Shown: piece after piece, positions 1 to 40,843 of the stretch
Layout: each line of letters opens with the position of its first letter
Numbering within the stretch: position 1 is the first letter of the stretch
From: a virus
DNA length: 40,843 nucleotides
IMG/VR virus record: IMGVR_UViG_3300042113_000212
Span: 1-40,843 of that record
Strand: one strand, 5' to 3'
Program-made: the position numbers and the translations under genes
Notes under the pieces: model-generated
What the model saw: the letters and a program-made list of their open reading frames with translations, nothing else
What the model was told of the DNA's origin: nothing
Databases searched by the model: none

Positions 1-282
1 CATTAAGTCTTCAAAAGTTTCAAAAGCATTTCCAGTTCTAACTCCAAAAGATGCTCTGTCTTCAAGCCATATAACTTCCCCAAAGAAGTCTACATTTCCA
101 GTATAGCCAAACCTTACTCTGTCACCTTCATAGATTGGTTTTTTGTTCTTATCGTAGAGTTCGGTGAATTGCTGAACGATGTACTTATCATCTTCAAACA
201 AATCAGTATATGAACATTCTTTGACATCAATCCAATTTAATTTTGTATTATCCCATGCTCTGAATTTTAGTTCTCTATTCAT
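1..282 (-). CDS. YopX-like protein, cut by the window edge
   Basis: The frame opens at ATG 282 and runs off the left edge with no stop, so 94 codons are visible. It starts NRELKFRAWD and later has FTELYDKNKKPIYEGDRV, the two hallmarks of the YopX family of small phage proteins (FRAWD, then DKNxxxIYEGD). The family's molecular role is not established. It overlaps the stop of the upstream paralogue by 8 bases, so the two probably form a tandem duplication in one early operon. Confidence 0.8.
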   Translation of the reverse strand, partial: MNRELKFRAWDNTKLNWIDVKECSYTDLFEDDKYIVQQFTELYDKNKKPIYEGDRVRFGYTGNVDFFGEVIWLEDRASFGVRTGNAFETFEDLM

Positions 283-661
283 TTTTTAAAAGTTCACTAT
301 GTTCAAAAATATTTCCAATTACTTCAATGTCATCTCCACTCCATATACCTGCATATTCTTTTTCATTAATTTTTGAATGAAAGGCGGCGTCTATAAAAAC
401 TACTTCAGCTTCATAATTGTCGTTAATAAATTCTTTGGAATATGATCTAATGATATCGCCTTCATAAATTTCTTTTTTGTTCTTATCATATTCTCCAGTA
501 AATTGCTGAACAACATATTCATCACCACCAGAACCATTCTGAAGGTTTTGAAATTGTCCATTCAAAGTAAGAACATAATGTCCTTGATATCCTTTATCTG
601 GATAGGTGAATTGTTTTGCTAGTTTATCCCAAGCTCGAAATTTAAGGATTCTATTTTGCAT
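275..661 (-). CDS. YopX-like protein
   Basis: 128 residues. Residues 5-11 are ILKFRAWD-like and the middle holds FTGEYDKNKKEIYEGDII, the YopX signature. The C-terminus (EVIGNIFEHSELL) also fits the family ending in IGNIxEN. It is a diverged paralogue of the truncated protein downstream, carrying an extra insert before the FTG motif. It overlaps the preceding gene by 11 bases. Function unknown; YopX proteins are common phage accessory genes. Confidence 0.8.
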   Translation of the reverse strand: MQNRILKFRAWDKLAKQFTYPDKGYQGHYVLTLNGQFQNLQNGSGGDEYVVQQFTGEYDKNKKEIYEGDIIRSYSKEFINDNYEAEVVFIDAAFHSKINEKEYAGIWSGDDIEVIGNIFEHSELLKNE

Positions 662-1139
662 AATAGTCTAAAGCTTCTTGATACTGCTTTTCATTATATG
701 AACCATCTTCATAGCTGTCAACATAAAAAGTTTTAGGGATAAGAGGAAACTTGACTTTCATTCTGGACTTTCCGTTTGTATAACAATCTCCATCTGAATC
801 TCTCCATACTACAGCTTCTATGTAATAAGATGACCCATCTGAATTTTTAAATACTGCACCGTTTCTTATGTTTTGATATTTTGTATCATCTCCTAAACTA
901 GAAATATCTCCCCATTCATCGTCTTCTCCAGTCAGAGGAGTTAATGTTTCAAAATTTGCTAGAGTTTTAAACATATTTGCAACATAAGGAGCACTGAAAC
1001 CAGAATGTCCTTGTTTTGAAAATACTTCAATAAGTTCTAGAATACAATCGTATGCTAATTTATTATATCCTTCTTTTAGATCTTCTTCTGAATAGATAAG
1101 ACCTAGTTCTTTTTTTGCGTGTTTTAGTAGCTTACTCAT
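651..1139 (-). CDS. conserved phage protein, unknown function
   Basis: 162 residues, soluble, acidic. The centre carries LTPLTGEDDEW followed by a KYQNIRNGAVF stretch; this arrangement is common in uncharacterised phage proteins, but I know no function for it. The start ATG 1139 follows the preceding stop by 6 bases, with A-rich DNA and no Shine-Dalgarno. It overlaps the YopX gene downstream by 11 bases, consistent with one operon. Confidence 0.7.
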   Translation of the reverse strand: MSKLLKHAKKELGLIYSEEDLKEGYNKLAYDCILELIEVFSKQGHSGFSAPYVANMFKTLANFETLTPLTGEDDEWGDISSLGDDTKYQNIRNGAVFKNSDGSSYYIEAVVWRDSDGDCYTNGKSRMKVKFPLIPKTFYVDSYEDGSYNEKQYQEALDYYAK

Positions 1140-1145
1140 TAATTT

Positions 1146-1553
1146 TTAATTAAAATCTTCCAAAGAAAACCATTGTCTTTTGTTTCTCATTTCTTCAACC
1201 TTCCAATATGGAACTCCGTGTTTGTTTATAAATTCTCCAGTCATATGCCATATTGCTACAGTATAACCATATTTTTTAGATAAGTCAATATAAGGTTTTG
1301 CTTCTTTTTTAGTAAGAGTGGTATTAGAGACAATAACATCTTCCCCTCTTTGCATAGACTCTTCTGTTCTTTTTTGGCACTCTGCATGACAGTAACCAAG
1401 CCTTTTAGGATCAAAAAAATAGTTGCCATACAGATCAACCATCCATTGATCTGCTTCGAAATGATTGGTGATATTTTTTTCCTTTTTAAGTTTGTTAGCG
1501 AAAGTAGTTTTTCCTGAACCACTCGGACCACAGATAAGATAAAGAGTTTTCAT
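1146..1553 (-). CDS. P-loop kinase, polynucleotide-kinase-like
   Basis: 135 residues. The Walker A motif GPSGSGKTT is at residues 9-17, followed by the EADQW segment near 33-37 and VSNTTLTKKEAKPY near 75-88. This matches the single-domain 5' polynucleotide kinase/AAA_33-type family that phosphorylates RNA or DNA 5' ends. There is no phosphatase domain, unlike T4 Pnkp, but a metallophosphoesterase gene follows 3 bases downstream at 2240 and could supply it. The substrate is inferred, not shown. With the two RNA ligases in this window it would make an end-repair set. Confidence 0.75.
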   Translation of the reverse strand: MKTLYLICGPSGSGKTTFANKLKKEKNITNHFEADQWMVDLYGNYFFDPKRLGYCHAECQKRTEESMQRGEDVIVSNTTLTKKEAKPYIDLSKKYGYTVAIWHMTGEFINKHGVPYWKVEEMRNKRQWFSLEDFN

Positions 1554-1556
1554 TAT

Positions 1557-2240
1557 TTAAAAAGGATTTAAAGTATCTTTAGTATGATGATCAAATGTTT
1601 TATTTTCAATGTTTTTGAATTTATTTCTAATTTCACTAAAGGAAATAGGAATTGGTGAATTTTCTACACCAACATCAATAATCTTGCATTGGTATAAAAG
1701 TTTTCCAAGTTCGCTCTTATATAGATTCGAATGAGAATGACCATGTATCATCAAGCTTCCCTTACCTTGACCATTCCATGAGGCTAAAGCATAATGAGAA
1801 AGCACGATGGGTTGACCGCAAATCATAATTTCTAAATAATTTGGAACAAAATAAACTCTTTTATTATTAAAATCAAGATACCTAGTTCCATTTTCTTCCA
1901 ATGACTTGCTCAACAATTGCTTGTAACCAGCTGAATGATTGCCAGAAAAAAGATAAAGAGTTTTGAATGTCAACCTACTGAGAACATCTGTTAATCTTTC
2001 TTCTCCTTTAGTACCAAACATTATATCACCTAAATGAAAAATTTCAGACTCTTGATTGAGTTTATTGTTCCATCTGTTGATCAAAGTTTCATCGTGATCC
2101 TCTACGCAATCAAACCCTCTATTTTTCCACAAAGGGATTTCCCAGTGTTCGCACTTATGTCCTAAGTGCATGTCAGACCAAAAATAAACATTGGTATGTT
2201 CGATTTTAATAGGTTCCCAAAAATAGTTAGATATTTTCAT
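1557..2240 (-). CDS. metallophosphoesterase (calcineurin-like)
   Basis: I use ATG 2240 (MKISNYFWEP); a Met seven codons upstream is the alternative. From 2240 the product is 227 residues. The metal-binding motifs appear in order: SDMHLGH (about 22-28), LGDIMFG (about 70-76), SGNHSAGY (about 99-106), LSHYAL and IHGHSHSN. These define a dinuclear-metal phosphoesterase; the substrate cannot be read from sequence. It sits directly beside the kinase-like gene, suggesting paired phosphate removal and addition on nucleic-acid ends. Confidence 0.85.
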   Translation of the reverse strand: MKISNYFWEPIKIEHTNVYFWSDMHLGHKCEHWEIPLWKNRGFDCVEDHDETLINRWNNKLNQESEIFHLGDIMFGTKGEERLTDVLSRLTFKTLYLFSGNHSAGYKQLLSKSLEENGTRYLDFNNKRVYFVPNYLEIMICGQPIVLSHYALASWNGQGKGSLMIHGHSHSNLYKSELGKLLYQCKIIDVGVENSPIPISFSEIRNKFKNIENKTFDHHTKDTLNPF

Positions 2241-2445
2241 TAATTTTAAATTTAAAACCAAAAACCAATTCCATCATTTTTCTGTGAAAGATATTAGGCG
2301 TTTTAGTGAGAAAGAATATTACATTATCATTACCGAATGGTCTACATTCGCATTCAACTTTCTTTGGTTTATTGAAAATATTGTTCTGTATATATGTTAA
2401 ATCTTCTTTAACGGATGTCAATAGATATTTTGAATTATCGTCCAT
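2227..2445 (-). CDS. small protein, unknown
   Basis: 72 residues, with the segment VECECRPFGNDNVIFFLTKTPN in the middle and a C-terminal VFGFKFKINENI. The last 14 bases overlap the phosphoesterase start at 2240, typical translational coupling here. No family recognised. The C-terminal FGFKF resembles the FGFEF in the neighbouring gene at 2503-2712, so the two may be distant relatives. Confidence 0.55.
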   Translation of the reverse strand: MDDNSKYLLTSVKEDLTYIQNNIFNKPKKVECECRPFGNDNVIFFLTKTPNIFHRKMMELVFGFKFKINENI

Positions 2446-2502
2446 GTTTTTAATTTAGTCTTCAACCCCAATAGGTTCTCTCCAATTCACTACTCATAAT
2501 TT

Positions 2503-2712
2503 TTACGAACTATATTTTTTGTAATCGCTAAAAACCTGATCTAAACTATCTTTTAAAGATAGTGCTTCTTCAAAAGATAGAATTCTTCGACTTCTTTCTG
2601 TATCGCTTTCAATTGTAAATTCAAAACCAAATTCTTTGTTAAGAATCATTTTAGCTAGTTCGTTTTCTCCGTACTTTTTAGCGTATAAATTTACTGTAAT
2701 TTTATTTTTCAT
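2503..2712 (-). CDS. small protein, unknown
   Basis: 69 residues from ATG 2712 (MKNKITVNLYAKK); a longer version from 2751 would overlap the upstream gene more deeply. Contains NKEFGFEFTIESD and a helical, acidic C-terminus. No recognised domain. It overlaps the stop of the gene at 2702-2890 by 11 bases. Confidence 0.5.
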   Translation of the reverse strand: MKNKITVNLYAKKYGENELAKMILNKEFGFEFTIESDTERSRRILSFEEALSLKDSLDQVFSDYKKYSS

Positions 2713-2890
2713 GTTTTTCAACTTCATCCAATGGATTAAATCTACTTCCACAAAAACTTGAAACTAGTTCTATAACAGCATCTTCTCCATATGTCTGTTT
2801 TAAATTTTCTTGTGCTTCTTCCCAAGTCCAATTTTCTTCACGCGCAGCTCTTAAAAACTCACCATTTACTTTTGCTGTATATATTGTCAT
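2702..2890 (-). CDS. small protein, unknown
   Basis: 62 residues, Glu-rich and probably helical (REENWTWEEAQENLKQTYG). No family recognised. It lies in the run of short minus-strand genes and overlaps the next start. Confidence 0.5.
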   Translation of the reverse strand: MTIYTAKVNGEFLRAAREENWTWEEAQENLKQTYGEDAVIELVSSFCGSRFNPLDEVEKHEK

Positions 2891-2914
2891 AAATTATATT
2901 TCTTTCTTTCCAGT

Positions 2915-3130
2915 CTAACTCCTGTTTATTACTTCTAATTTTCCGAAAACATGAACGTCATTTGGATGTTTTTCCATTTCTTCGTTTAAAAATGGATTAT
3001 CTGGCAACATATTAAAATTACCTGAATCAACATTTTCCTTAATAAATGCGCAACCCTGATCTATACTAACATTAGGAAACCATCGAATTACTTTGTGTTT
3101 GTAAAATAAAAATACATCATTGTCGTTCAT
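2915..3130 (-). CDS. small protein, unknown
   Basis: 71 residues; contains DNPFLNEEMEKHPNDVHVFG. Its ATG at 3130 overlaps the stop of the upstream gene as ATGA, so both are probably translated in a coupled way. No known domain. Confidence 0.55.
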   Translation of the reverse strand: MNDNDVFLFYKHKVIRWFPNVSIDQGCAFIKENVDSGNFNMLPDNPFLNEEMEKHPNDVHVFGKLEVINRS

Positions 3131-3393
3131 ACTTTATATTTCTTTCTCTCTAGTCTAACTTCTTTTCTCTTCAAGTCAAGTTTTTTGATTTGTTCTTCGA
3201 GTTTCTTGTTTCTATGTTTTCCAAAATCGAAACGAAAAGTCCCAGTAAAGATTAGTCGCTCTTGAAGCCTTGAAATCTCTCTATCCAACTTTTGTAATTT
3301 TTTAAAAATGGTCGAAGAAGCACGACTCGAACGTGCGCCACTCATGCGTCCATGGTTGTTCTGTCCGCCTAAACTATTCTTCGAAATTTTCAT
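3127..3393 (-). CDS. basic coiled-coil protein with tRNA-derived N-terminus
   Basis: 88 residues. Codons 4-28 coincide with a tRNA-like sequence on the same strand (3309-3383), giving a Ser/Arg/Gly-rich N-terminus (SGARSSRASSTIF). The rest (residues 30-88) is a Lys/Arg/Glu-rich helix with heptad-like spacing and looks like a real protein. The stop is coupled to the next start (ATGA at 3127-3130), which supports translation. Either a tRNA gene became part of a coding region, or only a shorter C-terminal product is made; the only internal Met is at residue 17. Confidence 0.5.
   Translation of the reverse strand: MKISKNSLGGQNNHGRMSGARSSRASSTIFKKLQKLDREISRLQERLIFTGTFRFDFGKHRNKKLEEQIKKLDLKRKEVRLERKKYKV
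3309..3383 (-). pseudogene. tRNA-like sequence, probably a tRNA pseudogene
   Basis: Read on the minus strand, CGAAGAA pairs over 7 bp with TTCTTCG, followed by A and an encoded CCA. The T arm is canonical (GCACG-TTCGAGT-CGTGC). T8-A9, a D-arm stem GTTT/GAAC and a D loop containing GG are present. The anticodon arm is abnormal: no 5-bp stem with a 7-nt loop can be drawn, and the variable loop is about 1 nt. Total 75 nt including CCA. It lies inside the coding frame at 3127-3393. Most likely a decayed tRNA; a non-standard functional tRNA-like RNA is possible. Confidence 0.5.
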
Positions 3394-3594
3394 TTAAAGC
3401 TTGAATTGCTTATCGTTTCCAAAATGGATTGAGCAAAGTATATCCACGCATCCATAAATCTCTCTCATTAAATTGGCATGAGGGTTGCTAAAAAAGCTTT
3501 CTGGATAATCTAAACTAGTAGAAATAGAACGAACTGGTTCCAATGTTTCAGAGTCTTTTATTGTAATTTCAATAAAGTATCTTTTTTCTTTCAT
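3394..3594 (-). CDS. small protein, unknown; paralogue of 5519-5938
   Basis: 66 residues from ATG 3594 (MKEKRYFIEITIKDSETLE). An in-frame ATG at 3663 would add 23 residues. I prefer 3594 because its N-terminus aligns with that of the protein at 5519-5938 (MNKNKKYVFEIIVRETENLE), both continuing into a Cys/Ser-rich strand. Probably two copies of one small beta-rich phage protein. Function unknown. Confidence 0.55.
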   Translation of the reverse strand: MKEKRYFIEITIKDSETLEPVRSISTSLDYPESFFSNPHANLMREIYGCVDILCSIHFGNDKQFKL

Positions 3595-3678
3595 AATATT
3601 TTTTTTAATAATATTAAAGTTTTTTTTATCCCAAACATACTTTGTGTCTTCTGGATTCCTCATGCAATCAATATAGAA

Positions 3679-4017
3679 TTATTCGTAAGGCAAGTCAAGC
3701 AAATTTGTATCTTCTGGAAGAATCTCTACATTTACTCCAGCTTTTTTGGATCTTTCTATAATATCCTGTAAAACTCCGTGACCGTACATATTTGTCCCAT
3801 AAGCATCTGTGTGACATTTATAAACAGAACCAGAATAACCTTCAAACAAATAAAAATTTTCTTCTTTTGTGACTTTTGTGATTCCACTATTCAACTTCCA
3901 AGAATCGCCATTCAAATAGCCGCCATACCAACAAGCAAATACTTTATAAGTCAAAGGAAATTTCTCTCCATCAATCTTAACAACTAACCATTTATGAGGA
4001 ATATATTCATTATTCAT
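3679..4017 (-). CDS. conserved phage protein, unknown function
   Basis: 112 residues. Motifs KVFACWYGGYLNGDSWKLNSG and GYSGSVYKCH resemble a small protein that recurs in many tailed phages; no activity is known to me. It overlaps the preceding gene by 8 bases. Confidence 0.65.
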   Translation of the reverse strand: MNNEYIPHKWLVVKIDGEKFPLTYKVFACWYGGYLNGDSWKLNSGITKVTKEENFYLFEGYSGSVYKCHTDAYGTNMYGHGVLQDIIERSKKAGVNVEILPEDTNLLDLPYE

Positions 4018-4201
4018 ATTTCAATGAAGATTTTTCCAATGCTATTTTTGCAACATTTTTATACCATTCGACATTATTGAATGGCTCCTTATCAGAAGGA
4101 GCAATAGCAATTTCATTCAACGCTTCTTGAAGAATAAAATATTCTCTAGTAACTTCTACAGTTTGTTTTTGCCAATATGCTACGTATGCTGCGTCAATCA
4201 T
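4010..4201 (-). CDS. small protein, unknown
   Basis: 63 residues, mostly helical, with a Trp-Tyr pair in NNVEWYKNVAKIALEKS. No family recognised. It begins 3 bases after the stop of the membrane-protein gene upstream. Confidence 0.5.
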   Translation of the reverse strand: MIDAAYVAYWQKQTVEVTREYFILQEALNEIAIAPSDKEPFNNVEWYKNVAKIALEKSSLKYE

Positions 4202-4204
4202 GGT

Positions 4205-4570
4205 TTATTTTTTAATCATTTCTGCTGCTTTTTCTACAAGATAAACTTTTGGAGCGACTTTAATTTGAATCACATCTTTAACACTACAAAAAAGATTTAC
4301 AACTGAAAATACTACAATAGGAATAGTAAAAACGAGAGTTATAATCATCAATGGATGTTCATCTTCAAAAGATTCAACAAGATTCTTTTTAAATTTAATA
4401 CAAAGACCAAAAGTTATTACTAATAAAATTAAAATTCCTACAATGTTAATTAGTCCATTATAAAAATTCCAAATCAAAAATTCTTGAATAAACAAAGGAA
4501 CTTCTGCATTAGCCCAATTTGTTACATTGCTTGCTTGTTCAATTATCCAGTTTTGTATATTTTGATTCAT
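4205..4570 (-). CDS. two-helix membrane protein
   Basis: 121 residues. Two hydrophobic segments, about residues 39-58 (NIVGILILLVITFGLCI) and 74-93 (MIITLVFTIPIVVFSVVNLF), separated by a charged loop, then a basic tail with VAPKVYLVEKAA. There is no signal peptide. Small phage proteins with two helices and this APKVYL tail recur, but their role is unknown. A holin-like or membrane-modifying role is possible, but nothing specific supports it. Confidence 0.6.
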   Translation of the reverse strand: MNQNIQNWIIEQASNVTNWANAEVPLFIQEFLIWNFYNGLINIVGILILLVITFGLCIKFKKNLVESFEDEHPLMIITLVFTIPIVVFSVVNLFCSVKDVIQIKVAPKVYLVEKAAEMIKK

Positions 4571-4574
4571 AATT

Positions 4575-4802
4575 TTAATTTTCTATGATATCAAACCAGC
4601 AAAGTTCATATTCCAATTCACCAGTTTCTTCTAGCTTAACACCAGTTGAAGAAGATGCAACAGAAATTTCTTTGACGGTGTAAGTTTTTCCTACTTCTAG
4701 TTTCTTAGCATTTTCAATTCTATCTCTGAAGTAATGCCAAGTTCCAGCTTTTTTGAAGACTATTTGATCTCCAACTTTTGTGTTTTTGTAGTCTGCTCTC
4801 AT
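4575..4802 (-). CDS. small beta-rich protein, unknown
   Basis: 75 residues. The pattern VGKTYTVKEISVASSSTGVKL suggests a compact SH3-like barrel of the kind seen in small phage proteins; no ligand or activity is evident. Its ATG overlaps the upstream stop (4799-4802). Confidence 0.55.
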   Translation of the reverse strand: MRADYKNTKVGDQIVFKKAGTWHYFRDRIENAKKLEVGKTYTVKEISVASSSTGVKLEETGELEYELCWFDIIEN

Positions 4803-5200
4803 TTAATCAAATAGTCTATAAACTTTTGCATATTAGTCAAGTCTTCTTCTAAAATTCCTCGAATAGACAAAACAGGCGTTGGTCCAGAAAATCCTTTCCT
4901 ATCATGTAGTTCGGTTTCTGGATAATATCTCAAATCCATAACAAAATAATCTTCAAATACTGGTACAACTGCCTCTAGATATAATCTCCTATCAGTTGAC
5001 CATTTACTTCTAAAAGTAAACTGCCAGTGACAATAAGAATCTTGTTCTGGTTCATCCATGGATACAGACATATCTTTCCAACATCCAGAATATCTTCCAT
5101 CAGTATACCAAAGGTATTCAAAATGATGGAAGTTAAACTTTCTAAGTGTTTCTTGAATCTTTTCTGCTTTTTTAAAATATCTTATTGTGTTAGCATTCAT
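4799..5200 (-). CDS. conserved protein, unknown
   Basis: 133 residues, aromatic-rich (HHFEYLWYTDGRYSGCWKDM), probably a mixed alpha/beta fold. No recognised motif. It overlaps both neighbours by a few bases in the same operon. Confidence 0.55.
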   Translation of the reverse strand: MNANTIRYFKKAEKIQETLRKFNFHHFEYLWYTDGRYSGCWKDMSVSMDEPEQDSYCHWQFTFRSKWSTDRRLYLEAVVPVFEDYFVMDLRYYPETELHDRKGFSGPTPVLSIRGILEEDLTNMQKFIDYLIK

Positions 5201-5513
5201 AATCTTTTGTTTCTAATCTATCCTCCAACCAAGCCTTCAATGCCCAATGGTAATATGTATAATTTGGATCACCTTCGTAATGAAAGAAAGCATGACCGAG
5301 ATCAAAAATTACTTCTCTGTAAATCTTTTCTTTTAATCTTTTTAAATGTTTACAAGTAAAGCTTTTTAAACTAATCGAAGACTCCATGCCAAAGTCCCAT
5401 ACAAAATGCACTGCTCCTGTTACTCTGTTTACATAATAAACATCAAAATATATAGGTTCTTTGCAAGTAAAATGACCTAGTTCTTGAAATGTTTCTGGTA
5501 GATAGAGTTTCAT
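5190..5513 (-). CDS. conserved protein, unknown
   Basis: 107 residues; N-terminal MKLYLPETFQELGHFTCKEP and a Trp-rich C-terminus (YHWALKAWLEDRLE). No domain recognised. The stop overlaps the next start by 11 bases. Confidence 0.55.
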   Translation of the reverse strand: MKLYLPETFQELGHFTCKEPIYFDVYYVNRVTGAVHFVWDFGMESSISLKSFTCKHLKRLKEKIYREVIFDLGHAFFHYEGDPNYTYYHWALKAWLEDRLETKDYEC

Positions 5514-5518
5514 TATTT

Positions 5519-5938
5519 TTATATTTTTCTAAAACATCCTTTTTTCACAAGTCTATTCATAATTTCTTCTGAATAAGCAGAAACGAAATATCCTTCATCT
5601 TTAAATTTTTGCATGTTTACATTGTAGAAGGTGTTTGTGTATTTGTCTTTAACAAATATCTCCCCATCATCAACTCTCTCGTAGTATGTTTCTTCATTAT
5701 TTGTTTTTTGTGGAGCATTAACAAAAGGAGCTTGAGAATCTTTAAAATACTTCTCTAATTCTTTTTTAGGAAGATGATCTAGAAGAATATCTTTGCAATT
5801 TAAAATTTGTAAATCAGCTTTTCTTCCCTTTAGTTCTTCAAAAGTATAATCACAAGCCGTAATTGTTGAGCAGATTTTTTCTAGATTTTCTGTCTCTCTG
5901 ACAATAATTTCAAATACATATTTTTTGTTTTTGTTCAT
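5519..5938 (-). CDS. small phage protein, paralogue of 3394-3594
   Basis: 139 residues from ATG 5938, which overlaps the upstream stop as ATGA; a start at 5971 would run through that gene. The N-terminus (YVFEIIVRETENLEKICS) matches the gene at 3394-3594. It is followed by a longer charged region and a C-terminal YSEEIMNRLVKKG. Function unknown. Confidence 0.6.
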   Translation of the reverse strand: MNKNKKYVFEIIVRETENLEKICSTITACDYTFEELKGRKADLQILNCKDILLDHLPKKELEKYFKDSQAPFVNAPQKTNNEETYYERVDDGEIFVKDKYTNTFYNVNMQKFKDEGYFVSAYSEEIMNRLVKKGCFRKI

Positions 5939-6114
5939 TTTAAAATATCTTTGACCTGTTCTGGCGTCCAACCTTTTTGAATGGCTTCTTTAATAAGATT
6001 GGCTTTAATTTCTTTCTCTTTCACTTCAGTATATGCCAAACAGCCCATAAGAACTAAACTAAGAGCAATAAGAGATACACACGCTAGGTAGAAAGGATCA
6101 ATTTTTGTGTTCAT
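5935..6114 (-). CDS. single-pass membrane microprotein
   Basis: 59 residues. One hydrophobic helix at about residues 8-28 (YLACVSLIALSLVLMGCLAY), then a charged helical tail ending GWTPEQVKDILK. ATGA overlap with the downstream gene supports translation. LMGC could be read as a lipobox, but its position after a long hydrophobic stretch with little N-terminal charge makes a plain membrane anchor at least as likely. Confidence 0.55.
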   Translation of the reverse strand: MNTKIDPFYLACVSLIALSLVLMGCLAYTEVKEKEIKANLIKEAIQKGWTPEQVKDILK

Positions 6115-6117
6115 AAA

Positions 6118-6384
6118 TTATTTTCTAATTAAATCTTCGTAGTTTTTACCAAGTGTTTCCAAATAATGCGAAAAGTCATCAATTTGCTGATCATCATTGC
6201 TTATATTATAAATGTAATCGAAAAGATATTCTTCCCCCTCTTCAGTTAATTTTAATCCTTTAGACAATCTTTGAAAATAATCTTCTTGAACGTCTTGGAG
6301 TTTTTTAAAGAACTCTTTAACTTCATAGATTGCGTCTTCGGGGTGTTTTCCTTCTGGTGTATATGGCTTTGTATAATCACTCAT
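6118..6384 (-). CDS. small acidic protein, unknown
   Basis: 88 residues from ATG 6384 (MSDYTKPYTPEGKHPEDA), which overlaps the upstream stop as ATGA; the longer start at 6405 lies inside that gene. Helical and acidic. No recognised family. Confidence 0.6.
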   Translation of the reverse strand: MSDYTKPYTPEGKHPEDAIYEVKEFFKKLQDVQEDYFQRLSKGLKLTEEGEEYLFDYIYNISNDDQQIDDFSHYLETLGKNYEDLIRK

Positions 6385-6656
6385 GATTCTATTGTATAGG
6401 AACATTTGATTTTTACAAGCTCAAATTCCAAAAAATTTTCGTTACCATAATTTGCAGTATTATTAAATGAACTCCTTTTTAAAAACAATTCAAGATAATC
6501 TTTAGCTGCTACTATTAGACAATCCTTGAAATCTACTAATTCTATAGCAGTTGCAGTTAATTCTAAATCATCGTTTTTAAAATTAACCCATTTTTTTGTA
6601 GGTTTGTGACGAATTGCATATTTGTATTCTTCAAATGTATTATTTTCCATCGACAT
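6381..6656 (-). CDS. small protein, unknown
   Basis: 91 residues, with two candidate starts two codons apart (6656, 6650). Contains IRHKPTKKWVNF and a beta-rich C-terminus. It overlaps the membrane microprotein gene upstream by 17 bases. No family recognised. Confidence 0.5.
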   Translation of the reverse strand: MSMENNTFEEYKYAIRHKPTKKWVNFKNDDLELTATAIELVDFKDCLIVAAKDYLELFLKRSSFNNTANYGNENFLEFELVKIKCSYTIES

Positions 6657-6726
6657 TAATGTAACAATAAATAGCCCATGCTGTCAACACTAAAGTTAAA
6701 ATAAAAGAAAAAATTGCCATTGTCAT
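6640..6726 (-). CDS. membrane microprotein
   Basis: 28 residues, almost entirely one transmembrane helix (MAIFSFILTLVLTAWAIYCY). It begins immediately after the phosphoesterase stop region and overlaps the next gene. Short, but its location and hydrophobic profile match other microproteins in this window (12553-12633, 17552-17656). Function unknown. Confidence 0.4.
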   Translation of the reverse strand: MTMAIFSFILTLVLTAWAIYCYINVDGK

Positions 6727-6727
6727 A

Positions 6728-7390
6728 TTATTCGTGTTGTTTTAATTCTATATTTCCTCTATCATCTATCAAAGCATAGGTAATTGGCAAATCACATTGA
6801 GAACCTAAATTAACACATTCTATTCCACCAACATAATATTGTTTAGGTACATGCGTATGACCGAAACAAACCGCATCGTATTTGTTATTGTAACAGTATT
6901 GAGCAATTCTGACTGTCAAATCATGTGCTGCTCCGTGCCATGTTTTAATTTTGGTTTTAAGTTTTCTTGTAAGTTTTTGCTTCTTATCAATCTTTTGTAG
7001 AATATAGTATATACCAGAAGCAAGCTCGGTCAAGAAAGGTTTTGTGGTAATAAAGAAATCAAATTTATCTCCATGAGTAAATAAAATTCTTTTTTTGCCT
7101 ACTAATTCATTATACTCATCCACAAACTCAAAACCAAGAAGAGCCGAAATCGTTTCCAAGTCTTTATCGTGGTTTCCTTTAATAAAAATACATTTTTTAT
7201 TTTTTGAAATTTTTCGGAGGATAGATAAGATTTTCCATTGCTTCTTACAAAGTCTATGAATATTGTAACTATCCAATAAGTCTCCACATATTACAAGAGT
7301 ATCATATATTTCATTCTCCAGCAAATGCAGTGTCAAACTTGCTTGGCAAATTGGACTGCCTAAATGAATATCAGATAATGCTAAAATCAT
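6728..7390 (-). CDS. metallophosphoesterase, LpxH-like
   Basis: 220 residues from ATG 7390 (MILALSDIHLGS), two bases after the preceding stop. Motif order: SDIHLG (6-11), ICGDLLDS, IKGNHDKD, FTHGDKFD and FGHTHVPK. The overall pattern, with a basic linker between the fourth and fifth motifs, resembles UDP-2,3-diacylglucosamine pyrophosphatase relatives. The true substrate is unknown, and lipid A synthesis by the phage is not implied. It is one of four metallophosphoesterases in the window, none closely alike. Confidence 0.85.
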   Translation of the reverse strand: MILALSDIHLGSPICQASLTLHLLENEIYDTLVICGDLLDSYNIHRLCKKQWKILSILRKISKNKKCIFIKGNHDKDLETISALLGFEFVDEYNELVGKKRILFTHGDKFDFFITTKPFLTELASGIYYILQKIDKKQKLTRKLKTKIKTWHGAAHDLTVRIAQYCYNNKYDAVCFGHTHVPKQYYVGGIECVNLGSQCDLPITYALIDDRGNIELKQHE

Positions 7391-7392
7391 AA

Positions 7393-7665
7393 TTATTGTT
7401 TTCCGTATTTGCTCCAAAGAATTAACATTATGACAGATGATAATAAACCACCCAATGCACAAACAAAAACCCAAATGTTATTACTTCCAAATGTTGCATA
7501 TACTATAGAAAATATGTGACCCGAAACAACTAAACCCAAAGAACCAACCGATATGTCTTTGGCTGATTTGGTTTTATACGTTTTAATTATTTGTGGTACT
7601 GTACAAATCAAATAACAAAAAGTCATCAGCAATCCAGATGCTTGGTATATTAGTTCTTTAATCAT
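7393..7665 (-). CDS. SemiSWEET / PQ-loop membrane transporter
   Basis: 90 residues with three hydrophobic helices (about 7-23, 41-60, 64-83). The PQ-loop signature VPQIIKTYKTKSAKDIS ends helix 1 and leads toward helix 2, and SGHIFSIVYATFGSNN lies in helix 2. Size and layout equal one bacterial SemiSWEET protomer, which dimerises to pass sugars across the inner membrane. It sits immediately upstream of the phosphoesterase gene with a 2-base gap, so it is co-transcribed with ordinary phage genes. Whether it moves a sugar or another solute is not visible. Confidence 0.75.
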   Translation of the reverse strand: MIKELIYQASGLLMTFCYLICTVPQIIKTYKTKSAKDISVGSLGLVVSGHIFSIVYATFGSNNIWVFVCALGGLLSSVIMLILWSKYGKQ

Positions 7666-7723
7666 GAGTTTGAATATATGATACTATTTTTTTAAAAAAA
7701 TGCAAGAAAAAAAGATATTTTAA

Positions 7724-7731
7724 GATAAATA
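7724..7731 (+). promoter_or_regulatory. late-type octamer GATAAATA
   Basis: Plus-strand match 55 bases before the GIY-YIG gene start at 7787. It is the most distant example of the octamer. An inverted repeat (CTGGT...ACCAG) lies in the intervening leader. Confidence 0.4.
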
Positions 7732-7786
7732 TTTCTGGTCGCGGTATTACCAGTACCCACCAGATCTAAACTTCAAACTATTAACT

Positions 7787-8677
7787 ATGAAAGCTCAGCA
7801 AACAAATATTTATCATATTGTATACAAAACAACAAACCTTGTAAATAAAAAAATTTATATAGGTGTTCATTCTACCACAAATTTATTAGATGATTATATA
7901 GGCTCAGGTAGGCTTCTTAAAAAAGCAATTAAAAAATACGGAAAAGAGCACTTTAAACGAGAAATTCTTTTTCAATTTTCAACTTTAGAAGAATGTTATC
8001 AAAAAGAAGCGGAATTGGTGACTGAAGATTTTGTTAAAGATGAAAATACTTATAATATTTGTGTAGGAGGAAAGGGTGGAAGAAATGGGATGGTTACTGC
8101 TAGGGATGTGAAAGGAAATATTTTTAATGTGTTTCAGAATGACGAGAGATTGAAGAGCGGTGAATTATTCGGAATAGCAAGAAATAAAGTAATGATAAAA
8201 ACAAAATCAGGTGAAATAATAAAAGTAGACAAAGGCGATGAAAGAATAAAAGATGATAGATCTAATGTATTTTCCACCGCTAAAAATAAAGTTACAGTAA
8301 AAGATGACAATGGAAATACATTTAGAGTAGATAAAAACGATAAAAGATTACTTTCTGGAGAATTGAAACATGTTACAAAAAACACAATTCAAGTGAGAGA
8401 TAATAATGGAAATCATTTTAGAGTAAATACCGATGATAAAAGATTACAAACAGGAGAAATTGTACCACAAACCGTTGGATTTGTTTCGGTAAAAGATTTA
8501 AACGGCAAAACTTTTCAAGTCTCCAAAGATGATCCTAGATTAAAAAACAAGGAACTAGTGGGTGTAAATAGTGGAAAAATCCACATTACTAATGGAATTA
8601 TTAACACTCTTATTAAAAAAAATGAAGAAATACCAAAAGGTTTTTGGAAAGGGAGAACTTTATTTAAAAAAAAATAA
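7787..8677 (+). CDS. GIY-YIG homing endonuclease with five C-terminal repeats
   Basis: 296 residues. The N-terminal nuclease domain has YHIVYKTTN and KIYIGVHS (GIY-YIG variant), then DDYIGSGRLLKKAIKKYG with the family's Arg/Lys, and the catalytic Glu in the following helix (about residue 84). From about residue 103 there are five imperfect ~33-residue units of the form V-x-V-[KR]-D-x-x-G-x-x-F-x-V-x-x-x-D-x-R-L, likely DNA-recognition modules. It is alone on the plus strand between minus-strand genes, so probably a free-standing mobile gene. Confidence 0.85.
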   Translation: MKAQQTNIYHIVYKTTNLVNKKIYIGVHSTTNLLDDYIGSGRLLKKAIKKYGKEHFKREILFQFSTLEECYQKEAELVTEDFVKDENTYNICVGGKGGRNGMVTARDVKGNIFNVFQNDERLKSGELFGIARNKVMIKTKSGEIIKVDKGDERIKDDRSNVFSTAKNKVTVKDDNGNTFRVDKNDKRLLSGELKHVTKNTIQVRDNNGNHFRVNTDDKRLQTGEIVPQTVGFVSVKDLNGKTFQVSKDDPRLKNKELVGVNSGKIHITNGIINTLIKKNEEIPKGFWKGRTLFKKK

Positions 8678-8681
8678 TTTA

Positions 8682-8948
8682 TTAAATTAACCATGTTGTA
8701 GTTTGCACAGTATCAAAACATTGAGAACATGGTTCTGGATCATATTCATAATCATCATATTGAAAAAGTTCTACAACACTTTCAAATTGAATAGTGTTTT
8801 CTTTAATTCCTTCTTTAATCTTAAGGAAAAGATAATCCAAAATTTCTTCCTGTTTTTCTTCAGGAATATCCGAAATAGGTTCTTCGTTTACGTAAAACCC
8901 AAAAGCCGTACAGCCTGTTACTTGTTCAAATTTATATTTAGTTTCCAT
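8682..8948 (-). CDS. small acidic protein, unknown
   Basis: 88 residues with a Glu-rich centre and a single CSQC pair near the C-terminus (PEPCSQCFDTV). It is the last gene of the minus-strand run that converges on the GIY-YIG gene, with 4 bases between stops. No family recognised. Confidence 0.55.
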   Translation of the reverse strand: METKYKFEQVTGCTAFGFYVNEEPISDIPEEKQEEILDYLFLKIKEGIKENTIQFESVVELFQYDDYEYDPEPCSQCFDTVQTTTWLI

Positions 8949-9108
8949 GTTTTTCCTGTAATTCTTTTTCTACTAATTGTTCTAGTTCTTGCATGTCTAA
9001 TTTACTTTGCGTTTGCATATAAGAACCAAAAACAAAAGCCGATAATATCAATACAAGAATAACCAAAAAGAACAAAATCTTTTCAAGAATTTCATTCAAA
9101 TTCTTCAT
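8938..9108 (-). CDS. single-pass membrane protein
   Basis: 56 residues from ATG 9108 (MKNLNEILEKILFFLV). One strongly hydrophobic helix at about 10-31, then an acidic, helical tail. It overlaps both neighbours (17 and 11 bases). Function unknown. Confidence 0.5.
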   Translation of the reverse strand: MKNLNEILEKILFFLVILVLILSAFVFGSYMQTQSKLDMQELEQLVEKELQEKHGN

Positions 9109-9553
9109 ATTCTTTTGCACCTTCCGCTGCTTCTTTATATAGAGATGGGCCAATTACAACTAAAGGATCTACTTTGGCTAATTCATATACATGGAGAACT
9201 GTTCCATAAAGTTTTCTAGCTAGTTTTTTAAGTTCATCGTTTTGAACAAGAGTTTCTGCAAGTTTCATACGAAGCTCTACAGCATTGTTATGTTCTTCTG
9301 TACCATCTTCTTCAATTGATCTAAGCTGTTCTTCCAGCTTTTGATTAAGAATTCCGACAGGTTCGCACGTGTAGCAACATCCTTGAAATCCATTTATGAA
9401 ATTTTCTTTTTGTTTTTCTAAAAGAATTCTACCATATCTTTTAATAGCTTCGTTTGTATAATAATCTAATTTTTCTAGACAGCCATCAGCAGACAACCCG
9501 CTTTCATAAAATGCATACTCTTCAAGTTGTTCTAAGTTCTTCGTGGTTGTCAT
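9092..9553 (-). CDS. helical protein, unknown
   Basis: 153 residues from ATG 9553 (MTTTKNLEQLEEYAFYESG); the in-frame upstream extension is antisense-like sequence within another gene. It contains a cysteine cluster FQGCCYTCEPVG in the middle and a long helical C-terminus. It overlaps the upstream gene by 32 bases. No recognised family; the Cys cluster may bind metal. Confidence 0.55.
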   Translation of the reverse strand: MTTTKNLEQLEEYAFYESGLSADGCLEKLDYYTNEAIKRYGRILLEKQKENFINGFQGCCYTCEPVGILNQKLEEQLRSIEEDGTEEHNNAVELRMKLAETLVQNDELKKLARKLYGTVLHVYELAKVDPLVVIGPSLYKEAAEGAKEYEEFE

Positions 9554-10031
9554 TTTTTTCTCCTTTTGCGTCTTTCTCTTTCCAATATTCCTCAGTGCCA
9601 GGATTACATGCTTTATATCCTCGCTTTCTTGCTTCCTCGTAACAAAGAGTTTTGAACCAACTACCCTTATGACAAAGCTCTCCATACTTTCCGGAAACTT
9701 CGCAGACATGTGCAGAACGCCTTTCTGTTTCTGTAATTATGTCATCGATAATATCCCAATCTTCTCTTTTGCCACCTTCTCCCGTGAAGTAAAAGGCAAG
9801 AGTTCCGATTTTTTCCTTCATCTGTGTAGCAATGACTTGTACTGTTTCCCCTTCTTTAGAAGATAAATCACAAAAATATTGCAATTTATGTAGAGCTTTA
9901 TCTATTAAATCTTTCCAGCCGTTATCGAACTCCATTCCCCATGCCATGCAAGTTTGCATTGGGTCTCCTTTATAATCACGGAGAATTTTGGGGTACTTCT
10001 TTACGAGTTCTATTTCGAGTTCTTTATCCAT
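9522..10031 (-). CDS. conserved phage/bacterial protein with Cys cluster
   Basis: 169 residues. An N-terminal helical part contains FDNGWKDLIDKAL, then TQMKEKIGTLAFYFTGEG, then AHVCEVSGKYGELC and WFKTLCYEEA. This GW, KEKxGxLxFY, CxxxG order recurs in small hypothetical proteins of phages and bacteria; the cysteines probably bind zinc. Function unknown. It has its own promoter-like sequence (10039-10067), ending 7 bases before the start. Confidence 0.65.
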   Translation of the reverse strand: MDKELEIELVKKYPKILRDYKGDPMQTCMAWGMEFDNGWKDLIDKALHKLQYFCDLSSKEGETVQVIATQMKEKIGTLAFYFTGEGGKREDWDIIDDIITETERRSAHVCEVSGKYGELCHKGSWFKTLCYEEARKRGYKACNPGTEEYWKEKDAKGEKNDNHEELRTT

Positions 10032-10038
10032 ACAGATA

Positions 10039-10067
10039 ATATTAAATTAATTTTATAGAAATGTCAA
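10039..10067 (-). promoter_or_regulatory. sigma-70-type promoter, TTGACA-N17-TAATAT
   Basis: On the minus strand TTGACA (10062-10067), a 17-base spacer and TAATAT (10039-10044) precede the gene at 9522-10031. The intergenic space holds nothing else. The perfect -35 and spacing make this a good early-type promoter. Confidence 0.6.
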
Positions 10068-10069
10068 TA

Positions 10070-10384
10070 TTAAAAATTATCAAAATTTTTGTTCACCATT
10101 TCTTCTGTTGTTTCTTCCCAACACCAATTTTTATAATCCCAATGTCTGGAGTCGTAAATTCTAAAGCCAGCTTCAAACCCCAAAAAATTTAAATTTATAC
10201 CCAAACCACCATGATCTCTTGTAATTGGAGCAAAATCTAATTCAAATTGAAAAATATTTTCCCCTGAATAAAAAATTTCAAATTCTAAATTTTTATATTT
10301 GGAAAGTTGTTTATAAAATGAAAAATATTTTTCAAATTTTTTTCTTGGTTTGCAAAAATTTCTTATTGTTATATTAATATACAT
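10070..10384 (-). CDS. small protein, unknown
   Basis: 104 residues, Phe/Tyr-rich, beta-strand-like (GLGINLNFLGFEAGFRIYD). The C-terminus WDYKNWCWEETTEE is notable for its tryptophans. No family recognised. Confidence 0.5.
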   Translation of the reverse strand: MYINITIRNFCKPRKKFEKYFSFYKQLSKYKNLEFEIFYSGENIFQFELDFAPITRDHGGLGINLNFLGFEAGFRIYDSRHWDYKNWCWEETTEEMVNKNFDNF

Positions 10385-10387
10385 AAT

Positions 10388-10624
10388 TCATGATTTTCTA
10401 GGTAAGCATAATGCTATTTCATTTTCTTCATAAGAGTTTTTAGGATGAAGATCAACTTCATCAAAATCGCCCTCCCATGTTTTTACATCTGCTTTGGGAT
10501 TGGGAGCTATTTTAACTAGATAGACTTTTTCCAATTCATCATATCCAGTTTCGTATCCATCCACAACCACACGCATATTTTGATCTTTTTGTGATAAAAT
10601 TTCTATTAACTCTTTAACTTTCAT
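10388..10624 (-). CDS. conserved small protein
   Basis: 78 residues. MKVKELIEILSQKDQNMRVVVDGYETGYDELE matches a common small phage/bacterial protein pattern (KELIExL...D..VVVDGYE.G.DD). No activity known. It overlaps the upstream RNA ligase stop by 11 bases, so it is probably translated with it. (Motif spans residues 1-32; only its key positions matter.). Confidence 0.6.
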   Translation of the reverse strand: MKVKELIEILSQKDQNMRVVVDGYETGYDELEKVYLVKIAPNPKADVKTWEGDFDEVDLHPKNSYEENEIALCLPRKS

Positions 10625-11693
10625 ACTTTTGGTTTATCAGTTTAATCCACTGTTCTTTGTTAATAATCTTACCATCAAGAATTGAAAAAGCAAACGAAGA
10701 ATTTTCTTGGAAGTTTCTCTTAATCATTTCAGCTTGTTCTTTTCTCGTCTCTACTTTTCTAATATCGTGCAATACTTCTAGGATATGATCAATATATTTT
10801 TTTGATTTTTCTCCTGCTTCGCAAATCTTCTCAATCTCATCTTTTAATTGAATGGCTATCTCATAATCAAACTCCGTTTCGATTAATTTATAGAAATCAC
10901 TACAAGATGGCATTTCCTTATCTACATAAAATTCGATTAAATTTTTAGTAGAACTTAATTGAGATTTAATTTTATGTAGAAGAAGATAACGATCAGACTT
11001 GGTTTTTTTGAGTATCTGCCCATTATTACCGTAAATTACAATTCCTTCCCCTTTTTTCCATTGATTAACCGATTCGATCATAGAATAAAGTGAATTAAAC
11101 CGATATCGAATAGGTCTTCCTATTTTCCAATCAGTAGCAAATATATCTAAATCGTTTTGTAATACATAAGAATAATCATCATGTTTTATCACACCCGTAA
11201 GCCAAATTGTTGGTTCTTCTGCTTCTCTTTCAACTATAATGTTTTTAGGAGAATACCATTCGCAAACAATTGAATATTTCTCGTTATTCAAAATATTATT
11301 ATCAAAAATTAAAGGATATTTTTGCTTCAAAAAAGAAATTTCATCACCATTATCTAATATGGTTGCATCATGAGTTCCTCTTGTTCTAACAATTAATTCT
11401 CCTTTAAATTTTGAAACAATCAGAGTCGATCCATCTAGTTTGTGAACAAACTCAATATCAGAATCAGTATCGAGTGGTTCAAAATCTAATTGTTCTCCGA
11501 GATTTGTGAATTTTTTCCATGAGGCACTAACCAATTTTCCATCTTTAGTCCAAATAGAAGAACGGAATATTTTATTCTCATCATTCCATTTAATATCATG
11601 TTTAATAGGAAATATTAGTACACACTCAGTATTTCCAATAACACAATTTCTGATACAAAATTCTTCCGAAGAAGGAAAATTAAACGCCTTCAT
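10614..11693 (-). CDS. RNA ligase, T4 Rnl1-like
   Basis: 359 residues. Motif I is KLDGST at 85-90 with the adenylated Lys85. Following it are VRTRG (motif Ia-like), CEWYSP (about 145, motif III region), EGIVIYG (about 217, motif IV) and KTKSDRYLLLH (about 228-238, motif V). This is a complete ATP-dependent RNA ligase nucleotidyltransferase core with a helical C-terminal domain, most like T4 RnlA-type enzymes that repair cut tRNA anticodon loops. Partner 5' kinase and phosphatase candidates lie at 1146-2240. A GIY-YIG gene overlaps its start by 14 bases. Confidence 0.85.
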   Translation of the reverse strand: MKAFNFPSSEEFCIRNCVIGNTECVLIFPIKHDIKWNDENKIFRSSIWTKDGKLVSASWKKFTNLGEQLDFEPLDTDSDIEFVHKLDGSTLIVSKFKGELIVRTRGTHDATILDNGDEISFLKQKYPLIFDNNILNNEKYSIVCEWYSPKNIIVEREAEEPTIWLTGVIKHDDYSYVLQNDLDIFATDWKIGRPIRYRFNSLYSMIESVNQWKKGEGIVIYGNNGQILKKTKSDRYLLLHKIKSQLSSTKNLIEFYVDKEMPSCSDFYKLIETEFDYEIAIQLKDEIEKICEAGEKSKKYIDHILEVLHDIRKVETRKEQAEMIKRNFQENSSFAFSILDGKIINKEQWIKLINQKYES

Positions 11694-12438
11694 TATTTTT
11701 CAAAAATTTTAATCCTTTACAATTTTTTTTATATAATCCTTTTTCTTTTAAAACTCTTATTATTAAGAATCTAGATACTATCTGATTATTTTCTTTTAGT
11801 AAAATTTCAGAAATTCTAGATGCACCAAAATCTTTATATAGACTAACAATTTTATTTTGAATATCATCAGGTATTTTTACAGTAAACTTAGATTTTCTAT
11901 TTTTAACTATTTTTAATTTGGTTTCTTCTGATACTTTTCTCGGACCATTTTCAGCATAATAAGCATTAACACTTTTTCTAATTTTATCTTTCCATGTTAT
12001 TTTTCGCCCTTTCATTTTACCAGCCATCTTTTCTCTATATCCTTCTCTTTTCCAAATTTTTTTAAAATTTTCAGATGCTTTTTTTCTATGTTCTGATGTT
12101 TTTTGAATTTTATCTAAAGATTCTCTTATTTTTTTACGTATTTTTAATTCATTTGGATGATTGCTCAGAGTATCCCCACCAGTACCGCCCTTTGCTATAT
12201 TGTACCCTATTTTTTGATCAGTAGAATTTAATTTTTCTATCCAATATATTTCCTTCTCGTTTAATTCTTCCAATGTATTTGCACGATCTATAATTTCTTT
12301 TATAAAATTATTTTTTCCATATTTTTTAATTGCTCTGTTTAATAATATACCAGATCCTATGTAAGAATTTTTTTCTTTTATAGATTTTCCAACATATATT
12401 TTATTATTGATTATATTTGTTGTTTTGTAAATCACCAT
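11680..12438 (-). CDS. GIY-YIG homing endonuclease
   Basis: 252 residues from ATG 12438 (MVIYKTTNIINNKIYVGKS). Nuclease motifs: VIYKTTN, KIYVGKS, YIGSGILLNRAIKKYGKNNF, and Glu in LEELNEKEIYWIEK. The middle is rich in Lys/Arg with EHRKKASENFKKIW and two more basic blocks, as in NUMOD-type DNA-binding segments. The C-terminal ~50 residues resemble a helix-turn-helix. A TATAAGTA octamer precedes the start. Probably a mobile intronless endonuclease gene inserted in front of the RNA ligase. Confidence 0.85.
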   Translation of the reverse strand: MVIYKTTNIINNKIYVGKSIKEKNSYIGSGILLNRAIKKYGKNNFIKEIIDRANTLEELNEKEIYWIEKLNSTDQKIGYNIAKGGTGGDTLSNHPNELKIRKKIRESLDKIQKTSEHRKKASENFKKIWKREGYREKMAGKMKGRKITWKDKIRKSVNAYYAENGPRKVSEETKLKIVKNRKSKFTVKIPDDIQNKIVSLYKDFGASRISEILLKENNQIVSRFLIIRVLKEKGLYKKNCKGLKFLKNNEGV

Positions 12439-12443
12439 ATAAT

Positions 12444-12451
12444 TACTTATA
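12444..12451 (-). promoter_or_regulatory. late-type octamer TATAAGTA
   Basis: Minus strand, ending 5 bases before ATG 12438 of the GIY-YIG gene. Its presence here rather than upstream of the operon suggests the endonuclease gene brought its own late promoter. Confidence 0.5.
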
Positions 12452-12552
12452 CAGTAATACAAATTATACCAGTCTAATTTAAGTTTTAATATTAAAATAA
12501 CCTTCTTCTATTGGAAGAATGACTTTCATGAATCTTATGATAGATTACTTTT

Positions 12553-12633
12553 TTATAAAGTCAATAAAAAATATGCTATGCTGAAAATTATCAAAATTAA
12601 AAATGCTAGTAATTTTTTATTGTGAGTTTTCAT
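12553..12633 (-). CDS. membrane microprotein
   Basis: 26 residues: a short basic N-terminus (MKTHNKK) then one hydrophobic helix (LLAFLILIIFSIAYFLLTL). Its ATG overlaps the end of the preceding gene by 17 bases. Very short, so only moderate confidence; similar hydrophobic microgenes occur at 6640 and 17552. Confidence 0.4.
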   Translation of the reverse strand: MKTHNKKLLAFLILIIFSIAYFLLTL

Positions 12634-12862
12634 CAGTTATATGATATGGTTCTTCGTCGATTATGTGATATAGTTCTTCGTCGATTATATATCGATCACA
12701 CTCTTCCTTTGTACCAACAAAAAGGTTTTCTTGAGTTGATGTAATACCAATCGATTCAAACAATGTTATCACATTTTTATTATTGTCAAATATTAAATGC
12801 CAAAGGCCGTTTTGTTCCTCTGTACTAAATGACCAGTTGTTTGTATCTCTTTGTATAACCAT
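12617..12862 (-). CDS. small acidic protein with C-terminal octapeptide repeats
   Basis: 81 residues from ATG 12862, one base after the adhesin stop. The C-terminus carries near-identical copies IIDEELYH and IIDEEPYH followed by a decayed ITDEN, encoded by the 24-base tandem repeat at 12642-12689. It follows the adhesin gene directly and could be a fibre-assembly or adhesin-associated factor, but only position suggests this. Confidence 0.55.
   Translation of the reverse strand: MVIQRDTNNWSFSTEEQNGLWHLIFDNNKNVITLFESIGITSTQENLFVGTKEECDRYIIDEELYHIIDEEPYHITDENSQ
12642..12689 (-). repeat. 24-base tandem repeat, two copies
   Basis: Two adjacent 24-base units differ at two positions (12642-12665 and 12666-12689). 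They sit in frame and add one octapeptide per unit to the gene at 12617-12862, so copy-number change would alter protein length without a frameshift. Confidence 0.8.
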
Positions 12863-12863
12863 A

Positions 12864-14438
12864 TTATGTAATTGATAAAGTTGAAGTTGTTGAGTTGTAA
12901 GATCCTGTTCTACCAGAAGCATTTTGTAATGTTACCGATGGATAGGAATTAACCGTTCTTCCACCTAACAATATAAAAGAATCACCAGCTATTGGGGGAA
13001 TTGCAAAATCAACAGTTAATGATGTAGCAGTAAATCGTGAATAATTTATTTTATTAGAAGGATTGGAATATGTAATATAATTTAATATAGTCCCTGCGGA
13101 GATTGCCGTAAATCCAGTATATCTCAAACCAATATTTTGTGGAGTAATACCATAAATACCAGAAACACGAAACATACCAGTTCCATTTTTATGTAAGTTG
13201 ACATTACCAGAAATGCTACCTGTATATGAATAGTTTATTGCTGATGGTAGTTCACAATTAATGTTTAAATCAACAAAATTAGATTTGTTATTATATATAT
13301 TACAAGAAGTTAATATATTAAATTGATGTGCAATATTGAACGTTGGTCTAATTTTTTGGTGATTTCCGTTTAAATCAATTCTAGATTTAGTTGCAAATGT
13401 TATAATATCGTTATTAATAGCATATGGAAGAAGTGTTGTAAAAGTTGTATTAACGATTATCCAATCGCATTTATTTCCTGTAACGGCTAAAATTATATTT
13501 TCAACTGGAAAATTAGGACTAGTAGTAATTCCACCATTAGGATTATCCATAATAATAGGTTTAGAACTTATAACAAAAGTTCCTGTATTTACGTTATTCG
13601 TTGTTCCCGTAAATCTAAGCGGTGTATTCATCGAATAAAATGCAGTAATTCCACCGTTTATTGTCATTGTTGAATTGGTTCCAACTTCTAAACCACTTGG
13701 AAGAAACGGTCTAGGTCCTACTGTTATTAAACCATTTAATATTGTATTTTTTTGTGCTTGAATATTATATCCAAAGCTTTGTCTTACGCCATCTATAAAA
13801 ATAGGATTGTTGATAATTACATTCGTTGGACTCGCGTTTGAATTAACAGAAATACCAGCAACACTTCCCGAAAGATAAACTTTTCCTGTCCCAAATGGAT
13901 TGCTATTTAAAATAGAAACAATACCAGAACTTATATAGGTATTTCCTGTATATGTATTATTACCACTTAATGTTAATAAAGATCTCCCAACTTTTGTTAA
14001 AGATCCAGAACCGCTTATATTACAGTTAAGATTAATGGAAGAAGTTGCGCAATTTACTGTTTCTGCGTTTAGCCCCAAATTAATATTATTATTAATAGTT
14101 TGAATATTATTAGAACTGTTCACAATACTATTTGAATATAAAACAAACCTATTACCATCTAAACGAAAAGCTCCTGATCCAGGATTAAAAAATATACCAC
14201 GGAAAGGCATATCATTTGTCAAATTGTTAAGGGGAATTAAACGAGTTGACCCAGCAAATTTAAGAGTGTCATAATCTTGGGGAACTCTTAAATTCCAGTT
14301 AGAAGAAGTACTCCAATTGTTATCAGAACCTAAACCTGTCCAAATAATGTTAGTTGGTAATTGCGGTACACTCGTAATAGGAATAGGAACAAAAAATGCC
14401 TTAGCGAATATTTGAGATTTTCCGTATATTTTAACCAT
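12864..14438 (-). CDS. beta-helix adhesin / tail-fibre-like protein
   Basis: 524 residues, Asn/Ser/Thr/Gly-rich, with very little Lys, Glu or Arg. Around residues 158-187 there is a match to the autotransporter-associated beta-strand repeat (GSGSLTKVG, LTLSGNNTYTG). Many other short strands of the form I-x-x-N-x-x-I follow, so the protein probably folds as a parallel beta-helix. It also has a W-x-x-x-x-N-W-like start region (WTGLGSDNNWSTSSNWN) typical of such repeats. In a phage this suggests a receptor-binding or decoration protein. A TGTAAATA octamer lies 5 bases before the start. Confidence 0.7.
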   Translation of the reverse strand: MVKIYGKSQIFAKAFFVPIPITSVPQLPTNIIWTGLGSDNNWSTSSNWNLRVPQDYDTLKFAGSTRLIPLNNLTNDMPFRGIFFNPGSGAFRLDGNRFVLYSNSIVNSSNNIQTINNNINLGLNAETVNCATSSINLNCNISGSGSLTKVGRSLLTLSGNNTYTGNTYISSGIVSILNSNPFGTGKVYLSGSVAGISVNSNASPTNVIINNPIFIDGVRQSFGYNIQAQKNTILNGLITVGPRPFLPSGLEVGTNSTMTINGGITAFYSMNTPLRFTGTTNNVNTGTFVISSKPIIMDNPNGGITTSPNFPVENIILAVTGNKCDWIIVNTTFTTLLPYAINNDIITFATKSRIDLNGNHQKIRPTFNIAHQFNILTSCNIYNNKSNFVDLNINCELPSAINYSYTGSISGNVNLHKNGTGMFRVSGIYGITPQNIGLRYTGFTAISAGTILNYITYSNPSNKINYSRFTATSLTVDFAIPPIAGDSFILLGGRTVNSYPSVTLQNASGRTGSYNSTTSTLSIT

Positions 14439-14685
14439 ATGTATATTTACACAATTTATTTTTTCTATGGTTTCTCCACTGTCTTCTATATTTTATAATC
14501 CAATCGATTAGAGCAGCACTATAACCAATATCATAGCCTTTTTTTTCACTTTCCAACCACTTATGTTTTAATACTTCTTCTCTTTCTTCCAAAAATTCTC
14601 TATAAACGGAAGAATTATAAAAAAAACATTCCGTTGCCGATAATGCATCTGTCATAATACTACTTATTCTTTTTAGATTAAACAT
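14431..14685 (-). CDS. conserved small phage protein
   Basis: 84 residues; a second Met at residue 11 (MTDALSATECFF) is an alternative start. The C-terminal half (KWLESEKKGYDIGYSAALIDW, then IKYRRQWRN) resembles a small conserved phage protein of unknown role. It overlaps both neighbours by 8 bases. Confidence 0.6.
   Translation of the reverse strand: MFNLKRISSIMTDALSATECFFYNSSVYREFLEEREEVLKHKWLESEKKGYDIGYSAALIDWIIKYRRQWRNHRKNKLCKYTYG
14444..14451 (-). promoter_or_regulatory. late-type octamer TGTAAATA
   Basis: Minus strand, 5 bases before the adhesin ATG 14438 and inside the upstream coding region. It would switch this virion-type gene on late although its neighbours look early. Confidence 0.5.
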
Positions 14686-15382
14686 ATGTATTTCCCCAAA
14701 TCTCGTTAATATCTAACAATTTATGTTTACATCCATTAATCTCTTCTGTCCAAGAACTATGGAAATGACCATATAGATGAAGTTTTGGTTTACATAGTTT
14801 AAAAATTTCATCCATTATAGCTCTTTCATTGCTAAGATCTCCGATAAGGTAAGCATCCTCCAATGCCCAACCATAAACCATTTCATTAAACTGTTGCGGA
14901 AAACACCAAGACGGAGCGGTGTGGGTTACAAGAATATCAACTTCTTTACATTTGTCTCTATCTAATTTAACAGCTTCATCCGTCCAATAAGAAACACCTT
15001 CTTTGCGAGAAGTTCTATCAATAGAAACAGCACCACCAATAAATTGGATAGTTTTGTCTCCGTAATTCATTACAGTATAATCTTCAATTAGTTCAAAATT
15101 TTCAAAAACAATTCTATTTTTTCCTTCAAAAAAGAATCGATTATCATGATTCCCCGGAATACCATAAAAATTGATGTTTCTTTCTTTGAACATGTTGCTA
15201 AGTTTCTCTGATTGAGAATATTCAGATTCTTTTTTATATTTAAACCCTATACCAAGATCTCCGACAGAAATGATATTGCAATTTTCAATATTTTTATCTT
15301 TGATAATATCAAATAATAACCCCCAAGATCCGTGATGATCTCCTAAAAATAATAAGGGTTTGTCTTTGTTTAATGTTTTCAT
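14678..15382 (-). CDS. metallophosphoesterase
   Basis: 234 residues from ATG 15382, one base after the preceding stop; the upstream extension is read out of that gene. Motif order: FLGDHHGSW (metal ligands D and H near 13-16), SVGDLGIGF, GIPGNHDNR, VTHTAPSW and LYGHFHSSW. A complete calcineurin-like dimetal site. The HHG and HTAP variants resemble diadenosine-polyphosphatase/serine-threonine phosphatase relatives in phages; the substrate is unknown. Confidence 0.85.
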   Translation of the reverse strand: MKTLNKDKPLLFLGDHHGSWGLLFDIIKDKNIENCNIISVGDLGIGFKYKKESEYSQSEKLSNMFKERNINFYGIPGNHDNRFFFEGKNRIVFENFELIEDYTVMNYGDKTIQFIGGAVSIDRTSRKEGVSYWTDEAVKLDRDKCKEVDILVTHTAPSWCFPQQFNEMVYGWALEDAYLIGDLSNERAIMDEIFKLCKPKLHLYGHFHSSWTEEINGCKHKLLDINEIWGNTYV

Positions 15383-15383
15383 A

Positions 15384-15668
15384 TTACCATCCATTTTCTT
15401 CGTTTTCTTTTTGAGATTGTTTTTCATCTTCTATTTCTTTTTTTAAAGTGTCTCTCAAAAAAGTTAGTGCTTCTTCATAAGAATCGCATTCTTCTTCTAT
15501 TTTGTCAAGAATATATCCAAAATGTTGAACCGTATATACTGGAGGATAACCATAGCTCCATTTCGTTTCGATATACCAATGACAGTCTCTGTCTTTATGA
15601 TGATCTTTGCCTATCAAATGATACCATTCGTCAGTCAATTTTGTAATTTCTTCAATAATATTTTCCAT
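15384..15668 (-). CDS. small acidic protein, unknown
   Basis: 94 residues from ATG 15668 (MENIIEEITKLTDEWYHLI), two bases after the HNH stop. Aromatic centre (CHWYIETKWSYGYPPVYTVQ) and a highly charged C-terminus. It resembles small phage proteins whose function is unknown. Confidence 0.55.
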   Translation of the reverse strand: MENIIEEITKLTDEWYHLIGKDHHKDRDCHWYIETKWSYGYPPVYTVQHFGYILDKIEEECDSYEEALTFLRDTLKKEIEDEKQSQKENEENGW

Positions 15669-15670
15669 AA

Positions 15671-16255
15671 TTAAATTGTATTTAAAAATAAATTCCAATC
15701 TTCTATTTCGTCTTTGTTTCTAATATAAAAAGAAACTGGCATGAATCTAGGCGCAGATGGTTTTTTTAAAAGTTTCAATCCTGCTTGTTCTGGTGTCTTA
15801 TCGGCTTTTCTTGCGTTTATTTCTTTATGCGCCAATACACAATTTTCCCATGTTGTTTTTCCTCCTTGTGATTTAGGAATAATATGGTCGATATTACCTG
15901 TTAATCTGGTTATTTTTTTACCAGTATATTGACAAGTAAAATTATCTCTTTCCCATAAATTTTTTTGAGTGAATTTTACGGTTTGTCTTGGGATTTTATC
16001 ATAATGATTTAAAACAATAACAGTTGGAATTTTAATAAATCCTTTTACGGTTTTTATTTTTTTATCAGTATCATTAACTTTTAAACAAAGCCATTCATGC
16101 CATTCCAATGGAACTACTTTATCTTGTTCTATCATCATTCCCTTTGCATGATCCGAATACATCAAAGAAAACGAATGTCTAGCGGTTGTAGTATTAATCG
16201 GTATCCAGTGTTTATTTAAAATTAAAACATTGTGTCTATCAATAAATTTCATCAT
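15671..16255 (-). CDS. HNH endonuclease
   Basis: 194 residues from ATG 16255 (alternatively 16252). The N-terminal 95 residues resemble the HNH_5-type leader (VLILNKHWIPINTTTARHSF). The nuclease core is FTCQYTGKKITR, then IDHIIPKSQGG, then WENCVLAHKEINARKADK, giving the H-N-H set and one CxxxxC-like pair. It starts within the upstream stop (TGATG), so it is operonic rather than a free inserted cassette. It could be a homing or a genuine phage nuclease. Confidence 0.85.
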   Translation of the reverse strand: MMKFIDRHNVLILNKHWIPINTTTARHSFSLMYSDHAKGMMIEQDKVVPLEWHEWLCLKVNDTDKKIKTVKGFIKIPTVIVLNHYDKIPRQTVKFTQKNLWERDNFTCQYTGKKITRLTGNIDHIIPKSQGGKTTWENCVLAHKEINARKADKTPEQAGLKLLKKPSAPRFMPVSFYIRNKDEIEDWNLFLNTI

Positions 16256-16902
16256 CAATCCATTTTGTATGGCTCTTTAACAATTACATAATATGTTCCA
16301 GCAACTTCTTGTACGCTAGAACTAGAACCTTTTGGTAAAGAATTCTTAAATGCTTTGTCTACTAGTTCCCAAACCAAAGTAAAGTTTTTATTCTTCATTG
16401 CTTTATCCACCCGATCTTGATATCTTTGTGGAATTCTGAATTCTTTTTGCGGTTTCCAATAAGCAAATTCCGACAGCATACGAGAAGGTTCTATTATTTT
16501 TGGTATAGGAACATCAGAAATTTGAAAAGCTCCATCACCAGAAACATTACAAATACTTCTATAACCATCATTTCTTTGGTAATGCAAATATTGATCGATG
16601 GTCTTTTTAATTTCCCATGCAACTGTGCCATCTTTCATTTTTTCGCAACCAACACCATAATAAGCATTTCTATGTTCCATTAGTTCTTTTTCTTTATGGA
16701 AAACAATAGTTCTCACCATGCTCTCTAAAACCTCTCCATCCTCATACGTCAGATCCTTATCCAAAAATGCTGTATCCATTGCAATTTTGATTTGTCCAGA
16801 ACGAAGACGAGAATAAACTTCTAATGCCGTTACAAGAGTTCCAAGATGTCTTTCATCAAACTCTATAGATACTTTTTTAGATGGTTTATTTTTCTTTTTC
16901 AT
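16255..16902 (-). CDS. conserved phage protein, unknown
   Basis: 215 residues from ATG 16902 (MKKKNKPSKKVSIEFDERH), one base after the preceding stop. Contains LGTLVTALEVYSRLRSGQIK and, further on, AYYGVGCEKMKDG and DQYLHYQRNDGY. This composite occurs in many phage genomes without assigned function. No catalytic motif seen. Confidence 0.65.
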   Translation of the reverse strand: MKKKNKPSKKVSIEFDERHLGTLVTALEVYSRLRSGQIKIAMDTAFLDKDLTYEDGEVLESMVRTIVFHKEKELMEHRNAYYGVGCEKMKDGTVAWEIKKTIDQYLHYQRNDGYRSICNVSGDGAFQISDVPIPKIIEPSRMLSEFAYWKPQKEFRIPQRYQDRVDKAMKNKNFTLVWELVDKAFKNSLPKGSSSSVQEVAGTYYVIVKEPYKMD

Positions 16903-16903
16903 T

Positions 16904-17257
16904 TTAGTTATCGTTGCTACTACAACTAACGTCAAATCCACCAGTCCTACGATATGCTGGATTTTCTTCTCCCAACTCAAACCAAGTATTAGAACCTTTT
17001 TCAGCAGAATTTCCAAACTCTGTTAATTCGATATTTTCTCCGAGTTTTTTTAAACTCTCTTGTACATCATAATCCAATTCTTCCGATGGATCAGAATAGT
17101 CTAGATTCAAGCTTTCAATGTATTTTAAAAACTCTTGTTGACTGTCTCCAGTATATGGATTTTCTTCCAAGTCACGGAAATCATTTGGGTCTAATTCAAC
17201 TACTTCACTTGCGAGATATAGTGTTACGTTTTCACGTTTGCGTATTTTGTATGTCAT
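16904..17257 (-). CDS. acidic protein, unknown
   Basis: 117 residues, very acidic, with NPYTGDSQQEFLKYIESLNL and a C-terminal GGFDVSCSSNDN. A good promoter (17270-17298) lies just upstream, so this is the first gene of a minus-strand operon that continues through the HNH nuclease. No family recognised. Confidence 0.55.
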   Translation of the reverse strand: MTYKIRKRENVTLYLASEVVELDPNDFRDLEENPYTGDSQQEFLKYIESLNLDYSDPSEELDYDVQESLKKLGENIELTEFGNSAEKGSNTWFELGEENPAYRRTGGFDVSCSSNDN

Positions 17258-17269
17258 AATATCAGTAAA

Positions 17270-17298
17270 ATTCTATAATATAATTTCTGTATTGTCAA
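17270..17298 (-). promoter_or_regulatory. sigma-70-type promoter, TTGACA-N17-TAGAAT
   Basis: TTGACA (17293-17298) and TAGAAT (17270-17275) with a 17-base spacer. The -10 lies 12 bases before ATG 17257. The -35 overlaps the stop of the gene at 17295-17555. Confidence 0.6.
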
Positions 17299-17555
17299 TA
17301 TAATTTTTCTAAAAATATAGGAGTATTTTCACCAACCCATGCTCCTTCTACATTAAATTGAAAATATTCTTCGGCTTCTTCTTCGGACATTCCTTCTTTT
17401 ATCAATAGTTCTATACATTCAAATCTATCATATACAGCAATAGGTCTACCAAATTGTCTACCTATACCAACAAATGCATCATCAAATCCATCTGCTAATA
17501 AAAAATTTTCATCTTCACCTAATATATCTATAATTTTTTCTTTTAGTGTTTTCAT
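17295..17555 (-). CDS. conserved small phage protein
   Basis: 86 residues. The C-terminal EEEAEEYFQFNVEGAWVGENT matches a recurrent phage protein pattern (YFxFNVxGAxVGExTP). Function unknown. ATGA overlap with the upstream microprotein. Confidence 0.6.
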   Translation of the reverse strand: MKTLKEKIIDILGEDENFLLADGFDDAFVGIGRQFGRPIAVYDRFECIELLIKEGMSEEEAEEYFQFNVEGAWVGENTPIFLEKLY

Positions 17556-17656
17556 TTTAAAATTACTTCTAATATTTTATAGGTTCCATAAATTGTAGAA
17601 TACAAAGATGCGATTATGATAACTGACCAACAAATTATATCAAACTTGTTATACAT
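17552..17656 (-). CDS. membrane microprotein
   Basis: 34 residues with one hydrophobic helix (IICWSVIIIASLYSTIYG). The stop overlaps the next ATG as ATGA and the start follows the previous stop by one base, a spacing that supports a real gene. Confidence 0.5.
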   Translation of the reverse strand: MYNKFDIICWSVIIIASLYSTIYGTYKILEVILK

Positions 17657-17657
17657 T

Positions 17658-17954
17658 TTAACTAAAACTATTATATCGATCTAAAGACTCATTAAAATTT
17701 ATATCACCATCAAATGAGACTTCTCCACTATTCATCACCAAACAATCCCATAGTTTTCCGATATTAACTTCATTAACTTCTATACTATCCCATTGTTGAT
17801 CGGATAATTCTTCTAATTCTGTTGGTTCTTGATTCAACCAACTTAGTACGTTATATATTTGTGATGGAGGTCTTTGCGTTGCATTTGAATATAAATTTAA
17901 TTTAAATTCAAACTGTGGATATTTTTCTGTTAAATTTTTTATAATTTCATCCAT
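17658..17954 (-). CDS. small acidic protein, unknown
   Basis: 98 residues; contains LNLYSNATQRPPSQIYNVLSW and an acidic LEELSDQQWDSIEVNE. No family recognised. It shares one base with the stop of the spanin-like gene upstream. Confidence 0.5.
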   Translation of the reverse strand: MDEIIKNLTEKYPQFEFKLNLYSNATQRPPSQIYNVLSWLNQEPTELEELSDQQWDSIEVNEVNIGKLWDCLVMNSGEVSFDGDINFNESLDRYNSFS

Positions 17955-18553
17955 TAGAGTATTCCTTTTATTCTTAGATAAGTTGCTCCTCCCATTATAA
18001 CAAGTAAAAATATTATTGCAATGTTTCTTTGTAAAATAGCAAGATCTTTTTCTACTAACTTTTTTTGCATTATATTTAAATCCTTTATCATTTTATCATT
18101 ATATTCCATTTGACGAATCAATTCCTGATCTACTGCTAATTTTGTTTCTGTTATATTTGCAATATCTTTTTCTATTTGTTCATATGTTTCTTTATCTTTT
18201 AATAGCTGTTGATATTCTTCGGAGCTTACAACAACAACCGTATCGTTTTTATATTTTTCCGGTATTATCAAAACTCTTTGTTTGTTTATAATTGTTGGTT
18301 TTACTTTGCTTTGACTTGAAATGTTATCAATATTCTTTTTATAAACAGGTTTAATATCTATTCTTTGTTTAGGTGGTTTTACTATTCTTGTTGATTCATT
18401 AGCATAGGTATCTGCTAAATCCAAACGAGCATTATCCAAAGAATCTTTTGTCGCATATACGGAACGAGATAATGCTTCCGATTGTTTTTCTGTATAAACA
18501 GTACAGCTATTTAAAAATAGTAATATAAAACAAGATAAAAATAATTTTTTCAT
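17954..18553 (-). CDS. candidate unimolecular spanin (lipoprotein with C-terminal anchor)
   Basis: 199 residues. The N-terminus is a lipoprotein signal (MKKLFLSCFILLFLNSC, lipobox LNSC at 14-17), the middle is a long charged region with heptad-like helices (about 100-170), and residues about 178-194 form a transmembrane helix (IAIIFLLVIMGGATYL). An outer-membrane lipid anchor plus an inner-membrane anchor in one chain is the layout of u-spanins such as T1 gp11, which fuse the membranes at lysis. This one is longer than T1 gp11. A GATAAATA octamer 6 bases before ATG fits late expression. The alternative is a tail/virion lipoprotein. Confidence 0.6.
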   Translation of the reverse strand: MKKLFLSCFILLFLNSCTVYTEKQSEALSRSVYATKDSLDNARLDLADTYANESTRIVKPPKQRIDIKPVYKKNIDNISSQSKVKPTIINKQRVLIIPEKYKNDTVVVVSSEEYQQLLKDKETYEQIEKDIANITETKLAVDQELIRQMEYNDKMIKDLNIMQKKLVEKDLAILQRNIAIIFLLVIMGGATYLRIKGIL

Positions 18554-18559
18554 ATATAA

Positions 18560-18567
18560 TATTTATC
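18560..18567 (-). promoter_or_regulatory. late-type octamer GATAAATA
   Basis: Minus strand, 6 bases before ATG 18553 of the spanin-like gene, the first gene left of the stem-loop at 18584-18616. Confidence 0.55.
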
Positions 18568-18583
18568 TTTATTTTAAATAAAT

Positions 18584-18616
18584 AAACCCCATTGAGTTGG
18601 TAGTTCAATGGGGTTT
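18584..18616 (-). terminator. stem-loop terminator at end of the RNA locus
   Basis: AAACCCCATTGA pairs over 12 bp with TCAATGGGGTTT around a 9-base loop. Read on the minus strand it is followed by TTTATTTATTTAAAAT, a weak U tract. It would stop transcripts leaving the RNA locus to the right before the spanin operon. On the plus strand the tract is only TTT. The interval 18617-18700 holds no gene; it contains TTCGACTCC and TTCGAATT strings that look like T-loop scraps. Confidence 0.65.
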
Positions 18617-18705
18617 GGTTCGACTCCGCAGAAATGGTTGGTGTGGTAGTATTCGAATTAACAAAATTTAAAATGTAAAAATTTTACAAAAAACAATGTA
18701 AAACT

Positions 18706-18713
18706 TATAAGTA
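18706..18713 (+). promoter_or_regulatory. late-type octamer TATAAGTA
   Basis: Plus strand, 7 bases before ATG 18721 of the zinc-finger nuclease gene, giving this inserted gene its own late-type promoter. Confidence 0.55.
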
Positions 18714-18720
18714 TATTTAT

Positions 18721-19554
18721 ATGAAATGTTGTAATTGTAAAGAAGATTTAACTGGAAAATGGCAAAAAAAATTTTGTAATCAGAGTTGCGCTGCTAAATT
18801 TAATAACGTGTTTAGAACTAAAAGAAAAAATGTTTTATGTTTTATTTGCAATAGAGAATTTTTAGTTTCAGAAAAAAATAAAAATAAAAAAAACCGTTGT
18901 TCAAATTGTCCCAAACCTAAACGAGATATAAAAATATCTAAAACTGTTTATAGTGAATGTAAGGAATGTGGTGTAATTTTTATTTCTAAATATAATAGAC
19001 GTTATTGTGGGGATTTTTGCAAAAAACAATCAACTAAAAAATACCATAAAATTTGTCAAAAATGTAATATTGAATATAAAGCGGAAACACCAGACTCTAA
19101 ATTTTGTTCGCATAGTTGTAGAAGTTTATCTTTGAAATTACACGCATATGCTCATAATAAAAGCGGTTTATCTCGCTCTAAAATAGAAAAATACGTGGAA
19201 GATAACTTACGCAGTGATTTTTTAGATTTAGATATTATTTTTAACGATAAAAACACAATAGGATCAGAATTGGATATCTATATTCCAGATTTAATGATGG
19301 CATTTGAACTCAATGGTATATTTCATTATATTCCAATTTATGGTGAAGGAACATTAGAAAAAATTCAAAATAGAGATAAAAACAAAGCCATAATGTGTGA
19401 AAAACTAGGAATAGAATTAATAACAATAAACTTAGGAAATTGTAAGTTTTCAAAAAATTACGCAAAGAATATATACGAAGAGATTTTTAAAATTGTTGAT
19501 AAAAATAAAAAAAGAAAAATGTGGGTAGAGTCCGATTCGAACGGACAGGGTTAA
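18721..19554 (+). CDS. zinc-finger PD-(D/E)xK homing endonuclease (EDxHD-like)
   Basis: 277 residues. Residues 1-135 hold five Cys-rich knuckles (CCNC/CNQSC, CFIC/CSNC, CKEC/CGDFC, CQKC/CSHSC), probably DNA-binding zinc fingers. The nuclease core is IGSELDIYIPD (180-190), MAFELNGIFHY (193-203) and CEKLGIELITINLGNC, matching the Vsr-like EDxHD endonucleases of phages (I-Bth0305I type). The first Cys pairs also resemble HNH-associated knuckles. The last ~11 codons (from 19522) are the antisense of the tRNA-Tyr gene, so the ORF runs into its neighbour. Convergent with tRNA-Tyr; probably a mobile gene inserted beside the tRNA. Confidence 0.75.
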   Translation: MKCCNCKEDLTGKWQKKFCNQSCAAKFNNVFRTKRKNVLCFICNREFLVSEKNKNKKNRCSNCPKPKRDIKISKTVYSECKECGVIFISKYNRRYCGDFCKKQSTKKYHKICQKCNIEYKAETPDSKFCSHSCRSLSLKLHAYAHNKSGLSRSKIEKYVEDNLRSDFLDLDIIFNDKNTIGSELDIYIPDLMMAFELNGIFHYIPIYGEGTLEKIQNRDKNKAIMCEKLGIELITINLGNCKFSKNYAKNIYEEIFKIVDKNKKRKMWVESDSNGQG

Positions 19555-19606
19555 AAATAACAATTGGTCTACAGCCAATTCTCGCCCCTTACGAGTCTAT
19601 CTACCC
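19522..19606 (-). tRNA. tRNA-Tyr(GUA)
   Basis: Minus strand, 85 nt. Acceptor GGGTAGA pairs with TCTACCC, discriminator A. Anticodon arm ATTGG-CTGTAGA-CCAAT gives anticodon GUA. T arm GTCCG-TTCGAAT-CGGAC is canonical. The variable region (TGTTATTTTTAACCCT, approximately) is long, as expected for bacterial tRNA-Tyr (class II). CCA is not encoded. Located 4 bases downstream of the tmRNA 3' end, so co-transcribed with it. Confidence 0.92.
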
Positions 19607-19610
19607 AAAT

Positions 19611-20023
19611 TGGTGGAGATGAGGAAGTTCTGCCCTTCCTGTCTTTATAATATCCTCTAAAAGATACTACATGCTTTAATGTATTTGATTTATAAGGTAT
19701 CGTGGCACATTAACCAACCTTGTTGTTTTAAAGTTACAACAAACTCCGTAATATATTTTACATGATTTCTAACAGATCGTCAAAACCTCTGCAATTCAAA
19801 ACGGGGTTAGAGGATTACCGTTAGGCTTCAAGCGGCGAGTGCGTAGTCTTCAACGCCAGCGAGGAACTCGTCAGCATTGTTGAAGATGTATTCAGCTTCG
19901 GCTAAAAGATCAGAAGTATTGTCTTCTGCATTTAGTTTTTTGATAGATTATTAAAGAGGCCAACTATCATCCTCTACATGCACTTTTAGGTTTCAACTAT
20001 AAATCGAAATCTAATTCACCCCC
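19611..20023 (-). ncRNA. ssrA: tmRNA with a 33-codon tag frame
   Basis: 413 nt. Acceptor GGGGGTG (5' end at 20023) pairs with CATCTCC (with two G-U), followed by encoded ACCA (3' end 19611). Helix P2 TTTATAGT pairs with ATTATAAA. PK1 is visible: AGAGG/CCTCT (19971-19975 with 19955-19959) interleaved with GATAG/CTATC (19964-19968 with 19942-19946). Twelve bases after PK1, GCA (19929-19927) opens a frame of 33 codons ending GAC-TAC-GCA-CTC-GCC-GCT-TGA (stop 19828-19830), i.e. AEDN...DYALAA. Downstream are a PK2-like CCTCT/AGAGG and a 7-bp TTGTTGT/ACAACAA hairpin. It rescues stalled ribosomes and tags proteins for proteolysis. Odd points: the tag length, and a T loop (GGCAGAA) without TTC. Confidence 0.9.
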
Positions 20024-20727
20024 ATAATTTTCAAAGATCATTACCAGAAAGTTCTTCATTGGCTACCGCGTTTTTCTCACGTTGGACGAAGATTGCTTGT
20101 TACCCTCTGCCTAATCGAGTCTGGTGACAGTCTGCAACGGTGAGCTTTTTAAGAACAGCACAGCACACTATTCCCGTCCGACTTATCAAAATTGTAACTG
20201 GTGTGCTTTTTAAAGCTAAAGGGGTTACGAATTTCTTCGTCCTGTGAAACGCAATTCACGGTCATCTCCGTACCTATAAATAGGGTGTATGGCTTATATG
20301 AATTGTGTCCATACGAATTACCAGTTCTCCACGTCCAGTCTCCCACTCCTTAGATGATGGTTTTCTAAACCAACATTCCAGTTTTTAAAATCATTACCAA
20401 GACTTCTCATTCTAATCATTAGTCCTCCAAGTATCTTATGGACGCATACATAATAATCGAAGAAGTTCCCTATGGGTTAAATGTTGTTTCCGGAAACATT
20501 GCATTGTTGCCCATCGCGGTAGAGCTTTGCTAGCATCTGCGCTTGGTAAAAGAAACACCCACCAAAGTGTGCATCAACTTACTAGTTGCCGTGTACTTTA
20601 GAAACTACTCATGTCAAGTGAGAGGCATGGCGGGTCTACTAAAATTAAAATGTCAAATATCAATTTCCGATTTTGGGTTCGACCGAGATTTCCCAGTCCC
20701 GTTGGCTCATCGGGAACCAACTATCTA
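20024..20727 (-). ncRNA. candidate large structured RNA (GOLLD/ROOL-type context)
   Basis: About 700 nt without a credible gene between a good minus-strand promoter (20734-20761) and the tmRNA. Three sampled 60-base lines (20101, 20281, 20521) are 43-48% GC against about 27% in a sampled coding line. Stems: TTGGT/ACCAA and GTTGG/CCAAC near 20700-20720 with a TCCCG/CGGGA pseudoknot option; CAACT/AGTTG inside AAAGT/ACTTT (20564-20599); ATGGG/CCCAT around the palindrome GTTTCCGGAAAC; TGGTTT/AAACCA (20358-20372); GTATGG/CCATAC; AGCACAC/GTGTGCT inside AGCTTT/AAAGCT (20143-20217); GGACGAAGA/TCTTCGTCC (20084-20092 with 20234-20242). Strand is inferred from the promoter and shared direction with the tmRNA; several G-U pairs would favour the plus strand. 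Size and tRNA-adjacent phage location fit GOLLD or ROOL RNAs, but I did not recognise their conserved sequence. Confidence 0.5.
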
Positions 20728-20733
20728 ATAAAG

Positions 20734-20761
20734 ACTATATATTAATTTTGGAAAATGTCAA
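20734..20761 (-). promoter_or_regulatory. promoter of the RNA locus, TTGACA-N16-TATAGT
   Basis: TTGACA (20756-20761), 16-base spacer, TATAGT (20734-20739) on the minus strand, predicting a start near 20727 and a transcript covering the structured region, tmRNA and tRNA-Tyr. It is early/host type, not the late octamer. Confidence 0.65.
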
Positions 20762-20767
20762 TATAAA

Positions 20768-21130
20768 TTATAAAGTATCTAGCTTTGAATCTCCAATTGC
20801 CCAATTATAAACCCAATCCTGAATATCAGAAAAATTTGGATTTGATTCATTAGTAACATCAAAAAGAAATTCAACATCATCGGAATCTTTCTTATATGCT
20901 TTAGCCGAATTTATTTCAACGCTTAATACTGAATCATCATAAAAACCGCTCTTCATTTTCTTTTCATAACTAACTTCGTATGAATAAGGTAATCCAGTTG
21001 GATCGTTAAATATCACAGTATCATCAACGTGAAAAACTTTACTATCATCATCACGATTATGATCATCGAATTCTTCTTTCAATATTTTTGAATATGCTTG
21101 TTCTAATAAAATATCATCTTTTTTTCTCAT
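20768..21130 (-). CDS. leader-family protein (MRKKDDILLEQAYSKILKE)
   Basis: 120 residues. The first 20 carry the shared leader with Glu10 and an ILKE at 16-19. The mature part is acidic, beta-rich (FHVDDTVIFNDPTGLPYSYE) and unlike the other members. The leader is closest to that of 38757-39131 (both AYSxILKEE). Function unknown; proposed capsid cargo. Confidence 0.7.
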   Translation of the reverse strand: MRKKDDILLEQAYSKILKEEFDDHNRDDDSKVFHVDDTVIFNDPTGLPYSYEVSYEKKMKSGFYDDSVLSVEINSAKAYKKDSDDVEFLFDVTNESNPNFSDIQDWVYNWAIGDSKLDTL

Positions 21131-21138
21131 ATTTAATT

Positions 21139-21146
21139 TACTTATC
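21139..21146 (-). promoter_or_regulatory. late-type octamer GATAAGTA
   Basis: Minus strand, 8 bases before ATG 21130 of the leader-family gene. Confidence 0.5.
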
Positions 21147-21335
21147 TTAATTTATTAACAATTCTTCAAACTCTTTTTCTAAATCATCTAACTCTTTATT
21201 TAATTCTCCTAATTCAATTAAAAGATGTTCACATTTTTTTGGATTTTTATGGTAAAGGTCCAAAATATTATCGGTCATATCTTTTAGATCATTTTGAATA
21301 TCTCCAACCTCTGCTAATTCAGAGTAAAGATTCAT
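21147..21335 (-). CDS. small coiled-coil protein
   Basis: 62 residues, Leu/Glu-rich with clear heptads (LIELGELNKELDDLEKEFEE). Start ATG 21335 overlaps the upstream stop as ATGA. No specific function visible. Confidence 0.55.
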   Translation of the reverse strand: MNLYSELAEVGDIQNDLKDMTDNILDLYHKNPKKCEHLLIELGELNKELDDLEKEFEELLIN

Positions 21336-21511
21336 CGAATAACTTTCATTCCTCCTGTTTCAAGATTTGTAACTCTATAAGTTGTTTTTGTATTAGGATA
21401 ATATTTGCTGTATTTTGCATGATATACTTTAATTTCTTCCCTTGTTTTAAATGGAGAAAGCATTACTTCATACCAATTACCTTCATATTCTTTTCTTTCG
21501 AGTTTGTACAT
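21332..21511 (-). CDS. small beta-rich protein, unknown
   Basis: 59 residues, basic (MYKLERKEYEGNWYEVMLSP, ending YRVTNLETGGMKVIR). It lies between the RNA ligase stop and the coiled-coil gene with an ATGA overlap. No family recognised. Confidence 0.5.
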   Translation of the reverse strand: MYKLERKEYEGNWYEVMLSPFKTREEIKVYHAKYSKYYPNTKTTYRVTNLETGGMKVIR

Positions 21512-21512
21512 A

Positions 21513-22523
21513 TTAGTCTTTATAGTTTCTGTTGATGAGTTTGAATCCCAATGGACGACGAGAAGAATAACTTCTTGGATAAGATGATGGTCTTATTACT
21601 ATTCCCTCTCCTTCCAACCCACTTGGGTATTTTTGTTTGTCTGCTAATTCTTGTAATTTTTGCAGAGGATTTACCCAAAGTTTTATTTGTTCTTCCAAAC
21701 TCAACTTACATACTAGCGGAACTACATCGCAATGTAAAGAATTTTCGCAAAATTCTTTCATCTCTTCGTATGTCATGTATTTTTTGTCTTGGTTAATTTG
21801 GAATACAAAAATCTTAACGTCTTCTAATTTAAGTTGATTTTTTTGGATTCCATTACCCGCTAATTCGCCTTGTATAACTCCCGTCCAGCCTTGAGGAATA
21901 GTAAGTTTTCTTGCCGCTTTCCAAAATGTATTGTTTTCCGTTTCTTTCTTGGAAAGATTTCTAGTGCAAACTTGGGTGAGTTCTCCATTCTCAACAATAA
22001 GTGTAATTGAGCTACCATCCAACTTTTGAGTTACTGTGATATGAGAATCGTGATTAAGAACCTTTTCAACTAGATTTGGATCATTCAATCCATTATCTTC
22101 ATCAGTTTTTGAGATGATATTTGTGGGAAAATCTCCTAATGTTTCACCAGAAAGATTAGCAGGGATTTCTTTTATGTATTTTTGAATTCCAAGTATTTCT
22201 GTTACATCATCACCAACATCTAGAGATTCAAATTGTAAAGGAAATTCAATCATTGGAATAACCAATCCTGAACTATACTCACCACGTAGTTTTATGTTTT
22301 TAAGTCTAATAGGCTTATCTGGATTCTTTTGATCTACCAAAAATTCAGACCATTCGCAACGAGGAACAATAGTATCAATTGTAATAAAAACAACCTTATC
22401 CCCTTCTTTGTGGATTCCTTTTTTCACAACTGTTTGCCAACCAAGAACTTCTGCAATTTCTAATGAATCAGCATTAGGGTGAACTTTTATATTTTTTATG
22501 ACTTCTATCGATGCAAGTTTCAT
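21513..22523 (-). CDS. RNA ligase with N-terminal OB-like domain
   Basis: 336 residues. Residues 1-115 form an OB-like module (HPNADSLEIAEVLGWQTVV, GDKVVFITIDTIVP) as in the Rnl5/DRB0094-type ligases. The catalytic core has motif I KLDGSS (167-172, Lys167), VCTRNL (motif Ia), VIQGELAG (motif III region), EGIVIRP (motif IV) and LGFKLINRNY (motif V). It joins nicked RNA or RNA ends using ATP. It is a second, differently built ligase besides that at 10614-11693. Its promoter has the Bacteroidota form and its leader is very short. Confidence 0.88.
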   Translation of the reverse strand: MKLASIEVIKNIKVHPNADSLEIAEVLGWQTVVKKGIHKEGDKVVFITIDTIVPRCEWSEFLVDQKNPDKPIRLKNIKLRGEYSSGLVIPMIEFPLQFESLDVGDDVTEILGIQKYIKEIPANLSGETLGDFPTNIISKTDEDNGLNDPNLVEKVLNHDSHITVTQKLDGSSITLIVENGELTQVCTRNLSKKETENNTFWKAARKLTIPQGWTGVIQGELAGNGIQKNQLKLEDVKIFVFQINQDKKYMTYEEMKEFCENSLHCDVVPLVCKLSLEEQIKLWVNPLQKLQELADKQKYPSGLEGEGIVIRPSSYPRSYSSRRPLGFKLINRNYKD

Positions 22524-22527
22524 AAAA

Positions 22528-22558
22528 CAAATTTACTAACATTTTTAAAAATGTCAAA
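22528..22558 (-). promoter_or_regulatory. Bacteroidota-type promoter TTTG-N19-TAAATTTG
   Basis: On the minus strand TTTGACA (TTTG at 22555-22558) and TAAATTTG (22528-22535) are 19 bases apart, an exact TTTG/TAnnTTTG arrangement. The RNA ligase ATG (22523) begins 5 bases after the -7 element, so the mRNA would be leaderless or nearly so. Confidence 0.6.
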
Positions 22559-22564
22559 TTTTTT

Positions 22565-22972
22565 TTACAAAGAAACATATTCTCCGTTATCATTAGTCCA
22601 TATTATTTTTTTAAAATTATGGTATTTTAATAAATTTTCACACGATGAACAAGGTTTTGATAATGCCAAGTTTCCATTTTTATCATATCTCAAATTTACC
22701 AATATACATTTATTGGTATCTATATTTGTCATTCTTTTCAACTTCAAAATAGAATTCAATTCGGAACATATTTGTTTTTGATCGGAAACATTTAATCCAT
22801 TCTCTTTACAAAATTTTGGATTTAATAAATTTATTGGATGAGTTTTTTTACAATTCATACCAATAGATATTATTTTTCTTTTGTATAAAATAAAAGAAAA
22901 ATGACGACATCTGGTTTTAAAAGAATTCTCGTCTATTAGAGACTTTGCAATTTCTTCTAATCTATAAAACAT
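22565..22972 (-). CDS. cytidine-deaminase-fold protein
   Basis: 135 residues. The zinc signature is C69-S70-E71 (QICSELNSI) and PCSSC (107-111), the CxE...PCxxC form of the deaminase superfamily. The N-terminal half has RCRHFSFILY with strands leading to NCKKTH. The base or nucleoside acted on cannot be told; dCMP/cytidine deaminase-like and nucleic-acid-editing types are both possible. Single-gene unit with its own promoter. Confidence 0.7.
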   Translation of the reverse strand: MFYRLEEIAKSLIDENSFKTRCRHFSFILYKRKIISIGMNCKKTHPINLLNPKFCKENGLNVSDQKQICSELNSILKLKRMTNIDTNKCILVNLRYDKNGNLALSKPCSSCENLLKYHNFKKIIWTNDNGEYVSL

Positions 22973-22983
22973 ATTACTACATA

Positions 22984-23012
22984 ATTGTAGTAAAAAATAT
23001 TATATATGTCAA
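22984..23012 (-). promoter_or_regulatory. sigma-70-type promoter, TTGACA-N17-TACAAT
   Basis: TTGACA (23007-23012), 17-base spacer, TACAAT (22984-22989), 11 bases before ATG 22972 of the deaminase-like gene. Confidence 0.6.
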
Positions 23013-23023
23013 TAAAAATTATA

Positions 23024-23689
23024 TCAAGATAAAGAATCTAATTTTTTAACCAAATTTGAATCTGTTACTTGTGTATATTGATAACCGCCCTTTTTGGGAT
23101 CGGATACACCAGATCTTCTAAACCAACCATTATTATATTTTTGATAATAATCAAAATCATTAGGATCTCCTGTTACATCACTACCATCTATTTGTTTTGA
23201 TGCTTTTCCACTTGGTTTGCTTGAAGTAGAAGTTGATTGTGTTACAACATTTGTAGACTTGGCTAAATTTCCAGTCAACATAGATTCAACATCATTATAC
23301 AAAGATGTTGATACTTGTGCAGGAGTGATACCTTTAGAATTTAAACCTAATTTATTTAAATCATTTACAATATCAAGTGCTAGTTTTTCTATTTTTGTTT
23401 TTTGTGTTTTTAAGACGCTTGTTATTTTAGCAATATTCCCTGCTGCGGCTACTTCTCTTCTTTTTTCGGCTCCAATTTGTTGTAATCCACTTGATATATT
23501 TTTTGATAATGGACTAGCAAGTTTCCCCAATGCACTAGCGGCAGCACCAGCCAATCTTTTTTTAGGTTGCAATCCACCGATAAATCCAGCAGTTTTTGCG
23601 GCAGCACGATCAAGTATTCCTTCTTCCAATGGGTTTGGATGAATTATTTTATTGTATGCTTCATTTATTGCTATATCGTCTTTTCTCAT
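23024..23689 (-). CDS. leader-family protein, Ala/Ser-rich
   Basis: 221 residues. The N-terminus MRKDDIAINEAYNKIIHPNP is a diverged leader, followed by PLEEG, a second possible protease site. Residues 27-85 are Ala/Gly/Lys-rich and helical (AGAAASALGKLASPLSK), 95-140 form a helix-rich segment, 145-170 a Ser/Thr linker, and the end is aromatic (YYQKYNNGWFRRSG). It could be a DNA- or membrane-active cargo protein; nothing specific is recognised. Confidence 0.65.
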   Translation of the reverse strand: MRKDDIAINEAYNKIIHPNPLEEGILDRAAAKTAGFIGGLQPKKRLAGAAASALGKLASPLSKNISSGLQQIGAEKRREVAAAGNIAKITSVLKTQKTKIEKLALDIVNDLNKLGLNSKGITPAQVSTSLYNDVESMLTGNLAKSTNVVTQSTSTSSKPSGKASKQIDGSDVTGDPNDFDYYQKYNNGWFRRSGVSDPKKGGYQYTQVTDSNLVKKLDSLS

Positions 23690-23695
23690 ATTATA

Positions 23696-23703
23696 TATTT
23701 ACA
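23696..23703 (-). promoter_or_regulatory. late-type octamer TGTAAATA
   Basis: Minus strand, 6 bases before ATG 23689 of the Ala-rich leader protein. Confidence 0.55.
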
Positions 23704-23730
23704 ATCAATTTTTTATTTTTTGTATTTTTT

Positions 23731-23901
23731 TTATACAATTCTTATAAAATTTTTACTAACTTTTTCTACTGGGGAAGCATAACATCTTCTAATTAAATAA
23801 TTTTCTTTTTCCTCTGATACAATTTGTATCAATTCTCCCTCTTTTATTCCACTATTTGTATTTTTTATCGTTATACCTTGTCGATGAGATAATTTGTTCA
23901 T
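23731..23901 (-). CDS. small basic protein, unknown
   Basis: 56 residues (MNKLSHRQGITIKNTNSGIK, ending SKNFIRIV), probably a small beta barrel (GELIQIVSEEKENYLIRRCY). Start overlaps the upstream stop as ATGA. No family recognised. Confidence 0.5.
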   Translation of the reverse strand: MNKLSHRQGITIKNTNSGIKEGELIQIVSEEKENYLIRRCYASPVEKVSKNFIRIV

Positions 23902-24269
23902 TTTTTTCTTTCCAAGTATATTACTCTATCATTCAATGAATCGATTTGTTTTTGGTATGATGCTGTTAAAGTATTAAATGTTTTAAGTTGTTCGTTAAAA
24001 ATTGTTTGTTGATTTATTATAGTTTCTAATTTTGTTTGTGTCATTTCAAATCTACTTTTCATCAATTCATCCTGCTGTCTATCGAAAGCTATTTGTTTTT
24101 CTACATATGTGCTAAATTTATCTTGGCGAACATAGTTTGTAGATAACCACATTGTATAATATCCCATTGATAAAAAAGCAATTAGTGTCAAAAGCGGTTT
24201 TAATATTAAGTTTATAAATGCTCTATGTTTAGTTTCAAAATCATTAAATTTATCCATCGAGTTTATCAT
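23898..24269 (-). CDS. membrane-anchored coiled-coil protein
   Basis: 123 residues. One transmembrane helix at about 22-41 (LILKPLLTLIAFLSMGYYTM), then about 80 residues of continuous coiled coil (FDRQQDELMKSRFEMTQTKL onward) ending RVIYLERKK. Topology resembles small inner-membrane lysis or cell-envelope proteins such as Rz-like i-spanins, but no partner lipoprotein is adjacent. Met1 or Met5 may be the start. Confidence 0.6.
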   Translation of the reverse strand: MINSMDKFNDFETKHRAFINLILKPLLTLIAFLSMGYYTMWLSTNYVRQDKFSTYVEKQIAFDRQQDELMKSRFEMTQTKLETIINQQTIFNEQLKTFNTLTASYQKQIDSLNDRVIYLERKK

Positions 24270-24283
24270 TTGTTGTTATAAAA

Positions 24284-24291
24284 TATTTACC
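24284..24291 (-). promoter_or_regulatory. late-type octamer GGTAAATA
   Basis: Minus strand, 14 bases before ATG 24269 (2 more to Met5 codons inward). Drives the membrane coiled-coil gene and the small gene after it. Confidence 0.45.
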
Positions 24292-24306
24292 TCTGAAAAA
24301 TTGTAT

Positions 24307-24334
24307 TTGACATTGTTTTTTTATATAGTAATCT
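24307..24334 (+). promoter_or_regulatory. plus-strand promoter TTGACA-N16-TAATCT
   Basis: TTGACA (24307-24312) and TAATCT (24329-24334), 7 bases before ATG 24342. It gives the phosphoesterase cassette its own early-type promoter, back to back with a late octamer for the opposite strand. Confidence 0.55.
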
Positions 24335-24341
24335 GAAGTAG

Positions 24342-25520
24342 ATGAGCATTAATACAAACTCAAAACAAACAAAACAAGAACAAGTATTGTCCCTACACAA
24401 AAAGGGGAAATCTAACACCGAAATCTCAGAAATTTTAGGTGTACCAAGGTCAACCGTTTTCGATTGGATTACTGGCAGAAAGCGAACCACCAAAGTAAAG
24501 ACTACTATAATCGAAGAAGAATCTTCTTATGATGAGAATGACAATCGAGTTGATATTATCACCGAACAAGAATCTGAACAACAAGATTCATTTCCTTTCA
24601 TTTCTAATTTTTCTAAATATGATGAGCAAAAAATCAAAGAAATTTTGATGAATATCAAAGCTGTTCAATATCCAGCACCACCAAGACCAAGAACATATTT
24701 TGAACCAAATAAAATAGCTCTTGTTATTGGCGACACCCATTTTGGTGTAGAGTGCTGGAATACTCTAGATATTTTCCTACAAGTTGTAGATGAGCTTAAA
24801 CCACAAAAGGTTATTCTAAATGGTGATACTGTTGATATGTTATCGATCAGTCGTTATTCAAAAGATCCACGTCATACGCATACTTTGAACGATGAGATTT
24901 TGGCATATCATAAATTTCTAAAGCTTTTACACGATATTACAGAACCATATCAAACAGAAATTTTGGAAACTAATGGAAACCATTCTGGAAATGGCGTAGA
25001 AGGTCGATGGTGGCGTTATATCTCTTCTAGTGACGATATTAAACAACTCTTGTGTATTCCTACTATTGCGAACAATCTTTCATATTCGAAAGTATTCCAT
25101 CCACATGAAAGTTGGTCACGAATTAAATTGATTGAATCCAACGAAGACGAAGAATCTATTGTTGAACTTCCAGATGATTTGTTTGTTCTTCACGGTGATG
25201 TTGTGAGAAAAAATGGAGGGTTTTCTGCGAGAGGAACTTTCGAAAAACGCTATGCATCAACTATTACTAATCATACGCATCGGATAGGTTCCACTTGCCA
25301 AAGAATTCCTCGTATTGGATCTAGACCAGATCAAATTATTAAGAATTATGAAAATGGTTGTGCTTGTAAGTTGAATCCTACTTATGTTTCTGGTGCAAAT
25401 TGGCAAAATGGTTTTTCTATTGTTAATTACACCGAAGATGTAACTGGGGTGGAAACAGTTGTTGTTCATAATAAGAGAGCAACAGTTTGTTCTTTGAACA
25501 AGACTATTAGAGTTAGTTAA
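24342..25520 (+). CDS. HTH-metallophosphoesterase fusion
   Basis: 392 residues. N-terminal helix-turn-helix of the resolvase/transposase type (KKGKSNTEISEILGVPRSTV, residues 20-39) followed by an acidic linker. The C-terminal calcineurin-like domain has VIGDTHFG (128-135), LNGDTVDM, ETNGNHSG (about 209-216), LHGDVV and TNHTHRIG. Similar HTH-phosphoesterase proteins occur in many phages, role unknown; the HTH suggests DNA targeting. It stands alone on the plus strand with its own promoter and terminator, like a moron cassette. Base composition is slightly less AT-rich than the flanking late genes. Confidence 0.85.
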   Translation: MSINTNSKQTKQEQVLSLHKKGKSNTEISEILGVPRSTVFDWITGRKRTTKVKTTIIEEESSYDENDNRVDIITEQESEQQDSFPFISNFSKYDEQKIKEILMNIKAVQYPAPPRPRTYFEPNKIALVIGDTHFGVECWNTLDIFLQVVDELKPQKVILNGDTVDMLSISRYSKDPRHTHTLNDEILAYHKFLKLLHDITEPYQTEILETNGNHSGNGVEGRWWRYISSSDDIKQLLCIPTIANNLSYSKVFHPHESWSRIKLIESNEDEESIVELPDDLFVLHGDVVRKNGGFSARGTFEKRYASTITNHTHRIGSTCQRIPRIGSRPDQIIKNYENGCACKLNPTYVSGANWQNGFSIVNYTEDVTGVETVVVHNKRATVCSLNKTIRVS

Positions 25521-25540
25521 TTTTTACAAAAATGTCTAAA

Positions 25541-25578
25541 AAATTGCGAAGAAATTATAACTTCTTCGCAATTTTTTT
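25541..25578 (+). terminator. intrinsic terminator after the HTH-phosphoesterase gene
   Basis: AAATTGCGAAGAA (25541-25553) pairs over 13 bp with TTCTTCGCAATTT (25562-25574), loop of 8 bases, followed by TTTTA. It begins 20 bases after the stop. The minus-strand gene at 25555-25713 ends inside it, so it may terminate both directions. Confidence 0.85.
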
Positions 25579-25713
25579 ATACATATAAATTAACCATTCC
25601 CAAAATCTAACTAACCAATTTTTCTTTTTTGTTTTTTTATCTATTTTTTGCATTAACTTTTCAACTTCTTCATTTATAGTATCCCTATAAGATCTGTTTG
25701 AAGAATAACGCAT
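25555..25713 (-). CDS. small basic protein, unknown
   Basis: 52 residues (MRYSSNRSYRDTINEEVEKL, ending YKKIAKKL), with an amphipathic Trp-rich helix (NWLVRFWEWLIYMY) that could lie on a membrane. A GATAAATA octamer is 8 bases upstream. Confidence 0.5.
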   Translation of the reverse strand: MRYSSNRSYRDTINEEVEKLMQKIDKKTKKKNWLVRFWEWLIYMYKKIAKKL

Positions 25714-25720
25714 AGATATA

Positions 25721-26572
25721 TTATTTATCTTTATACTTTACATTAAGAGGTATGCTTTTTCTTTTAAACAAATTAAATTTTTGTTTTGGTTCCTCTTCTT
25801 TATTTTCTTCGGTTGGTTCTTCTTCTTTTTTGTTTTTTCTATTCACTATATTATTATAAGCAAGAACTAAAGACACTGCTAGTGGATCAAAAACTAAAAC
25901 TATTATAATAGTAAACCATTTAACTATTGTTTGAATATCTAAATTGAAAAGATTAGAAACGAATTTTAAAGTTCCTATGTCAGTTGATTTAGATTCTTCT
26001 GCTTTTAGTCCCAACAAATCGGTTTCTATGTTGTTTATTTCTAAAAAATAATTTTTATTTTTTTCTTGTAATTCATTTAATTCCGAATTTGCTTTTTCTA
26101 TTGCGGCATATGCTTGTTCTCTTGGTAATTTATAGTTCCCCGCCTCTTTTACTCTTTGTTCTTGAGAGATTCTTATATCGTTTAAAACATCTATTCTTTT
26201 TTTGTTTACATCGATTTGTTCTGTAATTGATGTTTTTTTAGTTTCCAGCATTTGTTTTTTAGAATCTACCATTTCAATTTTCACATGACTTTCTTGATAT
26301 GCTGATGTTAAGAAACCAAATATTCCAAGAGATGTTATTGTCATTAAAGATATTACAGCAATTATCAAATAAGTTTTTAATAAGAAATTAGTCTCTTTCC
26401 AATAACGATGCAAGTAACTTGCAGCAACTAATTTACCAAATTCTAAACCACCTGCCATTATACATACTGCTATAAATTGACCAGCATATAAAGTAGCAAG
26501 ACCTTGTACCGAAAAGAATGCAGCACATCCAGCAACAACTAAAGCAGCAAATCCTACAATATATTTAAACAT
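25721..26572 (-). CDS. multi-pass membrane protein with periplasmic/cytoplasmic coiled coil
   Basis: 283 residues. Hydrophobic helices at about 4-26, 32-50, 66-88 and 213-235; between the third and fourth lies ~115 residues of coiled coil (VDSKKQMLETKKTSITEQID onward). The fourth helix ends FDPLAVSLVLAYN, and the tail is Glu/Lys-rich. Proteins of this layout with the DPLAVxLVxAYN helix are found in many large phages; function is unknown. ATG 26572 follows a late octamer. Confidence 0.7.
   Translation of the reverse strand: MFKYIVGFAALVVAGCAAFFSVQGLATLYAGQFIAVCIMAGGLEFGKLVAASYLHRYWKETNFLLKTYLIIAVISLMTITSLGIFGFLTSAYQESHVKIEMVDSKKQMLETKKTSITEQIDVNKKRIDVLNDIRISQEQRVKEAGNYKLPREQAYAAIEKANSELNELQEKNKNYFLEINNIETDLLGLKAEESKSTDIGTLKFVSNLFNLDIQTIVKWFTIIIVLVFDPLAVSLVLAYNNIVNRKNKKEEEPTEENKEEEPKQKFNLFKRKSIPLNVKYKDK
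25722..25729 (-). promoter_or_regulatory. late-type octamer GATAAATA
   Basis: Minus strand, 8 bases before ATG 25713, overlapping the stop of the membrane-protein gene upstream. Confidence 0.5.
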
Positions 26573-26578
26573 ATATTA

Positions 26579-26586
26579 TATTTAGT
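26579..26586 (-). promoter_or_regulatory. late-type octamer ACTAAATA
   Basis: Minus strand, 6 bases before ATG 26572. Confidence 0.45.
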
Positions 26587-26598
26587 TTTTTTATTGTA

Positions 26599-28314
26599 TC
26601 AACGACTGATTTCTTCCCAATCCATAGAAGCAAACATACTAGATCCATTTACGGTATCTGTTGCAGCAACCAAGGTTAATTCAAAAGGAGTTTTTGTTAA
26701 ATTGTTTCGTTCTAATTGAAACTTAAACAAAGCTTCTTTAAGAATATCCAAATTTGGTGATGCTTGATTGGAAGCATTTAAAAATCCACTTGCTAAAATT
26801 CTTCCACCTGTATAACTAGTTCCGGTTATATTATAATTAACTGCGCTATCATTACCAGCACTAATCCAATTTCCTCCTGTTGTGACTCCGCTTGCTCTAA
26901 TCTGCCAGTTATAGTTTATGCCATTTCCTTGTCCAAGTATTGATAAAGCGGTTAAAATAACAATTCCATCTAATCTATCTGGAGAATCTTTTAATTTAAT
27001 TGTGATAATTGGATAAAAAGTACCAGCTACAGAAAACGTTCTTGGTGCAGTTATTGGAATCGATACTGCTTGTTGTAAACCTCTTAATTCATAACCACCT
27101 TCAGAAATAACAGTAGAACATATTTGTTTTAAAGTTTTAGTTCCACCTGTTGTAGCTGCTTTATTAATAATCTCATATCTTAAAGGTAAAGAAGCGGTAG
27201 TAATATAAGTTGAATCTATAATATTAGCATGATGGAATGAGTGGCAAACAATAAACTGTCCGTTAATACAAAAACCAACTCTTACAGTTCCTACTCCTAA
27301 CCATTCAATATCCACCCAAAGAATTTGAGCTTTGGTTATATCTAAAACTAGACCAGAAGAACCAGTTCCATCTAGCTTATCTCCATTCCAATTAGATCGA
27401 GAAACTACACTATCTACAATAGAACCAGATACAATTGATCTTTTAACTATACTAATATTGCCATCATCTAGCTGAAAGTATATTCCATTCTGATCTCCAA
27501 AATATCCTACTCTCTGTCTTAAATTGGTAGCAGAAGACGCCATGACAAATGTATTCATGACAAGCAAGGACTTGCCGGGTTGATAGGAAAATACCTTTGT
27601 CGTTTCTCTTATCGCACTTGCTCCTGCCGTATTAGTAACATTTAAATCCATTAATCCCTGCGATGCATTGAATGAAACCGAACCTCCATTTGCGGATAGA
27701 GTAGACCACAAATTATTATCCCTGTAACGATGTGAAGAATCGAACAATGTCATAGGGGAAGACACTCTCATTCTACCAAATGCATCCAGCTGAGTTGGTT
27801 GTGGTAATGTAGTAACTTGAGTAACAGGATTTAAAACACTGATTGAAGTTACTGGATTTAAAACAGTTACAGATCCAGATATTGGAAATGTATTAGATGC
27901 CTTTACTGTAACAATATTTGTTATGTCTACAGAAGATATAGGATTAGTATTATAAACTTTAAGTGCGCTTAAAGGTGCATATACCGATGCAAAATTTCCC
28001 AATCTATCACCAATAGTTACATCATCTTCGGTAGATTCTAGATCTTGACTTATAACTCTTAATGCCCCTAAACCTATTCCAACTGGAACTACATCTGCTT
28101 GTAAACCACTATCAGGATCTTGTATATGAACAGATCCTATATCTAAATTACCAGCGGATAAACTAATTTTAATATCATCGAAATTAGTTATATAAGAAGC
28201 TTGTGCAAAAAGTTCTCTTTCCGCATTATTTTCTACATGAATCCAAGAATTATTGTAACCTATGTTACAATTTAAAGGAACGGCTGAAACATCATTTTTT
28301 AAAGCGTATGGCAT
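26599..28314 (-). CDS. virion structural protein
   Basis: 571 residues, Ser/Thr/Val/Gly-rich with few charges. Residues ~95-180 contain repeated VDITNIVTV/SVTVLNPVTS strands, followed by DAFGRMRVSSPMTLFDSSHR (about 196-215) and DNNLWSTL. That FGRxRVSxPxTLFDS module marks large structural proteins of T4-type and related marine phages. The C-terminal half is a beta-sandwich-like domain (ILWVDIEWLGVGTVRVGFCI). It is probably an exterior tail or capsid component. A TGTAAGTA octamer is 8 bases upstream. Confidence 0.75.
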   Translation of the reverse strand: MPYALKNDVSAVPLNCNIGYNNSWIHVENNAERELFAQASYITNFDDIKISLSAGNLDIGSVHIQDPDSGLQADVVPVGIGLGALRVISQDLESTEDDVTIGDRLGNFASVYAPLSALKVYNTNPISSVDITNIVTVKASNTFPISGSVTVLNPVTSISVLNPVTQVTTLPQPTQLDAFGRMRVSSPMTLFDSSHRYRDNNLWSTLSANGGSVSFNASQGLMDLNVTNTAGASAIRETTKVFSYQPGKSLLVMNTFVMASSATNLRQRVGYFGDQNGIYFQLDDGNISIVKRSIVSGSIVDSVVSRSNWNGDKLDGTGSSGLVLDITKAQILWVDIEWLGVGTVRVGFCINGQFIVCHSFHHANIIDSTYITTASLPLRYEIINKAATTGGTKTLKQICSTVISEGGYELRGLQQAVSIPITAPRTFSVAGTFYPIITIKLKDSPDRLDGIVILTALSILGQGNGINYNWQIRASGVTTGGNWISAGNDSAVNYNITGTSYTGGRILASGFLNASNQASPNLDILKEALFKFQLERNNLTKTPFELTLVAATDTVNGSSMFASMDWEEISR

Positions 28315-28322
28315 TACCCATA

Positions 28323-28330
28323 TACTTACA
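28323..28330 (-). promoter_or_regulatory. late-type octamer TGTAAGTA
   Basis: Minus strand, 8 bases before ATG 28314 of the structural protein. Confidence 0.5.
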
Positions 28331-28335
28331 AAAAA

Positions 28336-28539
28336 TTATTCTTTAATTCCCACCACAAGTTCTTTCCAAGAAATAAAATTTTCTAAATATTCTGGTTTAT
28401 CCCAACCAAAAAACCAAAATTTTTCTTTTCTGTATTGTGCTATTTCAAAAAGATTTTTTCCGTCTTTATCTGTTTCTTTTGTTTCTACTAAATATAGAAA
28501 TTCTTCTTTTGGTATTGGGTTATCAATTCTTAGTGCCAT
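28336..28539 (-). CDS. small protein, unknown
   Basis: 67 residues (MALRIDNPIPKEEFLYLVET), with FWFFGWDKPEYLENFISW near the end. It overlaps the upstream gene by 17 bases. No family recognised; possibly a small virion accessory given its place before the structural gene. Confidence 0.5.
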   Translation of the reverse strand: MALRIDNPIPKEEFLYLVETKETDKDGKNLFEIAQYRKEKFWFFGWDKPEYLENFISWKELVVGIKE

Positions 28540-28723
28540 ATTTTTCTATTATATACAATTCATAAACATTATCAATAGAGTTTATTACCTTTGCAAAAAA
28601 TTTTTCATTGTTATATGAAAATTTTATATTGTCTCCAACATATATATCACATTCGGAGTTAGAATTATTGGTATCTATGTAATATTTAGAACCCTCTTTA
28701 AAAACAAGTTTATCGAATATCAT
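28523..28723 (-). CDS. small beta-rich protein, unknown
   Basis: 66 residues; contains CDIYVGDNIKFSYNNEKFFA, suggesting a small barrel. ATG 28723 overlaps the upstream stop as ATGA. Confidence 0.5.
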   Translation of the reverse strand: MIFDKLVFKEGSKYYIDTNNSNSECDIYVGDNIKFSYNNEKFFAKVINSIDNVYELYIIEKYGTKN

Positions 28724-28908
28724 TTTATTTTAAATTTTTTAAAGAAAAAATACATAATTGAATTATATACAAGTACTCCCAGTGTTAGACATAAAAAATA
28801 ATTTAAAAGCAAAAAATTAAAAATTGAAAATGTGGTTATCAAACATAAGAAAAAAGTAGACATTAATGATAATAAAAATATAAAAAGTAATATTAGTATA
28901 TATTTCAT
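28720..28908 (-). CDS. two-helix membrane protein
   Basis: 62 residues, nearly all hydrophobic, with two helices (ILILLFIFLLSLMSTFFLCL and NYFLCLTLGVLVYNSIMYFF) and a basic C-terminus (KKFKIK). Size and topology would suit a class II holin, but no known holin is recognised. Confidence 0.5.
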   Translation of the reverse strand: MKYILILLFIFLLSLMSTFFLCLITTFSIFNFLLLNYFLCLTLGVLVYNSIMYFFFKKFKIK

Positions 28909-28916
28909 TTCATTAT

Positions 28917-28924
28917 AGTAAATA
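28917..28924 (+). promoter_or_regulatory. late-type octamer AGTAAATA
   Basis: Plus strand, 30 bases before ATG 28955 of the nucleotidyltransferase-like gene, in the divergent spacer with the membrane-protein gene. Confidence 0.45.
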
Positions 28925-28954
28925 TTTTATATAATTATCCTAGTACATACAAAA

Positions 28955-29641
28955 ATGAACAAATTAAATTCTGATATATGGAAAAGCAGTAGAAAAATAG
29001 ATAAACAAATAAAAGAAAAATTATTGAATGTTGCTAAAATTTTTTTAAAAAATATAGAAACTCCTATTGAAATAAAAAATATATTTTTAACAGGTTCTTT
29101 GGCATCGTATGTTTGGAACAATTTGAGTGATTTGGATTTGCATATAATAGTAGATGTTTTAGATGAAAACTGCCTAGACACGGTTTCTGATTATTTTGAT
29201 AGTAAAAGTAAATTGTTTAACAAAGAACATGATATTTTTATAAAAGGTTATAAAGTAGAGGTAAACATCAGAACAAAAGAAAAAGAATTAAAGGGAAAAG
29301 CTATTTATGATTTATTAAAAGATGAATGGCATATAAAACCAATAAAACCAAAAAGAACCATGCAAGATCATGATGTTTTAACTTTGGTTTCCAGATTACA
29401 ATATGAAATAGAAGATTCCACAACAAATAAAATAGATTTGGATGTTATAAAAAATTTAAGAAAAAAAATAAAACAGATGAGAATAGATGGTTTAAAAGAA
29501 GAAGGAGAGTATTCTATAGGAAATCTTGTTTTTAAGAGTTTAAGAAACAGTGGTCATATACAAAAATTAATAGATTCCAGTAAAGAATTGCAGGATGATA
29601 TCCTATCACTAGAAAGTTTTAGATATTATTTGTACAAATAA
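28955..29641 (+). CDS. nucleotidyltransferase-fold protein
   Basis: 228 residues. The DNA-polymerase-beta-like signature is LTGSLASYVWNNLSDLDLHI (45-64): Gly-Ser at 47-48 and the DxD metal ligands at 59 and 61. The third carboxylate is in YKVEVNI (about 105). A helical C-terminal domain follows (HDVLTLVSRLQYEIED). It could add nucleotides to RNA, small molecules or proteins (minimal or MNT-type NTase); no HEPN partner is adjacent. Convergent with the small gene at 29626-29769, overlapping by 16 bases. Confidence 0.75.
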   Translation: MNKLNSDIWKSSRKIDKQIKEKLLNVAKIFLKNIETPIEIKNIFLTGSLASYVWNNLSDLDLHIIVDVLDENCLDTVSDYFDSKSKLFNKEHDIFIKGYKVEVNIRTKEKELKGKAIYDLLKDEWHIKPIKPKRTMQDHDVLTLVSRLQYEIEDSTTNKIDLDVIKNLRKKIKQMRIDGLKEEGEYSIGNLVFKSLRNSGHIQKLIDSSKELQDDILSLESFRYYLYK

Positions 29642-29769
29642 ATCTTTTTTCCGTTTTTATTTTTCACTTCTTTTTTATCGTTTTCTTTTTTCCAAAGAAT
29701 ATCATCGAAGTTTTTATTAAAAATTTTTTTATTTACTGGTCTTGGTTTATCACCTTTTCCTGCGCTCAT
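29626..29769 (-). CDS. small conserved protein (MSAGKGDKPRPV type)
   Basis: 47 residues starting MSAGKGDKPRPVNKKIFNKN, followed by FDDILWKKE. This N-terminus recurs in short uncharacterised proteins of phages and phage-rich contigs. It is very basic and has no other feature. Its end overlaps the convergent nucleotidyltransferase gene. Confidence 0.65.
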   Translation of the reverse strand: MSAGKGDKPRPVNKKIFNKNFDDILWKKENDKKEVKNKNGKKIYLYK

Positions 29770-29812
29770 ATAAAAAATTATAATATAATGTTTTTAAAAA
29801 ATCAATATATTT

Positions 29813-31012
29813 TTAATGTATTAATAAAAATGTAAATCTAACATCTCTTCTTTGGGCGGGTGAATCTGTATCACCAGATGGCATAGTTATGGTATCAAAT
29901 TCTAATGGTTCACCTTCGGTCTTTGGAAGTTCGTCCGTAAATTTCATTCTATCTACGCTTAATTTTCCTCTCAAATCAGCATATTTTGAATTTGGATGTG
30001 TGTTATAAAAATCAACTATTGCTTTTCTTAAACCTTCTCTTGCTTCTGGACTAGCAAATTTGGTTATACCAGTTTTTTCATCTTTTTCAAAACGTCCTGT
30101 TCTTGTTGGAACCAAAAATTGTTTAAATACATCTTTAGGTACAGTTATTTGAGTTTTTGTTTTAGACATATCACCAACTTCATCTCTTTCTTTTTTAGTA
30201 GCACCACTACTAAATGTCATTGTCATTCCTTTTTCCTTACCCAATTTAACATATTTTCCAATTTTAGTATATATATAAGAATTTACATTGTAACCTTTTG
30301 CTTTTAATTGTTTTGTTACATTATCTGCAATATTAAAATAAACCTCACTGAAAAGATCACCCGCATCGTTCCAACGAATTTTCAATTCTTTATTATCTTG
30401 TTGAGCCTCAAAAGCATATCTTTCTGCTTCCATAAATGCTTGTTTTTCATATGTATCTGGGTCACTCATTAACCATTGCAAACGATTAATTAACTTTATA
30501 TTTTTACCATCATTCATTATGTAAAACCCTTGGAGTGCATAACAATTAGCTATACAATCTTGAGCACCTGGACAGGTATTCATAACATAAAAATTTTTAT
30601 TTTCTTCATCCCAAATGACTGCTCTCAATGCAGGTATTCCGGTATTGATAGTCATTTTATCTTCGTCCGTACTATGTAAAGATTTTTCTCCTTTATCAAA
30701 TATAGTTTTTGGTCTTTGTGTTATTTGCTTTTTAAATTGTTCTATATTAGCCCTACCTTCTTCATTGGTTGGTATATTTCCTCTACTAACTCTAGCAAAA
30801 TTTGCATCTGCTGATGGTCTATCTTTTGTTATTTTCAAACGATCCAATTCTGCGTTTAACGCATCAGCAACAGATTCTGGAGTATAACAAACTTTTTTAA
30901 CATCACTAAAACGATCCCAATTTACTTCTAAAACTAATTTTTTATTAAGATTGTTATTTTTTGATATACCATCATATAATTGCTCCAATAATATTTGATC
31001 TTTACTTCTCAT
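29813..31012 (-). CDS. leader-family protein with Gp88-like Cys domain
   Basis: 399 residues. Leader MRSKDQILLEQLYDGISK with Glu10; the second candidate site is LVLE at 26-29. Residues ~120-270 match the phage Gp88 family: NTCPGAQDCIANCYALQGFY (145-164, Cys147, Cys153, Cys157), IRWNDAGDLFSE (212-223) and YIYTKIGK (about 244-251). The three cysteines recall a metal or Fe-S site distantly like radical enzymes. The role of Gp88 is unknown. The C-terminus (PAQRRDVRFTFLLIH) is beta-like. A late octamer lies 9 bases upstream. Confidence 0.75.
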   Translation of the reverse strand: MRSKDQILLEQLYDGISKNNNLNKKLVLEVNWDRFSDVKKVCYTPESVADALNAELDRLKITKDRPSADANFARVSRGNIPTNEEGRANIEQFKKQITQRPKTIFDKGEKSLHSTDEDKMTINTGIPALRAVIWDEENKNFYVMNTCPGAQDCIANCYALQGFYIMNDGKNIKLINRLQWLMSDPDTYEKQAFMEAERYAFEAQQDNKELKIRWNDAGDLFSEVYFNIADNVTKQLKAKGYNVNSYIYTKIGKYVKLGKEKGMTMTFSSGATKKERDEVGDMSKTKTQITVPKDVFKQFLVPTRTGRFEKDEKTGITKFASPEAREGLRKAIVDFYNTHPNSKYADLRGKLSVDRMKFTDELPKTEGEPLEFDTITMPSGDTDSPAQRRDVRFTFLLIH

Positions 31013-31021
31013 ATTTTTTTA

Positions 31022-31029
31022 TATTTATT
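31022..31029 (-). promoter_or_regulatory. late-type octamer AATAAATA
   Basis: Minus strand, 9 bases before ATG 31012, overlapping the stop of 31025-31270. Confidence 0.5.
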
Positions 31030-31270
31030 TTTTTAAATTTAAAATGTCGGTTAATTTTTTATTTAATTTCATAGAATTTGAAACACTTAAATGAATTAAA
31101 ATACCACCAAATGAAAATCGAATAATTGTATCTTCTAAAACTTCACCAGTTTCATCCAAAACTTCTTCAATAGAAAAAGAAGTTGTGACGAAACCTTCTC
31201 CCTTTTTTCTTCTTTTTCGGGTTTCTTCAGACTTTAATCTTTTGTTCCAATTTGTTTTTTTAGGCGACAT
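31025..31270 (-). CDS. small basic protein, unknown
   Basis: 81 residues. N-terminus is strongly basic (NWNKRLKSEETRKRRKKGEG), followed by beta strands (DTIIRFSFGGILIHLSVSN). It could bind nucleic acid. An AATAAGTA octamer is 16 bases upstream. Confidence 0.5.
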   Translation of the reverse strand: MSPKKTNWNKRLKSEETRKRRKKGEGFVTTSFSIEEVLDETGEVLEDTIIRFSFGGILIHLSVSNSMKLNKKLTDILNLKK

Positions 31271-31286
31271 AATTTAATATCATATA

Positions 31287-31294
31287 TACTTATT
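31287..31294 (-). promoter_or_regulatory. late-type octamer AATAAGTA
   Basis: Minus strand, 16 bases before ATG 31270; the longest gap among the minus-strand examples. Confidence 0.4.
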
Positions 31295-31310
31295 TCCGTT
31301 TGATATTAAA

Positions 31311-31967
31311 TTAATTAACCTTATAGAAGTCTTCCCAAACCGACTCACTAAGACCGAAATCAATTAATACTACTGTTGGTACACCTTCTCTAAGAACTTC
31401 ACCATAGGAATTTACCCTCCCGAAGTCACCCGGATACTTCATTCCAAAATTTATAATCATATCCGTGAGTGATGTTAAAAACTCATTGTCGTTTACTTTC
31501 TGGCTAAATTCATCATGTAATTCTTTTAATTGTTCTGGTTTTAAATATTTTCTTCTGGAACTATTATTCAATGTTTCCATTACACGAAGAATATCTTGAA
31601 CTTCATTTAAACTCATTCCAGTTAATTGTTTAAATCTATTTGGTGTTAATTTTTTAGCCAATTCCATTTCAACCCAAAAGTGATCATCATTAGTATTAAA
31701 AATTTTAGCAACTATATCAGACATTCTTTGCAGTCCCCAATCAGATTCTATTGAATTTTGACCAATTCCCTTTTTATTCTTGGCTATCTTTAAAACTTTT
31801 TCTTCATCAACCTTATAAACAACTCTGGCACTACCAGAAGAGATTTTCTGCAATCTTTCATTTGCATATTTTAATTTACCATTATATGATTTAATGTTAT
31901 TAAATTCATCAAAAGAAAAACTTACAGGATAAGCCATTTCTTTTATATATTGTTTAAAAGATTTCAT
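31311..31967 (-). CDS. kinase-like protein with T4-type capsid-targeting N-terminus
   Basis: 218 residues. MKSFKQYIKEM resembles T4 internal-protein targeting sequences (MKTYQEFIAEA), with Glu10 as the expected cleavage point. The body looks like a divergent protein-kinase fold: ISSGSARVVYKV (42-53, glycine loop), VLKIAK (58-63), WVEMELA (98-104), PGDFGRVNSYGE (179-190, catalytic-loop-like Asp181/Asn186) and VLIDFGLSE (200-208, DFG at 203-205). The usual HRD is absent, so activity is uncertain. Last gene of a three-gene coupled operon. Confidence 0.7.
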   Translation of the reverse strand: MKSFKQYIKEMAYPVSFSFDEFNNIKSYNGKLKYANERLQKISSGSARVVYKVDEEKVLKIAKNKKGIGQNSIESDWGLQRMSDIVAKIFNTNDDHFWVEMELAKKLTPNRFKQLTGMSLNEVQDILRVMETLNNSSRRKYLKPEQLKELHDEFSQKVNDNEFLTSLTDMIINFGMKYPGDFGRVNSYGEVLREGVPTVVLIDFGLSESVWEDFYKVN

Positions 31968-33310
31968 ATAGAAGTTTTTGGTTTATTTCTGTTATAAAAA
32001 TAATAATATATTTGTATTATGGGAAACATCTCTCTCAATAATTCATCATGAACATTATCGTTTTCACTATCGGATGTATAACTCAAAATAAGTTTATTTG
32101 AAAGCATATTTATTTCATTTAATTTATCGGTTAAAACTGAATTATTTGAAACAGCATTGAAAAATTTTGATATATCGCTATTTTTATTATTCAATTCTTT
32201 TTTTATTTCTTCTTTATTAAGTTGATTGAAATATAATTTATCTTCAAATATATTCCCTAATGCATCAACTGGTATTTTAACATTTACGGTTGAATTAAAA
32301 AATATTTTACGACTTCTTATTTGTGAACTATATGATATACTCGTAAAAGTGTCAGGTATTGTTGCTCTTCTTAAAAATGCTTTAAATTTATCGGTTGTTT
32401 CTCTACTTTTATCGACAAATTCATTTTCTCTATCTTCTAATTGTTCATCTTCATTTCTATCCAAATTTGGGTATTCGGAATAATCCATGTTATATAAACC
32501 TTTTAGATAAACAAATCCACTTTTATTTTTTACTTTTGAATTGAAATTTTTAGTAGTCCAATCAGTAGCAAAGTTTTTAAATTTTTCTATTTTTGCGCCA
32601 TATTTATTTGGTCCAACTGCATATGCCAACTCTTGTTCTTTATTAATCATCGGTCTTAATAAGATTCTAGATAATGGTTTTTTTAATGCTATCTTACCAT
32701 TTTCTCTCAATTCAGATTTAGGAACCAAATATATTACAATAGAACCCTGTGAAACATCTGCTTTTAATTTACAGTTCATTTCTCCTCCTTCCAAATCCAT
32801 ACAAGATGTCCAACTTCTATCAGTGGATATTCCGTATATATCATAAGGATGACGAGAAACAACAACAACCATTTCGTTTGATGTCACATTTTTTATTGGA
32901 TCTGCTTTATATAATTCCACTTCTTCGGTGGTTTTTACAGTTCCTCCCTTTTTTGTTATCAATTCTTTTTCTTGTCCAAATTCGGTTAATAACTTTCCAA
33001 TCTTATATACATTTTTATCATTCTTTTTATAGCATATACCTGTTATATAATCGGAAATGTTTTTAATATAAAAATTATAATTCCCCAAAAATTCATTTAT
33101 TTTATAAAATGTGCTGGTTGGATCATCTTTGAGTTTAGAATAATCCTTTTCTATATCAAAATCAAAATCATATATAAGTCTATCATTCTTACCAAAAACA
33201 TCATTTATTTGTTTTTTTATATATGCCCCGCTTTTTTTTCGGGTCATTTTCTTTTCTTTAGCAATAGAAAGAGAAATAGCTTCTAGAAAATATTTTTTAA
33301 AACAAATCAT
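31964..33310 (-). CDS. targeting-sequence protein with STxRxWTSCM domain
   Basis: 448 residues from ATG 33310, overlapping the upstream stop as ATGA; a longer frame from 33337 lies inside that gene. MICFKKYFLEAIS fits the T4-type targeting pattern. Residues ~145-260 contain RHPYDIYGISTDRSWTSCMD (153-172), GSIVIYLVPKSEL and KPLSRILLRPM. The same invariant W-x-x-C-M layout occurs in phage hypothetical proteins and resembles the PcfJ-type core (C in a ST/S context, then a strand). Function unknown. Confidence 0.65.
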   Translation of the reverse strand: MICFKKYFLEAISLSIAKEKKMTRKKSGAYIKKQINDVFGKNDRLIYDFDFDIEKDYSKLKDDPTSTFYKINEFLGNYNFYIKNISDYITGICYKKNDKNVYKIGKLLTEFGQEKELITKKGGTVKTTEEVELYKADPIKNVTSNEMVVVVSRHPYDIYGISTDRSWTSCMDLEGGEMNCKLKADVSQGSIVIYLVPKSELRENGKIALKKPLSRILLRPMINKEQELAYAVGPNKYGAKIEKFKNFATDWTTKNFNSKVKNKSGFVYLKGLYNMDYSEYPNLDRNEDEQLEDRENEFVDKSRETTDKFKAFLRRATIPDTFTSISYSSQIRSRKIFFNSTVNVKIPVDALGNIFEDKLYFNQLNKEEIKKELNNKNSDISKFFNAVSNNSVLTDKLNEINMLSNKLILSYTSDSENDNVHDELLREMFPIIQIYYYFYNRNKPKTSI

Positions 33311-33429
33311 TTTTTCTTTTTCTTTTTTGGTACACAATTAGGAACCATCTTTTTTCCCTTTTTCTTCATTCCAACTTGTTTGTAGTTTTTCCAACATGCT
33401 TCGGTAAAAAATTTTTTAAATGTTTTCAT
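33307..33429 (-). CDS. 40-residue basic protein with capsid-targeting N-terminus
   Basis: MKTFKKFFTEA at residues 1-11 is the best match in the window to T4 internal-protein targeting sequences. After it come WKNYKQVGMKKKGKKMVPNC (13-32) and a poly-Lys end. The GMKxKGxKxVPNCVP motif recurs at the ends of structural and hypothetical proteins of T4-type marine phages. It may be a tiny DNA-binding internal protein. ATGA overlap with the next gene; octamer AATAAATA 2 bases upstream of ATG. Confidence 0.7.
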   Translation of the reverse strand: MKTFKKFFTEACWKNYKQVGMKKKGKKMVPNCVPKKKKKK

Positions 33430-33431
33430 AA

Positions 33432-33439
33432 TATTTATT
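33432..33439 (-). promoter_or_regulatory. late-type octamer AATAAATA
   Basis: Minus strand, 2 bases before ATG 33429; it heads the three-gene operon of T4-type targeting proteins. Confidence 0.5.
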
Positions 33440-33448
33440 TATTCTAAA

Positions 33449-33844
33449 TTATTCAGAACTCCATATACTATGATAATCTTCGCTGTACTCGTCATCAAAA
33501 TATATATTTGACATTTTGTTTTCTATAGCCAAATTTTTTAATTCTCTTACTTGTTTTTGATTAGGTTTCATCTTATTATTATGACAATATAATTCGCTTC
33601 CAATATATGTCAATCTCATCCAACCTTTTATAAAAAGTAAATCATATACCTGATTTGCAAACATCATATCTTTTGTCGGCATATTGTATCTATCGTGTAA
33701 AATTTTTTTGCCAGATGCAAAATGACCCTCTCCTTTATTTGAAAATATTTCCCCTGATGGATTCATCCATGCATACAAAGAACCAGATTCATTTAGAATA
33801 TCTAAATAAAGATTTTCCAGTAGTATTTGATCTTTGTTTTTCAT
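33449..33844 (-). CDS. leader-family protein, unknown body
   Basis: 131 residues. Leader MKNKDQILLENLYLDILNE with Glu10 and LNE at 17-19. The body has AWMNPSGEIFSNKGEGHFAS and KGWMRLTYIGSELYCHNN, a W-x-P-x-G...GWxR pattern that recurs in small phage proteins. Last of four leader-family genes read one after another from 37592, 1-4 bases apart or overlapping. Confidence 0.7.
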   Translation of the reverse strand: MKNKDQILLENLYLDILNESGSLYAWMNPSGEIFSNKGEGHFASGKKILHDRYNMPTKDMMFANQVYDLLFIKGWMRLTYIGSELYCHNNKMKPNQKQVRELKNLAIENKMSNIYFDDEYSEDYHSIWSSE

Positions 33845-33845
33845 A

Positions 33846-34367
33846 TTAGAATTCTCTCATATTCCCTTCTTCATCAAAAATATTTTCATAATCCAAATAC
33901 ATACCTCCTATATGAAATGAGCTTGGAAGTATATTATGTTCTTCATTTTTTTTCCAATTATATCCACCCCCCGTTTCGTAAGCATGGGGAGGAAGACCAA
34001 TTTCAATTACTTCTTTTATTTTATGATTAACAACATAAAAATCCGTATGACATTCATATTCCTTATACATTGTAAATGATTCCCAATCAATCAAATCGCT
34101 TGGTCTTAATTGATCATATTTGGATGCCATTGCATCTGCAACTCGATCACATATTCCCCCATAACCATATTCGTGTGAATATCCCTCCTCATCCTGTTCC
34201 CAATTATTATATACTTCTTCTGCCGCATCTGCAAGTTGAGGGAGAATTGATTTTAAAAAATTATTTATTCTTTTATAACTTTCTTCTGCCATTTTATCGT
34301 CATCCTCAGATTCAGAATACATTTCAGAATATAATTTTTCCAATAATATTTGGTCTTTGTTTCTCAT
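33846..34367 (-). CDS. leader-family protein, Cys/His-containing body
   Basis: 173 residues. Leader MRNKDQILLEKLYSEMYSE. The body includes YGYGGICDRVADAMASKYD (Cys at about 78 opening a helix), then ECHTDFYVVNHKIKEVIEIG and LPPHAYETGGGYNWKK. A Cys at the start of a helix followed by a His before a strand resembles papain-like/transglutaminase-like folds, but the spacing is not convincing enough to call an enzyme. ATGA overlap with the upstream gene. Confidence 0.65.
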   Translation of the reverse strand: MRNKDQILLEKLYSEMYSESEDDDKMAEESYKRINNFLKSILPQLADAAEEVYNNWEQDEEGYSHEYGYGGICDRVADAMASKYDQLRPSDLIDWESFTMYKEYECHTDFYVVNHKIKEVIEIGLPPHAYETGGGYNWKKNEEHNILPSSFHIGGMYLDYENIFDEEGNMREF

Positions 34368-36691
34368 TTTAATTTTGCTTTTTTTAGTTTTGTATAATAC
34401 TTAGGATTTTCTGCGAGATGATCCATTGCAATTCTTTTGGCTTTTTTCATGTTTACTCCATGTTCTGTTTCAACTTTCTTCCCCATCTTTATTTGTTTCT
34501 TAATAGTGGAAACTGGAACCTTGTCTTTCTTTGCAATATCTTCCACATCCATTCCAGCAGACATTCTTTTATATTTTTCTAAAAAGTATTGTTCAAAATT
34601 CATTTCCATCTGACCACCAATGTTATCATAAAGAAACTTTCTTACTAAATTTTTATCATAAGGAGAAAAAATAAAATTTGAATCTAGTTCTAGATCATTT
34701 TTCACGATATATTTTATCTTTGGTATGATAATACTTTTTATAAATGAAAATTCATCATTTGTAATTTCATTGTCTTTATTAGACTTAATAATTTTTTCAA
34801 ATTTATCTTTATCATCTTCATCTAGATTTCTAGTTATGTCAAAATTCCAAATCGAAACCACTGATATTTTTTTATTACCATCTTTAGGATAAAGATCTAA
34901 TGACGCATGCGAAATATCTTCTTTTTTAAACCTATTTAAAATATCAAGAATATCTTCTTCTTTAAAAGAAACATCATTAAAATTTAACTTTTTCGCACTT
35001 TCAACATTTGGTATTAATATTGAATCGCAAAATTTTTTAAATTTATCAATCAATTCATTATATTTTGAAACTAACAAATCCAAAGATGATTTTATTTTTT
35101 TATAATCGTATGAATTTTTTTCATCATATTCTAAATTTAATATTGCGTAAATTTTATCACTACTTCGGTCGCCAGTAATACTAAAAACATCTGGAATATC
35201 TAAATAATTAAAAAGAAAATATTTAAAAAAATCAATTGTATATTGAATATATGGATAATGTAGTTTTTCATCTTCGTTCAAATCTCTATGTCTCGTATAT
35301 CCTAATGCAAAATAAGAATGGTTTAATATTTTTTGAAATTTTATTAATGGGTTTTCAAAAGAAGGAAATGTCACCGATGCATCATTGTCTAGATTATAAT
35401 TAATCGTTAATTTATCTCCATATTCTTCTTTTATTCCAGAAAATAAACTTTCATATTCGTCACTTATCCATCCTTCTTTAGTTATTGCAAGTTTAAATTT
35501 TTTTATAAATTCTTCTCTATCAAAATTTTTATTTAAATTAAAAACATCTTCACATTTTCTATAAAACGCATCTAGTCCTTCGTCATTAAAACCAAACTGA
35601 TTGTCTGAAGTTTTTGAATCACAATTTATGAAAAACGATTCACTATTTTCAGAAGTAGATATTTGTATCTCATCTGGATAAATATCAAACCGATTAAACA
35701 TATTTATTAGGTGTTCTGCATCACTATAACTACCTTGATTTTCTTCTATAATAGATTTTATATTAGGAATATCTGAAAATTCATTATAATTTAATTTTAA
35801 ACCAAAATCTTCATTTATATATACACCTTCATCATAATCATTTAAAAAAATAGAATAAATTGGAAATTCATATTCATTGAGTATTTTTTCAAATTGTGCA
35901 AATGAAACATTATTGTCAGATATTTTTTCTAATATATCTCGACTGTTTGGTATTTCTTCTGAATGTTGTCTAACATATTGTTCAAAATCTACGTTTGTAA
36001 AATCGTGTGTTGAATCATACTCGGTTTTAAAAATGAAACAATTTTTAGTTATCAATATATCCGCTATATATTTGTAATATTCTTGTTTTGGTTTTGAATT
36101 TTTTTTACCTTTACATTGATACCAAACACCATCATCTGGACTTATTGCCATAGTTATAAAAGGTTCTATGGTTTGTGTTTCTTTGAAATATTTTCTTAAT
36201 GAATATAAAGTATCTGCTTTACCAGTACGTCCACAATGTCCCATAGCATCACTTTCTTCACAATTGTTTGTACTTTCCAAATCAACCCAATAAAAACCAT
36301 CTTTATATTGTTTTATAATTTTATTTTTTTCATTACCTTCCAAAGTATTAGTTTGTAAGTTTTCATGATACTTTGTTTGCGCTTCAACTGCTTGATCCCA
36401 ATTAAATTGTTTTAAATTTATATTGGGTACATTTCTAACCCAATCCATAATACCAGTCATATTTGTTTCCAAGTTCGTACGAATCCAATTTATTTTATTC
36501 GTTGATGTTTGGAATCCTTTCATGTTTTTAATTTTATCCGCAAACCAAAGTGAATATTTGTCATTAAAATTATGAAGATAATCAGCAATATCTTGGGGTA
36601 TACCAAAAGATAACATCTTTTGTCGATGGTCTTTTTCTAAAAGTAAATTATTATATATAGATTCAAGTAATATTTGGTCTTTGTCACGCAT
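34364..36691 (-). CDS. large leader-family protein, PcfJ-like core and DUF5661-like end
   Basis: 775 residues from ATG 36691 (MRDKDQILLESIYNNLLLE); an ORF extension to 36841 lies inside the upstream gene. Residues ~130-215 have a PcfJ-like core: FYWVDLES, SDAMGHCGRTGKADTLYSLR (147-166), PFITMAIS and WYQCKGKKNSKPKQEYYKYI. The central ~480 residues are acidic, Asp/Glu/Asn/Lys-rich and unrecognised. The last ~60 residues hold DVEDIAKKDKVPVSTIKKQI and EHGVNMKKAKRIAMDHLAEN, similar to the DUF5661 family found at phage protein ends. Largest protein of the proposed cargo set. Confidence 0.7.
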   Translation of the reverse strand: MRDKDQILLESIYNNLLLEKDHRQKMLSFGIPQDIADYLHNFNDKYSLWFADKIKNMKGFQTSTNKINWIRTNLETNMTGIMDWVRNVPNINLKQFNWDQAVEAQTKYHENLQTNTLEGNEKNKIIKQYKDGFYWVDLESTNNCEESDAMGHCGRTGKADTLYSLRKYFKETQTIEPFITMAISPDDGVWYQCKGKKNSKPKQEYYKYIADILITKNCFIFKTEYDSTHDFTNVDFEQYVRQHSEEIPNSRDILEKISDNNVSFAQFEKILNEYEFPIYSIFLNDYDEGVYINEDFGLKLNYNEFSDIPNIKSIIEENQGSYSDAEHLINMFNRFDIYPDEIQISTSENSESFFINCDSKTSDNQFGFNDEGLDAFYRKCEDVFNLNKNFDREEFIKKFKLAITKEGWISDEYESLFSGIKEEYGDKLTINYNLDNDASVTFPSFENPLIKFQKILNHSYFALGYTRHRDLNEDEKLHYPYIQYTIDFFKYFLFNYLDIPDVFSITGDRSSDKIYAILNLEYDEKNSYDYKKIKSSLDLLVSKYNELIDKFKKFCDSILIPNVESAKKLNFNDVSFKEEDILDILNRFKKEDISHASLDLYPKDGNKKISVVSIWNFDITRNLDEDDKDKFEKIIKSNKDNEITNDEFSFIKSIIIPKIKYIVKNDLELDSNFIFSPYDKNLVRKFLYDNIGGQMEMNFEQYFLEKYKRMSAGMDVEDIAKKDKVPVSTIKKQIKMGKKVETEHGVNMKKAKRIAMDHLAENPKYYTKLKKAKLK

Positions 36692-36695
36692 TATA

Positions 36696-37592
36696 TTATT
36701 TATTTGATATATCTGTCCAATATGACATTCTATCTTCTTTAGTTGCTGATTTTCCGGCTTTTTGATATCTTTCTTCTTGTTGAAGAATACCAGAAACATC
36801 CAACATTCTACTATGAGTACTTTTTTCTGAAGGAGTTTCAACCGCAGATATAAACTTTAAGTTTGGATTTATTTTTTTATTAAAATCATAGAAATTTTTA
36901 ATAACATTACCTAATATTCCTATACACTCATTAAATGCTTTCTGATCAAAAGGATAAGCAAGACTAGATTGTTTACCCATTTGATTTAACCAGAATTTTG
37001 TTGGAACTTGACCTTGGCTAGTAAAAAGACCCGGATTGTCATAAAGAGGGAAATCATTCCAATGATCCTCTGGAACAATCCCCAGAGGTTCCGATATAGT
37101 AACCCAATATATTTTACTATTCTGTCCTCTTAACATATTATAACACTGATAATCTTTAGATTTTGTTGTTTCTCCCCATCTTTTACTAGCAGCACATGAA
37201 ACAAATATAACTTTGTCTTTCCCTTCTGGTATTTTAAATTTTTGAACCATAGAAAACCAATCTGTTATAATTGGATTGTTTAAAAGTTTTAATGTTTCGC
37301 CCGGTGTATAAGCACACAAATTCGGATTAGTTTGTGGAGTTTCTTTAAGTCTAGTTCTTAAATGAAAATCTCTTATAACTATCCAATCATCTTCACTCAT
37401 ATAATTTTTAGCCGACTTTCCACCTTTGGCTGTTCCGAGTTGTGATCTTTCAACATCAGAAAGTTTAGCTAAAATATTTTTTTTCTCTTCTTCACTAAAA
37501 TCCCCAATAGATCGTAGAGGCACTTGTGCTTTCTCACTTAAAAGAATGCTTTCGTAAATATTTTCTAATAATATTTGGTCTTTGTTTTTCAT
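36696..37592 (-). CDS. leader-family protein with ArcS/DUF5591-like domain
   Basis: 298 residues. Leader MKNKDQILLENIYESILLSE, Glu10 and LSE at 18-20. Residues ~125-200 have VIFVSCAASKRWGETTKSKD (128-147), YNMLRG and WVTISEPLGIVPEDHWNDFP (163-182), then DNPG. In archaeosine synthase and DUF5591 proteins the corresponding order is CSxxKPYSxS, then ISxPLGxVPRELE, then YDxP. It may therefore act on a 7-deazaguanine base in tRNA or DNA. This is a motif-level inference; the active Lys of the PCSxxKPYS signature is retained as Lys137. First gene of a four-gene leader operon. Confidence 0.65.
   Translation of the reverse strand: MKNKDQILLENIYESILLSEKAQVPLRSIGDFSEEEKKNILAKLSDVERSQLGTAKGGKSAKNYMSEDDWIVIRDFHLRTRLKETPQTNPNLCAYTPGETLKLLNNPIITDWFSMVQKFKIPEGKDKVIFVSCAASKRWGETTKSKDYQCYNMLRGQNSKIYWVTISEPLGIVPEDHWNDFPLYDNPGLFTSQGQVPTKFWLNQMGKQSSLAYPFDQKAFNECIGILGNVIKNFYDFNKKINPNLKFISAVETPSEKSTHSRMLDVSGILQQEERYQKAGKSATKEDRMSYWTDISNK
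36697..36704 (-). promoter_or_regulatory. late-type octamer AATAAATA
   Basis: Minus strand, 5 bases before ATG 36691, inside the last codons of the upstream leader gene; an internal late promoter for the 775-residue protein. Confidence 0.5.
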
Positions 37593-37605
37593 TCTATTAT
37601 TTTAA

Positions 37606-37613
37606 TATTTATG
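37606..37613 (-). promoter_or_regulatory. late-type octamer CATAAATA
   Basis: Minus strand, 13 bases before ATG 37592; heads the four-gene leader operon. Confidence 0.5.
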
Positions 37614-37649
37614 CTTGACGAGAAAGTTTTCATGGATTAATCTGGACGT

Positions 37650-38144
37650 ATGAATATCTTCATTCTTGATAAAGACCCAATTAAAGCTGCTCAACAAAAT
37701 TGTGATAAACACGTTATAAAAATGGTTGTTGAACTATACCAGCAAATGGGGAGTGCTGTTATCAGACATGGCGCATTACCAGAAGATATGCCTCTAACCG
37801 CAAAAGGAACACCATTAAAGGGTGGACATAAAAATCATCCATGTACTCGTTGGGTGGGAGATACAAAATCTAATTATGAATGGGCGGCTATACATGCATT
37901 AGAACTATGCAATCAATATACATATAGATATGGTAAAATTCATAGTTGCCAAAAAGGAATTGAACATCTTTGTAAAATGATAGATCTCATTCCAGAAGGA
38001 GAATTAACACCCCATGCCCTTGCAATGCCAGAAGAATACAAAGACGCTGATCCAGTCAAGGCATATCGAACCTATTATATCAAGGACAAAAAAGAATTTT
38101 CCAAGTGGAAAATGGGAAATACTCCCGATTGGTTTATTGTTTAA
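37650..38144 (+). CDS. conserved phage protein (CDKHVxKM family)
   Basis: 164 residues. Starts MNIFILDKDPIKAAQQNCDK then HVIKMVVELYQQMG, followed by KNHPCTRWVGDTKSNYEWAA, ELCNQYTYRYGKIH and a C-terminal DPVKAYRTYYIKDK ... PDWF. This is a frequent phage protein with invariant Cys-Asp-Lys-His and NHP-C-x-W; I do not know a proven activity. It has neither leader nor a clear octamer. The 3' end overlaps the convergent gene by 11 bases. Confidence 0.7.
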   Translation: MNIFILDKDPIKAAQQNCDKHVIKMVVELYQQMGSAVIRHGALPEDMPLTAKGTPLKGGHKNHPCTRWVGDTKSNYEWAAIHALELCNQYTYRYGKIHSCQKGIEHLCKMIDLIPEGELTPHALAMPEEYKDADPVKAYRTYYIKDKKEFSKWKMGNTPDWFIV

Positions 38145-38715
38145 ATTTATCTGTCAAACTTAGTAAGAAATTGTTTATTATAGATAAAAGTTTAAAATAT
38201 CTATCGAATTGTTCTTCTGCAAATATATCCATTTCGGTTAACTCTAATGAAACCCCAATCCATTCGTTACCAGTACCTATTCTCTCAATTTCGTCAGGTT
38301 CTGCTCGTTCGTCACCAGAAGCATAAACATCAAACATTAAACCGTTTATATTTTTTTCATTAATAAAATTACTAATTGTGCTTTTGATATCATCAATCTG
38401 TGATTCTAATGACATATCTATGTTTATTTTTACATCCGATAAAAATTCTACAGAAGGAAACATAATTATCATTTTTTCATTTTCTACATTGTAATCAAGA
38501 CTAGATGTAAATTGAGCGGTTTTTAAATTGCTCATTCTTTCTTTTGCTTCATCACTAAACCAATGAAATTTCATTTCTTCTGGATCAACACCATCGAGTG
38601 GTTCATTACCTTGATTATCAGGAAAATAACCATGGCGATCACCACCATCAATATTTTCTTTTAAAATTTTCAATGTATATAAATTCTCCAATATAATTTG
38701 ATCTTTGTTTCTCAT
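38134..38715 (-). CDS. leader-family protein, unknown body
   Basis: 193 residues. Leader MRNKDQIILENLYTLKILKE, with ILE at 8-10 and LKE at 18-20. The body is acidic: PEEMKFHWFSDEAKERMSNL, then alternating strands and helices (INEKNINGLMFDVYASGDER). No catalytic motif recognised. Divergent from the leader gene at 38757. Confidence 0.65.
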   Translation of the reverse strand: MRNKDQIILENLYTLKILKENIDGGDRHGYFPDNQGNEPLDGVDPEEMKFHWFSDEAKERMSNLKTAQFTSSLDYNVENEKMIIMFPSVEFLSDVKINIDMSLESQIDDIKSTISNFINEKNINGLMFDVYASGDERAEPDEIERIGTGNEWIGVSLELTEMDIFAEEQFDRYFKLLSIINNFLLSLTDKFKQ

Positions 38716-38725
38716 AGTTTATATA

Positions 38726-38733
38726 TATTTATA
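38726..38733 (-). promoter_or_regulatory. late promoter octamer TATAAATA (exact T4 late consensus)
   Basis: Minus strand, 10 bases before ATG 38715. The 41-base divergent spacer also holds TGTAAATA for the opposite gene. Confidence 0.65.
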
Positions 38734-38742
38734 CTTATTGTG

Positions 38743-38750
38743 TGTAAATA
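38743..38750 (+). promoter_or_regulatory. late-type octamer TGTAAATA
   Basis: Plus strand, 6 bases before ATG 38757. Confidence 0.55.
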
Positions 38751-38756
38751 TATAAA

Positions 38757-39131
38757 ATGAAGAACAAAGATACTTTGATGCTGGCAGAAGCATATTCCAA
38801 TATTTTAAAAGAAGAAATTGCAGATTTTAACAATAATGGTCCAACATGGGACATGAATATGAGTCAAGAAAGAACTAGAACAAAAAGAATAGATTCCGAT
38901 GAAGAAGACAGGGAAGAAGAGAATGATAAGTTTTCACAATTGGAAATAGGATTGGGAAGACCAAATCCATCGGTAGAACAGGGAGATTTATTGCAGGGAT
39001 TATCAGAGAATGATGCCAGAGAACTATTAAACCATCTAAATCAAAAGGGAGAAGAAAACGAAGAGAATTGGGTATTAAAGGATAATCTTATTCTACAACT
39101 TTTTGATCTTTTGAGAAACCCAAATATTTAA
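38757..39131 (+). CDS. leader-family protein, acidic body
   Basis: 124 residues. Leader MKNKDTLMLAEAYSNILKEE, a divergent form ending ILKE. The body is Asp/Glu/Asn-rich and probably disordered at first (RIDSDEEDREEENDKFSQLE), then helical. No domain recognised. One of two leader genes on the plus strand, showing that the leader is not tied to one operon or strand. Confidence 0.65.
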   Translation: MKNKDTLMLAEAYSNILKEEIADFNNNGPTWDMNMSQERTRTKRIDSDEEDREEENDKFSQLEIGLGRPNPSVEQGDLLQGLSENDARELLNHLNQKGEENEENWVLKDNLILQLFDLLRNPNI

Positions 39132-39160
39132 ATTTTTTTATAACACACTTACCTCTTAGA

Positions 39161-39168
39161 AGTAAATA
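39161..39168 (+). promoter_or_regulatory. late-type octamer AGTAAATA
   Basis: Plus strand, 6 bases before ATG 39175. Confidence 0.55.
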
Positions 39169-39174
39169 TTAAAT

Positions 39175-39495
39175 ATGCAAAACACCGATCAAAAAAATTT
39201 ACAAAACATATATATCAATCTATATGAAAATTTTGAACAAAACGATAGTAACATTATAAATGATATTGTTTCTTTTTTTGGAGAAGAAAATGGAATACCT
39301 GAATATATAGGAAAAACTTTTATTGCTATAATACAAAATAACGGAATAGAAAATATAAATGATACCTATGAATATGTGAATAGTTTTATTAAAAAGCTAG
39401 GTATGTTTAAAGCAGGAATTGATGTTGTTAGAGATAACACTTTAAATGCCTGTATCAAAACGAAAGAATATATACAAAGATTACAAAATTCTTAA
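39175..39495 (+). CDS. leader-family protein (most divergent leader)
   Basis: 106 residues. MQNTDQKNLQNIYINLYENF keeps the D-Q, L, NIY spacing of the leader but lacks Glu10. The body is helical (DIVSFFGEENGIPEYIGKTF; YVNSFIKKLGMFKAGIDVV). Family membership is likely, not certain. Function unknown. Confidence 0.55.
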   Translation: MQNTDQKNLQNIYINLYENFEQNDSNIINDIVSFFGEENGIPEYIGKTFIAIIQNNGIENINDTYEYVNSFIKKLGMFKAGIDVVRDNTLNACIKTKEYIQRLQNS

Positions 39496-39530
39496 AAAAT
39501 ATATTGACGAGTTAGGGTGTTTCGGTTACT

Positions 39531-39881
39531 ATGGTATGTATGAACTACCTCAAAATAGAAAAAAATAAAAATAACGTAATCAACGGAAAACTCACAAACG
39601 ATAAGGGTTCTTTGAATATTCCCATTACCTTAATTGGAAGTGGAATCTTGAATATTTCAAAAGACAAAGAATTGAATTTGGATCCAGAAAAAATAAACGT
39701 ATTCAAAAATAATAAATTTGAATATAGTATGAAAAACATCAAATTGAGCAATTTCTTCGGAAAGAGTGTTATTGAAGGTGTTAATGATAGTGATTCCTTT
39801 TCTGCGGTAATCGTTGATACGAGTGAAATTAAAAATATGTGGACTAATGATTATAATGGAATTTGGAATATTGATGTTTAA
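39531..39881 (+). CDS. small beta-rich protein, unknown
   Basis: 116 residues; MVCMNYLKIEKNKNN, with a second Met at residue 4 as alternative start. Alternating strands (GSLNIPITLIGSGILNIS, FSAVIVDTSEIKNMW) suggest a beta sandwich. No leader and no octamer. Overlaps the convergent metallopeptidase gene by 4 bases. Confidence 0.55.
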   Translation: MVCMNYLKIEKNKNNVINGKLTNDKGSLNIPITLIGSGILNISKDKELNLDPEKINVFKNNKFEYSMKNIKLSNFFGKSVIEGVNDSDSFSAVIVDTSEIKNMWTNDYNGIWNIDV

Positions 39882-40642
39882 ATTTCAATGTATTTATAAG
39901 TTTTAACACTTTCAGAAAAACTCTTAATGTATTCTTGATAAAGATCCATTAAGAGTTTTTCGTTTTTATCAAAACCAAGTCTTTCTAATAAATTCATAAC
40001 AAAATTTTCTATATTTTTGGGATCATTATTGTTTCGATAATTATATTCCAATGCATATGCTTCCAATTCTGCGGGGTGCATAAAATATTCTTTAAATTGT
40101 TTCTTCCAGTATTCTATAGTTTTTTCTCCACCTAATGTTAATGTTGGAGGTATCAATTGTTTATCTTCGTATATTTGTCTGACATGTACCATTTCATGAA
40201 ATAGAACATATTTTATTTCATTTCTAAATTCGTCTATGTTTTTTACAATGTCATTTATTGTTATTATAATCCTTACAAGTGATTGTTGATTATTATAAAA
40301 AGCACCTAGGTTGAAATTTTGATTTAATTTTGGATCAACTTGAATATAAACTTCTATTTTTTGAAGATCAAATGGAATATCGGGAATCTTATTTAAAAAA
40401 TTATTATTTATAAAATTGTTTAAATCATTTTGTATCTTTGATTTATATTGTCTATATTTAACAGAATCTTCAAAATTTTTTACGAGCAAGTCTATCTCTT
40501 TTGATTTACTAAAAAGTCCCGATTTATTCATACCCTTTTCTAAAAGAATATAGAAATCATCTAGAAAACTTTTTTTTACAGATTCAGATAAAACATATCT
40601 TTGATAAAGATTCTCCAATAATATTTGATCTTTGCTTCGCAT
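39878..40642 (-). CDS. leader-family zinc metallopeptidase (HExxH)
   Basis: 254 residues. Leader MRSKDQILLENLYQRYVLSE, Glu10 and LSE at 18-20. The zinc site is LFHEMVH (147-153): His149, Glu150, His153. HPAELEAYALEY (189-200) supplies a plausible third ligand, Glu192 or Glu194, as in gluzincins. An upstream helix-strand region (residues 95-130) provides the usual edge strand (SLVRIIITIN). It would cleave proteins or peptides. If carried in the capsid it would act in the host at once after injection. An exact-type octamer is upstream. Confidence 0.78.
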   Translation of the reverse strand: MRSKDQILLENLYQRYVLSESVKKSFLDDFYILLEKGMNKSGLFSKSKEIDLLVKNFEDSVKYRQYKSKIQNDLNNFINNNFLNKIPDIPFDLQKIEVYIQVDPKLNQNFNLGAFYNNQQSLVRIIITINDIVKNIDEFRNEIKYVLFHEMVHVRQIYEDKQLIPPTLTLGGEKTIEYWKKQFKEYFMHPAELEAYALEYNYRNNNDPKNIENFVMNLLERLGFDKNEKLLMDLYQEYIKSFSESVKTYKYIEI

Positions 40643-40648
40643 TTGATA

Positions 40649-40656
40649 TACTTATA
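40649..40656 (-). promoter_or_regulatory. late-type octamer TATAAGTA
   Basis: Minus strand, 6 bases before ATG 40642 of the metallopeptidase gene. Confidence 0.55.
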
Positions 40657-40751
40657 AAGAACTTATGGAACAACTAGAATTTTTTGAGAAGTAATACAAA
40701 AATTAAAGATCTAATAGACTTTAAAATACTTTTGGAAAAAAAGAAAGAGGA

Positions 40752-40843
40752 TTAGGGATGGGGGGGTATATATGGGATACCCCCTTATATGGCTTACCCC
40801 CTATATAGGGAGTACCCCCCCCCTTATATAGGTAGGGGGGGGG
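40752..40843. repeat. degenerate G/C-run and TATATA array at the window end
   Basis: Units of the form TAC-C(5-9)-TTATATAGG start at 40778, 40795 and 40813 (spacing 17 and 18), preceded by GGGGGGGTATATATGGG and ending in a run of nine G. TACCCCCTATATAGGGAGTA is almost a perfect palindrome. The rest of 40657-40751 is AT-rich with no gene. It may be a true intergenic repeat, a terminal sequence or an assembly end artefact. Confidence 0.6.

Follow-up and report, generated by a model that had tools for sequence, protein, structure and literature searches.

Most genes of large phages have no known role, and the T4 proteins Ip1–3 are anti-defence proteins that act at infection. The N termini in the T4 record are MKTYQEFIAEAS for IPIII, MKTYQEFIAEAR for IPII and MKTFKEFTSTTTPVSTITEA for IPI. 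T4 has both a short (IPIII) and a long (IPI) leader form, and MKTYQEFIAEA is the start of IPII and IPIII only, that of IPI being MKTFKEFTSTTT. The cleavage motif of T4 gp21 is L/I-X-E. In the T4 leader, targeting depends on residues 4 and 7 and processing on residues 8 and 10 (PMC9026906), and a change at residue 10 can block processing while still allowing targeting (PMC9026906). The propeptide of T4 Alt has 7 residues (PMC9026906).

We analysed 40,843 nucleotides of viral DNA (IMG/VR record IMGVR_UViG_3300042113_000212), referred to here as the window, from a distant relative of T4 that infects bacteria. The N termini of three coupled genes in the window are, in our view, probably short capsid-targeting propeptides of the T4 internal-protein type, which would bind the core and be cleaved after Glu by a gp21-type protease, with delivery of the proteins alongside the DNA.

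Three coupled genes with short leaders

The operon and its leaders comprise the following features.

33307–33429, minus strand: gene 1, 40 aa, short leader MKTFKKFFTE and a 30-aa basic body, ACWKNYKQVGMKKKGKKMVPNCVPKKKKKK
33400–33429, minus strand: gene 1 leader codons 1–10, MKTFKKFFTE
31964–33310, minus strand: gene 2, 448 aa, leader MICFKKYFLE and a body with a HPYDIYGISTDRSWTSCM motif; start ATG at 33310
33281–33310, minus strand: gene 2 leader codons, MICFKKYFLE, apparently chimeric in comparison with the relative G007
31311–31967, minus strand: gene 3, 218 aa, leader MKSFKQYIKE and a kinase-like body
31938–31967, minus strand: gene 3 leader codons, MKSFKQYIKE, with MKNKDQILLENLYTE in their place in the relative G013
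33307–33310, minus strand: ATGA stop–start overlap of genes 1 and 2, exactly 4 nt
31964–31967, minus strand: ATGA stop–start overlap of genes 2 and 3, exactly 4 nt
33432–33443, minus strand: two overlapping AATAAATA late-promoter-like octamers 5′ of gene 1

As the original prediction held, the genes are coupled through ATGA overlaps and share one late-octamer-like site: the AATAAATA pair lies 10–14 nt 5′ of the start of gene 1, and none precedes genes 2 and 3. Late-octamer-like sites were found at operon heads in the window. NATAAATA is rarer there than expected from composition (23 sites versus 41), and 6 of the 23 lie no more than 60 nt upstream of a leader-bearing gene. Before gp21, gp22 and gp23 of relatives, the late octamer was inconsistent, so that the octamers lend the leader reading little weight.

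The three proteins start MKTFKKFFTEA, MICFKKYFLEA and MKSFKQYIKEM. Residue 4 is Phe in all three, residue 7 is Phe, Tyr and Tyr, residue 8 is Phe, Phe and Ile, and residue 10 is always Glu; the proposed spacing (aromatic residues 4 and 7, Glu10) thus holds in every gene, and the targeting positions agree with those of T4 IPII and IPIII. The residue two before Glu10 (P3) is Phe in two leaders and Ile in one, and only MKSFKQYIKE contains a strict L/I-X-E site; in relatives and distant homologues, P3 is mostly Leu or Ile. The likeness had been drawn to the start of IPI–III and Alt together; it stands for IPII and IPIII but not for IPI, which has the longer form, or for Alt, with its 7-residue propeptide. 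None of the three genes carries the other leader of the window, M..KDQILLE, which starts seven genes exactly and two as variants, again in agreement with the prediction.

The leaders span only ten residues and the finding was chosen by eye, so that a chance resemblance to T4 had to be weighed. Inside proteins, the pattern [FYW]xx[FYW][ILFVM]xE has a frequency of 1.8e-4 per position, which gives about 0.013 expected occurrences at the N termini of the 72 window genes, compared with three seen, all adjacent (the automatic gene caller scored two of these, having dropped the 40-aa gene). A fourth short-leader gene (MICFKKYFLLE in G007) belongs to the same operon in the relatives G007 and G006. Given these counts and the fourth gene, we rejected chance, the probability of which we consider negligible.

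Alignment with the T4 internal proteins, a proposed check, bore out part of the likeness. MKTFKKFFTE gave the best score against the IPIII leader among 1,915 N termini from the window and relatives, whereas 6% of these N termini score as high as MICFKKYFLE, which is unremarkable alone. Because the IPIII score fails to single out MICFKKYFLE, the case for the 448-aa gene rests on its orthologues, of which that in G007 starts MKTFKKYFLE, and on its operon context.

A leaderless 81-aa gene (MSPKKTNWNKR.., 31025–31270) separates this operon from a gene of the GP88 family; the same neighbourhood, with a similar gene, is kept in G004, G007, L047 and L082. Elsewhere, the window encodes a T4-like RNA ligase/tail-fibre attachment protein (10614–11693, phrog_562), a second RNA ligase (21513–22523, phrog_968), a polynucleotide-kinase-like ATPase (1146–1553) and, downstream of the leader gene cluster, a virion structural protein (26599–28314, phrog_1645, E 7e-141).

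The long leader form

The long leader has the form M[KR]xKDQILLExxYxxhhxE and is found on at least nine other genes of the window, the two variants lying at 20768–21130 and 38757–39131.

33449–33844, minus strand: 131 aa, long leader MKNKDQILLENLYLDILNE, 19 nt upstream of gene 1
33846–34367, minus strand: 173 aa, long leader MRNKDQILLEKLYSEMYSE
34364–36691, minus strand: 775 aa, long leader MRDKDQILLESIYNNLLLE, C-terminal DUF5661
36696–37592, minus strand: 298 aa, long leader MKNKDQILLENIYESILLSE
38134–38715, minus strand: 193 aa, long leader MRNKDQIILENLYTLKILKE, with TATAAATA 18 nt upstream
39878–40642, minus strand: 254 aa, long leader MRSKDQILLENLYQRYVLSE, HExxH motif (HEMVHVRQ)
29813–31012, minus strand: 399 aa, GP88 family, long leader MRSKDQILLEQLY
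20768–21130, minus strand: 120 aa, long leader variant MRKKDDILLEQAYSKILKE
38757–39131, plus strand: 124 aa, long leader variant MKNKDTLMLAEAYSNILKE

A degenerate long leader, MRKDDIAINEAYNKI, starts a 221-aa protein (23024–23689) with a homologue in G001. The 254-aa protein (39878–40642) has a weak match to Peptidase_M91, below the Pfam cut-off, and is a possible packaged metalloprotease.

The M..KDQILLE leader occurs in 105 stretches of IMG/VR. Among 110 non-redundant long leaders, 106 have Tyr at residue 13, and residues 16 and 17 are mostly Ile/Val and Leu/Ile/Val. Residues 13–19 hold the T4 core Y-x-x-h-h-x-E with the spacing of T4 residues 4, 7, 8 and 10. A hydrophobic-x-Glu ends at residues 17–24 in 82 of the 110, compared with 13–24% of equal segments further in. 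The long leader thus has two candidate sites, Glu10 (LLE) and approximately Glu18–20, the second being absent in about a quarter; because Glu10 also lies in an LLE site, the long leader may be cut twice. Both leader forms have a nearly invariant Glu10. Leu9 of the long leader is encoded by all six leucine codons, which points to selection at the protein level.

The original prediction envisaged two classes of leader kept in separate operons, one T4-like and one new, and neither part held. Short and long leaders occur on adjacent genes, often with an ATGA overlap, and alternate from gene to gene along one coupled operon in each of L014, L042, G007, L047 and L082; in the window itself, a short-leader and a long-leader gene lie 19 nt apart on the same strand. 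Nor does the long leader look like a new class, since it contains the Y-x-x-h-h-x-E core and orthologues of one cargo carry either form. With mixed operons, a shared core, either class on one cargo and both forms present in T4, the short and long leaders look like variants of one interchangeable system that extends the T4 internal-protein mechanism. The same exchange on orthologous cargos, together with the mixed operons and the common aromatic-x-x-hydrophobic-hydrophobic-x-Glu core, makes it most likely that the long leader on at least nine window genes does the same job as the short leaders.

Leader exchange and the cargo proteins

An all-against-all comparison of 13,698 ORFs revealed cargos with orthologues behind unrelated leaders. 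In six such pairs, the leaders share 0–2 identical residues, the bodies are 73–93% identical and homology begins directly after xE. The kinase-like body starts MAYPV behind MKSFKQYIKE in the window and behind MKNKDQILLENLYTE in G013; in G004, its orthologue has the leader MATFSEYLFE. The 40-aa peptide follows MKTFKKFFTE in the window (then ACWKN) and MNIKSIIENVLTE in G006 (then ACWKNYKQ), and its body is kept in relatives behind other leaders. An ASCH-like cargo (a reading from sequence, with no family match) continues SNDVS after either MTFKEYFLE or MKNKDQIILENLYESI, and a DUF5661 cargo continues KYKRM after either MNFDYMVE or NISFKQYFLE; two further pairs make up the six. Such natural exchange on one cargo gives indirect support to the idea that a leader would suffice to carry a protein into the prohead. 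As in T4, the leaders, of about 10–19 residues, are common to otherwise unrelated proteins. For most leader-bearing proteins, neither Pfam nor PHROGs pointed to a function.

Similar starts on adjacent genes might instead be leftovers of gene duplication, with the three proteins being diverged paralogues. We rejected this explanation as extremely improbable, as the bodies of the three genes belong to separate families or match no family, and in their orthologues unrelated leaders join the body at a sharp boundary. Exchangeable targeting leaders remain the reading that we prefer.

In G007 and G006, the 40-aa and 448-aa genes are separated by an extra 158-aa gene (MICFKKYFLLESPEY.. in G007), which is missing in the window. 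The 5′ part of the window 448-aa leader resembles the G007 158-aa gene and its 3′ part the G007 448-aa gene, with the join within AAAAAATATTTTCT. Such a chimera is the expected trace of a crossover between adjacent leaders, which it suggests took place, and the shared leader DNA probably also acts as a seam for the gain and loss of cargo genes.

One further feature lies inside a gene.

34577–34609, minus strand: internal leader-like segment MEMNFEQYFLE then KYKRM, before the DUF5661 domain of the 775-aa gene

The NFEQYFLE-KYKRM segment (DUF5661 end, 34364–34609) is the N-terminal leader of stand-alone homologues in relatives, and cleavage of the 775-aa protein may yield two separately packaged pieces. 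In L251, L267 and L276, the kinase-like domain stands behind another domain and an [ILV]xE lies right where the two meet, as in a polyprotein-like cargo. Small Lys/Cys-rich bodies (KRDRCLKKADSVYGKK.. and GLHGWFSRNKGKGW..) occur behind various leaders, and also fused to larger proteins, in L014 (4862–5289), L042 (1862–2349) and L079; phrog_727 matches both the KRDRCLKKADSVYGKK.. body and the body of the 40-aa gene.

The AF2 model of the 218-aa protein has a pLDDT of 89, and its top Foldseek matches are APH(2″) and methylthioribose kinase (E 9e-5 to 1e-3; TM-score only about 0.36). Across 40 sequences of this family, G45, R48, K60, E74, E102, D203 and G205 are invariant and S46 and D181 reach at least 90%; the Gly-loop, Lys, Glu and DxG residues of kinases are present. 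The invariant residues and the Foldseek matches, with their low TM-scores, support a kinase-like fold for this predicted cargo. The 448-aa protein has no Pfam family over the cut-off and no significant fold match. Its family shows the same junction, E then A(I/L), as in the Atu_ph07 homologue (AUZ95153), in which MQYTDLIE precedes ALKPSEYR. Residues 1–9 of the kinase-like model and 1–12 of the 448-aa model mostly have pLDDT below 50 and the domains that follow are confident, as would be expected for a removable tag. By analogy, the cargos would likely act against host defences or in host takeover.

Head genes of relatives, distant phages and known systems

Our search for head genes did not find gp21, gp22 or gp23 in the window's own 40.8-kb record; the record is a fragment, which accounts for the missing gp21. 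Five large relatives (170–212-kb records from among those with the M..KDQILLE leader) encode a Peptidase_S77 protease of the gp21 type (E 5e-29 to 8e-32), a gp22-like scaffold that matches phrog_237 and a Gp23 capsid protein (E < 1e-89), in T4 order. The protease is 35% identical to T4 gp21 and keeps GELNHP and GVSSR, and the gp23 of these uncultured phages is about 40% identical to cyanophage gp23. All five gp23 proteins have in their N-terminal region a conserved [IL]xE followed by A/G/S/T, which fits the T4 gp21 motif. The relatives' gp21 and gp22 themselves start leader-like (MSNVYNLLVE then TP; MDISSILKNLDQNVLTE then ETAS), and the G006 leader MNIKSIIENVLTE resembles this gp22 start of the same group. 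G004, which has all three head genes, is syntenic with the window and shares 17 of its 72 genes, which keep their neighbourhood; three fragmentary relatives (G006–G008) share 42–48 of the 72 at about 85% identity. Judging from these relatives, the window phage would also encode gp21, gp22 and gp23. The predicted T4-type targeting function is supported at the sequence level by this protease, scaffold and [IL]xE-bearing gp23, and by leader swaps, as units, on unrelated proteins.

Short N-terminal tags can also direct a protein to a membrane or compartment, mark it for degradation or enhance the start of its translation, and the data are those of sequence. We consider such a non-head tag improbable: the spacing fits the T4 targeting residues, the relatives' gp21 and gp22 have leader-like starts and a G006 cargo carries the gp22-like MNIKSIIENVLTE, and the synonymous codon variation argues against a signal in DNA or RNA. 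Alternatively, the leaders might attach to the scaffold core and draw their proteins into the prohead without being cut, Glu being part of a binding surface. The near-invariance of Glu10 in both forms, although two of the three short leaders lack the strict P3 Leu/Ile, would suit this idea, as would the T4 residue-10 change that blocks processing yet permits targeting (PMC9026906). By contrast, homology of swapped cargos begins right after xE, and the same [IL]xE stands at the gp23 N-terminal site and the gp21 start; we regard an uncut leader as unlikely.

In the cleaved-propeptide reading that we favour, the leader would attach to the scaffold core while the prohead is growing and so enclose the protein behind it, and a gp21-type prohead protease would then cut the hydrophobic-x-Glu site behind its Glu. 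What remains of the three proteins after cleavage (30 residues, rich in Lys and Cys, from gene 1; 438 residues from gene 2; the 208-residue kinase-like body from gene 3) would stay inside the head and pass into the next host together with the DNA. We infer this course of core binding and targeting, incorporation, cleavage after Glu and delivery from T4 (PMC9026906, PMC3012670, PMC12373910).

Distant kinase-like homologues stand directly behind phage-specific leaders (MKTFRQFFTE-APIPPEWD, MKVKDILKE-APLPDDWD, MKFADFLNE-APLPDNWD and MSIFRSIVENILQE-MTYPSNF); in XacN1 ORF170 (BBA65318), MKQVRLSQFLSE precedes APLPDDWD. Virion proteomes are available for XacN1 (PMC5852040) and for Atu_ph07 (PMC6102473). 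An [ILVMF]xE ends 1–3 residues before the kinase-like body in 27 of 30 anchored homologues. The leaders of these homologues resemble those of their own neighbours (mean score 14.9) much more than those of other phages (9.05; 0 of 20,000 permutations). In Alishewanella phage Slicko01, eight consecutive genes, including the kinase-like gene, start with MKIDxLYESxLEE or a close variant. Homologues of the window kinase-like or 448-aa protein lie in runs with a shared phage-specific start in Slicko01 (MKIDxLYESxLEE), Dickeya phage JA29 (L004; MxIxVSxSA) and Pseudomonas phage Lu11 (L006; MKIQLAVA), all unlike the window leaders. Unlike those of the window, the Lu11 and JA29 junctions have no Glu, which suggests that their leaders serve a protease of another specificity. 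The records of these three phages carry no packaging-signal annotation for the leader clusters. In a further phage group (L252, L256, L262, L263, L270 and L277), the leader MRAxEFIxE is found on many unrelated genes.

We see it as an even call whether T4-superfamily and jumbo phages share a general tag-and-cargo delivery, in which phage-specific leaders are matched to scaffold and protease, effector bodies from a common pool are exchanged by recombination at the leader junction and inter-domain leaders yield several delivered effectors, the kinase-like protein included. A leader grammar combined with a detectable protease would let sequence reveal proteins that are loaded into heads and delivered at infection. 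With natural leader swaps at hand, the targeting code and the specificity of the protease can be tested directly, and varied leaders could enlarge the tag set for loading chosen proteins into phage heads.

Among systems described in open-licence full texts, the ejection proteins of phiKZ-like phages (SPN3US gp53/gp54 and others) also carry cleaved N-terminal propeptides on head-packaged proteins and show N-terminal identity between otherwise diverged proteins (PMC5694885), but these propeptides mostly exceed 100 residues and are cleaved at AxE rather than L/IxE. T4 Alt, an enzyme packaged in the head, has an N-terminal propeptide that can be removed (PMC9026906) and may serve as a model for putative packaged enzymes like the kinase-like protein; however, it is an ADP-ribosyltransferase with a 7-residue propeptide, and we found no sequence relation to the window proteins. 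The T4 internal proteins IPI–IPIII share with the window a 10-residue leader, aromatic at positions 4 and 7 and with Glu10, on unrelated proteins, a gp21-type protease (here in the window's relatives) and, in IPI, a longer leader form (MKTFKEFTSTTTPVSTITE), and several T-even phages hold different protein sets behind one leader (PMC12373910, PMC3012670). In contrast to T4, the window group mixes leader forms within operons and exchanges them on the same cargo, and its cargos are many more and larger, including the kinase-like, GP88 and HExxH proteins and the 775-aa fusion.
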